Positions 1-64,000 of a stretch of 64,000 nucleotides of DNA are shown in pieces. A program made the position numbers and the translations under genes. The notes beneath the pieces are model-generated. The model was not told the origin of the DNA. It saw nothing but the letters and a program-made list of their open reading frames with translations, and searched no databases. The DNA is from Archangium violaceum (GTDB taxonomy: Bacteria; Myxococcota; Myxococcia; Myxococcales; Myxococcaceae). Within the stretch, counting starts at the first letter, position 1. Every line of letters begins with the position of its first letter. Location: positions 7,360,001 to 7,424,000 of the forward strand of contig NZ_CP069396.1 in NCBI RefSeq assembly GCF_016887565.1, in the 5' to 3' direction.

Positions 1-5
1 GGGCC

Positions 6-899
6 ATGGCGCAGCGGGATACCAGCGGCAACATCAGCAGGCTGCTCGACTACTTCGTCCTGAAGATGGGTGAAGAGCAGCGGGTGATGCGTCTGGCGGA
101 GATGCTCAAGACGACGCGCCCGCGCAACCCGGTGGACATCACCCGGTACATGCAGGCGTTGGATCCCTCCACCGTCTTCACCCTGCTCAACGCGCTGGAG
201 ACGATCGAAATCCCCGAGAACCGCGTGCTGGTGTGCGACGTGCTGGCGAGCTTCGCCAAGGACAACCCGCAGCCGTTCGTGCAGCGGCTGGAGGCGGATC
301 GGCCGCAGACCGTGCGCGACATGGTCTACATCCTGGAGAAGAGCGACCACCCGGACCGGGTGAAGATGTTCGGGCTGGTGCTGCTCAACAAGAACCTCGC
401 GGTGAAGCTGGAGGTGATGAACATCATCGCCCGCGGCCGCACCAACGAGGCGCGCAAGCTCATCGTCGAGGCGATCAACGACCCCATCGCCCAGGTGCGC
501 ATGCTGGCGGTGCGCCTGCTGCCCGAGTTCGACCGCGACAAGGCCTACGTGGACCTGACGCGGCTGATGAAGGATCCGAACTTCGAGAAGAAGAGCATCG
601 AGGAGCGCACGGCCTTCTACAGTGCCCTGGGGTCCACGGCGCTGCCGGGCGCCATCTCGCTGATGTTGCAGATGCTGGCGGTGAAGCCGACGCTGCTCAA
701 CAAGAAGAAGGTGATGGAGGACAAGCTGCTGGCCGTGGCGGGCCTGGCGGGCGCGTGCTCCATCCAGTCGTACAAGGCGCTGCAGGGCGTGGTGGAGGAC
801 AAGACCCAGCCGGTCGAGATCCTCACCGCGGCACGCAAGGCCATGTACCAGACGAAGAAGATCCTGTTCGGCGAGACGGCCGCCAACGAGGAGGCGTGA
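6..899 (+). CDS. HEAT-repeat-like helical protein, possibly 5' partial
   Basis: The product (297 residues from the ATG at 6) is all-helical in character. Short amphipathic helices repeat with HEAT-like spacing: proline/aspartate-led turns such as DPSTVFTLLNALE, DHPDRVKMFGLVLL and DPIAQVRMLAVRLLPEF. It has no signal peptide and no catalytic motif. HEAT proteins act as protein-protein scaffolds. The frame is open to the window edge, so the true start may lie upstream of the window. The stop is followed after 4 nt by the HD-domain gene, whose ribosome-binding site (GAGGAGG) lies inside the last codons of this gene. The two are therefore almost certainly co-transcribed and may work together. The partner and pathway cannot be read from the sequence. 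Confidence 0.75.
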   Translation: MAQRDTSGNISRLLDYFVLKMGEEQRVMRLAEMLKTTRPRNPVDITRYMQALDPSTVFTLLNALETIEIPENRVLVCDVLASFAKDNPQPFVQRLEADRPQTVRDMVYILEKSDHPDRVKMFGLVLLNKNLAVKLEVMNIIARGRTNEARKLIVEAINDPIAQVRMLAVRLLPEFDRDKAYVDLTRLMKDPNFEKKSIEERTAFYSALGSTALPGAISLMLQMLAVKPTLLNKKKVMEDKLLAVAGLAGACSIQSYKALQGVVEDKTQPVEILTAARKAMYQTKKILFGETAANEEA

Positions 900-903
900 A
901 GCC

Positions 904-2220
904 ATGCTGGAGAGCAACCTGAAGGTCACCCAGGGCGCGGCGGAGAACATCAACGAGTTCGGCCGCGGCTACTCGGAGAAGCTGCAGACGCTGGCGCGCG
1001 GGCTCGTGTCGGGTCTCTACATGCTGATCCGCTCGGTGAAGATGTACGACCCGGAGAACTCGGTCTTCGAGAAGCCGCTGCTGCAGCTCCAGGACATCGT
1101 CAATCAGATCATCTCCAAGGAAGGCCGGCTGGAGCTGGTGGGCGTCAAGGAGTCCTTCTATCTCAACAACATGCTGGTGAAGGTGGACCTCAACGCCATC
1201 GACAACCTGCGCTTCCTGTTGGGGGAGATGCGGGCCAAGGACGTGGGAGGCATCTCGCTCAACAAGCCCGTCACGGTGCCGGACCTGAAGAACTTCATCT
1301 GGATCTTCAGCAAGGAACAGTCGGGCGTGGCCGAGGAGGACGGGCTGGCGGGCCGCAAGCTGCTCAACATGAAGGTCGCCAAGTTCTCCAAGCTCAAGGA
1401 GAAGCTGAACCGGGACGACCTGCAGAACCCGGACGACCAGAAGGTGGACCGCAAGAAGTACGCGATGACGGTCTACGCGCGCGCGGTGTTCTTCATCACC
1501 AAGTACCTGGAGTCGGTGCGAGAGGGCAAACCGCTCAACACCAGCAAGGCGCTGCGGCTGGTGCAGGACTTCGTGGACATCTCCTTCGAGCAGAAGACGC
1601 ACTTCCTGGGGATGACCACGATGAAGCGGGAGTCGGACTATCTCGTGTATCACCAGGTGAACGTGTGCCTGATGAGCATCGTGTTCGGGCAGGAGCTGGG
1701 GCTGACGAAGGCCCAGCTGCGGGACCTGGGCTACATCGCGCTCTTCCACGACGCGGGCATGATCACCATCCCCGACGAGCTGGCCACCAAGCGTGGGGCG
1801 CTCAGCGGCGAGGAGAAGGCGCTCATCCAGAAGGCCCCGCTCATCTCCATCCGCAACATCCTGATGGAGAAGGGCTTCTCGCGCTCGACGCTGCTGCGCG
1901 TGGTGACGACGTTCGAGCACAAGGCGGACTTCGGCACGGCGGTGCGCGACGGGCGCGGCACCATCCAGATGATCATCCCGAAGACGAACCTCGGGGTGTA
2001 CGCGAAGATCATCGCCATCTGTGATGCGTATGACGCGCTCACGTCCAAGCGCCCCTACCGCGACGCCTACGGCCCCGAGGTGGCGCTGATGCTCATGTGG
2101 ACGGAGATGCGTCACAAGTTCGACCCGGAGCTGCTCCAGGTCTTCATGCGCGTCATGGCCATCCAGCCCGTGAAGGTCCTGAGCCGCAGGCAGCAGTCGA
2201 TGACCCTCGGCGGTATCTAG
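904..2220 (+). CDS. HD-GYP-like phosphohydrolase with degenerate active site
   Basis: The C-terminal half (about residues 240-430) aligns with the HD-GYP family of cyclic-di-GMP phosphodiesterases. It has a GYIALFHDAGM segment carrying the HD pair, then IPDELATKRGALS, and the family-typical CDAYDALTSKRPYRDAY and FDPELL blocks. The middle metal-ligand region is altered: the usual HHExxDGxGYP is replaced by FEHKADFGTAVRDGRG, and the HPxxG block by KAPLISI. Catalysis is therefore doubtful; a c-di-GMP sensor or scaffold role is as likely. The N-terminal half (1-230) is a helical region without a recognised domain. No membrane segment is visible. It is translationally coupled to the HEAT protein upstream. 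Confidence 0.8.
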   Translation: MLESNLKVTQGAAENINEFGRGYSEKLQTLARGLVSGLYMLIRSVKMYDPENSVFEKPLLQLQDIVNQIISKEGRLELVGVKESFYLNNMLVKVDLNAIDNLRFLLGEMRAKDVGGISLNKPVTVPDLKNFIWIFSKEQSGVAEEDGLAGRKLLNMKVAKFSKLKEKLNRDDLQNPDDQKVDRKKYAMTVYARAVFFITKYLESVREGKPLNTSKALRLVQDFVDISFEQKTHFLGMTTMKRESDYLVYHQVNVCLMSIVFGQELGLTKAQLRDLGYIALFHDAGMITIPDELATKRGALSGEEKALIQKAPLISIRNILMEKGFSRSTLLRVVTTFEHKADFGTAVRDGRGTIQMIIPKTNLGVYAKIIAICDAYDALTSKRPYRDAYGPEVALMLMWTEMRHKFDPELLQVFMRVMAIQPVKVLSRRQQSMTLGGI

Positions 2221-2235
2221 GAAGGACCACGGTTC

Positions 2236-2255
2236 GAGGAGCGATAAAGCTCCTC
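2236..2255 (+). terminator. Hairpin after the HEAT/HD operon
   Basis: A perfect 7-bp stem GAGGAGC / GCTCCTC with loop GATAAA lies 16 nt after the stop of the HD gene. An AT-rich stretch (GTTTATTTAGTTATT) follows about 10 nt later. The U-tract is not immediate, so termination strength is uncertain. Confidence 0.5.
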
Positions 2256-2287
2256 ACCGTGGAAGTTTATTTAGTTATTCCAAGGGG

Positions 2288-2316
2288 TTGCATCAGCTCG
2301 GCTCACGGAATATCCA
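2288..2316 (+). promoter_or_regulatory. Possible promoter of the TetR gene
   Basis: TTGCAT and TATCCA are separated by 17 nt in an AT-richer island (2262-2320). The predicted transcription start falls almost on the ATG at 2325, which would give a leaderless or very short-leader mRNA. The match to consensus is moderate. Confidence 0.3.
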
Positions 2317-2324
2317 TCCCGGTC

Positions 2325-2945
2325 ATGGGAAGGATACCCGGCGCGCGCAACCGCGATCATGACGAGGCCCGTTCACGGCTCCTGCAGCGCGTCTCCCAGC
2401 AGATGCTGGCGGCGGGTGGCTCGCACCCGAGCCTGAGGACGCTCGCGGAGGGCGCCGGGGTCGATCCCGGCACGCTGCGGCACTACTTCGGTGATCGCCG
2501 GGGCGTGGTGCAGGCCGCCTTCGGGTATCTGTTGCAATTCGGGCAGGAGCGTCAGGCCTGGGCGAAAAGTCTGGCGGAGCTGCCAGCGCGAGAGGCCTTC
2601 AAGCAGCTGCTCGAGCAGGTGTCCGCCGCGTGGGCGGGGGCCCTGGGCGGCATGCACGCCGTGGGCTTCTCGGAGGGCATGGCCGACTCGGAGCTGGGAC
2701 AGCTCTACGTCTCCGCGATCCTCGAGCCCACGCTCCACTCCGTCGAGGAGCTGCTGATCATCTTCCATGCGCGCGGCGAGCTGTCGGTGCCGGATGCCCG
2801 CGTCGCGGCGCTCGCGCTGATGTCGCCGTTGCTGCTGGCGCTCTTCCACCAGCACCAGTTGCAGGGCCGCCGTTGCCGTCCCCTCGCCCTGCCCTCCTTC
2901 GTCGAGCAGCACCTCGATGGATTCCTGAAGGGTTACTCGAAGTAA
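2325..2945 (+). CDS. TetR/AcrR-type transcriptional regulator
   Basis: 206 residues from the ATG at 2325. Open frame continues upstream, but the region before 2325 is AT-rich and promoter-like, so this start is preferred. Residues about 15-60 form the TetR helix-turn-helix: RSRLLQRVSQQMLAAGG, then PSLRTLAEGAGVDPGTLRHYFGDR, including the typical Y/HYF recognition-helix end. The C-terminal three-quarters is a helical ligand-binding and dimerisation domain without a specific ligand signature. The lipoprotein gene downstream starts after 30 nt on the same strand. The regulator may control that gene or itself, but nothing in the sequence fixes the ligand. Confidence 0.85.
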   Translation: MGRIPGARNRDHDEARSRLLQRVSQQMLAAGGSHPSLRTLAEGAGVDPGTLRHYFGDRRGVVQAAFGYLLQFGQERQAWAKSLAELPAREAFKQLLEQVSAAWAGALGGMHAVGFSEGMADSELGQLYVSAILEPTLHSVEELLIIFHARGELSVPDARVAALALMSPLLLALFHQHQLQGRRCRPLALPSFVEQHLDGFLKGYSK

Positions 2946-2975
2946 GCCAACGCCGTCACAGCCTGGAGTCTTGAA

Positions 2976-4364
2976 ATGACTGCATCGCGGTCGTGGTCGA
3001 TCTTTGTCTTGATGTCCGTCATCGCGGGCTGTCAGCGCGACAAAGAGGTCCCCACCCTCCCCGAGAAGGTGGTGGGTCACTGCGTCTACAAGAACAAGTT
3101 CAGCCAGATGGAGGAGTGCCGCGACTACGTCGGGGAATGGAGCGAGAAGGAGGCGACGGAGGACTGCAAGGACCAGGGTTCGACGGCCATGCTGGGCTCG
3201 GGATGTGACACGGAGCAGCGGCTGGGCTTCTGTTTCCTGGGCGGCGAGGACGACAAGTGGACGCGCATCACCTTCCCCGGCGTGAACGCGGAGAAGTGTG
3301 GCTCCATGCAGCGCGGGTGTGAGCTCTTCGGAGGTGGCGTGTTCGAGCCATCCGCCATCTGCGGCGGAAAGGTGGAGGACTCCGGCGGCGGCACGGGCCT
3401 GCCGACGTTCCGCCAGCCGGTGCTCACGTGTATGGAGCCCAAGCCCGGAGAGCCGCCGGGAATGTCGGCCGGTGGGAAGGTCTGCACGTGGGAGATGATC
3501 TCCGGCGCCACCGAGCCCGGCCGCAGCTTCCAGGACTACGCGAGCTGCGACCGCGTGCGCACGCAGCGCCCGTACTATCCGGCGTCTCCCGCGGAGAACG
3601 CGACGCGAGACGATCCCCGCATGAAGGATCCGGCATACGTCTCGGAGGTCAACTGGGTGAGGTCGCAGATCGAATCGACGGCCTGCGTCTGCTGCCACTC
3701 GACGCGTGCACCCCAGGGCCCGTCGAACTGGTACGTCGAGTCCCCCGGCAACTTCATCAACTCGTTCCACCCGAGGGGCCTGGCCATGGGCGCCGGGTGG
3801 ATCAACACCATCGGCTTCGGCGCGTACCGGCCCGAGCACAACAACGGCTTCTCGCGGGCCTCGCCCGAGCGCCCGAATGACTCCGTCTTCGTCACGACGG
3901 ATGCGGCGCGCATCGCCCGCTTCTTCGAGGCCGAGCTCGCCCACCGTGGCTACAAGCGCGAGGACTTCGCCGGCCAGGTGTACGGCGCGGGACCGCTGGA
4001 TGATCAGCGGCTGTACCGTCCCACCGCCTGCGAGAATGGCGAGGGCGTCGGCGCCGATGGAACCCTCACCTGGAGGGGCGGCAAGGCCCGCTACGTGTAC
4101 GTGCTCGAGGCGGACGCCACGTCGCCGACGGTGCCGCCGAACCTGGATCTGCCCGAGGGCACGCTCTGGCGCATCGACGTGCCCGAGGACGGCACCCCCA
4201 TCGCGAGCGGCGCGGTGCGCTACGGCGCCGTGCCCACGGGCATGTCGCAGCGCTTCCCGGCCTCCGGTCAGCCCGCGGCGCTGACGAGCGGCAGGACGTA
4301 TTACCTGTACGTGCTCGCGGACATCATCGTCCCGCTCACCCGCTGCGTCTTCACCGCGCCGTGA
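2976..4364 (+). CDS. Lipoprotein with one CXXCH heme-type motif
   Basis: 462 residues. The N-terminus is a lipoprotein signal (hydrophobic stretch ending VIAGC, lipidated Cys about residue 19). The mature part has many Cys residues. At about 237-241 is C-V-C-C-H, which fits the CXXCH covalent heme-c motif; one intervening position is itself Cys, so disulfide or metal binding is an alternative. Its C-terminal part (about 360-460) is a beta-rich region with no family I can name. A GGAG ribosome-binding site lies 9 nt before the ATG. It follows the TetR gene closely on the same strand. Function unknown; a periplasmic or outer-membrane-anchored redox protein is the most natural reading. Confidence 0.7.
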   Translation: MTASRSWSIFVLMSVIAGCQRDKEVPTLPEKVVGHCVYKNKFSQMEECRDYVGEWSEKEATEDCKDQGSTAMLGSGCDTEQRLGFCFLGGEDDKWTRITFPGVNAEKCGSMQRGCELFGGGVFEPSAICGGKVEDSGGGTGLPTFRQPVLTCMEPKPGEPPGMSAGGKVCTWEMISGATEPGRSFQDYASCDRVRTQRPYYPASPAENATRDDPRMKDPAYVSEVNWVRSQIESTACVCCHSTRAPQGPSNWYVESPGNFINSFHPRGLAMGAGWINTIGFGAYRPEHNNGFSRASPERPNDSVFVTTDAARIARFFEAELAHRGYKREDFAGQVYGAGPLDDQRLYRPTACENGEGVGADGTLTWRGGKARYVYVLEADATSPTVPPNLDLPEGTLWRIDVPEDGTPIASGAVRYGAVPTGMSQRFPASGQPAALTSGRTYYLYVLADIIVPLTRCVFTAP

Positions 4365-4379
4365 CGTACCGCGAGCCCG

Positions 4380-4706
4380 TCAGTGGCCCCCGCCCGAAGT
4401 GAGCTTCAGGCCGATGATGGACGTCAGCAGCAGCGCGAGGAAGAAGAAGCGCGCCGGGGTGACGGGCTCGTGGAACAGGAAGATGCCCAGCACGGCCGCG
4501 CCCAGGGCGCCAATGCCCACCCACACGGCGTAGGCCGTGCCGATGGGCAGGCTCCGGGCCGCGAGCGACAGCAGCCCCATGCTGGCGATGATCGCGATGC
4601 CGGTCAGGATGCTGGGCACGAGGCGGGTGAAGCCCTCGGTGTACTTGAGCCCGATGGCCCAGCAGACCTCCAACAACCCGGCGATGACGAGTATGACCCA
4701 TGCCAT
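4380..4706 (-). CDS. gdx: SMR-family guanidinium exporter Gdx (SugE)
   Basis: 108 residues from the ATG at 4706. A GTG start 9 nt further upstream is possible, but AGGGAG sits 8 nt before the ATG. The protein has four transmembrane helices and closely follows the SugE/Gdx subgroup of small multidrug resistance proteins: [21 protein letters not shown] with the essential membrane glutamate, then [26 protein letters not shown] and [11 protein letters not shown]. The subgroup exports guanidinium in exchange for protons as a dual-topology dimer in the inner membrane. Such genes are usually riboswitch-controlled; the leader here holds a long inverted repeat but no guanidine riboswitch consensus that I can recognise. 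Confidence 0.92.
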
Positions 4707-4757
4707 GACGCACACTCCCTACGTGAGCGTCGTCTTGTCTTGACCGGGTACGGCGCA

Positions 4758-4803
4758 CCTCGTCCGGGCACGACGGAGCTCCCCACGAGCCCGTCGGACG
4801 AGG
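4758..4803 (-). promoter_or_regulatory. Long inverted repeat upstream of gdx
   Basis: On the minus strand CCTCGTCCG (4803-4795) pairs perfectly with CGGACGAGG (4766-4758). Within the 28-nt spacer there are further complementary blocks (ACGG/CCGT, GGGC/GCCC, GGAGCTCC). It ends about 50 nt before the gdx start codon, so it may be a structured leader. It also lies about 120 nt past the rluD-type gene stop and could instead be a terminator. The ACGA and ACGG elements are not closed by the G-C pairs expected of a guanidine-II hairpin. Confidence 0.4.
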
Positions 4804-4855
4804 GAGGGCATAACCCCGCCCCTCGTGCCTGTCCAGGAGTCGTGTTGCGCATGCT

Positions 4856-4890
4856 CCCTCTCCCTCTGGGAGAGGGCGGGGGGTGAGGGT
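4856..4890 (-). repeat. REP-like palindrome copy 1
   Basis: Palindrome CCCTCTCCC-TCT-GGGAGAGGG (4856-4876) followed by the GGGTGAGGGT head. Minus orientation, facing copy 2 as an inverted pair 30 nt away. Both lie between the start of gdx and the end of the rluD-type gene. Confidence 0.9.
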
Positions 4891-4920
4891 CTTTCCACGG
4901 TGGGCAACCCGGGGGCGTAT

Positions 4921-4954
4921 ACCCTCACCCTGGCCCTCTCCCAGAGGGAGAGGG
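4921..4954 (+). repeat. REP-like palindrome copy 2, overlapping the 3' end of the rluD-type gene
   Basis: Head ACCCTCACCC (4921-4930), then CCCTCTCCC-AGA-GGGAGAGGG (4934-4954). Read on the minus strand it encodes PSPSGRGPG and the TGA stop of the pseudouridine synthase gene, so the repeat is part of that coding sequence. Confidence 0.92.
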
Positions 4955-5899
4955 GACATCGCGCAGTATCTTCAGTGCGGCGGTGAAGTCCGGAGGCAGC
5001 GGGGCCTCCACGTGCAGCACCTTCCCCGTACGCGGGTGCGGGAAGGCCAGCTTCCACGCGTGCAGCGCCTGCCGGCCCAGCACCTCCTGCGCCTCCACCG
5101 CCCTGCCCTTCGCCTTGCGGCCCGCCCCGTACAGCGTGTCACACAGCAGCGGATGGCCCGCCTCGGACAGGTGCGCGCGGATCTGATGCGTGCGGCCCGT
5201 CTGCAGGTCCACCTCCACCAGCGCGGCGCCCTCGAACGACTCGAGCACGCGATAGACCGTGATGGCGGGCTTGCCCTCCTTCACCTTGCCGGTGAAGCGC
5301 TGGCGGTTCACCGGGTGGCGACCGTAGAGCGTCTCGATGCGCGCCTCGGCCGCCTTGGGCACCCCGTGCACCAGCGCCAGGTACGTCTTCTCCACCTCGC
5401 GCGTCTTGAAGGCCTTCTGCAGCGCCACCAGGGCCTTCTCGTGCTTGGCCACCACCAGACAGCCCGTGGTGTCCTTGTCCAGCCGGTGCACGATGCCCGG
5501 GCGCAGCTCGCCGCCCACTCCGGCCAGGTCCTTCACCCGGTGCAGCAGCGCGTTGACCAGCGTCCCCGAGGCGTGACCCGCCCCCGGGTGCACCACCATC
5601 CCCGCGGCCTTGTCCACCACGACGAGCTCCCGATCCTCGTGGAGCACCGTGATGGGCAGCTCCTCGGCCACCGGAACGGCCGGCACCGGAGCGGGAACCT
5701 GGAGGGAGAGCAGCTCGCCACCTTTCAGGCGCAGGGAGGCTTTCGCGGACTTGCCGTCGACCTGGGCGTGACCGGCCTCGATGAGGCCCTGGATGCGCGA
5801 GCGCGTGAGATCCGGAAAGGCGCGCGAGAGGAACTGATCCAGCCGCTCACCCCTGGCCTCGGGCGGGGCTCGGTGCTCTCGCGCGTCGGGGGCTACCAA
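4925..5899 (-). CDS. rluD: RluA/RluD-family large-subunit rRNA pseudouridine synthase
   Basis: 324 residues. Residues about 18-70 form an S4 RNA-binding domain (RLDQFLSRAFPDLTRSRIQGLI). A RluA-type catalytic domain follows, with GIVHRLDKDTTG carrying the catalytic Asp at about 141, and the family blocks LVVVDKAAGMVVHPG, KTYLALVHG and LQTGRTHQIRAHL. It isomerises uridines to pseudouridine in 23S rRNA; RluD assignment within the family is likely but not certain. The start is TTG, overlapping the stop of the 87-residue gene upstream by 7 nt, which implies coupling; I see no ATG or GTG near the expected N-terminus. The last nine codons and the stop come from REP copy 2. Confidence 0.9.
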   Translation of the reverse strand: MVAPDAREHRAPPEARGERLDQFLSRAFPDLTRSRIQGLIEAGHAQVDGKSAKASLRLKGGELLSLQVPAPVPAVPVAEELPITVLHEDRELVVVDKAAGMVVHPGAGHASGTLVNALLHRVKDLAGVGGELRPGIVHRLDKDTTGCLVVAKHEKALVALQKAFKTREVEKTYLALVHGVPKAAEARIETLYGRHPVNRQRFTGKVKEGKPAITVYRVLESFEGAALVEVDLQTGRTHQIRAHLSEAGHPLLCDTLYGAGRKAKGRAVEAQEVLGRQALHAWKLAFPHPRTGKVLHVEAPLPPDFTAALKILRDVPSPSGRGPG

Positions 5900-6156
5900 A
5901 TCTTCGACTTCACGTGCGCCTTGGAGCGCAGGACGATGTCGTTGATGGCCCGCTCGAAGAAATTCATCCTCTGGAAGATCTCGGGGCTCACGCGGCTCTT
6001 GTAGAGCTCACGGCCCTCGTCGAGCTCCTCCTTGAGGACCTCGAAGAGGTTGTCCTGCTCGATGCCCTTGATGATCTTCTGCTCGTTGTAGAGCGAGATA
6101 TCCGAGGCGATCGCGCGGGCCAGCCGCATGGCCTTGATCTTTTCTTCTTCAGTCAT
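5893..6156 (-). CDS. Conserved-looking small helical protein of unknown function
   Basis: 87 residues, charged and helical (MTEEEKIKAMRLARAIAS..., ending KAHVKSKIW). No cysteines, no membrane segment and no motif that I recognise. The ATG at 6156 lies only about 8 nt past a strong -10 element, so the message is probably leaderless. It is the first gene of a two-gene unit with the rRNA pseudouridine synthase, and their coding regions overlap by 7 nt. The pairing suggests a translation- or ribosome-linked role, but this is inference only. Confidence 0.75.
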   Translation of the reverse strand: MTEEEKIKAMRLARAIASDISLYNEQKIIKGIEQDNLFEVLKEELDEGRELYKSRVSPEIFQRMNFFERAINDIVLRSKAHVKSKIW

Positions 6157-6164
6157 CCTGGACC

Positions 6165-6193
6165 TTTCTAAGCAGCACCCCCCAGGGTGTCAA
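6165..6193 (-). promoter_or_regulatory. Strong sigma-70-type promoter with near-zero leader
   Basis: On the minus strand TTGACA (6193-6188) is followed by 17 nt and TAGAAA (6170-6165). The ATG of the 87-residue gene begins at 6156, so the expected transcription start is at or 1-3 nt before it. The spacer contains the palindrome CACCC-CCCA-GGGTG, a possible operator. Confidence 0.65.
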
Positions 6194-6203
6194 CTTCGCT
6201 GAT

Positions 6204-6218
6204 GGGTGAAGAACACCC
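6204..6218 (-). repeat. GGGTG/CACCC inverted repeat downstream of the HTH gene
   Basis: GGGTG-AAGAA-CACCC lies 18 nt past the stop of the HTH gene and 11 nt upstream of the next promoter's -35 element. It could be a weak terminator hairpin. Its arms repeat those of the palindrome in the promoter spacer (6177-6190), so an operator function is the alternative. Confidence 0.4.
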
Positions 6219-6235
6219 GGGGGAGGCCCGGTCGC

Positions 6236-7405
6236 TCAGCGGCGGCTTTTCTCACCGGATGCGACGAGCGTCATGTAACTCCTCGACACCCGGAGCGGGT
6301 CCAGGCCCAGCTCGCGAGCGATGCTCATCAACATGCCGCGCAGATAGACGGAGGCAGGAAGGCTGTCGTAGCGGTCCGCCTCGATGCTCTCCACGTGCCG
6401 GGCCGAGATGCGGGTCCGGTCCGCGAGCATCTGCAGGGAGATGTTGAGGCCCTCGCGCACGCGGCGCAGCAGCTCCCCGTTGAACTCGGCATCCGAGGGG
6501 ATGTCGACCACCGTCTTGAGCCGGGTCCGCGAGTCGCGCGACGGGGGAGGCTCGGGGGCGGGCCGCTGGACACCCGGCGGCTCCGCGCGCGAGGCGATGG
6601 GAGGCCTGAGGGCACCGCGCGGCGGCAACGGAGGCGGCACCACCGCGCCGGGACGTGCCGGCCGGGAATGGATGGCCGGCCGGGAGCCCGGGGCCGGTGT
6701 GGTGGCCGGACCCTGCGCGGCGCCAACGCCCGGCCTGCCGGCCGCGGGCTGCACCGGGACGAGCGCCAGGGGCTCGGACGGAGCCTCCGGCTTCGTGGTG
6801 GCCACTTCGTTCGCGGGCGCCGGAGCCTGCTGGGCCTTCTCGACGACGGGAGGGGTGACGTCGCTCGGAGGGGCCGCGAGAACCTCGGGCGCGGGCTGCT
6901 CCACGGCAGGCCCCTTCCCGGTGGCGGGATTCTCCTCGGCCAGCACCTCCACCTCGATGACCGGCTCCTCTTCCACCGGCTCGGCCGCGGCCCCGGAGAA
7001 CCCGGAGGGCTTGATGCCCGGCGGCTCCACCGGGGCGGCCGCCGCGGCTGGTGGCTCCCCTTCACCGTCCGAGGGCTTCTCCGAGGGCTTCTGCTCGTCG
7101 GGGGCCCCGGCCGCGCGCTTGAGCGACTCCGCGCGCAGGCGCTCCAGCTCCTCGACGGACCGCGTCACGCCGATCTTCCGGTCGTACTCCAGGCGGCGCT
7201 CCAGCTCGGAGAGGACCTCCAGGGCCTGGCCCAGGCGCTGGCGCAGCGACTCCAGCTGATCCGGATCCACCAGGGAGTACACCGCGATGGAGTCGGGCGA
7301 GTACGTCTCCATCGCCCGCGCGTACGCGTCGAGGATCTGATCCTCCGAGGCGGTGACGGGCACCTCCAGGAGCTCGTAGTAGGACTGCTGCTCGAAGTGC
7401 TTCAT
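6236..7405 (-). CDS. J-domain-like plus RodZ-type HTH regulator-like protein
   Basis: 389 residues from the ATG at 7405, with AGGGTG 9 nt upstream; a GTG at 7417 overlapping the previous stop is the alternative. Residues about 8-80 resemble a J domain (YYELLEVPVTASEDQILDAY ... ALEVLSELERRLEYDRK), but the HPD tripeptide is replaced by SPD, so Hsp70 stimulation is unlikely. A Pro/Ala/Glu-rich disordered linker (about 90-300) leads to a C-terminal helix-turn-helix of the HTH_25/RodZ type: REGLNISLQMLADRTRISAR, then DRYDSLPASVYLRGMLMSIARELGLDP. There is no transmembrane helix, unlike RodZ. It sits 8 nt downstream of the MinD-like ATPase gene and is probably its functional partner. Confidence 0.8.
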   Translation of the reverse strand: MKHFEQQSYYELLEVPVTASEDQILDAYARAMETYSPDSIAVYSLVDPDQLESLRQRLGQALEVLSELERRLEYDRKIGVTRSVEELERLRAESLKRAAGAPDEQKPSEKPSDGEGEPPAAAAAPVEPPGIKPSGFSGAAAEPVEEEPVIEVEVLAEENPATGKGPAVEQPAPEVLAAPPSDVTPPVVEKAQQAPAPANEVATTKPEAPSEPLALVPVQPAAGRPGVGAAQGPATTPAPGSRPAIHSRPARPGAVVPPPLPPRGALRPPIASRAEPPGVQRPAPEPPPSRDSRTRLKTVVDIPSDAEFNGELLRRVREGLNISLQMLADRTRISARHVESIEADRYDSLPASVYLRGMLMSIARELGLDPLRVSRSYMTLVASGEKSRR

Positions 7406-7413
7406 GGCGGATA

Positions 7414-8436
7414 TCACCCTGTCACCCCGTCGAGCGCCAGCAGGCGGTTGGCGATGCTCTGGATACCCATGGCGGCAGGAGACTCGGGCTTGTCGAGGAC
7501 GATGGGCCGGCGCCTGCGCACCGCGCGCCAGGCCTCGTCGTCGTAGCGGATGGCCCCCAGGTCATCCATCTCCAGGCCGAAGAACTTCTTCCAGGCGGAC
7601 ACCACCGCGGCGCCCACGTTCAGGTCGCCATCGGTACGGGCCTGGTTGAGCACCAGCTTCACGCGGAAGGCGGCCAGCTCCTTCTCGAGCCTGTCGGCCA
7701 GCGTGGGGCTGTGCTGGCGCACGTGCTGGATGATCTGGAAGGGCGTGCGCGCGGCGCCCTCGCGGGTGGACAGGGCCTTCTCCACCAGACGCTCGATGCC
7801 GTACTCCGACTCCACCTGCTGCAACCGCCGGTAGAAGGCGGCCTTGACGAAGCGGTAGGCGTTCTCCACCGAGGTGGGCTCGGGCAGCAGCACCAGCACG
7901 CCGTGGTCGGCGATGATGAAGAAGTCGAGCGTGTTGAAGCTGGAGCCCGCGCCCAGGTCGATGATGAGGTAGTCCACCGTCTGGGTCTGCAGGCCGCGCA
8001 GCAGGCGCTGCTTCTGGGCGTACTTGATGTTGGCCGCGTCCAGCACGTCCAGCGCGCCGGCGATCAGCGACAGGTTGGGCACTCCCGTGGGGACGATGAC
8101 GTCCTCCAGCCGCGCCTTGGGGCGCAGCATGAAGTCCGACAACGTGGCCGTGGGCTGACCGACACCCAGACAGGTGTGCAGGTTGGCGCCACCCAGGTCC
8201 GCGTCCACCAGCAGGACGCGCTGACCCCGAGAGGCCAGCGCGACGCCGAGGTTGGCGGAGACGAGTGACTTGCCGATGCCGCCCTTCCCGCCTCCCACCG
8301 CGATGATGCGGTGGGGACGGGTCCGAGCGCCGAGCCCCGGGGAATCGGGCTCCGGGCGCGCGGCCCCACCCGCGGGTTGGGCGGGCGAGGACGAACGAGC
8401 GGGTTGCGACGCGGAGGAGGGACTGAGGGAACTCAA
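7414..8436 (-). CDS. MinD/ParA-family ATPase (FlhG-like)
   Basis: 340 residues. After a Ser/Pro/Ala-rich leader of about 40 residues comes a deviant Walker A motif (GGGKGGIGKS), then VLLVDADLGGANLH and a Walker B-like block YLIIDLGAGSS, typical of the MinD/FlhG branch of P-loop ATPases that dimerise on ATP and position structures in the cell. A TTG start is required, because no ATG or GTG exists in frame before the P-loop. The HTH protein gene follows after 8 nt. FlhG-like proteins set flagellar number and position in other bacteria; here the target is unknown. Confidence 0.88.
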   Translation of the reverse strand: MSSLSPSSASQPARSSSPAQPAGGAARPEPDSPGLGARTRPHRIIAVGGGKGGIGKSLVSANLGVALASRGQRVLLVDADLGGANLHTCLGVGQPTATLSDFMLRPKARLEDVIVPTGVPNLSLIAGALDVLDAANIKYAQKQRLLRGLQTQTVDYLIIDLGAGSSFNTLDFFIIADHGVLVLLPEPTSVENAYRFVKAAFYRRLQQVESEYGIERLVEKALSTREGAARTPFQIIQHVRQHSPTLADRLEKELAAFRVKLVLNQARTDGDLNVGAAVVSAWKKFFGLEMDDLGAIRYDDEAWRAVRRRRPIVLDKPESPAAMGIQSIANRLLALDGVTG

Positions 8437-8489
8437 GGCACCCGTATCAAAACCCGTCCCGCGCCCCGCGTCGACTCCCTGGCCGTCCG

Positions 8490-10250
8490 TTATTGGATGA
8501 CCACCCGGCAGGTGCAGGCCGAGGTCCCATCACACGCGCCGCCAAAACCGTTGCGGCACGAGAGGCCCGAGCAGCACAAGGCGCTCGGCGAGCACGCCTG
8601 GCCGCTCGACGAGCAGGTCGCTCCAGGCTGGCAGGAGCCCACGGTGCTCCCCAGGGGGACGTCGCAGCGCAGGCCCGAGCAGCAGTCCGCGGTGGTGGTA
8701 CACAGACCGTTCTGAGGCTGACACACGGCGGGTGCGGAGCAGAGCCCACCGGAGCAGATGCCCGAGCAGCACTGGGTGCCACCCGAGCACGTCGCCCCAT
8801 TGGCCGAGCAGGTGCCTCCAGAGCCGCCATCCGGGGTACCGCCCGTTCCCCCGTCCGTCGTGCCGCCATCCGAACCAGGGGGCGGCTGGGTGGGCGGCAC
8901 CTGGCAGGCCCGGGTCAGCTCGGAGGTGCGCAGGCACTGGGTCCCCGGGCAGCAGGTGGTGCCCCCATCCGAGTCGCAGCGCGTGCCCACCGGAGAGCAC
9001 GTCCCCCCCGCTCCACCGTCCGCACCCCCGCCCGTGGAGGGCGCCTGGCACTTCAGATTGCCGGTCGAATCCGGCAGACACAGCGAGCCGGAGCAGCACT
9101 GATCGCTGAACTGGCAGCTGTTGCCCGGATTGATGCAGCAGGCGGGGTTCTGGCTGTCATAGCCGTCGGGGCACACGCTCGCGCCACCGAAGCAGCGCGG
9201 CACGCCGGACGAGTCCACCTTGCACACGTCCGTCTTGCCGTCGCAGCAGTTCTGCGGAGCGCTGATCTTGATGACACCGCCGTCTGGCAGCTTGCCCGTT
9301 CCGCAGATGTTGCCCGTGGGCTGGCAGGCGTTGCCGTTGTCGCAGCGGCCCTCGTTGCAGGTGACGTTGGAGATCGTCCCGCTGCCGCAGCAGATGGCGT
9401 TACCGGTGCAGAAGTTGCCCGTCAGCTTGCAGCCGCCCACCGGCTGGCACACCGTGGTGCCGTAACCGAGATCCACGCAGGTGCGCGAGCAGCAGTTGCT
9501 GCCGCTGCCGCACGGATTGCCATCCTGGAGGCACCCGCCACCGCCACCGCCGCTGATGGTCTCGCAGCGGCCGACCCCCCCGGGCTGCGCGGTGCAGGAG
9601 TTGCCGCAGCACTCGGCGTCCTGGGTACAGATGTCACCGTTGGCCTTGCAGACCCACGAGCGGGAGCAGACACCGTTCTGGCAGTTCTGCGAGCAGCACT
9701 GGTCCTCGGTGGCCTCCGTGCAGGACTGGCCGAGCACCTTGCACGTGTCGGACGTATCCGCCAGCGGAGCGCACTTGCCGCCCGTGCACGTCTTCGAGCA
9801 GCACTGCTCGGCCGTGGAACACGCGCCGCCCTCGTCGAGGCACAGGGTGGAGGAACACTTGCCGTTGAGGCACGAGTTGCTGCAGCACTGCCCGCCCGTG
9901 GCGCACACCTCTCCGGCGCTGCGGCACAGGTTGTTGGCCTCGGGACACCGGCCGTCCTCGCCACACACCCCCGTACAGCACGCCGCGCCCTGGTTGCGAT
10001 CGCACACCGCCCCGGCGGACACACAGTAGGAGCCCGAACCGCCGTCCAGCTCCACCCCGCTGGTGCCACCATCCGGCAGGTTTCCGGACACGCCACCGTC
10101 CGGCTCGGGCGGGAGGACGACTCCTGAATCCTCGGGGACGGTTCCGGCGTCATCGCCGGGATTCGTCTGCGTCCCACCACAATCACAGCCCACGATGCTG
10201 ATGGTCACTGCCAGGGCGCCCAGCAGCAACCAACGGTTTCCTCGTATCAC
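8490..10250 (-). CDS. Large Cys-rich repeat lipoprotein
   Basis: 586 residues from the GTG at 10250 (GGGAG 6 nt upstream). The N-terminus is a lipoprotein signal: RGNRWLLLGALAV, then SIVGC. A short DGG-rich linker follows. The rest consists of about fourteen modules built around paired cysteines (QCCS, ECCG, NCCS, DCCS) with flanking CxxxGxxC and GxC units, interrupted by another DGG linker. Such modules form disulfide-knotted surface domains like EGF or knottin folds. No enzymatic motif is visible. It would be exported and lipid-anchored, most likely on the outer membrane. Function unknown; adhesion or a spore/fruiting-body surface role is speculative. Confidence 0.85.
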   Translation of the reverse strand: MIRGNRWLLLGALAVTISIVGCDCGGTQTNPGDDAGTVPEDSGVVLPPEPDGGVSGNLPDGGTSGVELDGGSGSYCVSAGAVCDRNQGAACCTGVCGEDGRCPEANNLCRSAGEVCATGGQCCSNSCLNGKCSSTLCLDEGGACSTAEQCCSKTCTGGKCAPLADTSDTCKVLGQSCTEATEDQCCSQNCQNGVCSRSWVCKANGDICTQDAECCGNSCTAQPGGVGRCETISGGGGGGCLQDGNPCGSGSNCCSRTCVDLGYGTTVCQPVGGCKLTGNFCTGNAICCGSGTISNVTCNEGRCDNGNACQPTGNICGTGKLPDGGVIKISAPQNCCDGKTDVCKVDSSGVPRCFGGASVCPDGYDSQNPACCINPGNSCQFSDQCCSGSLCLPDSTGNLKCQAPSTGGGADGGAGGTCSPVGTRCDSDGGTTCCPGTQCLRTSELTRACQVPPTQPPPGSDGGTTDGGTGGTPDGGSGGTCSANGATCSGGTQCCSGICSGGLCSAPAVCQPQNGLCTTTADCCSGLRCDVPLGSTVGSCQPGATCSSSGQACSPSALCCSGLSCRNGFGGACDGTSACTCRVVIQ

Positions 10251-10316
10251 GAGTGACTCCCTCTGGTGACGGCCGGCCCCGGCCCCCCTGGGTACGAGGG
10301 GTCCGGCCACGTCGAA

Positions 10317-10343
10317 CACACGCCGTGGCTCACGCCACGTGTG
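10317..10343 (-). terminator. Imperfect hairpin between the HNH and Cys-rich genes
   Basis: CACAC/GTGTG and GTGGC/GCCAC arms stack around loop TCAC with a 3-nt bulge. It lies downstream of the slt-selA-HNH operon on the minus strand and just upstream of the Cys-rich lipoprotein gene. Confidence 0.35.
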
Positions 10344-10351
10344 GAGGGAGA

Positions 10352-10378
10352 CCCGTGGCGGGAGTCGATGGCCACGGG
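10352..10378 (-). terminator. Hairpin downstream of the slt-selA-HNH operon
   Basis: CCCGTGGC (10352-10359) pairs perfectly with GCCACGGG (10371-10378), about 40 nt after the HNH stop codon. There is no U-tract. A smaller GTCTG/CAGAC hairpin (10388-10405) lies between it and the stop. Confidence 0.5.
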
Positions 10379-10416
10379 CTACAGGCTGTCTGGAAAACTA
10401 CAGACGGAAGGAGCCG

Positions 10417-11009
10417 TCAGTCGTCGAGCAGCTCCACGTTCCAGTACGAGGCATCAGCCAGGTTCAGGAACGGCAGCCACTCGCGGTAGGTGACGCGGCG
10501 GGAGGCACCTCGGAAGAGGGGCGTCCAGCGCGGCCGCATGGGCACCTTGAGGAGCTTCATGTGCGCCTGCTCCGGCGTGCGGCCGCCCTTCTTCAAGTTG
10601 CAAGGCACGCACGAGCACACCACGTTCTCCCAGCTCGTCTTGCCCCCCTGGGAGCGAGGCACCACGTGATCCAGGTTCAGCTCCGAGCGCGGCAGCGTCC
10701 GGGCGCAGTACTGGCAGGTGTCATGGTCGCGCGCGTAGATGTTGAGGCGGGAGAAGCGGACCCGGCCGCGCGGCAGGTACTCGTAGGCGGAGAGCACCAC
10801 CACGCGGGGCACGCGGATGCGCCGGTCGATGGTGTTGATGCTGTCGTGCGGGGCGCTGGCGCTCAGCTCGGCCCAGTCCTTGAATTCATAGAGGCGATAC
10901 TGCGTGTCGATGGCCTTCGCGACGCCCAGATAGAGCAGCGAGAGGGCCCGCTTCACCGAGGTGACGTGGACCGGTTGGTAGTTCCGGTTCAGGACGAGAA
11001 CGGCGCTGT

Positions 11010-11016
<7 letters not shown>
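10417..11016 (-). CDS. HNH endonuclease family protein
   Basis: 199 residues. An N-terminal region (MLNSAVLVLNRNYQPVHVT) typical of a widespread stand-alone HNH family is followed by CQYC, LNLDHVVPRSQGG, a WENVV block and CVPCNLKKGGRT. These give the HNH metal site (D-H, N, H/N) with two CxxC zinc-ribbon pairs. Such proteins are nicking or double-strand endonucleases, though the cellular role of this family is not established. Its ATG lies inside the last codons of selA (7-nt overlap), so it is the last gene of slt-selA-HNH. The link with selenium metabolism is probably only positional. Confidence 0.85.
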
Positions 11017-12464
<1,448 letters not shown>

Positions 12465-12476
12465 CTCGAGTTCACA

Positions 12477-14867
12477 TCACCTGCTGGCCTGCACGGCGGG
12501 CGCCTTGGCGGGCCGGCCGTAGAGCAGCTGGTAGGTGTTGTAGGAGCGCAACACCCGCTTGATGTAGCCGCGCGTCTCGGCGATGGGCACCTCTTCCACC
12601 CACGCGTCCAGCGGCATCCCCGGGCGGTCCGCGCGCCACCGGTCGATGGCCAGCGGGCCGGCGTTGTAGCCGCCCACCGCGAACGGGGTGTGCCCGGAGA
12701 AGCGCTTCACCAGCGAGCCCAGGTAGTGCGCGCCCAGCTTGATGTTGACGTCCGGCTCCAGCAGTGACTGGTTCGTCACCTTCTTGAGCTTGAGCTGACG
12801 CGCCACCGCCTGCGCCGTGGAGGGCATGAGCTGGGTGAGGCCCAGCGCACCCGCCCACGAGAGCGCCTTCGGATCCAACGCGCTCTCCTCGCGCATCAGC
12901 GCCTGGAGCAGATCCGGCTCCACGCCGGCCGCGGAGGTGTGCTTCTCGATGAGCTCGCGGAAGGCGTTGGGGTAGGCCACCTCCCACACCGGCCGGGTCT
13001 CCGGGGTGATGCGGCCGCTCAGGTCCCGGCGCAGCGCCACGCGGGCCACCGCATGCGCGGCGCGCTCGTCGCCGGCTCGCGCCAGCATGAGGACCAGCAA
13101 CCGGACGTTCTCCGGCGGCAGGTTGGAACGGTTGACGGCGAGCAGCTCCGAGGACACGGCCTCGGGGAAGCCCAGGCGCATCAGCTCCACGGCGGCGGTG
13201 AAGTGCGGATCCTTCTCCATCGCCCCCGCGTGCATCGGCCAGGGATCGCGGCGCTCCTGCCTGGTGAAGTCGAGCTGCGGCTCCACGCGCTTCAACCGCG
13301 CCGGCTCCAGCGAGCCCAGCATCGCGCGCGCCATCAGCCCGTAGTAGGTGGCCGGGTGCTCCACCGCGAGCTGCTCGAAGAGATCCGCGGCGCCCTTGGC
13401 ATCACCCCGGTCCTGCAGGGTGCGCGCCCGCCAGTACCGCGCGCGCTCGAAGTCGTACGTCTCGTCCGCGTCGGCGAAGCGCTTCTCGATCTCCACGAGG
13501 CTGGAGAGCCCGCCGTCCTTGGCCTTCAGCGTGCGGGAGATCCAGAAGTCCTTGAAGAGCGCCTCGCCGAGGAAGTCCCCCTGGGGGTAGAGCTTCGCCA
13601 GCTCCTGGAGCCGCTGCGCGGCCAGCTCCAGTCGGCCCGTCTTCACGTAGAGGTCCGCGGCGTAGAAGAGCGCGTCGTCGGCGAAGGAGTGCTCCGGGAA
13701 CTCCCGGGCCAGCCGCTCGTAGGTGTCCGTGCCCCTCACCTGGTCCACGATGGAGCGCGAGGAGCCGAGCACGTACAGGGCGCGCGGCAGTAGATCGCGC
13801 TCCTTGCACTGGTCCACCACCGGGGTGAGGGCGGCGATGGCGCGGGTGTGCTGGCGCTCCTTGCGCTGGCCCTTGCCGTAGGCGAAGTGGGCCCGGCAGG
13901 CGAGCGCGTCCGGCAGCTTGAGCTTGGGCAGCAGGGGCTCGAGCACGTCGAGACCCTGGCGGTTGCGGTTGAGCTCGATGAGCTGCTCGCCGCGCACCAC
14001 CTTCATCTCCAGGGGCGCCTGCTGCCCCTTCAGGCGAGCCTCGGCCTGCTTCGCCAGGGGCGTGAGCGGGTGCCAGGCCCACAGGCGCCAGAGGAACTCG
14101 CGCTCGCGGGTCTTGTCCTTCTTCTCCGCGGCGATGTCGGCGCTGGCCAGGAGGGCCTCGGCGCCGACGTTGCGTCCCCACGAGGGAGAGGTGCGGCTGG
14201 CCAGGGGCGCGAGGGCGGCGAGCGCGGCCTCGGTATCCTTGGCCTTGCGCAGGACGCGGCCGAGCGCCAGGCGGGCATCGGCGTACAGCCGGGAGCTGTC
14301 GGGCACCTGGGCGAGCAGCACGGCCGCGTCGCTGAAGCGTCCGAGCGACTCCAGGGCCACGCCGGCATGGGTGAGGCAGCGGTCGCGCAGCGCGGGGTAG
14401 TCCTCGGCGAGGGCGGTCATCTCCTCGGCGGCGCGCTTGTCGTCCCCGGCACGCACGGCGCTCAGGGCGCGCAGGTAGCGCACCGGGAGCGAGTTGCCCT
14501 CCTTCTCGAGCAGCTCGCGCGCGCGGGTGTAGAAGCCCTTGTCGAAGGCCTCCTTGGCCTCCTTGCGCTTGCCCTCGGCGAAGTACGGGGACAGGTCATC
14601 CAGCCCGTAGGAGCGGCCCTTGAAGACGCGGGGCTGCACGGGGGCGGGCGGGGGCGGGTCCGGGAACGCGGGGTTGAGCACCTCCACGTACCCGGGGGGC
14701 ACCAGGACCTTCTCCGAGTCCGGGGGCGGAGAGAGCTGGGCCTCGGACGGAGCATTCTGCGTCTGGGCCTGGGGAGCCGCGGAGGGCTCCTCGGTGGGGG
14801 GCGCCTGGGTGAAGGCCAGCGAGGTGGCGGCGGCGGCGGCGGCGAGCAGGGGGACGAAGGCTTTCAT
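12477..14867 (-). CDS. slt: Soluble lytic murein transglycosylase (Slt70-like)
   Basis: 796 residues with a Sec signal peptide (MKAFVPLLAAAAAATSLAF). A long TPR/superhelical alpha domain (about 90-620) forms the doughnut seen in Slt70. The C-terminal lysozyme-like domain has DLLQALMREESALDP, with the catalytic Glu about residue 661, then SWAGALGLTQLMPSTA, VNIKLGAHYLG and GGYNAGPLA. It cleaves peptidoglycan glycan strands in the periplasm to 1,6-anhydromuramoyl products. It is the first gene of slt-selA-HNH. A divergent histidine-kinase gene starts 103 nt away; the shared spacer has an AT-rich palindrome GGAAA-AAA-TTTCC at 14924. Confidence 0.92.
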   Translation of the reverse strand: MKAFVPLLAAAAAATSLAFTQAPPTEEPSAAPQAQTQNAPSEAQLSPPPDSEKVLVPPGYVEVLNPAFPDPPPPAPVQPRVFKGRSYGLDDLSPYFAEGKRKEAKEAFDKGFYTRARELLEKEGNSLPVRYLRALSAVRAGDDKRAAEEMTALAEDYPALRDRCLTHAGVALESLGRFSDAAVLLAQVPDSSRLYADARLALGRVLRKAKDTEAALAALAPLASRTSPSWGRNVGAEALLASADIAAEKKDKTREREFLWRLWAWHPLTPLAKQAEARLKGQQAPLEMKVVRGEQLIELNRNRQGLDVLEPLLPKLKLPDALACRAHFAYGKGQRKERQHTRAIAALTPVVDQCKERDLLPRALYVLGSSRSIVDQVRGTDTYERLAREFPEHSFADDALFYAADLYVKTGRLELAAQRLQELAKLYPQGDFLGEALFKDFWISRTLKAKDGGLSSLVEIEKRFADADETYDFERARYWRARTLQDRGDAKGAADLFEQLAVEHPATYYGLMARAMLGSLEPARLKRVEPQLDFTRQERRDPWPMHAGAMEKDPHFTAAVELMRLGFPEAVSSELLAVNRSNLPPENVRLLVLMLARAGDERAAHAVARVALRRDLSGRITPETRPVWEVAYPNAFRELIEKHTSAAGVEPDLLQALMREESALDPKALSWAGALGLTQLMPSTAQAVARQLKLKKVTNQSLLEPDVNIKLGAHYLGSLVKRFSGHTPFAVGGYNAGPLAIDRWRADRPGMPLDAWVEEVPIAETRGYIKRVLRSYNTYQLLYGRPAKAPAVQASR

Positions 14868-14969
14868 ACGGGAAGGGCCCTCAGGTGATGGGCCTGGGCA
14901 GCCCCGGAGACAACTGGAAGCAGGGAAAAAATTTCCGCGGGCGAACGAAGGTTAGACTGGCCACTACTC

Positions 14970-17216
14970 ATGGACATCCGGACACAGAGCGCGCTTCTCG
15001 CATCCATCATCGGGCTGGCGCTCGGCGTTTCCATGTTGTTGAGGGCGGGACGTCCACGAGTGCTCACGCTCTACTCCGTCTTCGCGCTGACGGTGGGCGG
15101 GTACTACCTGTCCAGCTTCTTCCACAGCCTGTTCGCGCGTGCTGAGTACCCGTGGGTGTCGAGGGTGGCCGTGGGCGCCACCATTCTACTGGCTTCTCTG
15201 GTTCCTGGCGCGGCAGTGGCCTTCTTCCTCGAATTCTTGGGAGTGAGCAAGGGCACGCATCTGCTCGGCAGGCGGCTCGCCTTCCTCTCCGCCGTCTTCG
15301 GTCTGGCGGTTGCGGTGTCGCCTCTCGCACAGAAGGGCTGGGTGCGGGTGGTCATGGGCGCCTGGGTGCTCGGGGCCCTGCTGGCCTCGGTTTCGTTGCT
15401 GCTCCGACGAGTCAGCACCACCGAGTCGCGCATCGAGAAGCTGCGGCTGACGTACCTGGCCATCGGGGCCGGGGCGGCCATCCTGTTCTCCGCGTTGGAC
15501 CTGCTGGGGCGCTTCGGCCTGCCCTTCCCCGCCCTGGGGCCGGTCTTCACCACGCTCTACCTGTTCTTCCTGGCCCAGACGCTGCTGCGGCTGCGGCTGA
15601 TGGACCTGCACGAGCTGCTGGGGAAGATCGCCTCGCAGACGGTGCTGGCCACCATCCTGGCCGCGGTCTTCACCGTGCTGACGGTGTGGGTGGACGAGAA
15701 CAACACCTCGCTCTTCCTGTTCAACACGGTGGTGGCGGCGTTCGTGGTGCTCATCCTCCTGGAGCCGCTGCGGGTGAAGGTGGAGGAGCAGGTGGTGGCC
15801 ATCTTCTTCCGCGAGCGCTTCGAGCTGCTGCGGGTGCTGGGCAACGCGCGGACGAGGATGGCGGGCGTCATCGAGATCTCCGAGCTGGCGCGCATGGTGC
15901 TGGACGCGCTGCACGAGTCGGGGCGCATCACCCACGCGTCGCTGTACCTGCTGGCGGAGGATCGGCCGGGGTACCGGCTGCTGGACGCCCGGGGCCCGGC
16001 GCCGGTGAGTTTCCTGGACACGGGCGCGGCGCGCGGCGTGCTGTTCGCGGTGGCCTCGGGACAGAAGGCGGTGCTGCTGGAGAACCTGGAGCGGCGCATC
16101 GTGGTGCTGCGGCAGCAGGCGGTGGAGGGCAAGCGCTTCCGGGACGAGCTCAAGCGGCTCAACGACACGCGCGCGGCGCTCCTGCAGATGAAGGCCGGCA
16201 TCACCGTGCCGCTGCTGGGCAATGACCGCGTCATCGGCTTCCTCAACCTGTGGGACGAGCGCGTGCCGGAGGCCTACGCCTCGGACGAGATCGCCCTGAT
16301 CCTCGAGGTGGCCGAGCGGTTGGCGACGGCGCTGGAGAGCTCGAAGCTGTACGAGAAGATCCGCGAGCGCGACCGCCTGGCGGCCCTGGGCGAGATGGCG
16401 GCGGGCCTGGCGCACGAAATCCGCAACCCGCTGGGCGCCATCAAGGGCGCGGCGCAGTGTCTGGATCCGAAGCGCCTGCCGGGCGAGGAAGGCGAGTTCC
16501 TGGAGGTCATCGTCGAGGAGGTGAACCGCCTGAACGGAGTGGTGTCGGCGTTCCTCGACTACGCGCGGCCCTTGAAGCAGACCTTCGGGCCCACGGACCT
16601 GAACGAGGTGGTGACGCGGACGGTGCGCCTCATCCAGAACGAGATGCCCCAGGGCATCGAGTTGAAGGTGGAGCAGGAGGAGTCGCTGCCCCGGGTGGAG
16701 GCGGACGCGGAGCAGTTGAAGCAGGTGCTGATCAACCTGGTGCAGAACGCGATGCAGGCGATGGCCGACACCGGGGGCGCCATCACGGTGAAGACGATGA
16801 GGCCGGAGCGCTTCAACGACTTCCGGCCCTCGGGGGACTCGTTCGTGGAGGTGCACGTGTCGGACACCGGTCCGGGCATCCCCCAGGACGAGCACCAGCA
16901 CATCTTCGTGCCCTTCTACACGACGAAACAGAAGGGAACGGGGCTGGGGCTGGCGATCTGCCAGCGCATCGTGAAGAACCACGGCGGGACGCTGGTGGTG
17001 CAGAGCAAGCCGGACGAGGGCGCGACGTTCATCATCCGCCTGCCCGCGCCCCCGGCCGAGCCCGTCCAACTTCCGGAGCCGGTCATCGTGGACGGAACGC
17101 CCTTCCCCACCACGAAGCCCGCCGAGGCCCAGCCCTCGGAAGGCGCCACGGCGGAAGGGGTACCGCCGAAGCCCGAGCGCAAACCGAAGCGCGAGAAAAA
17201 GCGCCGCGCGAGCTGA
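14970..17216 (+). CDS. Membrane sensor histidine kinase with GAF domain (NtrB-like core)
   Basis: 748 residues. About eight hydrophobic helices fill residues 1-270, resembling an MASE/7TM-type sensor. A GAF-like domain follows (about 290-455), then a HisKA domain GEMAAGLAHEIRNPLGAIKGA with phospho-acceptor His about 482. An HATPase_c domain comes next, with N-box NLVQNAMQAM, DTGPGIP and GTGLGLAI. A basic Pro/Lys-rich tail (KPERKPKREKKRR) closes the protein. It should autophosphorylate at the inner membrane and signal to an unlinked response regulator; none is adjacent. The ligand is unknown. Confidence 0.92.
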   Translation: MDIRTQSALLASIIGLALGVSMLLRAGRPRVLTLYSVFALTVGGYYLSSFFHSLFARAEYPWVSRVAVGATILLASLVPGAAVAFFLEFLGVSKGTHLLGRRLAFLSAVFGLAVAVSPLAQKGWVRVVMGAWVLGALLASVSLLLRRVSTTESRIEKLRLTYLAIGAGAAILFSALDLLGRFGLPFPALGPVFTTLYLFFLAQTLLRLRLMDLHELLGKIASQTVLATILAAVFTVLTVWVDENNTSLFLFNTVVAAFVVLILLEPLRVKVEEQVVAIFFRERFELLRVLGNARTRMAGVIEISELARMVLDALHESGRITHASLYLLAEDRPGYRLLDARGPAPVSFLDTGAARGVLFAVASGQKAVLLENLERRIVVLRQQAVEGKRFRDELKRLNDTRAALLQMKAGITVPLLGNDRVIGFLNLWDERVPEAYASDEIALILEVAERLATALESSKLYEKIRERDRLAALGEMAAGLAHEIRNPLGAIKGAAQCLDPKRLPGEEGEFLEVIVEEVNRLNGVVSAFLDYARPLKQTFGPTDLNEVVTRTVRLIQNEMPQGIELKVEQEESLPRVEADAEQLKQVLINLVQNAMQAMADTGGAITVKTMRPERFNDFRPSGDSFVEVHVSDTGPGIPQDEHQHIFVPFYTTKQKGTGLGLAICQRIVKNHGGTLVVQSKPDEGATFIIRLPAPPAEPVQLPEPVIVDGTPFPTTKPAEAQPSEGATAEGVPPKPERKPKREKKRRAS

Positions 17217-17311
17217 GAGCGCTATCTGGCTCGAACCTTCAAAAATGAAAAATCGCGGTCACCCGGACTAAGCCCTTTTCACTGGAACAGTTCGCCGGTA
17301 GTCTTCCGCGG

Positions 17312-19144
17312 ATGCACTGGCATTTGCCCTCGAAGAGCGCGGCCATGCTGACGGTGATGCTCGCGATCTCCGGACTCGTCGGGATCGATGCGCACGCCCA
17401 GCAATGCACTCCTGAGACTCCCGAGACGGTCGATCCGCCCAATGACCGGATGAGCGATACGCGGCTGTTGCGGCGCATCGTGCTCGGGCTCACCGGCACC
17501 ACTCCGACCCTCGAGCAGTACGAAGCGATGGCGGCCGCGGCCACGCCCGAAGCGCGAGAAGCGATCCTGCGCTCGACGCTCGATAACGCGCTCGCCTCGC
17601 CGAAGTTCTACGAGCGGATGCTGCGCTTCGGCCACGAGTGGATCGCGGTGGGCGCGTACACCACCGGCGCTTCCGGCGACGCGTACCAGGGCGACATGTC
17701 CGGCCACCTCTTCAAGTGCGCCGCGAACACCCTGCACCCGGGCGCGTACTACCACGTGAACGAGTCGAAGGACCCGGGCAAGCAGTGCAACAACCAGGAC
17801 CCGGATGGCAATACCGCCGTGCCCGTGGTGAACATGGTCGAGCCCTGGTGGGCACCGGGAACACGGGTCGAGGTGCTCGGAAAGGCCGGCTCCAACGTCA
17901 CCCAGGTGGTCGATACCACCAAGGGACAGACGTACGACTGCGGCATCGCGAGCGGCGGCTACTACGATCCCATGCTGCCCGCCGGGTGCGGCTGCGGACC
18001 GAACCTGGTGTGGTGCTCACCGCTCTCCGGCCTGGGGAGCGCGAGCAACCATGACCTCAACGTTCAACGGCGCCATCCGTACGAGGAACCCGCGCGCCTG
18101 TTCGCGCACCTCGCGTGGCACGACCGGCCGCTGTCGGATCTCGTCATCGGCAACTACTCGGTGGGAACCAACTGGCTGCGCGCGCTGTACGTGCGCTTCG
18201 GCCGGCAGATGGGCAGCAACGCGGTGGACTCGAACACGACGTGGTGGCGCCCGGACGCGGACGGCGCGCCTCGCGACCCGCTGCACCCGGCACCGAATGA
18301 TCCGCAGGCGTGGCGCGAGTTCGTGGTCGAGGACCTGGAGCCCTTCCACCTCGCGCTCACCAACAACCGGACGCGCTCCGGCAGCATCGATCGCACGTAC
18401 CGCTTCGATCCCCGCACCACGGCCGAAGCGCCCAAGGGTCTTCCCGCGGCCGGCGTGCTCACCATGATCGGCGCGATGTCCTCGTTCCCCCGCGAGCGCG
18501 TCCGGGCCGCGCGCTTCCTCGAGATCTTCGCCTGTCAGAGCTTCACGCCGCCTCCCGCGGACGTGCACTTCCCCCCGTATGACACCGATCCCGCGAAGGG
18601 CGGAACGTGCCTGCACTGCCACAAGACGCTCGATCCCGCGGCCATCTCGTTCAAGCGGTGGGATTTCAATCCGGCCATGAGCTACTACGTGCCGTGGCCC
18701 TTCATCCCGGGCATGGGCCGTCACCGCGTCACGAAGGAGTGGCTGTCCGGGCAGTATCCGCACAGCGGCAACATGCCGGGCAACCGGTGGAGGAACGCGT
18801 TCCTCCCCAACACCGTGCTGACCCCGGTCACCCCCGAGCAGATCACCGCCAATCCGGAAGCGGTGCTGCTCGACACGATGCCCGAGTCGTACACACTGCT
18901 CGGTCTGCCCGGTGACGGCACGATGGGTCCGCTCGGGTTCGGAAAGCTCCTCGTCCGCTCCGGCGAGTTCGATCGCTGCGCCTCGCGCAAGCTCTACTCG
19001 ATGTTCATCGGCCGTGAGCTGGACCCGGCCTCCGAGAAGCACTTCATCGACAAGCTCGCCCGGGAGTTCGTCGCACGCGACCGCAAGCTCCGGCCCTTCA
19101 TCCGCTACCTCTTCGAGCAGCCCGAGCTGCGGAGGGGACTGTAA
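17312..19144 (+). CDS. Exported CXXCH protein related to DUF1549/DUF1588/DUF1585 families
   Basis: 610 residues with a signal peptide (cleavage near DAHAQ). The early region LLRRIVLGLTGTTPTLEQYEA resembles DUF1549, found in planctomycete and myxobacterial cytochrome-like proteins. The middle carries CLHCHKTLDP (CXXCH at about 433-437), the DUF1588-type heme or Cys-rich motif. The tail (SGEFDRCASRKLYSMFIGREL) resembles DUF1585. Its TAA overlaps the next ATG by one base. It heads an operon with another CXXCH lipoprotein and a Tat-exported DUF1501-like protein. Related sets are abundant in planctomycetes and myxobacteria but their biochemical role is not established. Confidence 0.82.
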   Translation: MHWHLPSKSAAMLTVMLAISGLVGIDAHAQQCTPETPETVDPPNDRMSDTRLLRRIVLGLTGTTPTLEQYEAMAAAATPEAREAILRSTLDNALASPKFYERMLRFGHEWIAVGAYTTGASGDAYQGDMSGHLFKCAANTLHPGAYYHVNESKDPGKQCNNQDPDGNTAVPVVNMVEPWWAPGTRVEVLGKAGSNVTQVVDTTKGQTYDCGIASGGYYDPMLPAGCGCGPNLVWCSPLSGLGSASNHDLNVQRRHPYEEPARLFAHLAWHDRPLSDLVIGNYSVGTNWLRALYVRFGRQMGSNAVDSNTTWWRPDADGAPRDPLHPAPNDPQAWREFVVEDLEPFHLALTNNRTRSGSIDRTYRFDPRTTAEAPKGLPAAGVLTMIGAMSSFPRERVRAARFLEIFACQSFTPPPADVHFPPYDTDPAKGGTCLHCHKTLDPAAISFKRWDFNPAMSYYVPWPFIPGMGRHRVTKEWLSGQYPHSGNMPGNRWRNAFLPNTVLTPVTPEQITANPEAVLLDTMPESYTLLGLPGDGTMGPLGFGKLLVRSGEFDRCASRKLYSMFIGRELDPASEKHFIDKLAREFVARDRKLRPFIRYLFEQPELRRGL

Positions 19145-20166
19145 TGAGAACACCGCGTTCGATGTTGAAAGCCGCCGCGCTGGCCACGCTCGTGCTCACC
19201 GCCGGGGCCTGCACCGAGACGCCCCCGACGAACGGTGGCGACAACTGCGCACCCTCGAGCAGGAATGATGAGATCCGGCTCGGACTCGCGCCCGCGTGCG
19301 AGGGTTGCCACCTCACCGGCAACAAGCCGTTCTTCGCCTCGCTCACCGCGTTCGAGAACGGGCTCGCGTACGACGAGCGGTACGTGAAGCGCGGGGACCC
19401 CGACAACAGCCCGCTGATCCAGCTGCTGGAGGGAACCGCCCCCGGAAGCTATCCCCAGATGCCGCCGGGTCAGCCCTATGACGAGCTCGTCGCCAGCGGC
19501 CGCGTCAAACTGACCATCGAGCAGGTGAAGGCGTGGATTCGCGAGCTGCCCCCTCCGCCCGAGCGGCTGGAGTCTCCGGATCCGGAAGCGTTCAGCGTCC
19601 GCCGGCTCTCCGCCGAGGAGATGGTCGTGAGCTTGATGGAGCAGCTCGGGCTCACGCTCGAGGACTTCGTCAGCACCAGCGACCCCAACTGGCGCAACAA
19701 GGAGTACGTGGTCAATGGCGGCAAGCTCTTCGTGTGGCCCGGTGACTGGGCGCCCGGCATCTCGCGCCAGTACGTCTCCGACTCGCGCAGCGTCGAGCGG
19801 TTCGATGCGCTCGGAGGCGGCAACTCGCTCGTGTACCGCAAGCGGGACGTGAGCTTCGGTCCCTCCGCCGCGCAGACGCTGGTCCAGATGTCGCAGGCCT
19901 GGTGCGCGCGCGCGGTGGACAAGAAGGGCAACACGGCGGTGTTGCGCTACGTGACGCTCGCCGACACCTCCTCGAAGAACCCGGACGCGGTGCAGAAGAA
20001 CCTGCGCACGCTCTACCTGCGCATGCTCGGACAGCCGCCTTCGGAAGCGGAAGCGAAGGAGCTGTACGAACGGGTCTATGTCCCGCTCGAAGCGCAGAGC
20101 ACGCGCATCGCCTGGATCGGCGTCTGTGCGTCCCTCATCCGTCACCCGCTGTGGATCACCTACTGA
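19144..20166 (+). CDS. CXXCH lipoprotein (planctomycete cytochrome C-like)
   Basis: 340 residues. A lipoprotein signal ends TAGAC (lipid-modified Cys about 23). Near residue 52 is CEGCH, a CXXCH heme-type motif, in a context (LAPACEGCHLTGN ... YPQMPPG) like the PSCyt1 planctomycete cytochrome domain. The remainder contains a region (SVRRLSAEEMVVSLMEQLGL) echoing the DUF1549-like part of the gene upstream. Its start overlaps the previous stop (TAATG), and the Tat-dependent protein follows after 12 nt. The three probably form an exported complex, with this member anchored by lipid. Confidence 0.82.
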   Translation: MRTPRSMLKAAALATLVLTAGACTETPPTNGGDNCAPSSRNDEIRLGLAPACEGCHLTGNKPFFASLTAFENGLAYDERYVKRGDPDNSPLIQLLEGTAPGSYPQMPPGQPYDELVASGRVKLTIEQVKAWIRELPPPPERLESPDPEAFSVRRLSAEEMVVSLMEQLGLTLEDFVSTSDPNWRNKEYVVNGGKLFVWPGDWAPGISRQYVSDSRSVERFDALGGGNSLVYRKRDVSFGPSAAQTLVQMSQAWCARAVDKKGNTAVLRYVTLADTSSKNPDAVQKNLRTLYLRMLGQPPSEAEAKELYERVYVPLEAQSTRIAWIGVCASLIRHPLWITY

Positions 20167-20178
20167 GCCGAGGACACC

Positions 20179-21756
20179 ATGCCGAACACCTCTCGTCGCA
20201 CGCTGCTCAAGTGGGCCCTCGGAGCCGGACAGCTCGCGCTCCTCGAACGCGCGGGTCTCCTCGGCTCGAGCGCCGCGCGCGCCGCGGACATCGACGTCCC
20301 CTCACGGCTCGCGGTGCTCTACATCCCGGGCGGCTACCGGCCGGCGTACTACTTCACCCCGATGGACGACGCGGACATTCCGCTCTGCGTGCCAGCGCCC
20401 TCCTCCTACAGCGGCGAGCCCGTCTTCTTCGACGCGAGCAAGCTGGTGAACCTCGGGCCCGAGAACGGACCCTACAAGCCGCTCCGGACCTGGCAGTCGT
20501 GGAACCCCCTCAACCCCGCCGAGCGCGGCGGCTTCAGCCCGCTCATGTACGGCTACTCGCACTTCGCGCTGCACGAGCAGCTGAGCGTGCTGCACGGCAT
20601 CGACCAGGGCACCAACGACCACGCGAGTGCGTTCATCGCCTCGATGTGCGGTGTCGCCGGCGCGGACTACCGGGCGCCCGCCGTCCACTCGGTGATCGCC
20701 AACCACCTGTTCGAGAAGTACCGCGAGAGCAGACCGCTGCCGTTCGTGGTCGTCACCGGTGAGCGCGGCACTCCGCTCGGAATGGGACTGCCCTCACACG
20801 CCTCGCCCGTCCGCGTGCCGTCGATCGAAGCGCTCAAGCCGCAGCTCTCCGCGAAGCCCTCGGACAATCCCTGGTGGACGGGGCTCGATGCGCGCACCGA
20901 GGGGCCCGAGCTGGACGCACGGGGTCAGCCCACCGGCGGCACCTTGAAGACGACCACGGTGGAGCGCTTCTCGCTCTCGCGCGCCCAGCAGTTGATGGAG
21001 CGCTCGACGTCGAAGGTGGACAACTACCTCGAGGGCCTGCATGGCTCGCTGTCGTCGGTCTCGCGCGTGCTCGCGACGGATGTCGTGTCCGTCATGGAGC
21101 GCACCAAGGGCATCGACGCGCTGAAGACGAACCGTCCCGCGTACCTGTCGAGCTACCTCAACGAGTCGTTCACGTACACGTTCGGCCTCGCGAACTTCCA
21201 CCTCACCGGGCTCGATCCGCGGATGGATCTCGCGCTGCGCCTGCTCAAGTCGGACCTGTGCACCTCGGTGCACGTCTCGCTGCAGCTCGACTTCGACACG
21301 CACAACACCTTCGGCCACGCCTTCAGCTGCGCGCACGGCCGCGGACTGATGGACTGCGTCGCGCGCTTCCTGGGCGAGCTCAAGGCCTCGCCCGCTCCCG
21401 GCAAGCCGGGCAAGACGCTGCTCGATGACACGCTCGTGCTGGTCATGAGCGAGTTCGGCCGCAGCTGGGCCTCGCGCGGAAAGGACAACACCTACTACCA
21501 GCCGGATGACCACCACCCGTACACCTCGGTCTTCTTCGCGGGCGGAAACGTGGCGGCGAACCGGCAGGTGGGCTCGTACACCTCGCGCGGGCTCGGCGTT
21601 CCGGTGGACATCATCGAGGAGAACGGGCAGCCCTCGAAGCGCGTGCCCAGGGCCGCCGACGCCGTGACCACCGCGCTGCGGATCATGGGCATGAACACGC
21701 ACGACTTCTTCATCCCCGGCGGGTACGGAGAGGTGCTGGGGATCCGGAGGGCATAG
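20179..21756 (+). CDS. Tat-exported DUF1501-like (sulfatase-fold) protein
   Basis: 525 residues. The N-terminus is a twin-arginine signal (SRRTLLKWALGAGQLALLE, ending near ARAAD). The mature protein resembles DUF1501, which is related to the alkaline phosphatase/sulfatase superfamily. It has a HGIDQGTNDHAS block, DFDTHNTFGHAFSCAHGRG, and VLVMSEFGRSWASRGKDN followed by HHPYTSVFFAGG. Conserved Asp/His residues suggest a metal site. Tat export implies cofactor insertion or folding in the cytoplasm. DUF1501/DUF1552 proteins are commonly paired with the CXXCH proteins seen upstream. Substrate unknown. Confidence 0.82.
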   Translation: MPNTSRRTLLKWALGAGQLALLERAGLLGSSAARAADIDVPSRLAVLYIPGGYRPAYYFTPMDDADIPLCVPAPSSYSGEPVFFDASKLVNLGPENGPYKPLRTWQSWNPLNPAERGGFSPLMYGYSHFALHEQLSVLHGIDQGTNDHASAFIASMCGVAGADYRAPAVHSVIANHLFEKYRESRPLPFVVVTGERGTPLGMGLPSHASPVRVPSIEALKPQLSAKPSDNPWWTGLDARTEGPELDARGQPTGGTLKTTTVERFSLSRAQQLMERSTSKVDNYLEGLHGSLSSVSRVLATDVVSVMERTKGIDALKTNRPAYLSSYLNESFTYTFGLANFHLTGLDPRMDLALRLLKSDLCTSVHVSLQLDFDTHNTFGHAFSCAHGRGLMDCVARFLGELKASPAPGKPGKTLLDDTLVLVMSEFGRSWASRGKDNTYYQPDDHHPYTSVFFAGGNVAANRQVGSYTSRGLGVPVDIIEENGQPSKRVPRAADAVTTALRIMGMNTHDFFIPGGYGEVLGIRRA

Positions 21757-21768
21757 GAGGTGTCTCGG

Positions 21769-22296
21769 TCAGCCTGAACGGCGGCCGTGCACCCCGCGGC
21801 GTTTGCGCCCTTTCGTGACGCTCTCGGAGCCCAGACCTATGAGGCTCCGAGCTCGCGTCAGTGCGAGCTCGACCTGTTCTCGTGCCGCTGGATGCGGCGG
21901 TCGAAGGCGAGCCCGTCGTTCAAAATCAGCGATGAGCGCCGCTGTCTTTCTCATTCCCGCTGGAGACGCACTGGCGGCCTGAGCTGCCCAGCCACATACC
22001 AACAGGCGGCAGTCCATCGTCGAGTAACCCAGTCTCTCCATCCGCCGCAGGTAGGGCGAGAACCTCCTCCAGGGACCATCACGAGTCTCCATGAGAAAGG
22101 TCTTGGTGATCCGCCTCTGCACTTCTCGTCTCCCGACGGCGGTACGCATCTCCTTCAGGAACCGCTTTTCGAGCTGCTTGAAGGCCTGGATCTTCTCGGT
22201 AACGGGTGCATCCCGAAGCGTGAGGTAGAGGCGATCCCACTCTTGCGCCAAGCGCCACAGCCGCTCCCCCTCTTCCTTTGTCAGAGGCCTGGGCAT
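21769..22296 (-). CDS. Hypothetical protein, basic and tryptophan-containing
   Basis: 175 residues from the ATG at 22296; an ATG at 22317 would add seven residues. The frame stays open for 180 further codons upstream, but that part has the look of antisense low-complexity sequence. The protein is helical and basic (RLWRLAQEWDRLYLTL, RRITKTFLME, GPWRRFSPYLRRMERLGY, CRLLVCGWAAQAA) and ends GRKRRGVHGRRSG. I do not recognise the family. It faces the DUF1501 gene tail to tail, 12 nt apart, and is divergent from the DUF1772 gene. Base composition looks slightly less GC-rich than its neighbours. Confidence 0.55.
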   Translation of the reverse strand: MPRPLTKEEGERLWRLAQEWDRLYLTLRDAPVTEKIQAFKQLEKRFLKEMRTAVGRREVQRRITKTFLMETRDGPWRRFSPYLRRMERLGYSTMDCRLLVCGWAAQAASASPAGMRKTAALIADFERRARLRPPHPAAREQVELALTRARSLIGLGSESVTKGRKRRGVHGRRSG

Positions 22297-22443
22297 GGCA
22301 GCCGCACCCCATTCCATGTGTAGAGCGCCTGTGGAATGCCACCATCGAAGCACCTCCTCCCCGCCCAGGAGCAACGCACCATCAACGCCAGCGTCACCCA
22401 TCTTACGTCCAGTGCAAGGCGGGAGCCGTAGTACCGTGGAGCG

Positions 22444-22935
22444 ATGTTCCGAGGTCCACTCCACGCATTGACCTTCGTCTCGGCGCTCGGCAGTGGCGTC
22501 GTGGCCGGGCTGTTCTTCGCGTTCTCCACGTTCATGATGAAGGCCCTCGCCCGCCTCCCGCCAGCGCAGGGAATCGCCGCGATGCAGTCCATCAACGTCA
22601 CCATCATCAGGCCCTCCTTCCTGGCGGTGTTCCTCGGCACGGCGGTGGCCTCGCTCGTCCTCGGGGTGTCCGCGCTGCGCTCCTGGGAGAGACCCGACGC
22701 GCGCTACCTGCTGCTGGGCAGCGCGCTCTATCTGGTCGGAGTCATCGGGGTGACCGGCGCGTTCAACGTTCCGCGCAACGACGCGCTCGCGGCCGTCGAT
22801 CCGGCCCAGGCGGACGCCGCCAGCCTGTGGGCGCGCTACGTGTCGGGTTGGACGGCGTGGAACCATGTGCGCACGGCGGCGGCGCTCGGGGCCACGGCCT
22901 CGTTCATCCTCGCGCTCCGGCTCGGAAGGGAATGA
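22444..22935 (+). CDS. DUF1772 (anthrone oxygenase-like) membrane protein
   Basis: 163 residues with four transmembrane helices. Sequence signatures match DUF1772: GVVAGLFFAFSTFMMKALARL, PPAQGIAAMQSIN, GAFNVPRNDALAAVD, and WARYVSGWTAWNHVRT. The family includes anthrone oxygenases of polyketide pathways, but most bacterial members, including this one, have no assigned substrate. It is followed on the same strand by yaeQ after about 50 nt. No biosynthetic cluster surrounds it. Confidence 0.85.
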   Translation: MFRGPLHALTFVSALGSGVVAGLFFAFSTFMMKALARLPPAQGIAAMQSINVTIIRPSFLAVFLGTAVASLVLGVSALRSWERPDARYLLLGSALYLVGVIGVTGAFNVPRNDALAAVDPAQADAASLWARYVSGWTAWNHVRTAAALGATASFILALRLGRE

Positions 22936-22986
22936 GCTATAGCTCGCGGGTCACCCGCGCCCTGGGTGGACAGGGGAACCGCTTCG

Positions 22987-23538
22987 ATGACCCTCGCTCC
23001 GACGTTGTACGACTTCCAGATCGCCCTGAGTCACGTCGATCGTGCGATCGACCAGCCGCAGCTGAGCTTCAAGGTCGCACGCCACCCGTCCGAGACCATG
23101 CAGCGCGTCTGGCTGCGGGTGATTGCGTTCTGCTGGCTGTGGGAGGAGCGGCTGACCTTCGGCAAGGGCCTGGGCGAGCCCGATGAGCCAGACCTCGAGT
23201 GCCGCGACTACACCGGCCTCGTCACGCGCTGGGTGCGCGTCGGCAAGGCGGATCCGCTGAAGCTCCAGCGCGCGGTCGATCAGAACCCGCACGCCAAGGT
23301 GTCGGTGCTGTTCGAGTCTCCCCAGCGGCTCGAGGCGTTCCTCACCGAGGCGCGCGAGGTGAAGGCAACTCGCGTGGCGAAGGCCGAGCTCGCCGCCATC
23401 GACGCCGAGTTGCTGCGCGCGCTCTCCGGTTTCGACGCACGGCGGATCAAGCTGTCTCTGACCCTGGTCGGCGACCACGCCTATGTCGAGTGCGAAGGTC
23501 GGAGCTTCGATGGCCCGCTGACCCGCGCGGCCCTGTGA
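22987..23538 (+). CDS. yaeQ: YaeQ family protein (PD-(D/E)XK-like fold)
   Basis: 183 residues from the ATG at 22987 (AGGGGAA 9 nt upstream). It matches the YaeQ family along its length: TLYDFQIALSHVDRAI, ARHPSETMQRVWLRVIAFC, LTFGKGLGEPDEPDLE and LWVRVGKA-like blocks. YaeQ has a fold related to PD-(D/E)XK nucleases and was once proposed as a transcription elongation factor; the real role is unsettled. The next gene's GTG overlaps its TGA (GTGA), so the two are translationally coupled. Confidence 0.9.
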   Translation: MTLAPTLYDFQIALSHVDRAIDQPQLSFKVARHPSETMQRVWLRVIAFCWLWEERLTFGKGLGEPDEPDLECRDYTGLVTRWVRVGKADPLKLQRAVDQNPHAKVSVLFESPQRLEAFLTEAREVKATRVAKAELAAIDAELLRALSGFDARRIKLSLTLVGDHAYVECEGRSFDGPLTRAAL

Positions 23539-23894
23539 AGCTCGAGCGCCACGTCGGAGGGCTCTCACTCGCCCGCAAGGCCAACTACCTGCGCGCGCGG
23601 GGCTGGATCGAGGAAGAAGGCGGCTGGTCGAGCGAGATCTTCGGCTTGCTGCCCTTGGCCAAGGCCGTTCACCACCAGCTCACCGACGACCTCAGCCAGG
23701 CGCTCGTCAAGCGGGGATGGCAGGTGGTCGGGTTCTCTCAACGAGGTTATGTCCAGATGCTCGATGGCGAGCGCGGCAAGCCGTGCTCGCTGCCCAAGGC
23801 ACTGCGCACCCAGGCCCGCCGAGAGAAGCGGCCGGTCGCGGAGCTGACCTACGAGCTGTTCCTCGCGGCGCTGCTGGAGGTGGAAGGCGCGTAG
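23535..23894 (+). CDS. Hypothetical protein coupled to yaeQ
   Basis: 119 residues beginning at the GTG that overlaps the yaeQ stop. The sequence (KLERHVGGLSLARKANYLRA ... WQVVGFSQRGYVQMLDGER ... RREKRPVAELTYELFLAALL) is soluble, mixed alpha/beta, with a basic central segment. I do not recognise the family. The tight coupling suggests it works with YaeQ. No signal peptide, cysteine motif or membrane segment is present. Confidence 0.7.
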   Translation: MKLERHVGGLSLARKANYLRARGWIEEEGGWSSEIFGLLPLAKAVHHQLTDDLSQALVKRGWQVVGFSQRGYVQMLDGERGKPCSLPKALRTQARREKRPVAELTYELFLAALLEVEGA

Positions 23895-23956
23895 ACTTCC
23901 ACGCACGAGCAGAAGCGCGGCACGGGCTGGGGTAGAATGCCGCCCCCGGAACGCCC

Positions 23957-24667
23957 ATGCTCCCCTGCCCCTTTTGCGCCAAACCGATGCACCCCAACCT
24001 CACGGGAGGACTCCTGCGCGAGCACTGTGGCGCGTGCGGAGCCGTGTGGTTCGAGGGCGGCACACTGGCCAAGGTGTTGGGAACCCCGACGGCCGAGGCG
24101 CTGGTGGAGCAGGCGCGCGGCAAGCCGGGGCAGTGCAAGGGCTGCCAGGGGACGTTGGAGTACGTCCCGAGCTGCCCGGCCTGCGGGACGGACGCTCCGC
24201 GCTGCCCTCGCTGTGGCACGTCACCGCTGGCGATGACGACGGTGACCGTGGCGAAGGAGGCGGAGGTCGCGGTGGACGTGTGCACGCGCTGCCAGGGCGT
24301 GGCGCTCGACCCCGGCGAGCTGGAAGTGCTGCAACAGGCGGCCGAGGCGGAGCGCGAGACCTGGCTCGAGGAGATGCACGAGGGCCCCAAGGCACTGGAG
24401 GCCACGAGCTCCACCTGCGCCGGCTGTGGACGTGAGCTGAAGCCGCAGCACGCCTTCTCTTGGGAAGAACGGACCTGGTGCGGAAGCTGCGCGCCCGCCG
24501 GAGCGAGCCCGGTGGAGCTCCGGCTCACACCTCGCTCCCCGAATGGCGGGCTCGAGGCGGATCTCTCCGACCTGTACCAGTCAGGCCGCACGGGCATGGC
24601 CCTGGAGGCGGTGGGCGACGCCGTGAGCTCCGCCTTCTCCTGGCTCTTCTCGAAGCTGCTGCGCTGA
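23957..24667 (+). CDS. Multi-zinc-ribbon protein (TFIIB-type zinc finger family)
   Basis: 236 residues. It opens with CPFCAKPMHPN and CGACGAVWFEGG, the signature of the zf-TFIIB family. Further CxxC pairs follow: CKGC, CPAC, CPRC, CTRC in CTRCQGVALDPGELEVL, CAGC and CGSC. About six CxxC units could bind three or more zinc ions. The C-terminal helical tail (about 195-236) is hydrophobic but short. Such proteins are probably nucleic-acid or protein-binding; no enzyme motif is visible. It ends 3 nt from the stop of the convergent membrane-protein gene with no terminator between them. Confidence 0.82.
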   Translation: MLPCPFCAKPMHPNLTGGLLREHCGACGAVWFEGGTLAKVLGTPTAEALVEQARGKPGQCKGCQGTLEYVPSCPACGTDAPRCPRCGTSPLAMTTVTVAKEAEVAVDVCTRCQGVALDPGELEVLQQAAEAERETWLEEMHEGPKALEATSSTCAGCGRELKPQHAFSWEERTWCGSCAPAGASPVELRLTPRSPNGGLEADLSDLYQSGRTGMALEAVGDAVSSAFSWLFSKLLR

Positions 24668-24670
24668 GGC

Positions 24671-25579
24671 TCACAGGAGGAACTGCGCCCCCATGAACGC
24701 GGGAATGCCCACGTAGTAGAGCACCGCGCACGTCACCTCCACGAACCGCCGCCCTCCCCGCGCGTGCCTCGGAGAGATCCACACCGCCGCGAAGGCCACC
24801 CACTCGAACAGCACGCGCAAGAGGACCGCGTACACCACGAGCACCCCGGTGTAGTGGGCCCAGTAGGTACCAAAGCTCTGCAGATACGGCCCGAGCCCGT
24901 ACATCTTGTACTGCGCGAACGGCCCGCCGTAGGTGATGTACTGGTTCGCCCGGAACATGATGACGGTGGGCACCAGCGGGAACAGGACGAATTTGATCAG
25001 CCAGTGATACCAGCGTCGGCGCGCCAGCACGGCCCGGGCGTGCGCGAAGGCGACGTGCGGATGACGCGCCGCCGCGGAAACCCCGGGGTTCTCCCGGCCG
25101 ATCGCCTCCAGCACCGGCAGTGGATCCGCCACCTGCGGCGAGTACTGGAAGTCCCGCCCCGACTTCATCCGCAGCGAGAAGCCCTCCCCCGGCATCAACA
25201 GCCTCCACACCCGGATGGCGTCCACCGAGGCGAGGGGAATCTCGAACCGCTCGTCCCGGCGCTCCAGCACGAGCCGTCCCGGCTCGACGGAGAAGGTGGC
25301 GGTGGTGAGCAGGCGGAGGATCCGGGTGAGCCCGAACAGGACGAGCGCGACCAGGGCGCACCAGCCCGCCCGCGCGGGCGGTACGGGATTCTGCGCCCCC
25401 GTGAAGGTGAAGAACATGGCGAGCACCGCGGCGTACAGGACCGTGAGTGCGGTCAGCACCTGGAGCACGGAGCCGAGGAGCCTCAGCGCCAGCGGGTATG
25501 CGTGGACCTGGAAGCGCGGGGACTCGGCCTGACCGTTGACGGGGGGCTCCGCGGGAGCATCGGCGTGCGTGGGGGTCAT
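24671..25579 (-). CDS. Integral membrane protein of unknown function
   Basis: 302 residues from the ATG at 25579. Two N-terminal transmembrane helices (LLGSVLQVLTALTVLYAAVLAM; CALVALVLFGLTRIL) are followed by a soluble stretch (about 85-190) that resembles a bacterial PH-like domain: FSVEPGRLVLERRDERFEIPLASV. Three or four more helices fill the C-terminus (FVLFPLVPTVIMF, VLVVYAVLLRVLFEWVAFAA, AVLYYVGIPAFMGAQFLL). No catalytic or transport motif is visible. It is divergent from the 25645 gene across a 65-nt spacer. Confidence 0.75.
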   Translation of the reverse strand: MTPTHADAPAEPPVNGQAESPRFQVHAYPLALRLLGSVLQVLTALTVLYAAVLAMFFTFTGAQNPVPPARAGWCALVALVLFGLTRILRLLTTATFSVEPGRLVLERRDERFEIPLASVDAIRVWRLLMPGEGFSLRMKSGRDFQYSPQVADPLPVLEAIGRENPGVSAAARHPHVAFAHARAVLARRRWYHWLIKFVLFPLVPTVIMFRANQYITYGGPFAQYKMYGLGPYLQSFGTYWAHYTGVLVVYAVLLRVLFEWVAFAAVWISPRHARGGRRFVEVTCAVLYYVGIPAFMGAQFLL

Positions 25580-25589
25580 GGGGGACGGA

Positions 25590-25618
25590 TTGCCCGGACA
25601 GCAGGGGGCCCGTAGCAT
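25590..25618 (+). promoter_or_regulatory. Candidate promoter of the 25645-lnt unit
   Basis: TTGCCC (25590-25595), 17-nt spacer, TAGCAT (25613-25618). This would start transcription about 20 nt before the ATG at 25645. The match to consensus is moderate (-35 three of six, -10 four of six). Confidence 0.4.
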
Positions 25619-25644
25619 ACGAGTTCCGGAGAACAGGGACGAGA

Positions 25645-26286
25645 ATGGCTTCGCAGCCTCCCAACCAAGAGCGGCACGTCGATCGTGACGGCGTGACGCG
25701 CATCCAGCGCAAGCGCACGGGCGGCAACGGCACCTGGCTCGTCTGGGTGGCGCTCGGCGTCACCGTCTTGTGCCTGCTCCTGAGCGCATGGCTGGTGTCC
25801 TCGCCCGACCCCGTGCCGGACAGTCAGGAGCCCGCGCCAGTGAGGGTCGCACGGGCCACGCCCGCCCCCTCCCCTCCTCCCCCGAGGGTGGCGCCACCGG
25901 CTCCGACGCCCGCGCCCCAGCAAGCCGCTCCGGCCACACCCGAGCCCGAGGCCCCCGCGGAGCAGCCGTCCGAGCCCCAGCAGCCTCCCGCCGAGGGCAT
26001 CAACCTGTACCGCCCCGGCACCAGCCCGCTCAAGCAGGGCATCATCGTTCCCGAGGACTTCCCGCTGCCCGACGGCTACGTGCGCCACTACCAGGCCACG
26101 GACAACGGCGAGCGCGTGCAGCCCATCCTCATGTTCCATCCGGACTACAAGCCGACCGATTCGAGCGGGAACCCCGTCGAGCTGCCCTCGAACCGCGTCG
26201 TCCCACCCGAGATGGCGCCCCCGGGAATGCCCATCGAGATCCTCGAGCTTCCCGCCGGACCCGAAGGAGTGGAGCCCATTCCATGA
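25645..26286 (+). CDS. Single-pass membrane protein with Pro-rich periplasmic stalk
   Basis: 213 residues. A basic cytoplasmic N-terminus (ERHVDRDGVTRIQRKRTGG) precedes one transmembrane helix (WLVWVALGVTVLCLLLSAWLV). A Pro/Ala/Glu-rich stalk (about 60-115) leads to a compact C-terminal part (INLYRPGTSPLKQGIIVPEDFPLP ... GMPIEILELPAGPEGVEPIP). No family is recognised. Its TGA overlaps the ATG of lnt (ATGA), so it is co-translated with apolipoprotein N-acyltransferase and may assist envelope or lipoprotein processing; this is inference from position. Confidence 0.75.
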   Translation: MASQPPNQERHVDRDGVTRIQRKRTGGNGTWLVWVALGVTVLCLLLSAWLVSSPDPVPDSQEPAPVRVARATPAPSPPPPRVAPPAPTPAPQQAAPATPEPEAPAEQPSEPQQPPAEGINLYRPGTSPLKQGIIVPEDFPLPDGYVRHYQATDNGERVQPILMFHPDYKPTDSSGNPVELPSNRVVPPEMAPPGMPIEILELPAGPEGVEPIP

Positions 26287-27920
26287 GCGCGAGTGCGGTA
26301 CGCGCACGGCGCCTGGCGGCCCTGCTGCTCGGCGTCGCGGGCACCACCGGCCTCATGTGGCTGTTCGGAAGCCTGGAGGCGCGGTGGGTGGCGCTCGGCT
26401 GGGTGGCGTTCGTGCCCTGGTTGTGGGTGCTGGATCGGGCCAGTTCCCGGCGCGAGGCCGTGCTCGGGGGGGTGGCGATCGCCCTGTCCTTCACCGCCGC
26501 CCTCTTCGGCTGGTTCCCCGGGGCGCTGCAGAGCTACTCCGGAGCGCCCCTCGCGCTGTGCTGGCTCGCCCTGCTGGTGCTGGCGCCCTTCATGGAGCTC
26601 CAGTTCATCACCTTCGCGCTGGCGCGCCACCACCTGCGCAAGGCGCCCCAGGAGGGCCCTCTGGCCTTCTGGCGCGTCACGCTCACGGGCGCGCTCGTGT
26701 ACGTCGGCACCGAGTGGCTGTGCCCCAAGCTCTTCGCGGAGACGCTCGGACAGGGCCTCTACGCCTCCGAGTCCCTGCGGCAGGGCGCCGACATCGCCGG
26801 AGCGCATGGGCTCACGCTCCTCCTCCTCGTTGGTAACGAGTGCGTGCTCGCGGCGGGCAAGGTGCTCGTGGCGCACGGTCCGCGAGCTGGCTTCCGGCGC
26901 GCGCTGGCGCCCCTGGCCGTGCTGGCGGCGCTCGTGCTGGGCGGGTTCGGGTACGGGCAGCTCCGCTACCGGCAGGTGGCCGAACACAAGACCCAGGAGC
27001 CGGAGCTCGTGGTGGGCGTCGTGCAGGCGAACATCACGAAGTACGAGAAGCTCGCGGCGGAGATGGGCACGTACGACGTGGTCCGGATGATTTTGGACAC
27101 GCACTACCAGCTCTCGGATGCGCTGCTCCAGAACCGGAAGCTGGACCTGCTCGTCTGGCCCGAGACGGTGTACCCGACGACCTTCGGAACGCCCAAGAGC
27201 GAGGTGGGCGCCGAGTTCGACGCGGAGATCTCCGCGTATGTCACGCAGCGCCGGGTGCCGCTGCTCTTCGGCACGTATGACCTGGAGCAACAACGCGAGT
27301 ACAACGCCGCCATGCTCCTGGGTCCCGGGCGCGATGGGACGCTGGCGCGCTCGGCATACCGCAAGACGATGCTCTTCCCGCTGACCGAGTGGGTGCCCGA
27401 GAGCATCGACTCGCCTTGGCTGCGCGAGCGGTTGCCCTGGACGGGCTACTGGAAGCGCGGTCCCGGTCCCCAGACGATGGCGCTCCCGCTGGGCGAGGGC
27501 CGATCGCTCACCCTCGCACCGCTCATCTGCTACGAGTCCATCTTCCCCAGCTACGTCGCCGAGGAAGCCCGCCGCGGCGCCGAGCTGATCCTGACACTGT
27601 CCAACGACTCGTGGTTCTCCGGAACGCCGGCGCCGAAGCTGCACCTGATGCACGCGGCGTTTCGCAGCATCGAGACGCGGCTGCCTCAGGTGCGCGTCAC
27701 CAACTCGGGCATCTCCGCCCTCATCAGCCCCACGGGCGAGGTGCTCACCGAGGTGCCGGACAACCATCGTGCGAGCCTGGCCTTGGCGGTTCCCCCCACT
27801 CCGCACCTGTCCACGTTGATGGTGCTCTGGGGGGACTGGCTGCGCCCCACCGCCCTGCTGCTGAGCGTGGTGCTCCTGCTCGTGCCTTCGCGGCTGGCGC
27901 GGTGGAAGGCCTCCAGGTAA
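26283..27920 (+). CDS. lnt: Apolipoprotein N-acyltransferase Lnt
   Basis: 545 residues from the ATG at 26283. About six to seven N-terminal transmembrane helices (to about 230) are followed by a periplasmic nitrilase-type domain. The Glu-Lys-Cys catalytic set is visible: LLVWPETVYP (Glu about 294), SAYRKTMLFPLTEW (Lys about 361) and LICYESIFP (Cys about 416). FGTYD and NDSWF blocks are also present, and one transmembrane helix closes the C-terminus. Lnt adds the third acyl chain to lipoproteins in the inner membrane, which fits a genome region rich in predicted lipoproteins. Length is normal for the family. Confidence 0.93.
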   Translation: MSASAVRARRLAALLLGVAGTTGLMWLFGSLEARWVALGWVAFVPWLWVLDRASSRREAVLGGVAIALSFTAALFGWFPGALQSYSGAPLALCWLALLVLAPFMELQFITFALARHHLRKAPQEGPLAFWRVTLTGALVYVGTEWLCPKLFAETLGQGLYASESLRQGADIAGAHGLTLLLLVGNECVLAAGKVLVAHGPRAGFRRALAPLAVLAALVLGGFGYGQLRYRQVAEHKTQEPELVVGVVQANITKYEKLAAEMGTYDVVRMILDTHYQLSDALLQNRKLDLLVWPETVYPTTFGTPKSEVGAEFDAEISAYVTQRRVPLLFGTYDLEQQREYNAAMLLGPGRDGTLARSAYRKTMLFPLTEWVPESIDSPWLRERLPWTGYWKRGPGPQTMALPLGEGRSLTLAPLICYESIFPSYVAEEARRGAELILTLSNDSWFSGTPAPKLHLMHAAFRSIETRLPQVRVTNSGISALISPTGEVLTEVPDNHRASLALAVPPTPHLSTLMVLWGDWLRPTALLLSVVLLLVPSRLARWKASR

Positions 27921-27930
27921 CTCCTGGCCA

Positions 27931-27959
27931 ACCCCCGGCGGAGTATCGCGGCCGGGGGT
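27931..27959. terminator. Bidirectional terminator between lnt and the 27977 lipoprotein gene
   Basis: ACCCCCGGC (27931-27939) pairs perfectly with GCCGGGGGT (27951-27959) around an 11-nt loop. It sits in the 56-nt space between two convergent genes. No U-tract on either side. Confidence 0.6.
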
Positions 27960-27976
27960 CGGCGGAGAGCCCTGCG

Positions 27977-29212
27977 CTACTTCACGACGACGCCAACGGA
28001 GAAGCTGTCGCCGAGGCCACTGTTGGCGGCCCGCGCGGTCAGCTTGCACACCGCCCCGGAAGCCGGCGCGGTCCAGTAGTAGCTCACGGAGCAGTAGTAC
28101 CCATTCGTCGCGCAGCTATCCCAGGACAGCATCCAGGAACCACCACAGTCGGACTCCAGGCTCTTCTCGAAGGCCCCGAAGCGCGTGCCGAAATCCAGCT
28201 GCATCTCGACGAAGTACATCGCCCCCGCCTGCATGTTGGGCAGGGTGGCGTTCGGACTGGAACGAGACACGCCCACGCCCGGCACACCCGGACCGGTGAC
28301 GTAGAGGCCATAGATGTTGGGCCGGGCGATGTACTCGCCATTCACCTGGACGCTGCCCTCACCCGGTCCACCATCCACCGGCGCCGAGAAGACCGTCACG
28401 TCCACCGACTCGGTGACGCTCTGCGCGCGGGAGGAGACGGTCACGGAGAGCTTGCACACGCCCGGAGCGCTGCTGGACCAGCTGGTGGTGGCTGCATAGG
28501 GGCTGGTGAACGTGCCCGACGGGCAGTTGCTCGTCCACGTGTAGAACAACGGATCCCCATCGAGATCCACCGCGTTCACCTCGAGCTGCGTGGAGGCGCC
28601 AACGGTGAGATCCGACCGGGAGCTCGTCATCGAGTAGATGAGAGGCCCGATGTCGCCCTGCGGCGGCGGCGGCGTGATGTCATGGATGCGCAGGGTCACC
28701 GCCGTCGTGCTGTTGGCCACGACCGTGACGGTCGCCGAGCCGGCGGCCACCAGGACGTCTCCGGTCGTCGGGCCCCCGTCGAACGAGCCCCCGTCCACCG
28801 GGCGGCCGGCGTCCGTCCAACCACCGTCCTCCGTGCTCGAACCCGCGTCCATATAGCCGCCGTCCGACGAGCCCGCGTCCACAGAGCCGCCATCCGGATA
28901 ACCGCCGTCCTGAGAGCCGCCGTCCACCCCGTAGGAGGAGTAGCCCTCGGCCGTCAGGGTCTGCTCCCCCGCGGGCAGCAAAAGGCGCCCGGAGAAGGCA
29001 CCCGTGTCCGGGTTGTAGTCCAGCGTCTTGGAGACGTTGGCCGGCCGCGCGGTGACGACCACCCGGGTGATGTTGTACGAGGACAGCCCGCGCACCACCA
29101 TCTGCGCCTCTCCCTCGTTGGACTGGAGCTGCTCCCCCTCGGGCGGCTGACACGCCGCCAGCGCGAGGGCCATGACCAGCACGCCCACCGCGCTCTCGAA
29201 TCTCTTCAACAT
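27977..29212 (-). CDS. Lipoprotein with DGG-repeat linker
   Basis: 411 residues. The lipoprotein signal is MLKRFESAVGVLVMALALAAC (Cys about 21). Residues about 95-150 are a DGG/DAG-rich low-complexity linker (GGSQDGGYPDGGSVDAGSSD and onward), a hallmark of myxobacterial exported proteins. The remainder is beta-rich, with Ig-like spacing (ITPPPPQGDIGPLIYSM ... VNAVDLDGDPLFYTWTSNCP ... VSSRAQSVTESVDVTVF), and the C-terminus has two probable disulfides. Likely an outer-membrane surface lipoprotein; ligand unknown. Confidence 0.85.
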   Translation of the reverse strand: MLKRFESAVGVLVMALALAACQPPEGEQLQSNEGEAQMVVRGLSSYNITRVVVTARPANVSKTLDYNPDTGAFSGRLLLPAGEQTLTAEGYSSYGVDGGSQDGGYPDGGSVDAGSSDGGYMDAGSSTEDGGWTDAGRPVDGGSFDGGPTTGDVLVAAGSATVTVVANSTTAVTLRIHDITPPPPQGDIGPLIYSMTSSRSDLTVGASTQLEVNAVDLDGDPLFYTWTSNCPSGTFTSPYAATTSWSSSAPGVCKLSVTVSSRAQSVTESVDVTVFSAPVDGGPGEGSVQVNGEYIARPNIYGLYVTGPGVPGVGVSRSSPNATLPNMQAGAMYFVEMQLDFGTRFGAFEKSLESDCGGSWMLSWDSCATNGYYCSVSYYWTAPASGAVCKLTARAANSGLGDSFSVGVVVK

Positions 29213-29281
29213 ATGAGTTCCCCTCTACCCGGCGCCATGACGAGCGCACCCGGGGAGGAGAATTCTACCGTAAAAGTGCAA

Positions 29282-29297
29282 TCCAGGACAACCTGGA
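29282..29297 (-). terminator. Hairpin terminator after the ABC-F gene
   Basis: TCCAGG-4nt-CCTGGA lies 12 nt past the ABC-F stop on the minus strand and is followed by TTGCACTTTTA, giving a T-rich tail. A weak promoter for the next lipoprotein gene (TTGTCC, 18 nt, TAGAAT) overlaps it. Confidence 0.55.
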
Positions 29298-29309
29298 ACT
29301 GCATGTTCC

Positions 29310-31271
29310 TCAAAGAGAAGCGGAGGCCGCGGCCAGCTTCTCCTGCGCCGCCTCCCACTGGGCATAGAGCTGCTCCAGCTGCTCCTTGCCCTCGCGGTGC
29401 GTGTCCATCAGCGGCTTGGCCTTGGCGAAGTCGTTGTAGAGCGCCGGATCCGCCAGCTGGGCCTCGCGCTCCTTCTGCGCCGTCTCCAGCTTGGAGATCG
29501 CCTCCTCGATCTTCGCGATCTCCTTCTTGATGGGGCCCTCCACGGCGCTGCGCTTCTGCCTCGCCTCGGCCTCCATCCGCTTGCGGTCCTTCTCGGACAG
29601 GCCCGCCGTGGACGTCTTCTCCGACTGCTTCTCGCCCAGCCCCGCGGCCTCCTCCGCCAGCCGCTTCTGCTCCTGGTGGTACAGGTAGTCGTCCAGGTTG
29701 CCCGGGTGCGTCTCCACCTTGCCCCCCACCACGTCCCAGACGTGCGAGGACAACCCGTTCACGAAGCTCCGGTTGTGCGAGACGAAGACCAGCGTCCCCC
29801 CGTACCCCTTGAGCGCATCGATCAGCATCTCCGTCGAGTCCAGGTCCAGGTGGTTCGTCGGCTCGTCCATCAGCAGCAGGTTGGAGGGCACCAGCAGCAG
29901 CTTCGCCAGCGCCACGCGCGCGCGCTCACCTCCGCTCAGCACGCCGATGGGCTTCTCCACGTCGTCCCCCGAGAACAGGAACGACCCGAGCACCCCACGC
30001 ACGAAGCTCTCCGGCTTGTCCGCCGCCAGCGGGCGCACCTCGTCGATGATGGTGTTGCGCTTGTCCAGCTTGTCCGCGTGGTGCTGCGCGTAATACCCCA
30101 TCACCACGTTGTGCCCGAACTTCACCGTGCCCCCGTCCGGCACCAGCTCGCCCGCGATGATCTTCAGGAGCGTCGTCTTGCCCGCGCCGTTGGCGCCCAC
30201 CACGGCGATGCGCTGCCCGCGCTCCACCCGCGCATCCAGCCCCGAGTACACCACGTTCTCCCCGTAGCGCTTCTGGATGCCCTCCAGCAGCACCACGTCG
30301 CGGCCCGAGCGCTCCACCTCCGGGAAGCGGAAGTGCACCGTGGAGCGCTCCTCGAGCACCTGCACGTCCTCCATCTTCTCCAGCATCTTCGCGCGGCTCT
30401 GCGCCTGCCGCGCCTTGGTGGCCTTGGCGCCGAAGCGGTCGATGAACGCCTGCAGCTCCGCCTTGCGCGCCTCCACGCGCTCGGCCTGGGCCTTGAGCTG
30501 CACCATCTCCTCGGCCCGCTGCCGCTTGTACATGTCGTAGTTGCCCACGTACGAGCGCAGTCCCTCCATCTCCAGCGAGAGGATCCGCCCCACCTGCCGG
30601 TTGAGGAAGTCCCGGTCGTGCGAGATGAGGATCAGCGCCTTGTTCGAGCGCTTGAGGAAGCCGTCGAACCACGCCAGCGTCGGCACGTCCAGGTGGTTGG
30701 TGGGCTCGTCCATCAGCAGCAGATCCGGATCCTGCAGCAGCAGGCCCGCCAGCGCCGCGCGCATCCGCCAGCCACCGCTCAGCGCCCCCGTGGGCTTGGC
30801 CAGATCCGCCTCCCGGAAGCCCAGGCCCTTGAGGATGCGCTCGGCGTGGTGCCGGCCATAGTGGTCCTCGAAGTGGTCCAGCTCCGTGTGCAGATCCGCC
30901 AGCGTCTGGGCCAGCTCCAGCTGTTCCTCCTCGCTGGCCGCGTTGCCGAGCGCCGCCTCGGTGTCCCGCAGGCGCGCCTCCAGCGCGTCGCGGCCGGGCA
31001 CGGTGCTCATCACCGCGTCCACCACCGAGCCCTCCGGCAGGCCCGCCAGCTCCTGGGGCAGGTAGCCGATGCGCGCCTTGCGCCGGTAGGTGATGGTGCC
31101 CGAGTCGGGGTGCTGGGCCCCGGCCAGGATCTTCATCAACGAGCTCTTGCCCGTGCCGTTGGCTCCTACCAGGCCCACGCGATCCTTGGGGCCGATGGTG
31201 AAGCTTTCGTTGTCGAAGAGAACCTTCTTCCCGTAGGAGAGGCAGATGTCCTGGGCGATGGCGAGGCTCAT
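29310..31271 (-). CDS. ABC-F family ATPase (translation factor type)
   Basis: 653 residues from the ATG at 31271. Two ABC ATPase domains are present without transmembrane segments. Domain 1 has Walker A GANGTGKSS, signature LSGGWRMRAALA and Walker B LLLMDEPTNHLD. Domain 2 has GANGAGKTT, LSGGERARVALA and a second LLLMDEPTNHLD. Between them is the charged inter-domain linker (RAEEMVQLKAQAERVEARKAEL) typical of ABC-F proteins. A C-terminal coiled coil (about 565-653) is like that of Uup/YheS. ABC-F proteins bind the ribosomal E site and act on stalled ribosomes; the exact subfamily is not fixed by eye. Divergent from the Ser/Thr kinase gene. Confidence 0.93.
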   Translation of the reverse strand: MSLAIAQDICLSYGKKVLFDNESFTIGPKDRVGLVGANGTGKSSLMKILAGAQHPDSGTITYRRKARIGYLPQELAGLPEGSVVDAVMSTVPGRDALEARLRDTEAALGNAASEEEQLELAQTLADLHTELDHFEDHYGRHHAERILKGLGFREADLAKPTGALSGGWRMRAALAGLLLQDPDLLLMDEPTNHLDVPTLAWFDGFLKRSNKALILISHDRDFLNRQVGRILSLEMEGLRSYVGNYDMYKRQRAEEMVQLKAQAERVEARKAELQAFIDRFGAKATKARQAQSRAKMLEKMEDVQVLEERSTVHFRFPEVERSGRDVVLLEGIQKRYGENVVYSGLDARVERGQRIAVVGANGAGKTTLLKIIAGELVPDGGTVKFGHNVVMGYYAQHHADKLDKRNTIIDEVRPLAADKPESFVRGVLGSFLFSGDDVEKPIGVLSGGERARVALAKLLLVPSNLLLMDEPTNHLDLDSTEMLIDALKGYGGTLVFVSHNRSFVNGLSSHVWDVVGGKVETHPGNLDDYLYHQEQKRLAEEAAGLGEKQSEKTSTAGLSEKDRKRMEAEARQKRSAVEGPIKKEIAKIEEAISKLETAQKEREAQLADPALYNDFAKAKPLMDTHREGKEQLEQLYAQWEAAQEKLAAASASL

Positions 31272-31414
31272 GGCGGGTTCGGGGGTGTAACAGCCCGGCG
31301 CCCTCTCGGGAACGGCCGATGTGCTTGCCCGCTCCCCCTCCACCCCGGGAATCCGCGTCTCCCCGTCAGTCCCCCTGCCCGGCGCCGTTCGCCTCTGCCT
31401 ATACTCCGGCTCCG

Positions 31415-33157
31415 ATGGCTTCCCCCTGCCCGCACTGCGGTAGCACCGACGGTTCCGATCATCTCTGCAGCGCCCCCCAGATGGCGCTCATCGGCCAGGT
31501 GCTCGACGGTCGTTACAAGATCGAAGACGTGCTCGGCCAGGGCGGCATGGGCATGGTCTTCCGTGCAACCCAGACGTCCGTCCAGCGCCCGGTGGCGGTC
31601 AAGACGCTCAACCCCTCGCTGGCCGCCGCGCCCCAGTTCTTCGAGCGCTTCCGCCGCGAGGCGGAGATCGCCAGCCGTCTGCGCCACCCCAACATCATCA
31701 CCATCTACGACTTCGGGCGCGCCCAGGACGGCACCTGCTACTACGTCATGGAGCTGCTCGAGGGCGAGAGCCTGCGCGAGCTCGTCAAGCGCGACGGCCC
31801 CATGTCCCTGCGCCGCGCGGTGGACGTCATCGAGCAGGCCTGCCGCGGCCTCGCCCACGCCCACGAGCAGGGCGCCGTCCACCGTGACATCAAGCCGCAC
31901 AACATCATGATCCAGCAGCTCGACGGGCGGGACTTCGCCAAGGTGCTGGACTTCGGCCTGGTGAAGGCGCTCGAGCAGGACGACGAGCAGCAGCTCACCT
32001 CCACCGGCCAGGTGCTCGGCACGCCGCAGTACATGCCTCCCGAGCAGGCCGGCGGCGAGAGCGTGGACCACCGCTCCGACCTCTACTCCATGGGCGGCGT
32101 CTTCTATTACTGCCTCACGGGTACCTCGCCCTATGGCGCCAACACGGTGCGCAAGGCGCTTACCGCCGCCCTGACGCAGCCCGCTCCCACCGTGGCCGCC
32201 AAGCGCCAGGGCGCGCCCGTGCCCCCGGCGGTGGAGGAGTTCTTCCAGAGGGCCCTCGCCCGCGAGAAGGAGGACCGCTTCCAGAGCGCCCAGGAGTTCC
32301 TCGACGCCATGCTGGACGCGGTGGCGGACCTGTCGCCCGAGGAGCTCGACGCGCTCCCCACCGGCTCCGCCCCCGATGCGGGCGGCGGCAGCAGGCCGAG
32401 CCAGCGCAGCGTATCGAAGCCCGGCCGCTCGTCCCCGAGCGGGGCGCGCTCCCGGCCTCCCGGTGGACCGGCCCGGGGGACCTCGCAGCAGTCCGCCGTC
32501 CGAGGCTCGCAGCCATCCGTCGCGAGGGGCGCGCAGGCCGCGGCCCGGGGCTCGCAGTCGTCCGTCGCCGGGGGTCCGCGTGGAAATGGCAGCGGTGGGT
32601 CCCCTTCCGCCCCTCGCCAGCGGACCCCTCGTCCCGAGGCGCCCGCTCCCGCTCGCCAGCCTCCTCCTCCGACCGGGGAAGAGACGCAGCCTGGTTCCTC
32701 CTTCGGGGTCGGGAAGGTGGCGCTCGTGGCGGTGCCCCTGTTGCTCATCGCCGCCGGTGGCGCCTTCGTCGTGCTGCGGCCCGCCACCCCCGTCGAGGCT
32801 CCGCCTCCCACCGCGGAGGTGAAGAAGCCCGCGGCGCCCGCCGTGGACAGCATGCTCCTGGTCCAGCTTCGCTCGACCCCCGCCGGCGCCGCCGTCTTCG
32901 TTGGCGACGTGCAGATCGGCACCACGCCGCTGGATCGCCGGCTGCGCCGCGACGAGGTCCATGAGCTCACCTTCCGCCTGGCCGATCACCAGGACGTGAA
33001 GCGCAAGCTGGACTTCACGGGTGTGATGTCGGACTCGCAGGAAGTCAGCGTGTCCCTGGAGCCCGTGAAGACCGCTCCCTCCGAGCCCCGGCCCTCTCGC
33101 CCCGCCAGGCCCGCCAAGGAAAAGGACAAGGACGACTCGGTCCCCATCTTCGAGTAG
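31415..33157 (+). CDS. Membrane Ser/Thr protein kinase with C-terminal PEGA domain
   Basis: 580 residues from the ATG at 31415. A short Cys-containing head (CPHCGSTDGSDHLC) precedes a Hanks-type kinase domain (about 30-290): GQGGMGMVFRA, VAVKTL, VHRDIKPHN with catalytic Asp about 158, DFGLVKAL and GTPQYMPPEQ. A Pro/Ser/Arg-rich linker (about 310-425) leads to one transmembrane helix (VALVAVPLLLIAAGGAFVVL). A PEGA domain follows (LRSTPAGAAVFVGDVQIGTTPL). It should phosphorylate cytosolic targets while sensing envelope signals. Such kinases are very numerous in myxobacteria. Confidence 0.93.
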   Translation: MASPCPHCGSTDGSDHLCSAPQMALIGQVLDGRYKIEDVLGQGGMGMVFRATQTSVQRPVAVKTLNPSLAAAPQFFERFRREAEIASRLRHPNIITIYDFGRAQDGTCYYVMELLEGESLRELVKRDGPMSLRRAVDVIEQACRGLAHAHEQGAVHRDIKPHNIMIQQLDGRDFAKVLDFGLVKALEQDDEQQLTSTGQVLGTPQYMPPEQAGGESVDHRSDLYSMGGVFYYCLTGTSPYGANTVRKALTAALTQPAPTVAAKRQGAPVPPAVEEFFQRALAREKEDRFQSAQEFLDAMLDAVADLSPEELDALPTGSAPDAGGGSRPSQRSVSKPGRSSPSGARSRPPGGPARGTSQQSAVRGSQPSVARGAQAAARGSQSSVAGGPRGNGSGGSPSAPRQRTPRPEAPAPARQPPPPTGEETQPGSSFGVGKVALVAVPLLLIAAGGAFVVLRPATPVEAPPPTAEVKKPAAPAVDSMLLVQLRSTPAGAAVFVGDVQIGTTPLDRRLRRDEVHELTFRLADHQDVKRKLDFTGVMSDSQEVSVSLEPVKTAPSEPRPSRPARPAKEKDKDDSVPIFE

Positions 33158-33174
33158 CCCCCAAGGGGCTCTCG
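33151..33174 (+). terminator. Hairpin on the Ser/Thr kinase stop codon
   Basis: CGAG-T-AGCCCC, loop CAA, GGGGCT-CTCG: a 10-bp stem with one bulged base that overlaps the TAG stop. No U-tract follows. Confidence 0.5.
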
Positions 33175-33282
33175 TGAAGGTGTCCTCCCGGCAAGGCATC
33201 GCGGCCCGGCCGGGTTCAGGTTAAACATGCGCCGCACCCTGGCGCGACCTCGCGCCGGCCCCTGTTTCGAGGACCGCACATC

Positions 33283-33774
33283 ATGGCTGAAGTCACCCTG
33301 GATCTGCGTGGCATGCCCAAGGCCGAGGCCTATGCCGAGCTCACCAAGCACGTCGAGGCCGTGCTGGAGGGCATCAACGACGACGTGGCCGCCATGGCCA
33401 CCATGAGCTGCCTCCTCCACCACGCCTTCGGCCACCTGTGGACCGGTTTCTACCGCGTCGTCGAGCCCGGCAGGCTCCTGCGCGTCGGCCCCTACCAGGG
33501 CACCCTCGGATGCCTGGAGATCCGCTTCGGCAAGGGCGTCTGCGGCACCTCCGCCGCCAAGGGAGAGACCGTCGTCGTCGAGGACGTCCACGCGTTTCCC
33601 GGTCACATTACCTGTGACGGACGGTCGGTCTCGGAGATCGTCGTCCCTGTTTTCGGGCCCAATCGTGAGTTGATCGCCGTGCTCGACATCGACTCCGAGC
33701 ACAAGGCCACCTTCGATGATGTGGACCGCCGCGCCCTGGAACAGTTGATGGCGTGGTTCTCTCGGCGCCGGTAA
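33283..33774 (+). CDS. msrC: Free methionine-(R)-sulfoxide reductase (GAF domain)
   Basis: 163 residues forming a single GAF domain of the fRMsr type. The three family cysteines are present with the family spacing: Cys77 in TLGCLEI, Cys87 in GKGVCGTSAA and Cys111 in PGHITCD. Substrate-site blocks SEIVVPVFG and LIAVLDIDSE are also present. The enzyme reduces free Met-R-sulfoxide in the cytosol, using thioredoxin. GAGGA lies about 9 nt before the ATG. It converges on cmk across an 83-nt spacer that holds REP copy 3. Confidence 0.92.
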   Translation: MAEVTLDLRGMPKAEAYAELTKHVEAVLEGINDDVAAMATMSCLLHHAFGHLWTGFYRVVEPGRLLRVGPYQGTLGCLEIRFGKGVCGTSAAKGETVVVEDVHAFPGHITCDGRSVSEIVVPVFGPNRELIAVLDIDSEHKATFDDVDRRALEQLMAWFSRRR

Positions 33775-33821
33775 CGGGATTGCTGCCAGGGGGCGAGGGT
33801 GGGAACCCGGTTGGGTCCTAT

Positions 33822-33855
33822 ACCCTCACCCCAGCCCTCTCCCAGAGGGAGAGGG
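33822..33855 (+). repeat. REP-like palindrome copy 3
   Basis: Head ACCCTCACC then CCCTCTCCC-AGA-GGGAGAGGG (33835-33855). The palindrome ends 2 nt from the stop codon of cmk (minus strand). Confidence 0.92.
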
Positions 33856-33857
33856 AG

Positions 33858-34547
33858 TTAGCGCTTCGACATCCGGGACAGGATCTCCTGCTCCAGACGC
33901 TGCACCACCTCGGATAGGGGCAGCACGCTCGAGTCGAGCCGGATCGCGTCCTCCGCTGGTTTCAGCGGCGCCACCGCTCGTGACGCATCGTCCTGGTCTC
34001 TCTTGATTTGATCCGCCAGGACGTCTTCCAGCGAGCGCTCCACTCCCTTCTGGAAGAGTTCCTCGTAGCGGCGCCTCGCCCGGATCTCCGGGTTCGCCTC
34101 CAGGAAGAACTTCGCGTCCGCGTCCGGGAACACCACCGTCCCGATGTCGCGGCCCTCCAGGATGGCCCCCTTCGCCGTCTCCAGCGCCAGCCGCCGCTGC
34201 AGCGACAGCAGCCCCGCGCGCACCACCGGCCGACTCGACACCTGCGAGGCCGCCATCGAGTTCTCCGGCGTCCGGATCTCCACCGACACGTCCTCGCCGT
34301 CCAGGAACACGTGGTTGTCCTCGCCTACCACCTCGAAGGACACGTGCACCCGGCCCAGCAGCTCGCCCAGCTTCGCGTCGTCGTCGAACGCCAGGCCCTC
34401 CCGCCGCGCCTTCAGCGCCACGCAGCGGTAGATGGCCCCCGTGTCCACCAGCGCGAAGCCCAGCCGCCTCGCCAGCACCTTCGACACCGTCGACTTGCCC
34501 GCCCCCGCCGGTCCGTCGATCGCCACGATGAAGGGACGCGCGCTCAT
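33858..34547 (-). CDS. cmk: Cytidylate kinase
   Basis: 229 residues from the ATG at 34547. P-loop GPAGAGKSTVSK near the N-terminus, then LGFALVDTGAIYRCVAL, EIRTPENSMAASQVSS, GAILEGRDIGTVVFPDA and a lid with RRRYEELFQKG, all typical of bacterial CMP kinase with its CMP-binding insertion. It phosphorylates CMP and dCMP. The start overlaps the stop of hisC by 4 nt (ATGA), making cmk the last gene of accA-hisC-cmk. REP copy 3 follows the stop directly. Confidence 0.94.
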   Translation of the reverse strand: MSARPFIVAIDGPAGAGKSTVSKVLARRLGFALVDTGAIYRCVALKARREGLAFDDDAKLGELLGRVHVSFEVVGEDNHVFLDGEDVSVEIRTPENSMAASQVSSRPVVRAGLLSLQRRLALETAKGAILEGRDIGTVVFPDADAKFFLEANPEIRARRRYEELFQKGVERSLEDVLADQIKRDQDDASRAVAPLKPAEDAIRLDSSVLPLSEVVQRLEQEILSRMSKR

Positions 34548-35638
34548 GAGGCGAGCACCTCCCGCAGCGCCTCCACGCAGCGCGCGTTCTCCTCGGCCGT
34601 CCCCACCGAGATGCGCAGGGACGTGGGATAGCCATTGCCCGCCACCGGCCTCACGATGACGCCCTTGCGCAGCAGGCTCTCGTAGAGCGCCACCGCCGGC
34701 CGCCCGAAGTCCGCCAGCACGAAGTTGGCCCGGCTCTTCGTCAGGCGCGCCCCCAGCTTCGGCAGCTCCGTCTCGTAGAAGCGCAGCCCCTCGCCGTTGA
34801 GCTCGCGCGTGCGCCGCACGTGCTCCGCGTCGTCCAGCGCCGCCAGCCCGGCCATCTGCGCCGGAATCGTCAGGTTGAAGGGCATCCGCGTGCGCTGCAG
34901 GTACCCCGCCAGCTTCGCGTCCATCACCCCGTACCCCAGCCGGATGCCCGCCAGCCCGTAGATCTTGCTGAACGTGCGCAGCGCCACCACGTTGGGGTGC
35001 TTCCGGAAGTACTCCACCGCGCTGAAGTACTCCGGCCAGTCCACGAACTCGAAATAGGCCTCGTCGTGGACCACCAGCACGTGCTCCGGCACCTTCGCCA
35101 GGAAGGCCTCCCACTCCTGGCGGCCGAACGTCGTGCCCGTGGGGTTGTCCGGGTTGGCCACGAAGATCAGCCGCGTGCGCGGGTTGATCGCCTTCGCCAT
35201 GGCCTCCAGGTCGTACCGGTGCCCCTCGCGCATGGGCACCTCGGCGAAGGGCCGCCCGTGCGCCTGCGTGGAGATGCGGTAGGCCGGGAACGAGCCACTG
35301 CTCAGCAGCACCTCCTCCTCCGGCGTGGTGAAGGTGCGGATGAGCAGCTCGATCAGCTCGTTCGAGCCGCTGCCCAGCACCACCTCCTCCGGCTTCACGC
35401 CCAGGTGCGTGGCCAGCCGACGCACGAGCGTGTGGCTGCTCGCGTCCGGGTACAGATGCACCTTCTGCGCGGCCACCCTCATGGCCTCGATGGCCTTGGG
35501 CGAGGGCCCCAACGGGTTCTCGTTGGAGGCCAGCTTGATGACACCCGTGAGACCGTACTCCCGCTCCGTCTCTTCGATGGGTTTGCCCGGAACGTAGGGC
35601 TTGAGCGTCTCGATGTACGGAGGGACGAGCGGTCTCAT
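34544..35638 (-). CDS. hisC: Histidinol-phosphate aminotransferase
   Basis: 364 residues from the ATG at 35638. A class I/II PLP aminotransferase of the HisC type: LASNENPLGPSPKA, GSGSNELIELLIR, FVANPDNPTGT, VHDEAYFEFV, and TFSKIYGLAGIRLGYG with the PLP lysine. It converts imidazole-acetol phosphate and glutamate to histidinol phosphate; related enzymes act on aromatic amino acids, so dual specificity is possible. It stands between accA (22 nt upstream) and cmk (4-nt overlap), away from other his genes, an arrangement that suggests a role in aromatic or general amino-acid transamination as well. Confidence 0.9.
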   Translation of the reverse strand: MRPLVPPYIETLKPYVPGKPIEETEREYGLTGVIKLASNENPLGPSPKAIEAMRVAAQKVHLYPDASSHTLVRRLATHLGVKPEEVVLGSGSNELIELLIRTFTTPEEEVLLSSGSFPAYRISTQAHGRPFAEVPMREGHRYDLEAMAKAINPRTRLIFVANPDNPTGTTFGRQEWEAFLAKVPEHVLVVHDEAYFEFVDWPEYFSAVEYFRKHPNVVALRTFSKIYGLAGIRLGYGVMDAKLAGYLQRTRMPFNLTIPAQMAGLAALDDAEHVRRTRELNGEGLRFYETELPKLGARLTKSRANFVLADFGRPAVALYESLLRKGVIVRPVAGNGYPTSLRISVGTAEENARCVEALREVLAS

Positions 35639-35660
35639 GGCAGGTGCGTCCTTTGAACGG

Positions 35661-36629
35661 CTAACGCCCGGAGAACACGCCGAGCGCGCGGAACTTCTGG
35701 TAGCGGTCCTGGACCAGCTCGTCACCCGTCAGCTCGGTCAGCTCGCCCAGGTGCTTGCGTAGCGCCTTGCCCAGGTTCTCCGCCGCCCGGGAGTAGTCGC
35801 GGTGCGCTCCGCCCGCGGGCTCGGGGATGACCTCGTCGATGACGTTCAGCTCCTTGAGGTCCTTGGCCGTCAGCTTCAGCGCGTCCGCCGCCTTCTCCGC
35901 CTTGGACGCGTCACGGTAGAGGATGGACGAGCACGCCTCGGGGGAGATCACCGAGTAGATGCTGTTCTCCAGCATCAGCACGCGGTTGCCCACGCCGATG
36001 GCCAGCGCGCCACCCGAGCCTCCCTCGCCAATGACCGTGGAGACGATCGGCACCTTCAGCCGGCTCATTACCTCCAGGTTGTACGCGATGGCCTCGGCCT
36101 GCCCGCGCTCCTCCGCGCCAATGCCCGGGTACGCTCCCGGCGTGTCCACGAAGGTCAGGATGGGCTTCTCGAAGCGCTCGGCCAGCTCCATCAGCCTCAC
36201 CGCCTTGCGGTAGCCCTCCGGGCGCGGCATCCCGAAGTTGCGCGCCATGTTCTCCTTCGTGTTCCGCCCCTTCTGGTGGCCGATCAGCATCACCGTCTTC
36301 CCATCGAAGCGCGCGAAGCCGCCCACGATGGACGGGTCCTCTCCGAACAGGCGGTCTCCCGCCATCTCGAAGAAGTCCGAGAACAGGTGCTGGACGTAGT
36401 CCATGAAGTACGGCCGGGAGCTGTGGCGCGACAGCTGCACCACCTGCCACCGCGAGAGATCACTGAAGATCTCCGTCTGCAGTTTCTTGGCCTTCTTCTC
36501 CAGCTTGGAGATTTCCGAGGTGAAATCCACCGAGCCGCTCGCCGAGAGGGCCTTGAGCTCGTCAATCTTCTTCTCCAGCTCGATGAGCGGGCGCTCGAAA
36601 TCGAGTGGATAGTTGATGCCGTTCGCCAT
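35661..36629 (-). CDS. accA: Acetyl-CoA carboxylase carboxyltransferase subunit alpha
   Basis: 322 residues. Typical AccA: an N-terminal helical part ([20 protein letters not shown]), the block [59 protein letters not shown] and the oxyanion region [15 protein letters not shown]. With AccD it transfers the carboxyl group from biotin to acetyl-CoA, making malonyl-CoA for fatty acid synthesis. First gene of accA-hisC-cmk; the TPR-like gene is divergent across about 97 nt. Confidence 0.96.
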
Positions 36630-36726
36630 GGCGCCGGACCCCTATCACCTGCCCCCAGGGCTTTACAACGCGCAACCCGTTACGCGGTGCGTAGAATCCC
36701 CTCCCCCTTCCTTCCGTCGGAGAGTC

Positions 36727-37416
36727 ATGCACCGCCTGCTGCTCCTGCTCGCCCTCGTCCTGGCCGCCCCCTCCTCCGCCCAGTCCGCCCGCTCCCTCAA
36801 CACCGAGGGTTTCCGCCTCTACCAGGCCGGTAAGTACCCCGAAGCCTTGGAGAAGTTCCAGGCCGCCGCCCAGGCCGACCCCAAGCTCGCCCTCGCCCAC
36901 TACAACGTCGCCGCCACCCTGGGCGTCCTCCGCAAGCAGGGCCAGGTGTGTCAGTACGAGGCCTACCGGGAGACCATCCTCGAGCGGCTCAATACCTCCG
37001 TCCGGTTGGATCCCCGCCGCCTCACCCGCGCCAAGGAGGACGCCGACCTGGACCCCATCCGCGACACCGTCGGCTGGCAGCGCCTCCTGGGCCGCTCCCC
37101 CGAGCGCCTGGCCGATGTCCCGGAGATCCTCCGCCGTGTCACCTGGTTCTCCCCCGGCGAGGGCGTCTACGGCTCCACCCGGAAGCTCACCTTCCCCGAT
37201 GGTCGACGCGTCGTCCTCTGGCGCCGCGTCATCGAGGACTCCGCCAATCCGACCCGCACCGAGGAGGTGAGTGGAACGTATACCCTCAAGGGTCGCACCC
37301 TCACCCTGTCCTTCCCCGGCAAGAAGCCCCTCTCCGGCAAGATGACCCCCCGCGGCGTTCTCGAGATCGACGAGCTGGGGAGGTTCCTCGACTCCCCCTC
37401 CGAGTGCGAGGCATAG
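36727..37416 (+). CDS. Exported TPR-containing protein
   Basis: 229 residues from the ATG at 36727. A signal peptide (HRLLLLLALVLAAPSSAQ) is followed by one TPR unit: GFRLYQAGKYPEALEKFQAA, then ADPKLALAHYNVAA. The C-terminal half contains beta-strand segments (VYGSTRKLTFPDGRRVVLWR, GTYTLKGRTLTLSFPGKKPL) resembling a small lipocalin-like or META-type sheet. No catalytic residues are evident. Probably periplasmic. It is divergent from accA and followed by a membrane-protein gene on the same strand. Confidence 0.78.
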   Translation: MHRLLLLLALVLAAPSSAQSARSLNTEGFRLYQAGKYPEALEKFQAAAQADPKLALAHYNVAATLGVLRKQGQVCQYEAYRETILERLNTSVRLDPRRLTRAKEDADLDPIRDTVGWQRLLGRSPERLADVPEILRRVTWFSPGEGVYGSTRKLTFPDGRRVVLWRRVIEDSANPTRTEEVSGTYTLKGRTLTLSFPGKKPLSGKMTPRGVLEIDELGRFLDSPSECEA

Positions 37417-37489
37417 GACGGACTCCCCCCTCCGGGGCTTGGCGGACCGGCGACCCCTGCCCAACCTCCTCTCACGGAGGTGGCGGGGT

Positions 37490-37951
37490 ATGGTGCGGCT
37501 CAAGGGTCCGCAGTGGGGATTGGTGGCCTTGGTGGCGGGGACTCCCTTCTTCCTCGCCTTCCTGCTGGCGGCTGTCTCCCCTGCGCTCCTCGAGCCCGTG
37601 TTCGGCACCGTGCTCGGCGGCGCCTGCTGGCTCCTGGCCGCGCTCCTGGGACTGCTGGGCGGTGCCCTGTTCGCCGGTTTCCTGGGCTCCCTGGCTCAAG
37701 TGCCTGGATTCGCCACCTCGCGGCCACGGCAGACGCTCGGATTCATCTGCGCCGCGCTCGTCTCCGTGGCGCTGTGCATCGTCCCCGCCACCTGCCTGCT
37801 GCTCGCCGGCCCTGCTCTGGCCGTCCGGTTCGAGCGCGGTGAGGTGGAGACTGGTGGGGAACGGCTCCGCACTCCCCTGGACCTGGCACAGCGGCTCCGC
37901 CAGCAGGTGCCTCGGGTGATTCCGAATCTGCCTCGGATGGAGCTGCGGTGA
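37490..37951 (+). CDS. Small integral membrane protein
   Basis: 153 residues from the ATG at 37490, chosen because GGAGGTGG lies 6-8 nt upstream; a TTG at 37439 would extend it. Three transmembrane helices (WGLVALVAGTPFFLAFLLAA; LGGACWLLAALLGLLGG with the following hydrophobic turn; GFICAALVSVALCIVPATCL) are followed by a polar C-terminus (RTPLDLAQRLRQQVPRVIPN). No known family. It converges on the ArsA-like gene, with REP copies 4 and 5 in the gap. Confidence 0.7.
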   Translation: MVRLKGPQWGLVALVAGTPFFLAFLLAAVSPALLEPVFGTVLGGACWLLAALLGLLGGALFAGFLGSLAQVPGFATSRPRQTLGFICAALVSVALCIVPATCLLLAGPALAVRFERGEVETGGERLRTPLDLAQRLRQQVPRVIPNLPRMELR

Positions 37952-37972
37952 GCCTCGGGTAGGGACGGGAAG

Positions 37973-38006
37973 ACCCTCACCCTGACCCTCTCCCAGAGGG
38001 AGAGGG
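37973..38006 (+). repeat. REP-like palindrome copy 4
   Basis: ACCCTCACCC head and CCCTCTCCC-AGA-GGGAGAGGG (37986-38006). Direct tandem with copy 5, 34 nt apart, in the gap between convergent genes. Confidence 0.92.
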
Positions 38007-38040
38007 GATTGACGCGGGGAGCAGCCTGGGATTCGAGAGA

Positions 38041-38073
38041 CCCTCACCCCGACCCTCTCCCGAAGGGAGAGGG
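38041..38073 (+). repeat. REP-like palindrome copy 5
   Basis: CCCTCACCCC head and CCCTCTCCC-GAA-GGGAGAGGG (38053-38073), the GAA-loop subtype. It ends 20 nt from the stop codon of the ArsA-like gene (minus). Confidence 0.92.
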
Positions 38074-38093
38074 AGTGGGGTTGTGGGGGACGG

Positions 38094-40118
38094 TCAGGCC
38101 GCCTTCGTCTTCGCGGTCGCACTCAAGGCGTACCAAGCCGTTCGGAACGCCTTGAGCTCCCTCAGACCCGCAGGATGACGTCCCAGCGCAGGAGCCACCG
38201 TCACCGGCAGGCCGATCTTCTTCTCGATCACCTTCGCCGCGTTCAGCTCGTTCTTCCGCCGGTTCTCGCACCGCGCGCAGTCCGCCTTCGGACCCACCCG
38301 GTTCACCAGCACCCGCTCCACCTGAAGCTTCCGCTCCTTCAGGTACTCCACCAGCCGCTCCGACCTCGCCCCCGCCAGATCCTCACCGCGCGTCACCACC
38401 ACGAAACGCGACTCGGTCGGCGAGGCCAGCGCCGCCTCGAACCTCGCGATGTGCTTGAGGAACGCCGCCATGTCGTCCGCCAGCTCGCCCAGCCCCTTCG
38501 ACTTGTACTTCGACAGCACCCCGTGCAGCGCCGTGAACCACCCCTTCGCCGTCTCCGCCAGCTCCACCACCCTCATGGAGCTCACCATCGGCGCCCCGTC
38601 CACCACGATGCGCTTGAAGCGCTCCTGCACCAGCGCGTCCGTCAGGCACGACATCGCCGCCAGCTCGTCGATCCCCGGCGGCGCCGCGTCCAGCAGGTTG
38701 CGGAACAGCAGCAGATCCGTCGGAACCTCGTTGCCCGTCTTCGGCGCGCCCTCGAAGGCCTTCTCCGCCTTCTCCTTCCAGCGCTTGCGCAGGTTGCTGA
38801 ACCACCCCGCCATGTCCAGCTCGCGCGCGTACAGACCCTTGGTTCCCTTGACCTGCGTCTCCACGTCCGTCAGCCGGCTCTGCAGCACGTCCGACAGCGA
38901 ATGCGCCGGATCCGTCGAGATGAGGAGCACCGGCCCCTCCTTCTCCGTCAGCGTCACCGCCGCGGCCGCCGCGCACGAGCTCTTCCCCACCCCACCCTGC
39001 CCCACGAAGAAGATGAGCCGCGTCGGAGGCAGTGGCGGCGCCGCGATCGGCGGCATCGACGGAGCACGCACCAGCGCCGGCGGGCCCTCGGCCGCGGCGA
39101 ACTCCAGCGCCTTCGTCTCCTTGCCGCTCGCCCACTCCTGGGCGAACACCTTCATCGCCTCCAGGCCGCGCGGCGCGACCTCGCGCTTGCCCACCAGGTG
39201 CACCGGTACGTTCTTGTCCAGCGCCTGGTACTTGCGCACATGTGGCGCTTGGAGTCCTCGGCGGCCCAGACAGGCGGGACATCCTTCCTTGTCCTCCACC
39301 TGGTTCACCACCACCTCGACCACCGGAATTCCGCGCTCGCGCAGCTGCGCGAAGTACATGCGCGTCTGCGCCTCGGGCACCGGCTCCGCCAGCGCCACCA
39401 GGTGGAACGCCGTGCGCGCTGGATCCTTCAGCTGCCCCAGCAGCTTCTCCGCACGCGACGAGAACTCCTCCAGGAACAGCTGCTCCTCCGAGGGCGCCGC
39501 CGCCGCCTTCTTGCCCTTGCCGCTCGCGGCCCGATCCGCTCCCGCCTTCACCAGGCCCAGGAACTTGCGCAGCCCCACCGGCATGTCGAACAGCCGCAGC
39601 GTGTGGCTGGTGGGCGCCGTGTCCAGCACCACCCGATCGAACTCACCGCTCTCGGCCAGCTCCACCACGTGCAGCAGGCCCAGCAGCTCCTCCAGCCCCG
39701 GAGTGGCCTGGCTGTACAGCTTGCCCAGATCCTCCTCCGTCAGGTGCGTGCCCTTCACCGCCGCCTTCTGCAGCGCGGGCTGGTACTTCGCCAGGAATGG
39801 CTTGAGCAGCGCGGCGGGCTCCAGCTCCATCGCCCACAAGCCCCCCTCGCCCTTGCCCTTGGCCGCCTTGGCCTTGCCCTTCGGCTCCGGCTTGGGCTCC
39901 TTGGGGGCCTCGCCACCCTCCGCTTCCACCTTCGTGGGCTTCGCCGACAGCTTCTTGTTCAGCAGATCCGACAGCGAACCCACCGGATCCAACGAGACGA
40001 GCAGCACCTTCTCCTTGGGCGCATCGTCCGCGAGCCGCAGGGCGTAGGCCGCCGCGAGCGTGGTCTTTCCCACCCCGCCTTTTCCGCCGAAGAAGTGAAG
40101 AACTCGCGCATCGCTCAT
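38094..40118 (-). CDS. Tandem ArsA/Get3-family ATPase with two CxxC motifs
   Basis: 674 residues from the ATG at 40118 (AAGGAAGG 10 nt upstream). It has two homologous halves, each an ArsA-type ATPase. Half 1 has FFGGKGGVGKTTLAAAYALR and VSLDPVGSLSDLL; half 2 has FFVGQGGVGKSSCAAAAAV and ISTDPAHSLSDVL. Near the end of each half is a CxxC in a conserved setting: CPACLGRRG (about 280) and CARCENRRKNE (about 635). In Get3 a CxxC pair at the dimer interface binds zinc. No ArsB, ArsD or ArsR gene is near, so arsenite export is unlikely. A targeting or chaperone role fits better. Confidence 0.88.
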   Translation of the reverse strand: MSDARVLHFFGGKGGVGKTTLAAAYALRLADDAPKEKVLLVSLDPVGSLSDLLNKKLSAKPTKVEAEGGEAPKEPKPEPKGKAKAAKGKGEGGLWAMELEPAALLKPFLAKYQPALQKAAVKGTHLTEEDLGKLYSQATPGLEELLGLLHVVELAESGEFDRVVLDTAPTSHTLRLFDMPVGLRKFLGLVKAGADRAASGKGKKAAAAPSEEQLFLEEFSSRAEKLLGQLKDPARTAFHLVALAEPVPEAQTRMYFAQLRERGIPVVEVVVNQVEDKEGCPACLGRRGLQAPHVRKYQALDKNVPVHLVGKREVAPRGLEAMKVFAQEWASGKETKALEFAAAEGPPALVRAPSMPPIAAPPLPPTRLIFFVGQGGVGKSSCAAAAAVTLTEKEGPVLLISTDPAHSLSDVLQSRLTDVETQVKGTKGLYARELDMAGWFSNLRKRWKEKAEKAFEGAPKTGNEVPTDLLLFRNLLDAAPPGIDELAAMSCLTDALVQERFKRIVVDGAPMVSSMRVVELAETAKGWFTALHGVLSKYKSKGLGELADDMAAFLKHIARFEAALASPTESRFVVVTRGEDLAGARSERLVEYLKERKLQVERVLVNRVGPKADCARCENRRKNELNAAKVIEKKIGLPVTVAPALGRHPAGLRELKAFRTAWYALSATAKTKAA

Positions 40119-40472
40119 GAAAACGTGGCCTTCCTTGACGCCCCCCGGCGGGGCCGCTCTTCGTCCGTTCCTGGACAGCCGCGGTGAGGACACACCGGAG
40201 GTGCCCCTGAGTAGGGAGCCATGCCACCGAGTGTCCCGTGGGTGTGTAATGGGAAGGATCGCCCGCAGTGACCCTGTGAGTCAAGCAAAGAGGGGGTATC
40301 CCACCCTCTGCCTCGCGCGCTGCGTCATGCCCTTCTCTCATGTCGGACATACGCTCGACGCCCGATCACCCAGCGTGCGGACGAGAGCAGCGCATGGCCG
40401 TGAAGCCGACCAGCCGAGTCGGCTCCGGGCCCTCTTCCCTTGAAGTAGGTGGGAGGCGGTACGAAACGCGGC
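40119..40472. other. Gene-free interval of 354 nt
   Basis: The interval between the ArsA-like start and the regulator stop holds no credible gene; short frames here lack ribosome-binding sites and codon bias. It contains a hairpin at 40289-40309 (annotated separately) and presumably the promoter of the ArsA-like gene. A TTGACT on the minus strand (about 40278) has no convincing -10 partner. Confidence 0.6.
40289..40309 (-). terminator. Hairpin downstream of the NtrC-type regulator gene
   Basis: AGAGGG-9nt-CCCTCT; on the minus strand it is followed by TTTGCTTGA, a weak T-rich tail. It lies about 165 nt after the regulator stop codon. Confidence 0.45.
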
Positions 40473-41909
<1,437 letters not shown>

Positions 41910-41976
41910 GTGAGAACCTCCAGACATCAAGAACAAGCCAGATGGGAAAAAGGTTTCAGAAGCTCGAACACCGCGC

Positions 41977-42657
41977 TCAGGCGAGCGGGAAGCTCAGTCG
42001 GCACTGCCCCGCGCGAAGTTGCAGCTCCACCCCGAGCTGCCCACACCGCAGCTCCAGGGCCGCCACCGCCTCCGGCGTGTTCTCCGTGGCGGCCGTCGAG
42101 GCATCCACCACCTCGAGCACCGCCCGGGACTCCTCGGCCCGTACCGACACCGTCACTTCGGCTCCCTGCTCCGAGCGCCCGTAGGCCCTCATCAGGGCCT
42201 GCACCACCAGGAAGCCCAGCTCGCCCGTGTCCGACAGCCTCGCCCGCACTCCGGCGGCGATCGTGGGACGCACCTGGAGGCGGCGCTTGCGGCTCTCGTG
42301 CGCCAGCACCTCCAGCGCCCGCGTCACCGTCTCGGACAGATCCGCGTCGCCGGGCACGCCCGGGCGGCTCACGATGAACTCGGCGAAGCGCCGGAGGATG
42401 CCATCCACGCGCTGGATCTGATCGCGCATGGCCTTGAGGTTCTTCTCCTGCGAGGGGGGCACCTGGCCCGTCTCGACCTTCAACTTCTCGGACAGCACTT
42501 CCAGATGGATGGACAGTGCGTTCAAGGGGTTGCGCACATCGTGCAGGAGGCTGTCCATGAGAGTGGGAACCGCGCCGTAGCGAGCGGCGTCCACCACCGG
42601 GTCCGCCCCTTCACGTATCGAGGGCACACTGCTGCTCGCAGCCGTGGAGGTGATCAC
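41977..42657 (-). CDS. Histidine kinase-like protein with degenerate ATPase domain
   Basis: 226 residues, GTG start. After about 30 residues comes a HisKA dimerisation helix, MDSLLHDVRNPLNALSIHLE, with His about 39 as possible phosphosite, and a second helix (QEKNLKAMRDQIQRVDGILR). The rest follows HATPase layout, but the N-box is VVQALMRAYG without Asn, and the DxGxG box is replaced by VVDASTAATE. It should not bind ATP in the usual way. It may be a phosphotransfer protein, as Spo0B and ChpT are, or a pseudokinase. It lacks a sensor domain and membrane segment. The NtrC-type regulator gene is about 65 nt downstream. A clear promoter lies upstream at 42716-42744. Confidence 0.82.
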   Translation of the reverse strand: MITSTAASSSVPSIREGADPVVDAARYGAVPTLMDSLLHDVRNPLNALSIHLEVLSEKLKVETGQVPPSQEKNLKAMRDQIQRVDGILRRFAEFIVSRPGVPGDADLSETVTRALEVLAHESRKRRLQVRPTIAAGVRARLSDTGELGFLVVQALMRAYGRSEQGAEVTVSVRAEESRAVLEVVDASTAATENTPEAVAALELRCGQLGVELQLRAGQCRLSFPLA

Positions 42658-42715
42658 GAATTCTCCCTAAGAGGTTGACCGGCGCCCTTCACTCCCGCCG
42701 CCCTGTCGCTGCGAG

Positions 42716-42744
42716 GATTTAGGGAGCCACCCTGGTACCGTCAA
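42716..42744 (-). promoter_or_regulatory. Sigma-70-type promoter of the pseudokinase/regulator operon
   Basis: On the minus strand TTGACG (42744-42739), exact 17-nt spacer, TAAATC (42721-42716). Predicted start about 50 nt before the GTG. Confidence 0.6.
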
Positions 42745-42754
42745 CCCTGGGCCG

Positions 42755-42781
42755 GTAATTCTTGCCGGATGGGAGTAATTC
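42755..42781 (-). promoter_or_regulatory. Two GTAATTC direct repeats 20 bp apart, upstream of the -35
   Basis: GTAATTC occurs at 42755-42761 and again at 42775-42781, spaced exactly two helical turns. The first lies 10 bp upstream of the -35 element. This suits an activator site or UP-like element. Confidence 0.45.
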
Positions 42782-42800
42782 CCACAGGATTCGTCGGGCA

Positions 42801-42818
42801 GACATCCAAACAGATGTC
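42801..42818. repeat. GACATC-6nt-GATGTC inverted repeat
   Basis: A perfect 6-bp inverted repeat, extendable by GCA/TGC with a one-base bulge. It lies upstream of the pseudokinase operon promoter and 80 nt past the dCMP deaminase stop. It may be an operator or a weak terminator. Confidence 0.4.
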
Positions 42819-42897
42819 CTGCACAAAACGTTTCACCTGTACTGAAGAACGAGCTCACGCGAAGACTCGTGAACTGTCCGACACCGTGCGCTAGCGG

Positions 42898-43359
<462 letters not shown>

Positions 43360-43422
43360 GCGTACCTCCCCTCCTCCGGCATCTACCGTGGAGGGGGGTA
43401 GCAAGCGAGTTTCCGGCCGGGC

Positions 43423-44319
43423 CTAGCGGCTGGCGGTCTGCGAGCCGTCCGGACCCGTCTCGGGCCTGGATGCCCCGGAGGTGCCGAGCAGCCGGGCGAA
43501 GCCGTGCTGCAGGAGGAACTGACGCACCTTGGAGCTGGGGGCGGCGAAGGTCTCGCCGGGCATGGGCACGTCGAAGCTGTAGTTCTGCTGGGCCACCTCG
43601 AAGCCCACCTTCGCGGTGCGATAACCCTCGACGATGGCGAGCAGCTTGCCGGACTCCAGGCTGAAGATACCGCCACCGGAGGCGCCATAGCCGATGGGCG
43701 CGTCCGTCTTCAGCATGCGCGGCTTCTTGCCCTCCTTGTCCCACTCCACCTGGGACACCATGCCGCCGGAGAGCGACAGGGCCCGGCCGAAGGGCGAGGC
43801 GGCCACCACCACGTCATCCCCGAGCTCCACCTCCGTGTCCGTGGCGAGCAGCGCGGGCGTCAGCGCCAGGCCGGGCACCTTCACCAGCGCCAGGTCCATG
43901 TCCGGCACCGAGCCCGAGGCCACCACCTGTGCCCCGTACTCGGTGGAGTCGGCGCGGTCATCCACGATGACGACGAGACGGGGAGCCTTCAGGTCGCCCA
44001 TCTCCACCGCGTGCGCGTTGGTGATGACGAAGCTGACGGTGCCCTCGGCGGTCTTCTCGCTGCCGATGACCACGCCCGAGGCGGTGCGCCGCGCCTTGCC
44101 GTCCTCCTGGACGGCGAGGCGCACGTTGTGCGGAAGGATGCGCTTCACCTGCTCCCTGCGCGTGAGCCGGGGAGCCTGGGCGCCCACCGTCTGCATCACG
44201 ACCGGCGCCGAGCCCCCACCGCCGATGCCCGAGGTATCGGAGACGGCATGCGGATTCGGAGCGGCGGCGCAGGACAGCATGGCGAAGAGGGCAGGCAGGC
44301 CCAGGGCGAAACGAGTCAT
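43423..44319 (-). CDS. Trypsin-like serine protease lipoprotein
   Basis: 298 residues from the ATG at 44319. A lipoprotein signal ends AMLSC (Cys about 17). The protease core has a chymotrypsin/HtrA-like triad: ITNAHAVE (His103), DMDLALVKV (Asp142) and GYGASGGGIF (Ser214). The substrate loop before the Ser is APIGYGAS rather than the usual TDAxINxGNS. No PDZ domain follows. Probably a periplasmic or outer-membrane-anchored quality-control or processing protease. The tail after about 250 is Gly/Ser-rich. Confidence 0.87.
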   Translation of the reverse strand: MTRFALGLPALFAMLSCAAAPNPHAVSDTSGIGGGGSAPVVMQTVGAQAPRLTRREQVKRILPHNVRLAVQEDGKARRTASGVVIGSEKTAEGTVSFVITNAHAVEMGDLKAPRLVVIVDDRADSTEYGAQVVASGSVPDMDLALVKVPGLALTPALLATDTEVELGDDVVVAASPFGRALSLSGGMVSQVEWDKEGKKPRMLKTDAPIGYGASGGGIFSLESGKLLAIVEGYRTAKVGFEVAQQNYSFDVPMPGETFAAPSSKVRQFLLQHGFARLLGTSGASRPETGPDGSQTASR

Positions 44320-44365
44320 CGACGCTCCGAAGCAAGGAGAGGACGGGGAACAAAAACCCTTCATC

Positions 44366-44394
44366 TCTAATGAGTTCCCATCTTCCCCTTGCAA
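44366..44394 (-). promoter_or_regulatory. Candidate promoter of the serine protease gene
   Basis: On the minus strand TTGCAA (44394-44389), 17-nt spacer, ATTAGA (44371-44366), about 45 nt before the ATG and just past the prkA terminator. Confidence 0.45.
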
Positions 44395-44416
44395 CGCGTT
44401 TTCGGAAAGCATCGCC

Positions 44417-44440
44417 CCCAGCGAGCGCCCGCTCGCTGGG
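44417..44440 (-). terminator. Hairpin terminator of prkA
   Basis: CCCAGCGAGC-GCCC-GCTCGCTGGG, a perfect 10-bp stem, 12 nt after the prkA stop. It is followed on the minus strand by GGCGATGCTTTCC with a short T-run. Confidence 0.7.
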
Positions 44441-44452
44441 CTGCCTTGGCGA

Positions 44453-46732
44453 TCAGCCGTAGCGCTTCTTCATGAGGAAGAGGATGGCGTCCTTGGCGCA
44501 GTGCTCGCAGTAGCCGTAGCGCTCGTGCATCGCCTTGAGGGTGCTCTCCACCTGGGACTGCTCGCGCGGAGACAGCGTGGCGCGCTCCTCGGAGAGGTAC
44601 TTGAGGATGTTCTCCTTGTTGCGGCGCAGCACCCGCTTGCGCTCCTCGAAGTAGTGGTCGCGCAGGCGGCGGAACATGTCCGGGAAGATGCGCGGGTAGT
44701 CCATCTCCGCGTCCGGATTGTCCAGCTTGTGCGCGCCGATCTGCGAGATGAGCCCGCGGCGGAACTCGCCCGGATCCTCGCCCCTCGGCATGACGATGCC
44801 CTCCATCTCCGCCATGCGCTGCTCGTCGGGGCGCTCCATGGCGCCGGTGATCCGGTTGCGGATCTTCTCGCCCTTCACCCAGTGGCTCACGTTGTAGACG
44901 TAGCGCTCCACCAGCTCGCGGTACTGGCCCTCGGAGACGAGCCCCATGGACTCACGCACCTCCTCGTCCACCCGGTCGAGGTACTCGGCCTCCACCGCGC
45001 GCACGAACTCCTCGTGATCGTGGTAGCCGTCCACCACCTCCTGCAGGAGGAACTCGTAGACGCTCTTGTCCTTGCAGATGGCCTCGAGCTCCTCGATCAC
45101 CGCCAGCGCGTTGAGGCACTTGTAGTCGGGGTGTTGCGCGGCGTTGAAGAGCGCCGTCTTGATCTCCCGGGCGCTCGCGCCGCTGCGGCCCTCGTAGTTG
45201 GGGTAGGCGTCGGACTCCTCGTAGAGGTCCGTGCGCAGCTTCCGCAGCTCCTTGCCGTGGGACATGCTGAGCCGATCCGGCGCCACGCCCTCCTCGTAGA
45301 GGTGCATCTTCTCCACCGGAGTCACCTGATCGACGAGCTCCTTCACCTCGGGCGCGTAGCGGTCCGGGATGGGCTTCTTGAGGCGCGTGAGCACCGCCCA
45401 CATGGCGGCCACCTCGGTGGCATGCGGGGCCACGTGCTTGCCCACGGTGGTGGGGGTGATCTGCGCGTCGTAGATCTGCTGCTCCAGCTTGAAGCGGCGC
45501 AGGTACGGCACGCGCACCAGCTCGATGCGGCCCTTGAAGGAGGCGAAGTCCGGCAGTTCCTTGAAGGCGCCCAGGTGCTTCTCGTTGGAGGACGCGATGA
45601 GCACCTCGTCCAGCTGCAACACGAAGTGCTCGAGCGGCACCTGGGACGTCTCGCTGAAGCCCAGCAGGTACTTGAAGGCCTCCAGGGGGCGCTTGAGCAG
45701 ATCCGAATACTCGATGATGCCGCGGTTGGCGTGCACCAGCGGGCCATGGGGCTCGAAGAGGGCCACGTTGTGGAGCGCGGGCGGCACGTTGAGCAGCTGC
45801 GCTCGGTCCGCCGTCACCTGCTGGTACATGGCGTCCACGCTCATCTGCGGCTCCACCGTCACCGTGCCCACCTGGTAGCGGCGCGAGATGTAGAAGCGCT
45901 CGACGCGCACGTGGCGCAGCACCTGGAGGTAGTCGCCCTTGTGGTTGGCCAGCAGCGCCGTGTAGATGCTGCGGCACTTGTGGCAGAGTTCTCCGTGCAG
46001 CAGGTAGTCGGAGAGCACGAAGTCGTCGCCGCCCTGCCCGTCCCCATTGGCCACGCCCTTCTTCTTCAGCGCGCCCTCGAGCAGGCGCTGACGCTCGGTG
46101 GGCGGGACGACGAAGAGCGGGTGATCGCGCAGCTCGCAGGGGATGCGCACGTCGATGGACTCGGCGTCCAGATGCGCGTAGGTGGACAGGTCGCCCCCCG
46201 TGGCCCCCGCGGCGGGCGCCGCCGTCGCCGCGCGCTCGCCGCCGAAACCGATGGAGCCCTTGACGAGCTTCTCCGAGGGGAAGATCCAGCTGATGCGGTA
46301 GAGGGCTCCCTCGGGCTGGCGCGAGTAGGCCTCCATGCCGGCCTTGAGCGCGTTGACGAGCGTCGACTTCGCGCTGCCGTTGGGGCCGTGCAGCATGATG
46401 AGCTTGTTGATGCGGCCGGCGCGCGTGAAGTTGCCCAGGAGCCGGTAGATGGCGTTCTGGATCTCCTCCTGCCCGGCGACGCGGCCGTCCCGGTCATTGC
46501 CAGGGACATCGAAGACCTTGAAGCGGCGGATCTTCCCGGTGGGATGGGGCACCGTGTCGGTGCCATAGTGGTCCATCACGTCGCGCAGGTACTGGGCCGC
46601 GTTGCGCGACTGCCCCCGTGGGTCGCCCATGAAGAGGGTCAGGTACTCCTCGAAGGAGAGGATGGAGCGATTCTTGACGAAGTCGTCGGACACCTGGGCG
46701 CCCACTTCCTGCAGGTATCGCTTGGCTTCCAC
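44453..46732 (-). CDS. prkA: PrkA-type serine protein kinase / AAA+ protein
   Basis: 759 residues, GTG start with GGAGT upstream. The N-terminal AAA-like PrkA domain has SFEEYLTLFMGDPRGQSRNAA, then LIMLHGPNGSAKSTLVNALK (Walker A) and IIEYSDLLKRPLEAFKYLLG. The C-terminal PrkA domain has IGAHKLDNPDAEMDYPRIFPD. The family (YeaG in E. coli) was described as a Ser kinase and more recently as an AAA+ protease-like protein, so its biochemical role is debated. The protein is longer than E. coli YeaG (about 640 residues), with insertions including a Gly/Ala-rich one (about 160-185). The usual neighbours yeaH and spoVR are absent here. Confidence 0.9.
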   Translation of the reverse strand: MEAKRYLQEVGAQVSDDFVKNRSILSFEEYLTLFMGDPRGQSRNAAQYLRDVMDHYGTDTVPHPTGKIRRFKVFDVPGNDRDGRVAGQEEIQNAIYRLLGNFTRAGRINKLIMLHGPNGSAKSTLVNALKAGMEAYSRQPEGALYRISWIFPSEKLVKGSIGFGGERAATAAPAAGATGGDLSTYAHLDAESIDVRIPCELRDHPLFVVPPTERQRLLEGALKKKGVANGDGQGGDDFVLSDYLLHGELCHKCRSIYTALLANHKGDYLQVLRHVRVERFYISRRYQVGTVTVEPQMSVDAMYQQVTADRAQLLNVPPALHNVALFEPHGPLVHANRGIIEYSDLLKRPLEAFKYLLGFSETSQVPLEHFVLQLDEVLIASSNEKHLGAFKELPDFASFKGRIELVRVPYLRRFKLEQQIYDAQITPTTVGKHVAPHATEVAAMWAVLTRLKKPIPDRYAPEVKELVDQVTPVEKMHLYEEGVAPDRLSMSHGKELRKLRTDLYEESDAYPNYEGRSGASAREIKTALFNAAQHPDYKCLNALAVIEELEAICKDKSVYEFLLQEVVDGYHDHEEFVRAVEAEYLDRVDEEVRESMGLVSEGQYRELVERYVYNVSHWVKGEKIRNRITGAMERPDEQRMAEMEGIVMPRGEDPGEFRRGLISQIGAHKLDNPDAEMDYPRIFPDMFRRLRDHYFEERKRVLRRNKENILKYLSEERATLSPREQSQVESTLKAMHERYGYCEHCAKDAILFLMKKRYG

Positions 46733-46835
46733 GGGATGACTCCTCTGTGCTGTAGTTCAGGAACCCACTAACCACGCCGGCGGGTGGCCGCCATCAAGCG
46801 CGGGGACCCCCGGAACTTTCCCCTCGGGGAGCGGG

Positions 46836-49559
46836 ATGTCCAGGGCTCTTCTTTCCGTTGTGTTGTTGGCAGTGCTCTCCGCCTGCCCGCCTACCTCGAC
46901 GACGCCATGCGACACGGACGCCGACTGTTCCGGTGGTCGATGCCGCTATGGCGGCTGTGGTCCGGTGTGCTTGGATGACTCCGAGTGCGGTGGTGGCCAG
47001 GTATGCACCGCAGGTGCCTGCGCGCCCCGCCCCGAGTGCACGACCTCCGCCAATTGCGCCGAGGGCTTCGCCTGCACGGAGGGCCGCTGTCAGTGCGGCT
47101 CCGACGCGGCCTGTGCCTCCAACCAGGCCTGCCGCGAGGGCCGGTGTGTGACGCGCTCCGCGTGTACCTCGGCGAACGACTGCCCGGCCGGCCAGCGCTG
47201 CGAGCCGACCCAGGGTGTCTGTCAGGTGCCCTGCACCCAGGCCACGGACTGCGCGCCCGGCGTGGATCCGCGCGTGGCCTCGCTGCTCTACCTCTGCAGG
47301 CAGGGCGACTGCCTGCGGCAGTGCTTGAACGACCAGCTGTGTGGCGCGGGCTTCATCTGCGAGGCCGGGACGTGCGCCAGGGCCGGCTGCGCCACGAAGG
47401 CCGACTGCCCCTCGGGCCAGTACTGCACCAGCGCCACCGCGGGCCGCTGCACCGAATTCCAGCCGTGTGACTCCAACGCCCAGTGTGGCCCCAATACCGA
47501 GTGCCGGGCGTTCGCCTCGGGCGCCTGCCCTCCGGGCTTCGACTGCGCGACGAAGATCTGCCAGGAGCTGCCGCGCTGCCTCGTGGACACGGACTGCTCG
47601 GTCACGGCGTACTGCCGGGACTCGCACTGCCAGCCCTCCACCGCGTGCACGGACAGCGGCACCTGTGCCCCAGGCCTCACCTGCGTGGCGAGCCGGTGCG
47701 TGCCGAGCGGTTGCCGCGGGCACGCGGACTGCGCTCCGAACGAGGCCTGCACGGATGGCGCCTGCCGCCCCGCGCCCTCGGCGGGCAACATCGTCTCCAT
47801 CGCCCTCACCCCCAAGACGGCCACGCTCGTGGTGGGGGACACCGTGCGGCTCGGGCTGGTGGCCTACACGCTGGACGGCGCCAGCTTCCCCCTGGCGCAG
47901 GGCTCCTTCTCGGCGGTGGACGCGAGCGGCTCTCCCAGCGGCGCGGTGACCGTCTCTCCCGAGGGGCTGGTGACGGCCGTGTCCGCCGGGACGGTGCGTG
48001 TGCAGGCGAAACCCTCGGGCGCGGCGGTGTCGGCCCAGGAGGCCACGCTCACCGTGCTGCCCGCGCTGGACAGCGGCCGGCGCGTCACCGTGATGGACGC
48101 CTCCACCCGGCGTCCGCTCGCGGGCGTGGAGGTGCTCGGCTGTGATGCGCCTCCCGCCTCGGGCCCCTGCCCCGCTCCCGTCACGGTGACGACGGACTCG
48201 CGAGGCGTGGCCCTCTTCCCCGGCTTCGCCGGAGCCACCGCCAGCTTCTCCGCCGCCTCGGGCGAGCCGCGAGCGGATGGGCTTCCCCGCTACGACCGCG
48301 TCTCCGTGGCCTCCACTCCCGCGCGCGACGTGCTCCTGCCGCTCGGGGACAACCCCGTCCACGGCGCCGCCGGCTTCAACGCGGGCATCAGCTTCAACGA
48401 GGTCCACTCCTCCGGCGAGCTCTCGGTCGGCTTCTCCGTGCTCTCCGTGGGCGATCCCACGGCGGTGGATCTCACCAACCTCTTCGGGGAGTCCTTCCTC
48501 GTCTCCGTCCCCGGCCTCCCCCAGCGCCTCCCCGTCCCCAGCAGCCTGGTGGCCTATGCGTCTCTCGGGCTCGCGGGGAACACGGAGATCAAGCCACGCT
48601 CGTATGGCCTCGGACAGGCGGGACGCCGCACCGCCGTGGCCTTCGCCGGCAAGCTGCCCCTCGCCCAGGCCACGAGCCTCCGCCCCGCGGACCTGCTCGC
48701 CTACAGCGGCGCGATGGACTTCGCGCTCCAGTCCTTCACCTCCCTCTCCCACCTGCCCTATGCGCCCGACGCGACGGACCTCGACGGAGATGGGCTGTGC
48801 TCGAACACCCAGAGTTGCCAGGGCAGCGAGGACCTTCCGGACTACAGCCGCTTCACCGGCATCACCCACCGCCCCCGCCGCGAGCAGCTCCGCCGCATGG
48901 AGGTGGTGCTCCCCAACCTGCCCTCCGGCCTCGATACGGCCGTGATCGCCGCGGTGGAGCTGTCCCCCGAAGCGGGCCTGGTGCCGATGGGGCTCGCCTC
49001 GCGCACAGGTGGAACCGTGCAGCCCGATGGGACCCGGCCCGTCCAGCCGGTGCTGCTGCGCAGTGGGGCGCCGTACGGTGGGGCCGAGGGAGATACACCT
49101 GGAGTGTGGGCGCTCGCCACCTCCGCCACCTCGGGAGCGTCCGTCAGCGGCCGTATCGTCCGCGGGCCCACCCTCCCCACCCGCGTCTCCATGCCCGAGT
49201 TCCTGCCCCTGCCCACCGCCTCCTACACCCCCGCGAGCCGCACCTTCACGCCCTCGGTGGCGAGCTGGAGCGCCCTGGCCGGGAAGGGAGCGAGGCTCGT
49301 CCGGGTGACGCTCACCGGGCCCAGGGGGCGGCACGTGGTGTACCTCGCACTGGAGGCGAGCGGAGGAGCGCTCCGGGTGCCGGATTCGCCCGCCGGGGCG
49401 GACACGGACCCGGCGGGTCAGACCGGGGTGATCCTCGAGGTGGCGGCGCTGCGGCCGGCCGAGGGACGCTCAGCCGAGGACCTGCTGGACGCGCCCGGGG
49501 TGAACCTGCTGCAACTTCCCGTGGCGCTGGACGGCTACTCTCGCTCGCGACCCCCGTGA
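46836..49559 (+). CDS. Large lipoprotein with Cys-rich N-terminus and Ig-like domain
   Basis: 907 residues. The lipoprotein signal is LLSVVLLAVLSAC (Cys about 17). Residues about 25-320 hold about ten short Cys-rich modules (CDTDADCSGGRC, CLDDSECGGGQVC, CTTSANCAEGFAC and so on) like those of other myxobacterial surface proteins. A Big_2/Ig-like domain follows (IALTPKTATLVVGDTVRLGLVAY). A carboxypeptidase-regulatory-like domain (VTVMDASTRRPLAGVEVLGC) and a long beta-rich C-terminal half close the protein. No enzyme motif is visible. It would be displayed on the outer membrane. Divergent from prkA. Confidence 0.85.
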   Translation: MSRALLSVVLLAVLSACPPTSTTPCDTDADCSGGRCRYGGCGPVCLDDSECGGGQVCTAGACAPRPECTTSANCAEGFACTEGRCQCGSDAACASNQACREGRCVTRSACTSANDCPAGQRCEPTQGVCQVPCTQATDCAPGVDPRVASLLYLCRQGDCLRQCLNDQLCGAGFICEAGTCARAGCATKADCPSGQYCTSATAGRCTEFQPCDSNAQCGPNTECRAFASGACPPGFDCATKICQELPRCLVDTDCSVTAYCRDSHCQPSTACTDSGTCAPGLTCVASRCVPSGCRGHADCAPNEACTDGACRPAPSAGNIVSIALTPKTATLVVGDTVRLGLVAYTLDGASFPLAQGSFSAVDASGSPSGAVTVSPEGLVTAVSAGTVRVQAKPSGAAVSAQEATLTVLPALDSGRRVTVMDASTRRPLAGVEVLGCDAPPASGPCPAPVTVTTDSRGVALFPGFAGATASFSAASGEPRADGLPRYDRVSVASTPARDVLLPLGDNPVHGAAGFNAGISFNEVHSSGELSVGFSVLSVGDPTAVDLTNLFGESFLVSVPGLPQRLPVPSSLVAYASLGLAGNTEIKPRSYGLGQAGRRTAVAFAGKLPLAQATSLRPADLLAYSGAMDFALQSFTSLSHLPYAPDATDLDGDGLCSNTQSCQGSEDLPDYSRFTGITHRPRREQLRRMEVVLPNLPSGLDTAVIAAVELSPEAGLVPMGLASRTGGTVQPDGTRPVQPVLLRSGAPYGGAEGDTPGVWALATSATSGASVSGRIVRGPTLPTRVSMPEFLPLPTASYTPASRTFTPSVASWSALAGKGARLVRVTLTGPRGRHVVYLALEASGGALRVPDSPAGADTDPAGQTGVILEVAALRPAEGRSAEDLLDAPGVNLLQLPVALDGYSRSRPP

Positions 49560-49587
49560 AGTTGAACTAACCTGCTGGGTTCATGGT

Positions 49588-49610
49588 CGAGGCGAGCCCC
49601 AGCCGCCTCG
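49588..49610. repeat. Inverted repeat upstream of the hsp70-like gene
   Basis: CGAGGCG-9nt-CGCCTCG, a perfect 7-bp stem, 28 nt after the stop of the large lipoprotein gene and 29 nt before the hsp70 ATG. It could terminate the former or regulate the latter. It is not a CIRCE element. Confidence 0.4.
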
Positions 49611-49638
49611 AGCCCCCCTTCTTCGGAGTCCACGCGCG

Positions 49639-51156
49639 ATGCACAAGGATCCCATCATCGGCATCGACCTCGGCACGACCAACTCGTGTGCCGCGATCGT
49701 CGAGGACGGTGGGAACGTGAAGCTCATCCCCTACAAGGGGGGCGAGTACACCATCCCCTCGATCTTCGCGATCGACGACAAGGGCAACGAGCTGATCGGC
49801 TACGAGGCCAAGCGCCAGTGGCAGCTCAATCCGAAGAACACCATCTACGGCTCCAAGCGGCTGGTCGGCCGGCCCTTCAAGAGCGACGTCGTCGAGGCGA
49901 TGAAGAAGGTCGTGGCGTACTCGGTACGCCCCGGCAAGAAGAGCGACGTCGTCCTGGACGTGGGCAAGAAGGAGTTCTCGCTCCAGGAGATCAGCGCCAA
50001 GATCCTCAACAAGATCCGCGACGTCGCCGCCAACCACCTGAAGACGCCCATCAAGCGCGCCGTGGTGACGGTGCCGGCCTACTTCAACGATCGGCAGCGC
50101 CAGACGGTGAAGGAGGCCGGCAAGCTCATCGACCTGGAAGTGGTGCGCATCATCAACGAGCCCACCGCGGCCTCGCTGGCCTATGGCGCTGGCAAGGGCA
50201 TCAACAAGAAGGTGCTCGTCTACGACCTGGGCGGCGGCACCTTCGACGTGTCCATCATCGCCATCCGCGACCGCGTCTTCGAGGTCAAGGCCACCGGCGG
50301 TGACATCTTCCTGGGCGGCATCGACTTCGACAACGCCATCATCCACCACGTCCTCAAGGACTTCGCCTCGAAGACGGGCATCGATCTGGCCACGGATCCC
50401 GTGGCCATGCAGCGCATCAAGGATCTCGCCGAGCGCACGAAGATCGATCTGTCGGCGCGCGATGACGTGCAGTTCAACATCCCCTTCATCACGATGACCT
50501 CGCAGGGCCAGCCCCTGAACATCGAGATGAAGTTCACGCGCAAGATGCTGGAGCAGCTGACGAACCACCTGGTGGATCGGACGCTGCAGATGGTGGCGCG
50601 CGTGCTGGTGGACTCGGGGCTGAGCACCAAGGACATCGACGAGGTGCTGCTGGTGGGCGGTCAGACGCGCATGCCCGTCGTGCAGGACCGGCTGACGAAG
50701 TTCTTCGGCAAGACGCCGAGCAAGGGCGTCCACCCGGACGAGGCGGTGGCCGTCGGCGCGGCGCTGTACGCGAAGTCGCTCGAGGACAACTCCAGCCTGC
50801 GGTTGCAGTTGCTAGACGTGATTCCGATGGCGATCGGCCTGGAGCGCGCGGGCGGTGGGTTCCACACGGTGTTCCCGCGCAACGCGCCGATCCCCAATGC
50901 CAAGCAGCTGGTGGCGACCACGAGCATCGACAACCAGACCGAGCTGGCCATGCGCATCTTCCAGGGCGACCACGAGCAGGTGGTGAAGAACGATCTGCTG
51001 GGCGAGTTCACGTTCTCGGGGATCCGCCCGGCCCGGGCAGGCACGGTGCAGGTGGAGATCACCTTCGACGTGAACGTGGAAGGCATCCTCACCATGCGCG
51101 CGAGAGATCCCGCCACCGGCCGCGAGATGAAGACCACGGTCCGCGTGTCGGGCTGA
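49639..51156 (+). CDS. DnaK/Hsp70-like chaperone lacking the C-terminal lid
   Basis: 505 residues. The nucleotide-binding domain is complete: GIDLGTTNSCAAI, VPAYFNDRQRQTV, RIINEPTAASLAYG, VYDLGGGTFDVSI and LVGGQTRMPVVQ. The inter-domain linker and substrate-binding beta-sandwich (LLDVIPMAIGLERAGGG ... FTFSGIRPARAGTVQVEITFDVN) are present. The protein stops at RVSG, where DnaK continues with about 110-130 residues of helical lid. There is no dnaJ or grpE nearby. Myxobacteria carry many DnaK paralogues, some with developmental or motility roles; this one is a lidless specialist. REP copy 6 begins 33 nt after its stop in the usual polarity. Confidence 0.9.
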   Translation: MHKDPIIGIDLGTTNSCAAIVEDGGNVKLIPYKGGEYTIPSIFAIDDKGNELIGYEAKRQWQLNPKNTIYGSKRLVGRPFKSDVVEAMKKVVAYSVRPGKKSDVVLDVGKKEFSLQEISAKILNKIRDVAANHLKTPIKRAVVTVPAYFNDRQRQTVKEAGKLIDLEVVRIINEPTAASLAYGAGKGINKKVLVYDLGGGTFDVSIIAIRDRVFEVKATGGDIFLGGIDFDNAIIHHVLKDFASKTGIDLATDPVAMQRIKDLAERTKIDLSARDDVQFNIPFITMTSQGQPLNIEMKFTRKMLEQLTNHLVDRTLQMVARVLVDSGLSTKDIDEVLLVGGQTRMPVVQDRLTKFFGKTPSKGVHPDEAVAVGAALYAKSLEDNSSLRLQLLDVIPMAIGLERAGGGFHTVFPRNAPIPNAKQLVATTSIDNQTELAMRIFQGDHEQVVKNDLLGEFTFSGIRPARAGTVQVEITFDVNVEGILTMRARDPATGREMKTTVRVSG

Positions 51157-51188
51157 GAGCGTCACAATGACCGCTGCCCGTGGATGTC

Positions 51189-51222
51189 CCCTCTCCCTCT
51201 GGGAGAGGGCTAGGGTGAGGGT
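51189..51222 (-). repeat. REP-like palindrome copy 6
   Basis: CCCTCTCCC-TCT-GGGAGAGGG (51189-51209) then TAGGGTGAGGGT. Inverted relative to copy 7; the two bracket the DUF559 gene. It provides the in-frame TAG (51210-51212) that would end that gene if the earlier stop were absent. Confidence 0.92.
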
Positions 51223-51275
51223 CTACCCTCCGCATCCATGAGCACCGTGTAGATGCGCACCAACACGGCCTCGGT

Positions 51276-51599
51276 CTAGAAGAGCAGGTCCCTGTTCCCG
51301 AAGCGCAGGACCCTCACGCCCTGCTCCGCGAGAAACCGCGAGCGCGCGGCATCGCGCGAGACGTTGGCGGGTAGCGCGTGCTGGTCACCATCGAGCTCGA
51401 TGGCCAGCGAGCGCTCCGCGCAGAAGAAATCGAGGATGTAGGGACCGAACTGATGCTGCCGCCGGAACTTGAATCCGGCCATCTGCCGGGCGCGCAGCAG
51501 CTTCCAGAGAATCGCCTCGGCATCCGTGGAGGAGCGGCGCAGATCACGGCATCGCTCCAACAGACCGACGATGATGGTGTTGCCTCGATAGTCGGGCAC
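51276..51599 (-). CDS. DUF559 (Vsr-like PD-(D/E)XK) endonuclease, truncated by an amber codon
   Basis: 107 residues, GTG start. It matches DUF559: [50 protein letters not shown] with the acidic active-site residues. The frame ends ...GNRDLLF at a TAG (51276-51278). Beyond it the same frame continues TEAVLVRIYTVL, exactly the normal DUF559 C-terminus, and then ends at a second TAG inside REP copy 6. The first stop is therefore probably a recent nonsense mutation. Two REP copies in inverted orientation bracket the gene. Role of the family unknown; nuclease activity is inferred from fold. Confidence 0.8.
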
Positions 51600-51646
51600 T
51601 GCCTTGTACCCCCCTCTCCTCGAAGGCCAGCGGCTCGGGACAGTAG

Positions 51647-51680
51647 ACCCTCACCCCAGCCCTCTCCCAGAGGGAGAGGG
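51647..51680 (+). repeat. REP-like palindrome copy 7
   Basis: ACCCTCACCCC head and CCCTCTCCC-AGA-GGGAGAGGG (51660-51680). It ends 11 nt from the clpX stop codon and 47 nt upstream of the DUF559 start codon. Confidence 0.92.
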
Positions 51681-51691
51681 GGCATACACGG

Positions 51692-52969
<1,278 letters not shown>

Positions 52970-53072
52970 TGCCGCCTCCAGGTTCACCGACCCCGGTTCC
53001 CCGGAGCCTACTAGCCGACACCACCACACCCAAGCCGTTTGGCTGCCCACGTCTCGAACAGCCGTCCGCCAA

Positions 53073-53101
53073 AATATAGGCTCCGGCTGCACGCGCAGGA
53101 A
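53073..53101 (-). promoter_or_regulatory. Candidate clpX promoter
   Basis: On the minus strand TTCCTG (53101-53096), 17-nt spacer, TATATT (53078-53073). The -10 is good, the -35 weak. It lies between the upstream hairpin and clpX. Confidence 0.4.
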
Positions 53102-53118
53102 GCCCATCTCGGATATGT

Positions 53119-53146
53119 CGTCCGGCGGGCTGTGTACCGCCGGACG
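53119..53146 (-). terminator. Strong hairpin between the 53171 gene and clpX
   Basis: CGTCCGGCGG-8nt-CCGCCGGACG, a perfect 10-bp stem, 24 nt past the stop of the upstream minus-strand gene. No U-tract. Confidence 0.55.
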
Positions 53147-53170
53147 GGGTCAGCGTTCAGTAACACCCGA

Positions 53171-53818
53171 TCAGGCGTCATTCACGCCCGAAGCGATCTC
53201 CTCCAGGTCCTCGGCCAGGGCGCTCGCCCGCTCAGCGATGGCCTGGGGTACCCGGCGACACCCGGACACCTCGGCGGCCAGCTTCCGGGCCATCTGCGCC
53301 AGCTTCCTCACCTGGAAGCTCTCCGGGGGGGGCTCGGGGGGCGGCTTCGGGAAGCGCTCCACGAACTCCTTCTTCAGCTCGTTGGGCGGCTTCTCCGCGT
53401 TCCAGATACTGTCTCGCAGTGAACGGTACTCCTGGGGCGACAGCTGCCCGCGCTCCTCCGCGTCCGCCAGGACCTCGATGACCTCGAAGGGCGGCGCCTT
53501 CTGGGGGAAGTCCGGCTGGGACACCTCCTCGGCGGGCTCGTTGCGGGCCAGGAAGCTGAACGAGCGCGTGAGCTTCAGGGCCGTCTGCTTCTTGATGTGC
53601 AGCTCCTTGAGGCAGTACGCCTCGAAGGAGGCGTAGCCCCACGGCTCCCAGAGGTTCTCGTCCCGCACCTGCACGAGCAGCTTGCCCAGCTCGGCCCAGG
53701 TGGACTTGAAGCGCTTGGCCGCCACCAGCACGGTGTGGCGGAAGGTGCCCGGGGGCACGGACGCGGCCTTCTTCTCGATATCGGCTTCAGCTGCGGTCAG
53801 CATGCTCCCCGTATCCAT
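53171..53818 (-). CDS. Hypothetical soluble protein
   Basis: 215 residues from the ATG at 53818 (a second ATG five codons later is possible). The N-terminal half is helical and basic: VPPGTFRHTVLVAAKRFKST, then GYASFEAYCLKELHIKKQTALKLTRSF, where the last part could be a helix-turn-helix. A Pro/Glu-rich segment (ERFPKPPPEPPPESF) precedes a C-terminal coiled helix with an acidic end. I do not recognise the family. It is 53 nt downstream of the GYF/AgmX-like gene on the same strand and may be co-transcribed with it. Confidence 0.7.
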   Translation of the reverse strand: MDTGSMLTAAEADIEKKAASVPPGTFRHTVLVAAKRFKSTWAELGKLLVQVRDENLWEPWGYASFEAYCLKELHIKKQTALKLTRSFSFLARNEPAEEVSQPDFPQKAPPFEVIEVLADAEERGQLSPQEYRSLRDSIWNAEKPPNELKKEFVERFPKPPPEPPPESFQVRKLAQMARKLAAEVSGCRRVPQAIAERASALAEDLEEIASGVNDA

Positions 53819-53871
53819 CAGGAAAACCGGGGGGGCAAAAAAGCGGCCCGCTGCCTCCTGGCCACGTCCTC

Positions 53872-54816
53872 CTACTTCTTACCGATGGTGAACGCGAGGT
53901 TCACCGTGGCTCGCTCCCCCGGGTAGGGCTTGAAGGGCCACTTCTTCAATTCCCCGAAGAGGCAGTCGAAGAGCGGGCCCTTCTTGAGCTGCGGGTGGTC
54001 CACCCACAGCTGGGCCACGTGGCCGTCGTTGCCGATGGTGAACTCGAGCGGGACCTTGGCGGAGAAGCCCGGACGGCGCTCGGCCTCCTCCTTGAAGCAG
54101 CGGAAGAGCGACGACTGGTACTGCTTCACCACCCGGTTGATGGAGGCCATGTCGTAGTTGACCTCGGTCGACAGCCCGTCCGCGTCCGTGGTGACCTTGC
54201 CCGTCGGGCGTCCCCCCGGCGTGCGGCCCGGCTTCGGCAGCGGCGAGGCCGACGCCACCTTCTCCGGCTTCCCGGGCTTCTCCGTCGGCGTATCGAGCGG
54301 CTTGCTCTCGGGGGGCTTGTTGGCGACCGGCGGCCGCTTCGGCTCGCCGGGGTACTCGAACAGCTCCTCGGGCACGGAGCGCTTCGCCACGGTGATGACA
54401 GGCGGATCCACCTTGATGTCGAGCTCGCGATCGACGCCCGGCAGGTACACGGACGCGTAGCGCGAGATGTGCCACGCCCCCAGGCCCAGTCCACTCAGCA
54501 CCAGCGCCGCCACGCCGCCCACCATGAGCCGCTGGCTCCTGCGCCGGGCGTGCGCGGCCCTCGCCTCCGCCTCCACCTTCAGCTTCACCGCCGCCTTCGA
54601 CACGTGCAGCTGGAAGGCGTCCAGCTCCTCGAGCTTGCGGAAGCCGCTCGGGCCCGAGGCGGAGACCTCCGTTTTCCCCGTCAGCTCCCCCGTGTACAAC
54701 TTCTCCACCACCTGGTGGCCGGACAGGGGGCCAAGGACGAGGTCTCCCTGACGATAGAGCCACTGGGAATCGAGCTGTATCCGCTCGAGGTCATGCAGAT
54801 CTTGTGCGGCCGACAT
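53872..54816 (-). CDS. GYF-domain, single-pass, AgmX/PglI-type C-terminal protein
   Basis: 314 residues from the ATG at 54816. Residues about 15-70 form a GYF_2/DUF4339 domain (WLYRQGDLVLGPLSGHQVVEKL). A basic patch and one transmembrane helix (LMVGGVAALVLSGLGLGAWHI) follow. A Pro/Lys-rich linker spans about 150-215. The C-terminal domain (SINRVVKQYQSSLFRCFKEEA ... FTIGNDGHVAQLWVD ... LFDCLFGELKKWPFKPYPG) is the AgmX/PglI type. It is a TonB-like fold common in myxobacteria and linked to gliding motility in AgmX; the role here is unproven. Divergent from truA. Confidence 0.85.
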   Translation of the reverse strand: MSAAQDLHDLERIQLDSQWLYRQGDLVLGPLSGHQVVEKLYTGELTGKTEVSASGPSGFRKLEELDAFQLHVSKAAVKLKVEAEARAAHARRRSQRLMVGGVAALVLSGLGLGAWHISRYASVYLPGVDRELDIKVDPPVITVAKRSVPEELFEYPGEPKRPPVANKPPESKPLDTPTEKPGKPEKVASASPLPKPGRTPGGRPTGKVTTDADGLSTEVNYDMASINRVVKQYQSSLFRCFKEEAERRPGFSAKVPLEFTIGNDGHVAQLWVDHPQLKKGPLFDCLFGELKKWPFKPYPGERATVNLAFTIGKK

Positions 54817-54881
54817 GGGCCGGGAAGTATCCCAGGCCCCACGGGCCTCCACAACGCCCCTCACACCACACCCTACGCTCC

Positions 54882-55739
54882 GTGAAGAGAACCCCCGCCG
54901 CCCTGTGGATCTGGTACCGAGGTACCCCCTTCATTGGTTTCCAGCGCCAGCCGGACGGCCTCACCGTCCAGGAGGCCCTCGAGGACGCCCTCCGCAAGGC
55001 CGGTGTCCCCTACCCCGTCATGCCCGCCGGCCGCACCGACCGCGGCGTCCACGCTCGCATGCAGGTCGTCAGCGTCCGCCTGCCTCCCTGCTACACCTCG
55101 GAGATGCTCGCCGAGCGGCTCCCGCCTCATGCCCCGCCGGATCTCGGCCTCTGTGTCGCCCGGCGCCCTCCCGACGGCTTCCACGCCCAGTGGAGCGCCG
55201 CCGGCAAGGAGTACCGCTACCGCATCCAGCTCGGGGGGCGTGCGTCGGAGGCCTGGCAGCCCTTCGTCATGGAGCCCTCCGCCGAGCCCCGCTTGGAGGG
55301 GCTGGCCCTCGCTCCCGAGCGCGTGGCGGAGCTGCTCGGCGCCGCGGTGGGCTGCCGCGACTTCTACGCCTTCCACGAGCACTCCAGCCTGCGCAAGCCG
55401 CGCACCCTCACGTCCGCCACCCTGCACGAGCTGGGCAACGGTCTCTTCGAGGCCCGCCTGCGCGGTGATGGCTTCGGCCGCTACCAGGTGCGCTACCTCG
55501 TGGGCTCCGCGATCCTCACCGCCGCGGGCGCCCTCTCCGAGGAGCTCTACCGCTCCGCTCTCGACTCGAGCACCCCCATCCCCGGCCTCAAGGCCCCCGC
55601 CAAGGGGCTCGTCCTCTGGGAGGTGCACTACCCTTCCAAGGTGGATCCCTTCCCCGCCGAGGAGCGGGCCCGCCCCCCGGGTCTCCCCCTGGGGCCTCCC
55701 TTCTCCTTCCCCGCGGAAGCCGGATCCGAGGCCGCCTAG
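54882..55739 (+). CDS. truA: tRNA pseudouridine synthase A
   Basis: 285 residues from the GTG at 54882; earlier in-frame codons overlap the divergent gene's start and lack family homology. TruA motifs are present: WYRGTPFIGFQRQPDGLTVQ, AGRTDRGVHA with catalytic Asp53, and KEYRYRI, DFYAFHE and GFGRYQVRYLVGS blocks. It makes pseudouridine at positions 38-40 of tRNA anticodon arms. A Pro-rich extension closes the C-terminus. Its stop overlaps by a few bases the stop of the convergent ribbon-helix-helix gene. Confidence 0.93.
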   Translation: MKRTPAALWIWYRGTPFIGFQRQPDGLTVQEALEDALRKAGVPYPVMPAGRTDRGVHARMQVVSVRLPPCYTSEMLAERLPPHAPPDLGLCVARRPPDGFHAQWSAAGKEYRYRIQLGGRASEAWQPFVMEPSAEPRLEGLALAPERVAELLGAAVGCRDFYAFHEHSSLRKPRTLTSATLHELGNGLFEARLRGDGFGRYQVRYLVGSAILTAAGALSEELYRSALDSSTPIPGLKAPAKGLVLWEVHYPSKVDPFPAEERARPPGLPLGPPFSFPAEAGSEAA

Positions 55740-55900
55740 TCGACCAGCCGATCCTCGTACTTCGTCAGCAGGTCCGAGATCGCCTCCCGGAGGTACTCGC
55801 TCTGGCGGATCCTCGTCGACCGCGACAGCTCCTTGAGCGCATCGAGCTTCTCGCGGTTGAGACGGAACACCACCGAGGTGAGGCGAGGATTCATGTCCAT
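55736..55900 (-). CDS. Small ribbon-helix-helix (CopG/Arc-type) DNA-binding protein
   Basis: 54 residues, start ATG at 55900 with AGGAG 10 nt upstream; it ends RLVD and TAG at 55736. The sequence has RHH layout: a short beta-strand (TSVVFRLNREKL), helix A (DALKELSRST), a turn and the typical R-x-R-Q-S-E-Y-L-R-E-A-I helix B (RIRQSEYLREAISDLLTKYE). RHH proteins bind as dimers in tandem, each reading a short direct repeat through the paired beta-ribbon, and usually repress their own gene. Immediately upstream is a phased array of GGATCA repeats (55974-56022), an obvious candidate operator. No toxin partner gene is adjacent, so a toxin-antitoxin pair is not supported. Confidence 0.82.
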   Translation of the reverse strand: MDMNPRLTSVVFRLNREKLDALKELSRSTRIRQSEYLREAISDLLTKYEDRLVD

Positions 55901-55973
55901 GTGCGTTGTCTCCTACAGGTGCACACAAGGTCTCACAGACGCATCGGATCGCAAGAAATCCACTCCACCTCTT

Positions 55974-56022
55974 GGATCACCTGGGATCAGGATTGGATCA
56001 CCCGGGGATCGGATCCGGATCA
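55974..56022. promoter_or_regulatory. Iteron cluster A: phased GGATC(A) direct repeats
   Basis: GGATC(A) starts at 55974, 55984, 55995, 56006 and 56017, spaced 10-11 bp, so all face one side of the helix. One extra GGATC lies at 56011 and another at 55946. The cluster is 75-120 bp upstream of the ribbon-helix-helix gene (minus strand). Its last unit contains the TGA stop of the outer-membrane protein gene. Omega-type RHH repressors bind comparable tandem heptads with an ATCAC core. Confidence 0.6.
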
Positions 56023-56490
56023 GAGACTCCAGCGCAGACCGCTCGACACCTCTATGTCGAATCGGAGCCCGGATCCAAATCCCAGCTGCGCTCCCGCTCC
56101 TCCGTAAATGGAGAGGGTCTCGGTCAGCGCTCGCCTCACACCCACGCCTACTCGGGGGCCTATCCAGAAATGGGGCCTCGCGTGCACCATCACTCCGAGA
56201 TCCGTGTAGGTCTGCCACTCCTCCAGCGTGAAGACGCTCCGGAAGCCTCCGTGCGCTCCGAGGCTGAAGCCCGGTGCTCCCGCGCCTGCTCGGGCCAGCA
56301 GGAAGAGCTCGTTGTCCTCGTAGCCCACCGGGAGGCTGCCACCGATCTCCACGTGCCCCGACAGGCCTCGCCTCAGTTGCTCTGAGTCGAAGCCCTCCGT
56401 GTACGTCAGGACGGGGCCGAGGAGGAGCGCTGGATTCCGCGCCTGCGCGGAGAAGGTGGTCAGCAGGAGCAGCAGGGGGAGTTGGTTCAT
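56020..56490 (-). CDS. Small outer-membrane beta-barrel-like protein
   Basis: 156 residues. Signal peptide (QLPLLLLLTTFSAQA), then alternating hydrophobic/polar strands with aromatic residues (LLLGPVLTYTEGF, LSGHVEIGGSLPVGYED, ELFLLARAGAGAPGFSLGAHG, TYTDLGVMVHARPHFWIGPRVG, LSIYGGAGAQLGFGSGLRFDIE), ending SSGLRWSL. This fits an eight-stranded barrel of OmpA/OmpW size, but no family is certain. Two REP copies and GGATCA cluster B lie upstream, between its start and larE; cluster A overlaps its stop codon. Confidence 0.72.
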   Translation of the reverse strand: MNQLPLLLLLTTFSAQARNPALLLGPVLTYTEGFDSEQLRRGLSGHVEIGGSLPVGYEDNELFLLARAGAGAPGFSLGAHGGFRSVFTLEEWQTYTDLGVMVHARPHFWIGPRVGVGVRRALTETLSIYGGAGAQLGFGSGLRFDIEVSSGLRWSL

Positions 56491-56516
56491 GGGAACCCGG
56501 TGAGGTGGGACGGATG

Positions 56517-56550
56517 ACCCTCACCCCAGCCCTCTCCCAGAGGGAGAGGG
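56517..56550 (+). repeat. REP-like palindrome copy 8
   Basis: ACCCTCACCCC head and CCCTCTCCC-AGA-GGGAGAGGG (56530-56550), upstream of the outer-membrane protein gene. Direct tandem with copy 9, 32 nt apart. Confidence 0.92.
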
Positions 56551-56582
56551 GGCTTACACAGGAGGAACCCGGGGGCCGAGAT

Positions 56583-56616
56583 ACCCTCACCCCGACCCTC
56601 TCCCGAAGGGAGAGGG
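56583..56616 (+). repeat. REP-like palindrome copy 9
   Basis: ACCCTCACCCC head and CCCTCTCCC-GAA-GGGAGAGGG (56596-56616), GAA-loop subtype like copy 5. It directly abuts iteron cluster B and lies about 40 nt after the larE stop. Confidence 0.92.
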
Positions 56617-56617
56617 A

Positions 56618-56658
56618 GGATCATTCCAGGATCAGCCTGGAGGATCAGGTTTGGATCA
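56618..56658. promoter_or_regulatory. Iteron cluster B: four GGATCA direct repeats
   Basis: GGATCA starts at 56618, 56629, 56642 and 56653 (spacing 11, 13, 11). The last contains the larE stop codon. GGATCAGGTTTGGATCA here differs by one base from GGATCAGGATTGGATCA in cluster A. It is 128-168 bp upstream of the outer-membrane protein start. Confidence 0.6.
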
Positions 56659-57540
56659 GCTGACCACCGGTAATGGGTGCGTGTCCGCCCCAGGTCGCTG
56701 GATCCCCGCCGCCTCGTTCATCCGCCCCGAACGGAAGGGTTCCAGATCCAACGCCACGAACTTGAACCCCAGCGCCTTCAGCGCCCCGTCCACCTCCCGC
56801 CTCACCTCCGCCGATAGGAAGCGCTCGTACTCCTCCGCCGAGAGCTCGATTCGCGCGATCTCCTGGTGGTATCGCACCCGGAACTGCCTGAATCCCCTCT
56901 TGCGCAGCTCCGACTCCGCCCCGGCGATCTGGAAGAGGCGCTCCCTCGTCACAGACGTCCCGTACGGGATTCGCGACGCCAGGCACGCCATCTGCGGCTT
57001 GTCCCACGTCGGCAGCCCCAACACCTGGCTCCACGCCCGGATCTCCTCCTTCGTCAGCCCCGCCAACGCCAGCGGCGAGCGCACCTCGTGCTCCTTCGCC
57101 GCCTTGTGCCCCGGCCGGTGATCCTTGAAGTCGTCCGCGTTGAAGCCGTCCACCACCACCGCCAGCCCCAGCTCCTTCCTCTTCACCTCGCAGAGGTCGT
57201 ACAGCTCCGTCTTGCAGAAGTAGCAGCGGTTCGTCGGGTTGGCCGCGTACTGCGGGTTGGACAGCTCGTCGCTCGACACCACCACGTGCCGCGCTCCCAT
57301 CTTCGCCGCCAGCTCCCTCGCCTCCCGCTCCTCCTCGGGCGCCACCGACGCCGACAGCGCCGTCAGCGCCAGCGCCTTCTCTCCCAGCTCCTCCACCGCG
57401 ATCTTCAGGACGAACGTCGAGTCCACCCCTCCCGAGAACGCCACCAGCGCCGAACCGTGCGCGCGCAACGCCGCACGCATCGCGTCCAACTTGGGACGGG
57501 AGGAGTCACACAGGGCCTGGATCCGCTCGGGGGTCAGCAT
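56656..57540 (-). CDS. larE: LarE-type ATP-dependent sacrificial sulfur transferase
   Basis: 294 residues. PP-loop (ALVAFSGGVDSTFVLKIA), then NRCYFCKTELYD and KPQMACLASRIPYG. Cys186 in the last block corresponds to the cysteine that LarE of Lactobacillus sacrifices as sulfur donor to the pyridinium ring of the nickel-pincer nucleotide cofactor. LarB and LarC, the other cofactor-synthesis proteins, are not in the window, so the substrate here may differ. The GGATCA repeats overlap the stop codon. Upstream is a CysC-like gene ending in a clear terminator, so larE is probably transcribed on its own. Confidence 0.9.
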   Translation of the reverse strand: MLTPERIQALCDSSRPKLDAMRAALRAHGSALVAFSGGVDSTFVLKIAVEELGEKALALTALSASVAPEEEREARELAAKMGARHVVVSSDELSNPQYAANPTNRCYFCKTELYDLCEVKRKELGLAVVVDGFNADDFKDHRPGHKAAKEHEVRSPLALAGLTKEEIRAWSQVLGLPTWDKPQMACLASRIPYGTSVTRERLFQIAGAESELRKRGFRQFRVRYHQEIARIELSAEEYERFLSAEVRREVDGALKALGFKFVALDLEPFRSGRMNEAAGIQRPGADTHPLPVVS

Positions 57541-57563
57541 GAGGGCACCTCTATAAACGAAGA

Positions 57564-57593
57564 ACCCCCGGGCTGCCCGTGCAACCTGGGGGT
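57564..57593 (-). terminator. Rho-independent terminator of the CysC-like gene
   Basis: On the minus strand ACCCCCAGG-12nt-CCCGGGGGT (9-bp stem with one G-U pair) followed by TCTTCGTTTATA, a T-rich tail. Confidence 0.68.
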
Positions 57594-57646
57594 CCTCGAG
57601 CTCGTTGTCTCACACCCCTCCCCATCGAGGAGGAATGGATGCCCGG

Positions 57647-58387
57647 CTAGCGAGCCTTGCGCTTGGGAGCGGCCGCCTTCTTGGCCGCCGGCTTCGCCAC
57701 CCGCGCCGCTCGGGCCGCGGGACGCGCCTTGGCGCCCTTGCCCGCCGCCTTCGTCGCCGCCACCACCGGCGTCTTCGTCGGCGCGCGCGACACCTGCTTC
57801 TTCGTCGGCGGCTGCGCCTTCATCTTCTTGCCCGTGATGATCTTCAGCTCGTCCACCGTCACGTACCCGAGGTCCAGCAGCGACTGGAAGATCTTCATCG
57901 CCCCGTCCTCGACGCTCTCCACGTTCGAGTGGATCACCACCTCGGCCGACGCCGGCGGCTCGTACGGCTCGGTGATGCCGATGAAGTTGGGGATCTCCCC
58001 ACTCAGCGCCTTCTTGTAGCGGCCCGTGGAGTCCCGCTCGATGAGCTTCTCGGTCGGGCAGTCCACGTACACCTCGATGTACCGGCCGATCGCACGGCGG
58101 TTCTCCTCGCGCCCCGCCTTGTACGGGCTCACGCACGGAACCAGCACCGCCACGTTGTTGCGCGTGAGCAGTCCGGCCACGTACCCCAGCCGGCGGACGG
58201 TCATGATGCGCTCGTCCTTGCTGTCTCCAATGCCCTGCCACAGAGATTCCCCGACCTCGTTCTCGTCGAGAATCTCCACATTGCGATCGACCTGCCGGAG
58301 CCGGGCCGCGATGTATTCAGCCATCGTACTCTTGCCGGTCCCGGACATGCCGGTCAGCCAAACGGTAAAACCAATCGTCTGCGCCAT
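57647..58387 (-). CDS. CysC-like (APS kinase family) protein with histone-like tail
   Basis: 246 residues from the ATG at 58387. The core (1-180) is the adenylylsulfate kinase family: VWLTGMSGTGKSTMAEYIA, TVRRLGYVAGLLTRNNVAVL, VSPYKAGREENRR, IERDSTGRYKKALSGEIPNFIGI, TEPYEPP. The APS-binding segment DGDNxR is replaced by LDENEVGES, so the usual 3'-phosphorylation of APS is in doubt. Residues about 188-246 are a Lys/Ala/Pro-rich tail (RAPTKTPVV, AAGKGAKARPAARAARVAKP, AAPKRKAR) like histone H1, probably nucleic-acid-binding or disordered. A strong promoter lies 85-110 nt upstream and a terminator follows. It could be a nucleotide-modifying kinase of altered specificity. Confidence 0.85.
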   Translation of the reverse strand: MAQTIGFTVWLTGMSGTGKSTMAEYIAARLRQVDRNVEILDENEVGESLWQGIGDSKDERIMTVRRLGYVAGLLTRNNVAVLVPCVSPYKAGREENRRAIGRYIEVYVDCPTEKLIERDSTGRYKKALSGEIPNFIGITEPYEPPASAEVVIHSNVESVEDGAMKIFQSLLDLGYVTVDELKIITGKKMKAQPPTKKQVSRAPTKTPVVAATKAAGKGAKARPAARAARVAKPAAKKAAAPKRKAR

Positions 58388-58415
58388 ACGGGTCCCAAAC
58401 TCCCTGCGCCTACAG

Positions 58416-58440
58416 GGGGGTGTTTCCTCCGTGCCCCCCA
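58416..58440 (-). promoter_or_regulatory. G6/C6 hairpin in the CysC-like leader
   Basis: GGGGGG-13nt-CCCCCC lies in the predicted 75-nt untranslated leader, 29 nt before the ATG. It might modulate translation; there is no known class match. Confidence 0.35.
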
Positions 58441-58469
58441 AAGAGCGCGGCAGATCAAAAGTCGCGGGC

Positions 58470-58499
58470 GTTATAGACGAAACCCACAGCCTTTGACAA
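58470..58499 (-). promoter_or_regulatory. Strong promoter of the CysC-like gene
   Basis: On the minus strand TTGTCA (58499-58494), 18-nt spacer, TATAAC (58475-58470), each five of six to consensus. Predicted transcript start about 75 nt before the ATG. Confidence 0.6.
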
Positions 58500-58504
58500 T
58501 TCGC

Positions 58505-58530
58505 ACCCACCTTTCCGCAGGTAGGGGGGT
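58505..58530 (-). terminator. Hairpin after the Mec-like gene
   Basis: On the minus strand ACCCcccTACCT-GCGGAA-AGGTGGGT forms a bulged stem 24 nt after the stop of the JAMM protease gene. Confidence 0.4.
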
Positions 58531-58553
58531 CAGGCGGCCAAGTGCCCGCCTTC

Positions 58554-59015
58554 TCAAGGGATTCCCTCAGGTTGGCGACCTATCGAGTCCAGCGAAACCC
58601 GACGATCCTGGAACTCTCCGCACTCCCACCAGAAAATTCGCGCGTCCCTGGCACACCCCGCATGCACAGCGATGACGAGGTACGTCACCCCGGGGATCAG
58701 CGGCTGTCCGTCCGGCGCCGCCTGGCGTCGGTCTTCGTCGGAGAAATACGCACCTGCGTCCACATGTGAGTGGAACACACAGGCCACGTGCTCACCGCGG
58801 GCCTCCGCCTCCAGGAGGACGCCGAGCCACTCGCGGGGCTCGAACGCGTAGGCGGTCCGGGAGGTGTGGAGCTCGTCGCACGCGTTGCGCAGGGGGCGGA
58901 CGCGCCAGGGTCCACCCTCCCCCGCTCGCAACAGCACCCCACAGCCTTCCCGGGGATAGGAGGCCTCCAGGTGCCGGACGACGTCCGAGAGATCTTCCGG
59001 CAGCGAGGGAACCAT
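58554..59015 (-). CDS. JAMM/Mov34 metallopeptidase (Mec-like)
   Basis: 153 residues. JAMM signature with zinc ligands: Glu23 in YPREGCGVLL, and FHSHVDAGAYFSDED, giving His82, His84, Ser92 and Asp95. In Mycobacterium the Mec enzyme cleaves the new cysteine off CysO-Cys, and mec lies beside cysO and cysM. Here the MoaD/ThiS-like carrier gene is 9 nt upstream, which supports that assignment. No cysM-type synthase is in the window. An alternative is trimming of ubiquitin-like tails from proteins. Confidence 0.9.
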   Translation of the reverse strand: MVPSLPEDLSDVVRHLEASYPREGCGVLLRAGEGGPWRVRPLRNACDELHTSRTAYAFEPREWLGVLLEAEARGEHVACVFHSHVDAGAYFSDEDRRQAAPDGQPLIPGVTYLVIAVHAGCARDARIFWWECGEFQDRRVSLDSIGRQPEGIP

Positions 59016-59024
59016 CGGGCGGCG

Positions 59025-59297
59025 CTACCCTCCCGCGATGGCCGGGATGAGGGTGAGGCGGTCTCCCTCCGCCACGGGCGTGGACAGCTCGCCCAGGAAA
59101 CGGATGTCCTCGTCGTTGAGGAACACGTTCACGTAGCGCCGCACCGCGCCCTTGTCGTCGAGCACCCGCGCGCCGATGCCCGGGTGCGCCTTCTCCAGGT
59201 TGTGCAGCACCTCGCCCACCGTGGCGCCCGCGACGCGGACCTCGCCCTTGTTGCCCGTGAAGCTCCGCAGCGACGTGGGAATGCGAACCGTGGCCAT
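59025..59297 (-). CDS. MoaD/ThiS-family sulfur carrier (CysO-like)
   Basis: 90 residues from the ATG at 59297; upstream in-frame sequence is out of family. The fold is ubiquitin-like (MATVRIPTSLRSFTGNKGEV, GEVLHNLEKAHPGIGARV, YVNVFLNDEDIRFL, TLIPAIAGG) and it ends in the diagnostic Gly-Gly that becomes a thiocarboxylate. Length and the RFLGELSTPV region match CysO rather than a molybdopterin MoaD. First gene of a cysO-mec pair on the minus strand; activation would need a MoeB-like enzyme encoded elsewhere. Confidence 0.9.
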   Translation of the reverse strand: MATVRIPTSLRSFTGNKGEVRVAGATVGEVLHNLEKAHPGIGARVLDDKGAVRRYVNVFLNDEDIRFLGELSTPVAEGDRLTLIPAIAGG

Positions 59298-59457
59298 GTC
59301 CCGCCGACCCTCGCCGAGCCACCGCACGCCGTCAACCCGCTCCTCCATGGCGAAAAGCTGCCCGACCCGGAACCGAACGAATATCTTCCCGCCCCGCTCC
59401 GTCCCCACTCACACAGAAGCGCACCCGTTACGGAGCCCACTCCTTCCCCGAGGACCC

Positions 59458-59862
59458 ATGAGACACGCGCTCGCCTTCCTCACCCTCGCCCTGCTCGTCA
59501 CCGGCTGCCCCAAGAAGACCGGGGAGAACCCCGACGGCGCGGTGGACAACCCCTCCTACCGCGATGGCGGTCAATCCGGTGACGCCGGCGAGACCGCCTC
59601 GGCCGGAGCCGCCCTCTCCGGCGCGACCCCCACCGAGGGCACCCAGGCCCAGGACGGCGAACGGGCCACGGTGGAGGCCTGCGTGGACCGCTGGCTCCAG
59701 GCGCACAAGATGGATCGCTACGGCCACCCCGAGGGCACCATGTACGCGGGCGGCACCCCGCTCTTCAACGAGGCCACCGGCGAGACGAAGGACCGTCTCG
59801 AGTACGTCTTCGCGCGCCAGCCCGAGGCCCGCAAGGCCTGCGCCGCCAAGGACGCGCAGTAG
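59458..59862 (+). CDS. Small lipoprotein
   Basis: 134 residues from the ATG at 59458 (GAGGA upstream). Lipoprotein signal MRHALAFLTLALLVTGC (Cys about 17). An Asp/Gly/Ala-rich linker (about 23-60) precedes a small helical domain (RATVEACVDRWLQAHKMDRYG, RLEYVFARQPEARKACAA) with two Cys residues that could pair. No family recognised. Divergent from cysO. Confidence 0.75.
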   Translation: MRHALAFLTLALLVTGCPKKTGENPDGAVDNPSYRDGGQSGDAGETASAGAALSGATPTEGTQAQDGERATVEACVDRWLQAHKMDRYGHPEGTMYAGGTPLFNEATGETKDRLEYVFARQPEARKACAAKDAQ

Positions 59863-59963
59863 TCCCCTCCTCCGTGCCCGCCCCTTCGAACCAGGGGAGC
59901 AGGCGTCTTCCGGAGTGACAGGATTCCCGAAAACCCGGCAGGTCCCTTAAGCTTGCCGGCCTG

Positions 59964-61244
59964 ATGGAACCCGCGCTCGTCCTCGAAGAAGACAAAGCCG
60001 ACTCGCACCGGCGCGCCCGCGTGCGCGCGGTGCTGGAGCGGCGCAAGCTGTCGGACAGCGTCTCCGCCGAGCAGGCCGCGGCCTCGTGGGAGCAGGATCG
60101 CTTCGTGGCCCGGGCCCGCGCCCTCTTCTACGCGCGGCTCATGTTCCTCACCCTGGGCCTGCTCATCCTCGCGGTGCCCACCTGGTCCTTCTACTTCGGC
60201 CTCCAGAGCACCTTCGCCTTCGTGGGCTACTTCACGATGCTGCTCTACAGCGTCGCGAACTTCCTGGTCATCGACCACCCCAGGGCCGGCCGCTGGGTGA
60301 CGTACATCACCCTCTGCCTCGACCTGGTCATCATGGTGGTGCTCATCGCCAAGCCCCAGGTCGGCGGCGGTCTGCAGAGCCCGCTGCTCGCCACACAGCT
60401 GCTCTTCACCGCCCTCTTCGCCATCCTCTACCCCAAGCCGCTGGCGATCCTCCCGCCCATGCTGGCGCTGCCCGTCACCACGCGCCTGGATCTGCTCCTC
60501 AACCGGGACGTCACCGCCGTCGAGGTGCTCACCCTCCTGTGGTACTCGGGACTCAACTTCATCATCGTCTACGTGCTCGTGTACCTGAACGAGCGCGAGG
60601 CCGCCGCCCACCGCGAGGTGGTGGAGCTCCAGGGCGATCTCAAGGAGCTGGCCGTGGTGGAGGAGCGCAACCGGCTGGCCCGCGAAATCCATGACGGCCT
60701 GGGCGCCTCGCTCTCCTCGATGATCATCCAGACCGAGTACATCCTCGGCATGGCCCGCGAGGACTCCCTGCGCTCGGAGATCCAGGAGCTCAAGACCACC
60801 GCCGAGGAGTCCATCGAGGAGCTGCGCCGCAACCTGCAGATGATGCGCGAGGACTTCGAGCTGACGCAGGGGCTCGAGGACTACGTGAAGACGTTCAGCC
60901 AGCGCACCCAGCTGGACATCCGCTTCGAGCGCGGCGGCCTCGTGCGCAAGCTGTCGCCGGACGCGCAGCTCGCCCTCTTCCGCATCCTCCAGGAGTGCCT
61001 CTCCAACGCCGTCAAGCACGCCCAGCCCAAGCGCGTGGACGTGAAGCTCGACTACGACCTGGAGCAGGTGCACCTCTCCGTCCGCGACGACGGCAAGGGA
61101 TTCGATCCGGGGCGGACGCCTCGCGGTCACTACGGCTTGCTCAACATGCGCGAGCGGGCCATGAAGCTCGGCGGCAACCTCATCGTGGACTCGGCACCGG
61201 GGGCTGGTACCCGGGTGTCCTTCTCCCTCCCCTCCCTCCCATGA
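59964..61244 (+). CDS. NarL-type sensor histidine kinase
   Basis: 426 residues. About five transmembrane helices (about 55-215: LMFLTLGLLILAVPTWSFYF, TFAFVGYFTMLLYSVANFLV, YITLCLDLVIMVVLI, LLFTALFAILYP, FIIVYVLVYL) form an integral-membrane sensor. A short coiled linker leads to a HisKA_3 domain (EERNRLAREIHDGLGASLSSM, His about 243), then HATPase_c with FRILQECLSNAVKHA and DDGKGFDPG, and YGLLNMRERAMKLGG. It should phosphorylate the LuxR-type regulator whose ATG overlaps its TGA (ATGA). Confidence 0.93.
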   Translation: MEPALVLEEDKADSHRRARVRAVLERRKLSDSVSAEQAAASWEQDRFVARARALFYARLMFLTLGLLILAVPTWSFYFGLQSTFAFVGYFTMLLYSVANFLVIDHPRAGRWVTYITLCLDLVIMVVLIAKPQVGGGLQSPLLATQLLFTALFAILYPKPLAILPPMLALPVTTRLDLLLNRDVTAVEVLTLLWYSGLNFIIVYVLVYLNEREAAAHREVVELQGDLKELAVVEERNRLAREIHDGLGASLSSMIIQTEYILGMAREDSLRSEIQELKTTAEESIEELRRNLQMMREDFELTQGLEDYVKTFSQRTQLDIRFERGGLVRKLSPDAQLALFRILQECLSNAVKHAQPKRVDVKLDYDLEQVHLSVRDDGKGFDPGRTPRGHYGLLNMRERAMKLGGNLIVDSAPGAGTRVSFSLPSLP

Positions 61245-61999
61245 CCGAAGAAGCGATCGCGTCCTCCCCTCCCATCCGCGTCTTCGTCGTCGAGGACCAG
61301 ACGAAGATCCTCAAGAACCAGCTCAAGCTGCTCGAGAGCCACCACGACATCGAGATCATCGGCACCGCCCTGTCCGGCGAGGCCGCGCTCGAGGAGGTCG
61401 CCAAGGCCCTTCCGGACGTGATGCTCCTGGACCTCGGCCTGCCGCGCATGAGCGGCATCGACGTCACCCGCCACGTCAAGGCGCAGTGGCCCCACGTCGA
61501 AATCCTCATCTTCACCATCTTCGACGAGGAGGACAAAGTCCTCGAGGCGGTGAAGGCCGGGGCCTCGGGCTACCTGCTCAAGGGCACGCCCGCGGACAAG
61601 ATCATCGAGGCCATCAAGGAAGTACGCGCCGGTGGCACCGTCATCCAGCCCAACCTCGCGCGCCGGCTGCTGCGCCACTTCCGCGTGGAGCCCGACGCGG
61701 GCCCCGTTCCCACCGCCCCCGCCGCCCCGGCTCCCGCCGTCGCCGCCCCGCCCGAGACGCCTCCCGCGCCCACCCCCGACGGCTCCGGCGAGCCCCTGCT
61801 CAAGCCCCTGTCGGATCGCGAGACGGAGATCCTCCAGCTCATCGCCAAGGGCGTGTCCAACAGCGAGGCGGCCAAGCTGCTCGATCTGTCCAAGGCCACC
61901 ATCCGCACCCACCTGGAGCACATCTACCGCAAGCTCGAGGTCACCAACCGCGTGGAGGCCGTCACGGAGGGCATCCGCAAGGGCCTCATCTCGGTGTGA
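61241..61999 (+). CDS. NarL/LuxR-family response regulator
   Basis: 252 residues. Receiver domain: VFVVEDQTKILKNQL, DVMLLDLGLPRMSGID (phospho-acceptor Asp about 64), IFTIFDEEDK, AGASGYLLKG. A Pro/Ala-rich linker (about 150-185) is longer than usual. The LuxR-type HTH follows: LSDRETEILQLIAKGVSNSEA, AKLLDLSKATIRTHLEHIY and RKLEVTNRVEAV. Coupled to the kinase gene by ATGA overlap; together a complete two-component system of unknown signal. Confidence 0.94.
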   Translation: MTEEAIASSPPIRVFVVEDQTKILKNQLKLLESHHDIEIIGTALSGEAALEEVAKALPDVMLLDLGLPRMSGIDVTRHVKAQWPHVEILIFTIFDEEDKVLEAVKAGASGYLLKGTPADKIIEAIKEVRAGGTVIQPNLARRLLRHFRVEPDAGPVPTAPAAPAPAVAAPPETPPAPTPDGSGEPLLKPLSDRETEILQLIAKGVSNSEAAKLLDLSKATIRTHLEHIYRKLEVTNRVEAVTEGIRKGLISV

Positions 62000-62011
62000 C
62001 GCACCGGGGCG

Positions 62012-62974
62012 TCACCAGGAGGCCGTGACGCCCGCGAGGATGCTGGAGTAGGTGTCCTGGGCCAGGCCTCCCTCGGACCAACCGCGCCGAGTGCCCGCTC
62101 CCGAGAAGCGGTCCACGTAGTGCTCCAGCCGGAAGCGCGCGGAGTAGCCGAGCGGGCCCCAGAGGTCGCCCGCCACGCCCAGCTCCGCCGCCCAGCCGAT
62201 GCTCGACACCGACTCGCCGTAGTCGAGCACCTCCGCGAGCCGCGAGCCGTCCTCTTCACCACCCAGTGCCCGCCCGGGGTTGGGCCTCAGGAAGAGCTGG
62301 CCCGCCCCCTGGATGCGCACCGCGCTCATCAGCGGCACCGACACATCCACCCCCACCGCCGGGTAGAAGCGGTGCACCACCGGCAGCGGGCTCTCCACTG
62401 AATTCTCCGCGTCGAACTCCCGGCCGAGCGCCCCCAGCCGGATGCCCGCGTAGCCCCACAGCGGCGTTCCCGTCGTCCCCAGGTCGAAGAAGTAGCGGTA
62501 CGCGAGCATGGCCCCGTAGGTCGTGTCCGTCGCGAACACCTCGCGCTCGGGCGTGGAGCCCACGGGCGTCGACACCTGCACCGTCGTCTTCGCGAAGCTC
62601 CGCTGGTACGCCAGCGTGAGCCCCACCCCGCGCAGCAGCGACGGCCAGTGCGCCAGGGGGAACACCTCCGCCTCCGCGACGATCCCCACGTAGGGCACCG
62701 TCGAGTCGAAGTCCACGGTGTCGTCGCCAATCCGCTGATCCGCGGGCCGCGCGTCGTACACGGCGCACGAGGACACCCCCGGCCGCGCGCAGTAGTTGCG
62801 CCACGTCCCCGCCGCCCCGAGGAACACCCTCAGCCTCGGGGGCAACCGGGCCCCGGGCGCTTCCTGGGAAGCCGCGGCGGGAGCCGGCTCCCCGCTACCT
62901 GGCGCCTCCTCCCCGGCGAGCGCGACTGTCGAGGAGAGCACCGCGAGACACATCCAGCGTCCGGAGGCCTTCAT
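62012..62974 (-). CDS. Outer-membrane beta-barrel-like protein
   Basis: 320 residues. Signal peptide (WMCLAVLSSTVALAG) and a short Ala/Pro linker, then strands with alternating residues through the whole length (LRVFLGAAGTWRNYC, TVPYVGIVAEAEVFPLAHW, GVGLTLAYQRSFAKTTVQV, YGAMLAYRYFFDLG, WGYAGIRLGALG, YPAVGVDVSVPL, WAAELGVAGDLWG, YSARFRLEHYVD) and a terminal aromatic after SILAGVTASW, the usual barrel-insertion signal. Two cysteines near residue 62 and 68 may pair. No ligand or enzyme motif. Convergent with the response regulator gene, 12 nt apart. Confidence 0.8.
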   Translation of the reverse strand: MKASGRWMCLAVLSSTVALAGEEAPGSGEPAPAAASQEAPGARLPPRLRVFLGAAGTWRNYCARPGVSSCAVYDARPADQRIGDDTVDFDSTVPYVGIVAEAEVFPLAHWPSLLRGVGLTLAYQRSFAKTTVQVSTPVGSTPEREVFATDTTYGAMLAYRYFFDLGTTGTPLWGYAGIRLGALGREFDAENSVESPLPVVHRFYPAVGVDVSVPLMSAVRIQGAGQLFLRPNPGRALGGEEDGSRLAEVLDYGESVSSIGWAAELGVAGDLWGPLGYSARFRLEHYVDRFSGAGTRRGWSEGGLAQDTYSSILAGVTASW

Positions 62975-63021
62975 GAATGCCGGGCAGCCTCACCCACCGC
63001 GCGGGCGATTGTCCACGGTCA

Positions 63022-64000
63022 TCAACCCTCGACCACCGTGGGCCCGGACGCCGTCACCGCCTGCGGCGCCACCACCACCGGCGACACCATGGACGCGGAC
63101 TCGGTCACCACCACCGGCTGGGACACCGGCGGCACCTTCAGGAAGTCGCGCCGGTAGATGCGCACCATGGCCATGAAGAGCGACGCGATGAGCGGCCCCA
63201 CCAGCAGCCCCATCATCCCGAACACCGCCAGCCCTCCGAACATGGACAGGAAGACGAGCAGCGGGTGCAGCGTCATGCGCGAGCCACACAGCCTCGGCCG
63301 GATGACGTTGTCGATGCTGCCCACCACGAAGGCACCCCAGGCCAGCAGGAAGACACCCTCGTTCACCCGGCCCATCAGCACCAGCACCGCGCCGATGGGT
63401 CCCCAGACGAGCGCCGTGCCTCCCACCGGCACCATCGCCACCAGCACCATCGCCGCGCCCCACACGCCCGCGTGCGGCACCCTCGCCAGCATCAGCCCCA
63501 CCACCCCCAGCGCCCCCTGCACCAGCGCGGTGATGGTGTTGCCATAGATGATGGCGTGCGCCACGTCGGTGAACTCCTGCGCGAACGCCTGGGTGTAGCG
63601 CCTGTCGAGCGGGATGAGCTGCGTGGCCTCGGCCCACAGGCGGCGGCCATCCAGGAAGAAGTAGTACATGGCCACCGTCATCAGGAACAGATCGATGACC
63701 AGCGCCGTGCCAGCCCCCAGCAGATCACTGAGCACCGAGGCCCCGCTGGCCATGGCCCCCGCCAGCGCCTGCTCCGTCTGCGGGGTCGCCGGCACGTAGC
63801 GCCGCAGCCCGCGCGGCAGGTTCAGGTTCGCGGCCAGCTGCCGCAGGTCCATCCGGTCCAGCACGTCCTGCGTGTGCTCCATCAGCCCCAGCACCTCGCG
63901 AGCCACCAGCCACCCCACCACCGCCAGCGGCGCGAGGATGAGCAGGAAGATCGCCACGGTGGACAGGCCCGCGCACACCGACGGGTAGTTTCTCAACCGG
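63022..64000 (-). CDS. AI-2E family (PerM-like) transporter, 5' partial
   Basis: The C-terminal part (at least 324 residues) of an AI-2E/PerM family permease; the frame runs off the window edge, and a TTG at 63996 is interior rather than a start. About seven transmembrane helices are visible (VAIFLLILAPLAVVGWLV, ALVIDLFLMTVAMYYFFLDG, TVVQGALGVVGLMLAR-like region, VFLLAWGAFVVGSIDNVIRP, LLVFLSMFGGLAVFGMMGLLVGPLI in part). IDNVIRP and FGMMGLLVGP are family hallmarks. Family members export diverse small molecules or sodium/lithium; AI-2 transport itself is shown only for E. coli TqsA. A Val/Ser-rich tail ends the protein. Confidence 0.88.
   Translation of the reverse strand, partial: RLRNYPSVCAGLSTVAIFLLILAPLAVVGWLVAREVLGLMEHTQDVLDRMDLRQLAANLNLPRGLRRYVPATPQTEQALAGAMASGASVLSDLLGAGTALVIDLFLMTVAMYYFFLDGRRLWAEATQLIPLDRRYTQAFAQEFTDVAHAIIYGNTITALVQGALGVVGLMLARVPHAGVWGAAMVLVAMVPVGGTALVWGPIGAVLVLMGRVNEGVFLLAWGAFVVGSIDNVIRPRLCGSRMTLHPLLVFLSMFGGLAVFGMMGLLVGPLIASLFMAMVRIYRRDFLKVPPVSQPVVVTESASMVSPVVVAPQAVTASGPTVVEG

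Follow-up and report, generated by a model that had tools for sequence, protein, structure and literature searches.

The window, the whole stretch of DNA analysed here, comprises 64,000 nt of Archangium violaceum (contig NZ_CP069396.1, positions 7,360,001 to 7,424,000), and in it a short gene for a DUF559 nuclease lies between two REP copies facing each other. The features of this locus are as follows.

51175..51231, plus strand: left inverted arm; its triplex-motif repeat has the hairpin at 51189-51209, the purine third strand at 51213-51221 and a tail toward the gene (from the repeat search and the core scan)
51222..51275, minus strand: former C-terminal segment of the nuclease (TEAVLVRIYTVLMDAEGR...), in frame past the TAG and entering the left repeat; intact in the orthologue L013
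51276..51599, minus strand: DUF559 (PF04480) nuclease gene of the Vsr/EDxHD fold, GTG start, 107 aa, cut short by the TAG at 51276-51278
51638..51694, minus strand: right inverted arm; its triplex-motif repeat has the hairpin at 51660-51680, the third strand at 51648-51656 and a tail toward the gene

The open reading frame at 51276-51599 matches PF04480 with 103.8 bits, the Pfam cut-off being 20.6. The 13.2-Mb genome holds two such matches, and with the second at 13.09 Mb, beyond the window, the gene is indeed the only DUF559 gene of the window, as an earlier note made from the sequence had it. The same note placed the gene between REP copies 6 and 7 in opposite orientation, which agrees with what was found: the two arms, 57 nt each, are inverted and 89% complementary (repeat search), and their cores, 51189-51209 and 51660-51680, are the sixth and the seventh of the nine in the window. 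As to the spacing, given there as 54 and 47 nt, the first value stands and the second has to be corrected, the gaps between repeat and gene measuring 54 and 48 nt with the purine tail counted as repeat. Judged by reading their translations, the neighbour on one side (49639-51156, plus strand) is Hsp70/DnaK-like and the neighbour on the other side (51692-53107, minus strand) is ClpX-like. The DUF559 frame contains one internal TAG, just ahead of the last helix, at a position where the orthologue from genome G045 (L013) has a glutamate codon; the copy in the window is therefore considered truncated and, with this nonsense mutation, may be losing its function while the repeats persist.

In both arms the repeat is built as CCCTCTCCC, three nucleotides and GGGAGAGGG; after these comes GGGTGAGGG, directed toward the gene. 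The pyrimidine tract, the complementary purine tract and the third purine tract that define a triplex motif are all found on one strand, and a text search with the sequence returned the identical motif from PMC4666352, which identifies the repeat as the G/C-rich intrastrand triplex motif (TM, also TMECO; formerly BoxC or PIT) of Holder et al. 2015 (PMC4666352). According to the accessible text of that paper, TM is multicopy in more than 260 genomes, partly as inverted pairs, its loci are unstable, it stalls polymerase in vitro, and its surroundings in E. coli hold no remnants of transposases or integrases; the main text, as far as it is accessible, makes no mention of a nuclease, a DUF, ycjD or fabI. 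The genome studied here has 663 copies of the core (at most two mismatches; 1-2 for a reversed-pattern control) and 634 copies of the exact purine half with its tail (control 0), and the window has nine cores where shuffled sequences give an expectation of 0.17. A conserved GTAG (or CGTC) tag is lacking, as GTAG stands beside the tail in two of the nine window copies. These two are the bracketing repeats, whose tails are adjoined by GTAG at 51643-51646 and 51223-51226; it is seen at none of the other seven.

A structure model of the enzyme was made for the Archangium violaceum orthologue L051 from a 57-sequence alignment (pLDDT 86.9). In fold it matches, at Z 15.2, an endonuclease-like protein from Neisseria, 3hrl (profile 3.6e-35); further matches are the catalytic domain of I-Bth0305I (3r3p; Z 11.1, profile E 1e-4) and Vsr (1cw0 and 1vsr; Z 9.6 and 9.2), the one to TnsA being weak (Z 7.2). 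Four residues, E31, D60, H77 and D86, are invariant in the 57 sequences and presumably correspond to the motif from which EDxHD takes its name. The reading of the enzyme uses the leading fold and profile matches alone; profile matches to bacterial toxin B-subunit chains (E 0.29-0.75) were taken as chance. As stated in the accessible parts of the respective papers, YcjD has been linked to Vsr (PMC1189080), a DUF559 gene has been called EDxHD (PMC9403480), and Caulobacter VsrA contains a DUF559 domain, DUF559 proteins of this sort having been tied to repair (PMC12907096); the background of I-Bth0305I is covered by a review (PMC3943268). The genome contains no convincing RAYT: its five Y1_Tnp matches score 23.7-25.6 bits in frames of 313-419 aa, and none of the five frames is bracketed by the repeat core. 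Matches so weak and unbracketed lend no support to a RAYT moving the repeats of this genome.

The bracket is not peculiar to Archangium. To score it, the two 300-nt flanks of a gene were compared for their best inverted alignment, with a threshold of at least 14, in a phylum-wide set consisting of the best 80 of at least 588 DUF559 relatives in GTDB contigs from many phyla, four of which were dropped for short or masked flanks. Of these best 80 of at least 588, 62 of the 76 remaining loci reach the threshold, whereas on the same contigs random positions do so in 28 of 2,513 cases and ORFs in 8 of 555; at a score of at least 20, the numbers are 43 of 76, 5 of 2,513 and 4 of 555, respectively. 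Control genes that are isolated (at least 80 nt of intergenic sequence on both sides) are bracketed in 6 of 157 cases (Fisher 1.8e-35). A pattern search for TM on both sides of the gene succeeded for 39 of the 80 DUF559 genes (best 80 of at least 588) and for 2 of 588 ORFs. In the Xanthomonadaceae, 41 of 50 elements score at least 14 and 39 of 50 at least 20, random positions 11 of 355 and 0 of 355. Twenty extra DUF559 copies were drawn from multi-copy genomes by non-random choice. Inverted order prevails over direct order by 43 to 5 in the Xanthomonadaceae (p 1.4e-8) and by 52 to 24, with one tie, phylum-wide (best 80 of at least 588, three loci dropped, no mask filter; p 0.002); if only the nearest repeats are compared, 26 loci of that best 80 of at least 588 are inverted and 13 direct. 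Within the order, 18 more full-length DUF559 loci were examined, and in 14 of them an inverted repeat spanning the gene scores at least 27; L008 and L018 have none at that score, and in L004 (G048) and L005 (G046) the contig runs out right at the DUF559 gene. Since these draft contigs break at the gene, flanking repeats may hide DUF559 from many assemblies.

The bracket test failed for 14 of the 76 phylum-wide loci (best 80 of at least 588) and for 9 of the 50 from Xanthomonadaceae. Two further peculiarities were noted. Across the gene in L197 and L218 (Xanthomonadaceae) the direct-repeat score exceeds 100, as might be expected if the flank had recently been duplicated or rearranged. The third strand of the upstream repeat faces the gene in Archangium and the Xanthomonadaceae and faces away from it in many loci of the in-frame or Verrucomicrobia type (L062, L053, L056, L059, L061, L088, L091).

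Chance inverted repeats are ruled out by the random, ORF and isolated-gene controls. A build-up of REPs in wide intergenic gaps is likewise ruled out, by the isolated genes (6 of 157) and by the 28 of 80 units (best 80 of at least 588) that lie wholly within coding frames. The expectation of the earlier note, that DUF559 genes of relatives would be flanked by REPs more often than random genes, is thus supported (62 of 76 from the best 80 of at least 588, and 41 of 50, versus 8 of 555 and 6 of 157); the two outcomes named there as speaking against it, relatives without flanking REPs and arbitrary genes bracketed equally often, did not arise.

The abundance of the repeat follows the gene in the order. 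Full-length DUF559, taken as a match of at least 95 bits, is present in 19 of 145 genomes, and ten or more TM copies are found in 15 of these 19 versus 3 of the 126 others (Fisher 3e-14, from counts that ignore shared ancestry); this threshold was chosen after viewing the table, and at 50 or more copies the numbers are 13 of 19 and 2 of 126. In G037, G137, G139 and G142 DUF559 is present and the repeats around the gene are others than TM. Conversely, G042 (157 TMs) and G121 (248 TMs) have no DUF559 match, which may reflect loss of the gene, a gap in the assembly or another enzyme at work, and G084 (32 TMs) has a weak match only. The genus g31 has the full-length gene in G015 only, which has 79 TM copies, the other eight genomes having 0-1; in the genus g3, G053 is devoid of gene and repeats, its assembly being 79% complete.

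Nuclease and repeat also vary together. The similarity of the proteins correlates with that of their bracketing repeats among 40 elements from Xanthomonadaceae (Mantel r 0.587; reached in 0 of 10,000 permutations, maximum 0.194) and among 48 phylum-wide loci from the best 80 of at least 588 relatives (r 0.486; 0 of 5,000 permutations), 10 of the 50 and 32 of the 80 having been left out for a score below 18 or a short flank. Repeats of elements from the same genome are not more alike (0.333, 17 pairs) than those from different genomes (0.375); for instance, G194 (Xanthomonadaceae) has several DUF559 elements, and the bracket repeats of three differ from one another. Seven repeat types were distinguished, and for each type the nucleases are more alike within than outside it. 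Dispersed copies are type-specific as well: of 51 genomes, exactly the four that hold a type-5 DUF559 have more than one type-5 repeat, namely 19, 25, 20 and 2 copies, while the remaining 47 have 0-1 (Fisher 4e-6). Two or more type-3 repeats occur in all six type-3 genomes and in G425, G418, G557 and G492, at most one in the other 41. G418, G557 and G492 carry DUF559 elements of other types, part of the copies having been typed; in G425, two inverted type-3 repeats lie 428 nt apart, from which a previously unseen DUF559 gene was predicted between them and then found (E 1e-37). Descent of gene and repeats as one block, without any recognition, could also give the co-variation.

Regarding movement, gene and repeats behave differently: members of this genus differ in where repeats are inserted, and the gene is fixed. 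All six genomes of the genus have the DUF559 gene at the same site with the same neighbours, and gene movement, looked for in these six, was not found. The polymorphism was seen by comparing 72-120 kb from five genomes (G000, G045, G043, G044 and G047), with the following repeats in the window.

4856..4954, no strand assigned: dispersed inverted doublet, REPIN-like, tails inward; in G000 and G045, the same site empty in G043, G044 and G047
33835..33855, minus strand: dispersed single repeat; in G000, G045, G044 and G043, the same site empty in G047
37986..38073, minus strand: two repeats in direct order; one in G045
56530..56616, minus strand: two repeats in direct order; one in G045

Further, one repeat of G044 is absent from the other four genomes. 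No clean target-site duplication was found at the polymorphic sites, the flanks of which are too diverged. Of the dispersed type-5 copies, 19 were read; their ends are the same, and several are followed by a second inverted arm, which makes them REPIN-like. Near-identical recent copies of the DUF559 gene were not demonstrated. In G072 and G104 the neighbours of the locus are 4-14 kb apart, and these genomes therefore offer no clean empty site. The search for empty sites in close relatives, proposed in the earlier note, was accordingly fruitful for the repeats, which are polymorphic, and yielded none for the gene, DUF559 being carried by six of six genomes.

A substantial part of the units resides inside other genes. 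DUF559 lies in a stop-free frame of 250 aa or more in 33 of the 80 phylum-wide loci, and both arms lie within the larger frame in 28 of the 80 (in either case the best 80 of at least 588). Pfam searches with 17 of the 33 frames identified hosts that include HsdR, HsdM, MmeI, an N6/N4 DNA methyltransferase, methionyl-tRNA synthetase (MetRS), a Mur ligase and a Pyr_redox_2 protein, other host frames being named by reading; none of the Pfam matches of these 17 is a splicing domain. In 36 of 48 bracketed loci (phylum-wide, best 80 of at least 588), the nuclease frame continues into the repeat that lies downstream. The linker of MetRS ahead of the C-terminal tRNA-binding domain presents an allelic series (30 of 196 loci read): L050 (= L150) has repeat-DUF559-repeat, for which L046 is a second case, L154 has two repeats in inverted order a short distance apart, and L166, L174 and L177 have one or two single repeats; in the other loci among those 30, some viewed in part, no repeat was seen. 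HsdR frames (L056, L075, L088 and others) contain in-frame repeats without DUF559 at loops that elsewhere hold repeat-DUF559-repeat. That REPs occur inside ORFs was already known (PMC3733652, accessible text).

E. coli K-12 has a DUF559 gene as well, ycjD (b1289; L037 4408-4761), the C-terminus and downstream region of which enter TM repeats; the repeats lie on one side only, so that a bracket is absent. The fabI-ycjD-sapF stretch is present to at least 80% in 3,362 of 5,426 genomes. In strain SMS-3-5, which does not have the ycjD stretch, efflux and regulator genes are at that site, and in phylogroups without ycjD an efflux operon separates fabI from sapF (PMC12817139, accessible text). Because other genes are there in SMS-3-5, the ycjD site cannot be used as a clean empty site.

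The inverted bracket and its specificity, the co-variation, the type-specific dispersed copies and the insertion polymorphism of the repeats are observations; they are probably explained by a single co-evolving element, repeat-DUF559-repeat with the repeats inverted, in which a nuclease of the Vsr/EDxHD fold drives the copying of its cognate triplex-motif repeats. Recognition, cleavage and copying of the repeats by the nuclease are inferred by analogy with RAYT/REPIN systems (PMC3116915, accessible text). The nuclease would recognise the repeat in folded form, as a hairpin or a triplex that replication probably exposes in single-stranded DNA, and would nick it, leading to copies of the repeat at new sites, mostly as inverted doublets, some of which would decay to single repeats. 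The gene itself would mostly be inherited vertically and in single copy, like RAYTs, and be copied occasionally; a unit landing in an open frame would survive if its length preserves the frame, giving a host protein with an inserted nuclease domain. By such a process gene and repeats would maintain each other's specificity.

Foremost among the alternatives is homing, where the nuclease would cut repeats that are already present and made by something else, and the gene would be copied in by recombination between repeats. It accords with the nearest characterised relative being a homing endonuclease, I-Bth0305I (E 1e-4, Z 11.1), with the HsdR and MetRS sites that hold the repeat alone or repeat-DUF559-repeat in different organisms, and with the TM-rich genomes without DUF559 (G042, G121). 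However, the gene is static in the genus despite several hundred target repeats, whereas the repeats move, and type-specific dispersed repeats hardly occur outside genomes that have the nuclease of their type, for which there is no need if the target pre-exists; homing is thus considered unlikely, if deserving attention. Less likely still is that the gene is a passenger in a block copied by another recombinase such as a RAYT, DUF559 having an unrelated role, for example in repair or defence. RAYT-driven REP systems are known, and DUF559 proteins such as Caulobacter VsrA have been tied to repair (PMC12907096, accessible text), but the genome has no convincing RAYT and its Y1_Tnp frames are not bracketed by the repeat core, GTAG accompanies the tail in just two of nine window copies, and the association extends across many phyla with the cognate pairing retained.

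DUF559 might also cut triplexes or hairpins at the replication fork and so let genomes tolerate repeats that spread by slippage or template switching. The Vsr and Hjc-like folds would suit such a function, as would the stalling of polymerase by TM in vitro and the instability of TM loci (PMC4666352, accessible text), but alone it leaves the bracket and the lineage-specific repeats unexplained, and it is regarded as the most remote of these explanations.

The DUF559 nuclease is the best candidate yet for the spreader of these repeats. On balance, with slightly less assurance than is given to the co-evolving element as such, DUF559 is likely to be the long-missing spreader of TM/PIT/BoxC and to found a second, RAYT-independent class of REP on a nuclease of the Vsr/EDxHD fold, units of which also sit in frame in restriction enzymes and methionyl-tRNA synthetase. 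The system is regarded as a new class because the enzyme that defines RAYT systems is absent while the working logic resembles that of REPINs; no description of a pairing between DUF559 and triplex or REP repeats was found in the literature searched, which covered few subscription papers. TM repeats are widespread and destabilising, with no mobility gene near them according to the accessible text of PMC4666352, and the link to DUF559 makes their origin directly testable. It also provides a candidate role for DUF559, a Pfam family labelled as being of unknown function. If true, unrelated nucleases have become partners of REP-type repeats on more than one occasion. Units inserted in frame would represent a selfish unit persisting within host proteins, which bears on the annotation of restriction systems and tRNA synthetases.

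Compared with known systems (the cited papers being represented by their accessible text), the DUF559 unit has inverted ends; of the target-site duplication that would go with them in a classical insertion sequence, no clean case was seen at the polymorphic repeat sites, the flanks there being diverged. With Vsr mismatch endonuclease it shares the fold (Z 9.6 and 9.2), the Pfam family, DUF559, being different. It has a catalytic domain homologous by profile and fold to that of the EDxHD homing endonuclease I-Bth0305I (3r3p) and follows a similar selfish-gene logic, but DUF559 proteins are short, without an extended DNA-binding region, and have inverted repeats at both ends and hundreds of dispersed copies without the gene. 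The TM described previously (PMC4666352) is the same hairpin CCCTCTCCC/GGGAGAGGG with the third strand GGGTGAGGG, likewise with inverted pairs and unstable loci; there, no mobility gene was near, whereas here a nuclease family is tied to it. Rickettsia palindromic elements and REPs in ORFs are also short palindromic in-frame inserts, including some in tRNA synthetases (PMC3733652), but are inserts of 20-82 aa for which no nuclease is reported, while here a nuclease domain lies between two repeats. The closest likeness is to RAYT/REPIN systems (PMC3116915), and the parallel with RAYT genes drawn in the earlier note holds well: both have a single distinct gene per lineage between inverted REPs, dispersed inverted doublets and singlets, and cognate, co-evolving pairs of gene and repeat type that are inherited vertically among close relatives. 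In contrast to RAYTs, which are HUH Y1 (IS200-like) transposases, DUF559 is a PD-(D/E)XK nuclease of the Vsr/EDxHD fold (Pfam and fold), its repeat is a triplex motif without a conserved GTAG, and the whole gene-bearing unit is also found in frame inside host proteins.

What the first reader, a model, noticed from the sequence alone, without database searches (positions are those of the whole stretch)
55946..56658. Two clusters of GGATCA direct repeats, one helically phased, beside a ribbon-helix-helix gene
Cluster A has GGATC(A) at 55974, 55984, 55995, 56006 and 56017 (10-11 bp steps, same helix face). Cluster B has four at 56618, 56629, 56642 and 56653. A shared 17-bp core differs at one position. 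A lies upstream of a 54-residue RHH gene (55736-55900), B upstream of a small outer-membrane protein gene, and the last unit of each contains a gene's stop codon. RHH repressors such as plasmid omega bind tandem ATCAC-type heptads, so an RHH regulon of its own gene and the outer-membrane gene is a reasonable model.
Basis: partly seen in the sequence, partly recalled or inferred. Interest (0 to 1): 0.72.

Follow-up and report, generated by a model that had tools for sequence, protein, structure and literature searches.

The report
Phased TGATCC operator-like arrays in Archangium
In the soil bacterium genus Archangium, one spot in the genome carries two rows of a six-letter DNA word repeated about once per helix turn, which looks like a docking strip for a regulatory protein; the neighbouring small DNA-binding protein is a candidate but is not shown to be the one that docks there.

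Summary
Read on the coding (minus) strand, both clusters are rows of TGATCC every 10-13 bp. Each row starts at the stop codon of the upstream gene (larE for B, an 8-stranded outer-membrane barrel for A). They are far beyond chance: triplets occur nowhere else in the 13.2-Mb genome, and 4 of 5 genome-wide pairs lie here. All six held genomes of the genus have such arrays; unit number varies from 1 to 7. Spacers are no more alike than random letters, while the hexamers are nearly perfect. That points to selected, phased protein-binding sites rather than fresh tandem duplication. The RHH-regulon reading is only a candidate. The RHH gene is in 96 of 96 family genomes with conserved predicted base-contact residues, yet rows of three or more units next to it are found only in Archangium. 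A TGTGnGA-N3-TGTGnGCA element in the RHH promoter, kept across the genera, is a better guess for the RHH operator. Hyalangium/Stigmatella-type genomes carry a similar array at an unrelated promoter. Best reading: a genus-specific operator array of a sequence-specific regulator, probably grown from a single site upstream of the RHH promoter. The binder is unknown.

The parts
55974..56022 (-). Array A: five units T/CGATCC at 11, 11, 11, 10 bp steps; first unit contains the stop codon of the barrel gene; upstream of the RHH promoter
56618..56658 (-). Array B: four TGATCC units at 11, 13, 11 bp steps; first unit contains the stop codon of larE; upstream of the barrel gene
55736..55900 (-). 54-aa ribbon-helix-helix protein gene (PF12651 RHH_3), present in 96/96 family genomes
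55901..55957 (-). RHH promoter and leader: TTTCTTGCGATCC ... TGTGAGACCTTGTGTGCACCTGTAGGAG, with family-wide conserved TGTGnGA-N3-TGTGnGCA direct repeats; alternative RHH operator candidate
56020..56490 (-). Small outer-membrane protein, signal-peptide-like N terminus plus predicted 8-stranded beta barrel (best PDB match NspA 1p4t); decayed to a remnant or deleted in some Archangium and Cystobacter-type genomes
56517..56616 (.). Two REP-like elements (CCTCACCCNNNCCCTCTCCC..GGGAGAGGG; about 600 copies genome-wide) between array B and the barrel start
56656..57540 (-). larE, ATP-dependent sacrificial sulfur transferase (TIGR00268), upstream gene of array B
54804..55739 (+). truA-type tRNA pseudouridine synthase gene, convergent with and overlapping the RHH gene end by 4 bp; conserved neighbour

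Best explanation
The arrays are cis-regulatory operator arrays. Each TGATCC unit is a site for one protomer or dimer of a sequence-specific DNA-binding protein, and neighbouring proteins sit on nearly the same face of the helix (10-13 bp steps, mean 11.2), so binding is probably cooperative. Array A lies directly upstream of the RHH promoter; array B lies between larE and the barrel gene, in the region from which the barrel would be transcribed. The arrangement is specific to Archangium. It appears to have grown from a single TGATCC kept 14-15 bp upstream of the TTTCTTGC promoter element of the RHH gene (still single in Cystobacter-type genomes and in MAG SZUA-606). The likely role is to tune transcription of the RHH gene and, where present, the barrel gene. 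The local RHH protein is the nearest candidate binder (about 0.3-0.35); another, unlinked regulator is at least as likely. Shown here: the arrays, their locus specificity, recurrence in the genus, core-versus-spacer difference, and copy-number change. Inferred: protein binding, cooperativity, regulatory role, identity of the binder, direction of evolution.
For: Triple arrays in 6/6 genus genomes with 0 reversed-control hits, placed at the larE/RHH locus. Pairs with N4-6 spacers are almost confined to the locus (G000: 4 of 5 hits). No degenerate triple arrays above chance elsewhere in G000. Spacers within an array are no more alike than shuffled letters (mean identity 0.00-0.47 against 0.22-0.40), while substitutions between species fall in spacers (11/112) rather than hexamers (2/144), Fisher P=0.003. 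Steps are 21x11, 5x12, 2x13, 2x10. The proximal unit keeps its distance to the promoter element in Cystobacter-type genomes, including a duplicated RHH promoter in G034 (TGATCT). A row of three TGATC(C/G) units at about 11-bp steps sits in an unrelated intergenic promoter region in Hyalangium/Stigmatella-type genomes, not after a stop codon. No Rfam match or unusual RNA fold; no Dam-type methylase.
Against: No binding or expression data. No recognisable sigma-70 promoter in the region. The core/spacer test is biased because units are defined by the hexamer, and its comparisons are not all independent. Both arrays start exactly at stop codons and on the transcribed strand, which an RNA-level element would also predict. 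Array B persists after the barrel gene decayed (G001, G002), so its target is not simply the barrel.
Confidence: 0.55

Rival explanations
1. One reading: the 54-aa RHH protein itself binds the TGATCC arrays and autoregulates its own gene plus the barrel gene.
For: It is the only DNA-binding protein encoded beside the arrays, and arrays are confined to this locus, as expected for a dedicated local regulator. RHH dimers of RelB bind 6-bp repeats on one face of the helix, in 12-bp half-sites (PMC2812701).
Against: The RHH is in 96/96 family genomes with conserved predicted contact residues S9/V11/R13, but arrays of 3 or more are absent from its upstream region in every non-Archangium locus examined. 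A family-wide TGTGnGA-N3-TGTGnGCA repeat in its promoter fits an ancestral RHH operator better.
Confidence: 0.3
2. RNA-level element: after the stop codons the transcript carries UC/CC dinucleotides every about 11 nt, a near-ideal Rho loading (rut) site that ends larE and barrel transcripts.
For: Both arrays start at a stop codon and lie on the transcribed strand; YC spacing of about 11-13 nt and a 70-80 nt span (G002, G004 arrays) match textbook rut geometry (own knowledge); no intrinsic terminator found.
Against: A generic terminator design should recur genome-wide but is found only here. The invariant GA in the core is not needed for Rho. The Hyalangium-type array is in a divergent promoter region, not after a stop codon.
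Confidence: 0.12
3. Neutral tandem-repeat growth by slippage or recombination, without function.
For: Unit number differs between relatives (G001 4 against G004 7 in array B), so units are gained or lost.
Against: Spacers are unrelated within an array while hexamers stay intact; arrays recur in all six genus genomes and in two places of one locus.
Confidence: 0.12
4. GATC methylation switch, or pairing of UGAUCC with the 16S rRNA 3' tail (GGAUCACCUCC).
For: Each unit contains GATC; TGATCC is the exact complement of GGATCA in the 16S tail (own knowledge).
Against: No MethyltransfD12 (Dam-type) family member in G000. Complementarity to the 16S tail does not extend beyond the hexamer in most units.
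Confidence: 0.04

Closest known systems
RelB/relO operator of E. coli (RHH antitoxin)
   Same: 6-bp repeats read by RHH dimers on one face of DNA (PMC2812701); small RHH gene beside its operator
   Different: relO is four [A/T]TGT[A/C]A hexads in two palindromic 12-bp half-sites; here 3-7 same-direction TGATCC units; no toxin gene seen; no binding shown; NCBIfam RelB-like score 19.8 is far below its cut-off of 50
Omega (RHH) operators of plasmid pSM19035
   Same: row of short repeats upstream of genes regulated by an RHH protein (own knowledge; the heptad-repeat paper is cited in PMC5016525)
   Different: omega heptads are contiguous (7 bp) and occur in both orientations (own knowledge); here 10-13 bp steps, one orientation, chromosomal, single locus, no partition genes beside it
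CdbA/CdbB of Myxococcus xanthus (RHH, c-di-GMP-binding nucleoid proteins)
   Same: small RHH protein conserved across myxobacteria (PMC7156744)
   Different: phmmer of this RHH against PDB chains up to E=1 returned no CdbA and no RHH protein; different gene neighbourhood (larE-barrel-RHH-truA)

Membership tests
Ribbon-helix-helix protein (PF12651 RHH_3) | profile match over the gathering score | tested here: met
   61.3 bits against cut-off 21.6, residues 8-49
Ribbon-helix-helix protein (PF12651 RHH_3) | beta strand plus two helices forming a dimer | tested here: inconclusive
   AlphaFold monomer pLDDT 67, two helices, strand not formed; a monomer prediction is unsuited to an intertwined dimer
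RHH-bound operator array (omega/RelB kind) | phased direct repeats near the RHH gene promoter | tested here: met
RHH-bound operator array (omega/RelB kind) | array conserved with the RHH gene | tested here: not met
   3 or more units only in Archangium among 78 distinct upstream regions; RHH in 96/96 genomes
RHH-bound operator array (omega/RelB kind) | RHH protein binds the repeats | not testable with these tools
   needs gel shift or footprint
RelB antitoxin | RelB-type profile over cut-off and adjacent toxin gene | tested here: not met
   19.8 bits against cut-off 50; neighbours are the barrel gene and truA
8-stranded outer-membrane barrel (OmpA/OmpX/NspA-like fold) | eight beta strands closing a barrel | tested here: met
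   eight strands, pLDDT 91; Foldseek best hit NspA 1p4t, E=2.3e-5, TM 0.62
GATC (Dam) methylation switch | a GATC methylase in the genome | tested here: not met
   no PF02086 match in G000; other methylase families not tested

The most novel reading that the evidence does not exclude
An ancient, family-wide RHH repressor, or an unidentified regulator, acquired in one genus a copy-number-variable rheostat: identical hexamers added or lost one helix turn at a time at a single locus, so that the number of bound proteins, and thus expression, differs between species. This would be a natural series for studying how operator arrays grow.
Probability: 0.25. Interest if true: 0.5.

Novelty: new variant of a known kind. 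Interest (0 to 1): 0.36.

Why it matters
If confirmed, it is a clean natural case of an operator array growing by whole helical turns at one locus: a single site in related lineages, 3-7 in Archangium, with spacers free to drift and hexamers held. It would also give a first handle on a small RHH protein that every genome of the family keeps. It does not open a new class of system.

Tried and rejected
CdbA/CdbB identity of the RHH: not among PDB matches up to E=1. Genome-wide regulon of the hexamer: none found. Known RNA family or stable RNA fold: none; array B gives a weak hairpin (z -1.7), but the G003 substitutions disrupt it. 16S anti-Shine-Dalgarno pairing: complementarity rarely extends past 6 nt. 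Dam methylation: no Dam-type gene. TGATCAGC units after the barrel stop in basal relatives (L032, L038, L041, L053): at most two phased units; looks like a separate stop-codon-linked palindrome. RHH regulon by the TGTG element: one other perfect site in G000, at the start of another ORF with the same leaderless-promoter look, so it may be a promoter motif rather than an operator. Papers on a GGATCA/TGATCC bacterial repeat: none relevant. Strand polarity of the REP repeat along the chromosome, suspected and noted in the notebook: an artefact of list order, not real.

Full report
OBSERVATION. The window lies in a 13.2-Mb Archangium-type genome (G000:C1:7360001-7424000). Genes at the locus run on the minus strand: larE (56656-57540), array B, barrel gene (56020-56490), array A, RHH gene (55736-55900), then convergent truA on the plus strand. 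On the minus strand the unit is TGATCC. The first unit of B contains the larE stop codon and the first unit of A the barrel stop codon. Array A has five units at 11, 11, 11, 10 bp if the CGATCC at its second position is counted; B has four at 11, 13, 11.

CHANCE. In the window, TGATCC-N5-TGATCC with up to one mismatch is found 5 times against 0.25 expected; no shuffle of 100 reached 5. Genome-wide, triplets are found only here, 4 of 5 pairs are here, and relaxed triplets (up to 3 mismatches) give two hits at this locus plus three scattered weak ones.

RELATIVES. Five other genomes of the genus all carry triplets, with none for the reversed pattern. Array B has 7 units in G002 and G004, 4 in G001, G003 and the window, and 1 degenerate unit in G005 (TGATCA). 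Array A has 3-5 units. In G001 and G002 the barrel gene is a remnant, yet both arrays persist. In Cystobacter-type genomes (G031-G034) the barrel is gone and a single TGATCC/T remains 14-15 bp upstream of the conserved TTTCTTGC element, also in the second copy of a duplicated RHH gene in G034. Myxococcus, Corallococcus, Hyalangium and Stigmatella types have no array at this locus. Of 78 distinct upstream regions of the RHH gene, three or more phased TGATC[C/A] units occur only in Archangium, while the RHH gene is in 96 of 96 family genomes. G036 and G038-G042 carry a different array of three TGATC(C/G) units in the intergenic region between a hydrolase-like gene and a divergent gene, next to a LexA-like palindrome; G035 and G037 have fewer phased units there, and Archangium has none. 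So the motif can be used at a promoter with neither a stop codon nor the RHH gene beside it.

SELECTION. Within an array, spacers are no more similar than shuffled letters, while hexamers are nearly all perfect. Between species 11 of 112 spacer positions and 2 of 144 hexamer positions differ (P=0.003). The caveat is that units are defined by the hexamer and the comparisons share sequences. Recent tandem duplication would make spacers alike; selected phased sites would not.

MECHANISM. The most likely mechanism is a row of protein-binding sites, one per helix turn, upstream of the RHH promoter (A) and of the barrel gene (B). The RHH is the nearest candidate binder. Its predicted base-contact positions (S9, V11, R13, by alignment to CopG from own knowledge) are kept across the family, so its preferred DNA should be old. 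The one old DNA feature found beside it is the TGTGnGA-N3-TGTGnGCA repeat in its own promoter/leader (43 sequences), similar in style to RelB's TGT hexads (PMC2812701). That weakens, without excluding, the idea that it reads the arrays. The same element occurs at a second site with a leaderless look, so it may instead be part of the core promoter.

ALTERNATIVES. Rho loading fits the position after stop codons but not the uniqueness. Methylation lacks a Dam-type enzyme. 16S pairing is limited to the hexamer in most units. RNA folding and Rfam give nothing. No consensus promoter or terminator is recognisable in the region.

PROTEINS. The barrel model has an N-terminal helix and eight strands, pLDDT 91, closest in PDB to NspA. 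The RHH matches PF12651; its monomer model is poor.

VERDICT. The feature is real, locus- and genus-specific, and probably functional. The regulator is not identified, and the RHH-regulon claim is a candidate only. It is a new variant of a known kind (operator arrays).

Noticed in passing
window 55901-55957; L005-L056 upstream of the RHH gene: The RHH promoter/leader is kept across the whole family: TTG(AC/CG), then TGTGnGA-N3-TGTGnGCA; in basal relatives (L046-L049, L051, L053) the start codon follows directly, suggesting leaderless mRNA.
   Followed up: partly
L113-L118 (G036, G038-G042), around 2400-2600: An array of three TGATC(C/G) units at about 11-bp steps sits in the intergenic region between a hydrolase-like gene and a divergent gene, next to a LexA-like palindrome (CTGAACATCGGTTCAG), in Hyalangium/Stigmatella-type genomes.
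   Followed up: partly
window 56517-56616; genome-wide: REP-like element CCTCACCCNNNCCCTCTCCC..GGGAGAGGG, about 600 copies in the genome on both strands; two copies separate array B from the barrel gene.
   Followed up: partly
L193 (G034:C1:6585800-6588900): The RHH gene is duplicated in tandem, each copy with its own conserved promoter; no barrel gene was detected there.
   Followed up: no
L032, L035, L038, L040, L041, L050, L053, L054 after the barrel stop codon; L035, L038, L050 at the RHH stop codon: TGATCAGC-type palindromes follow the stop codons in basal relatives, up to two phased copies; possibly a separate stop-codon-linked element.
   Followed up: partly
G001, G002 between larE and RHH (L108, L006): The barrel gene has decayed to a remnant (GGATTTGGATCC..) with a REP-like element upstream of it, while both arrays remain.
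   Followed up: partly
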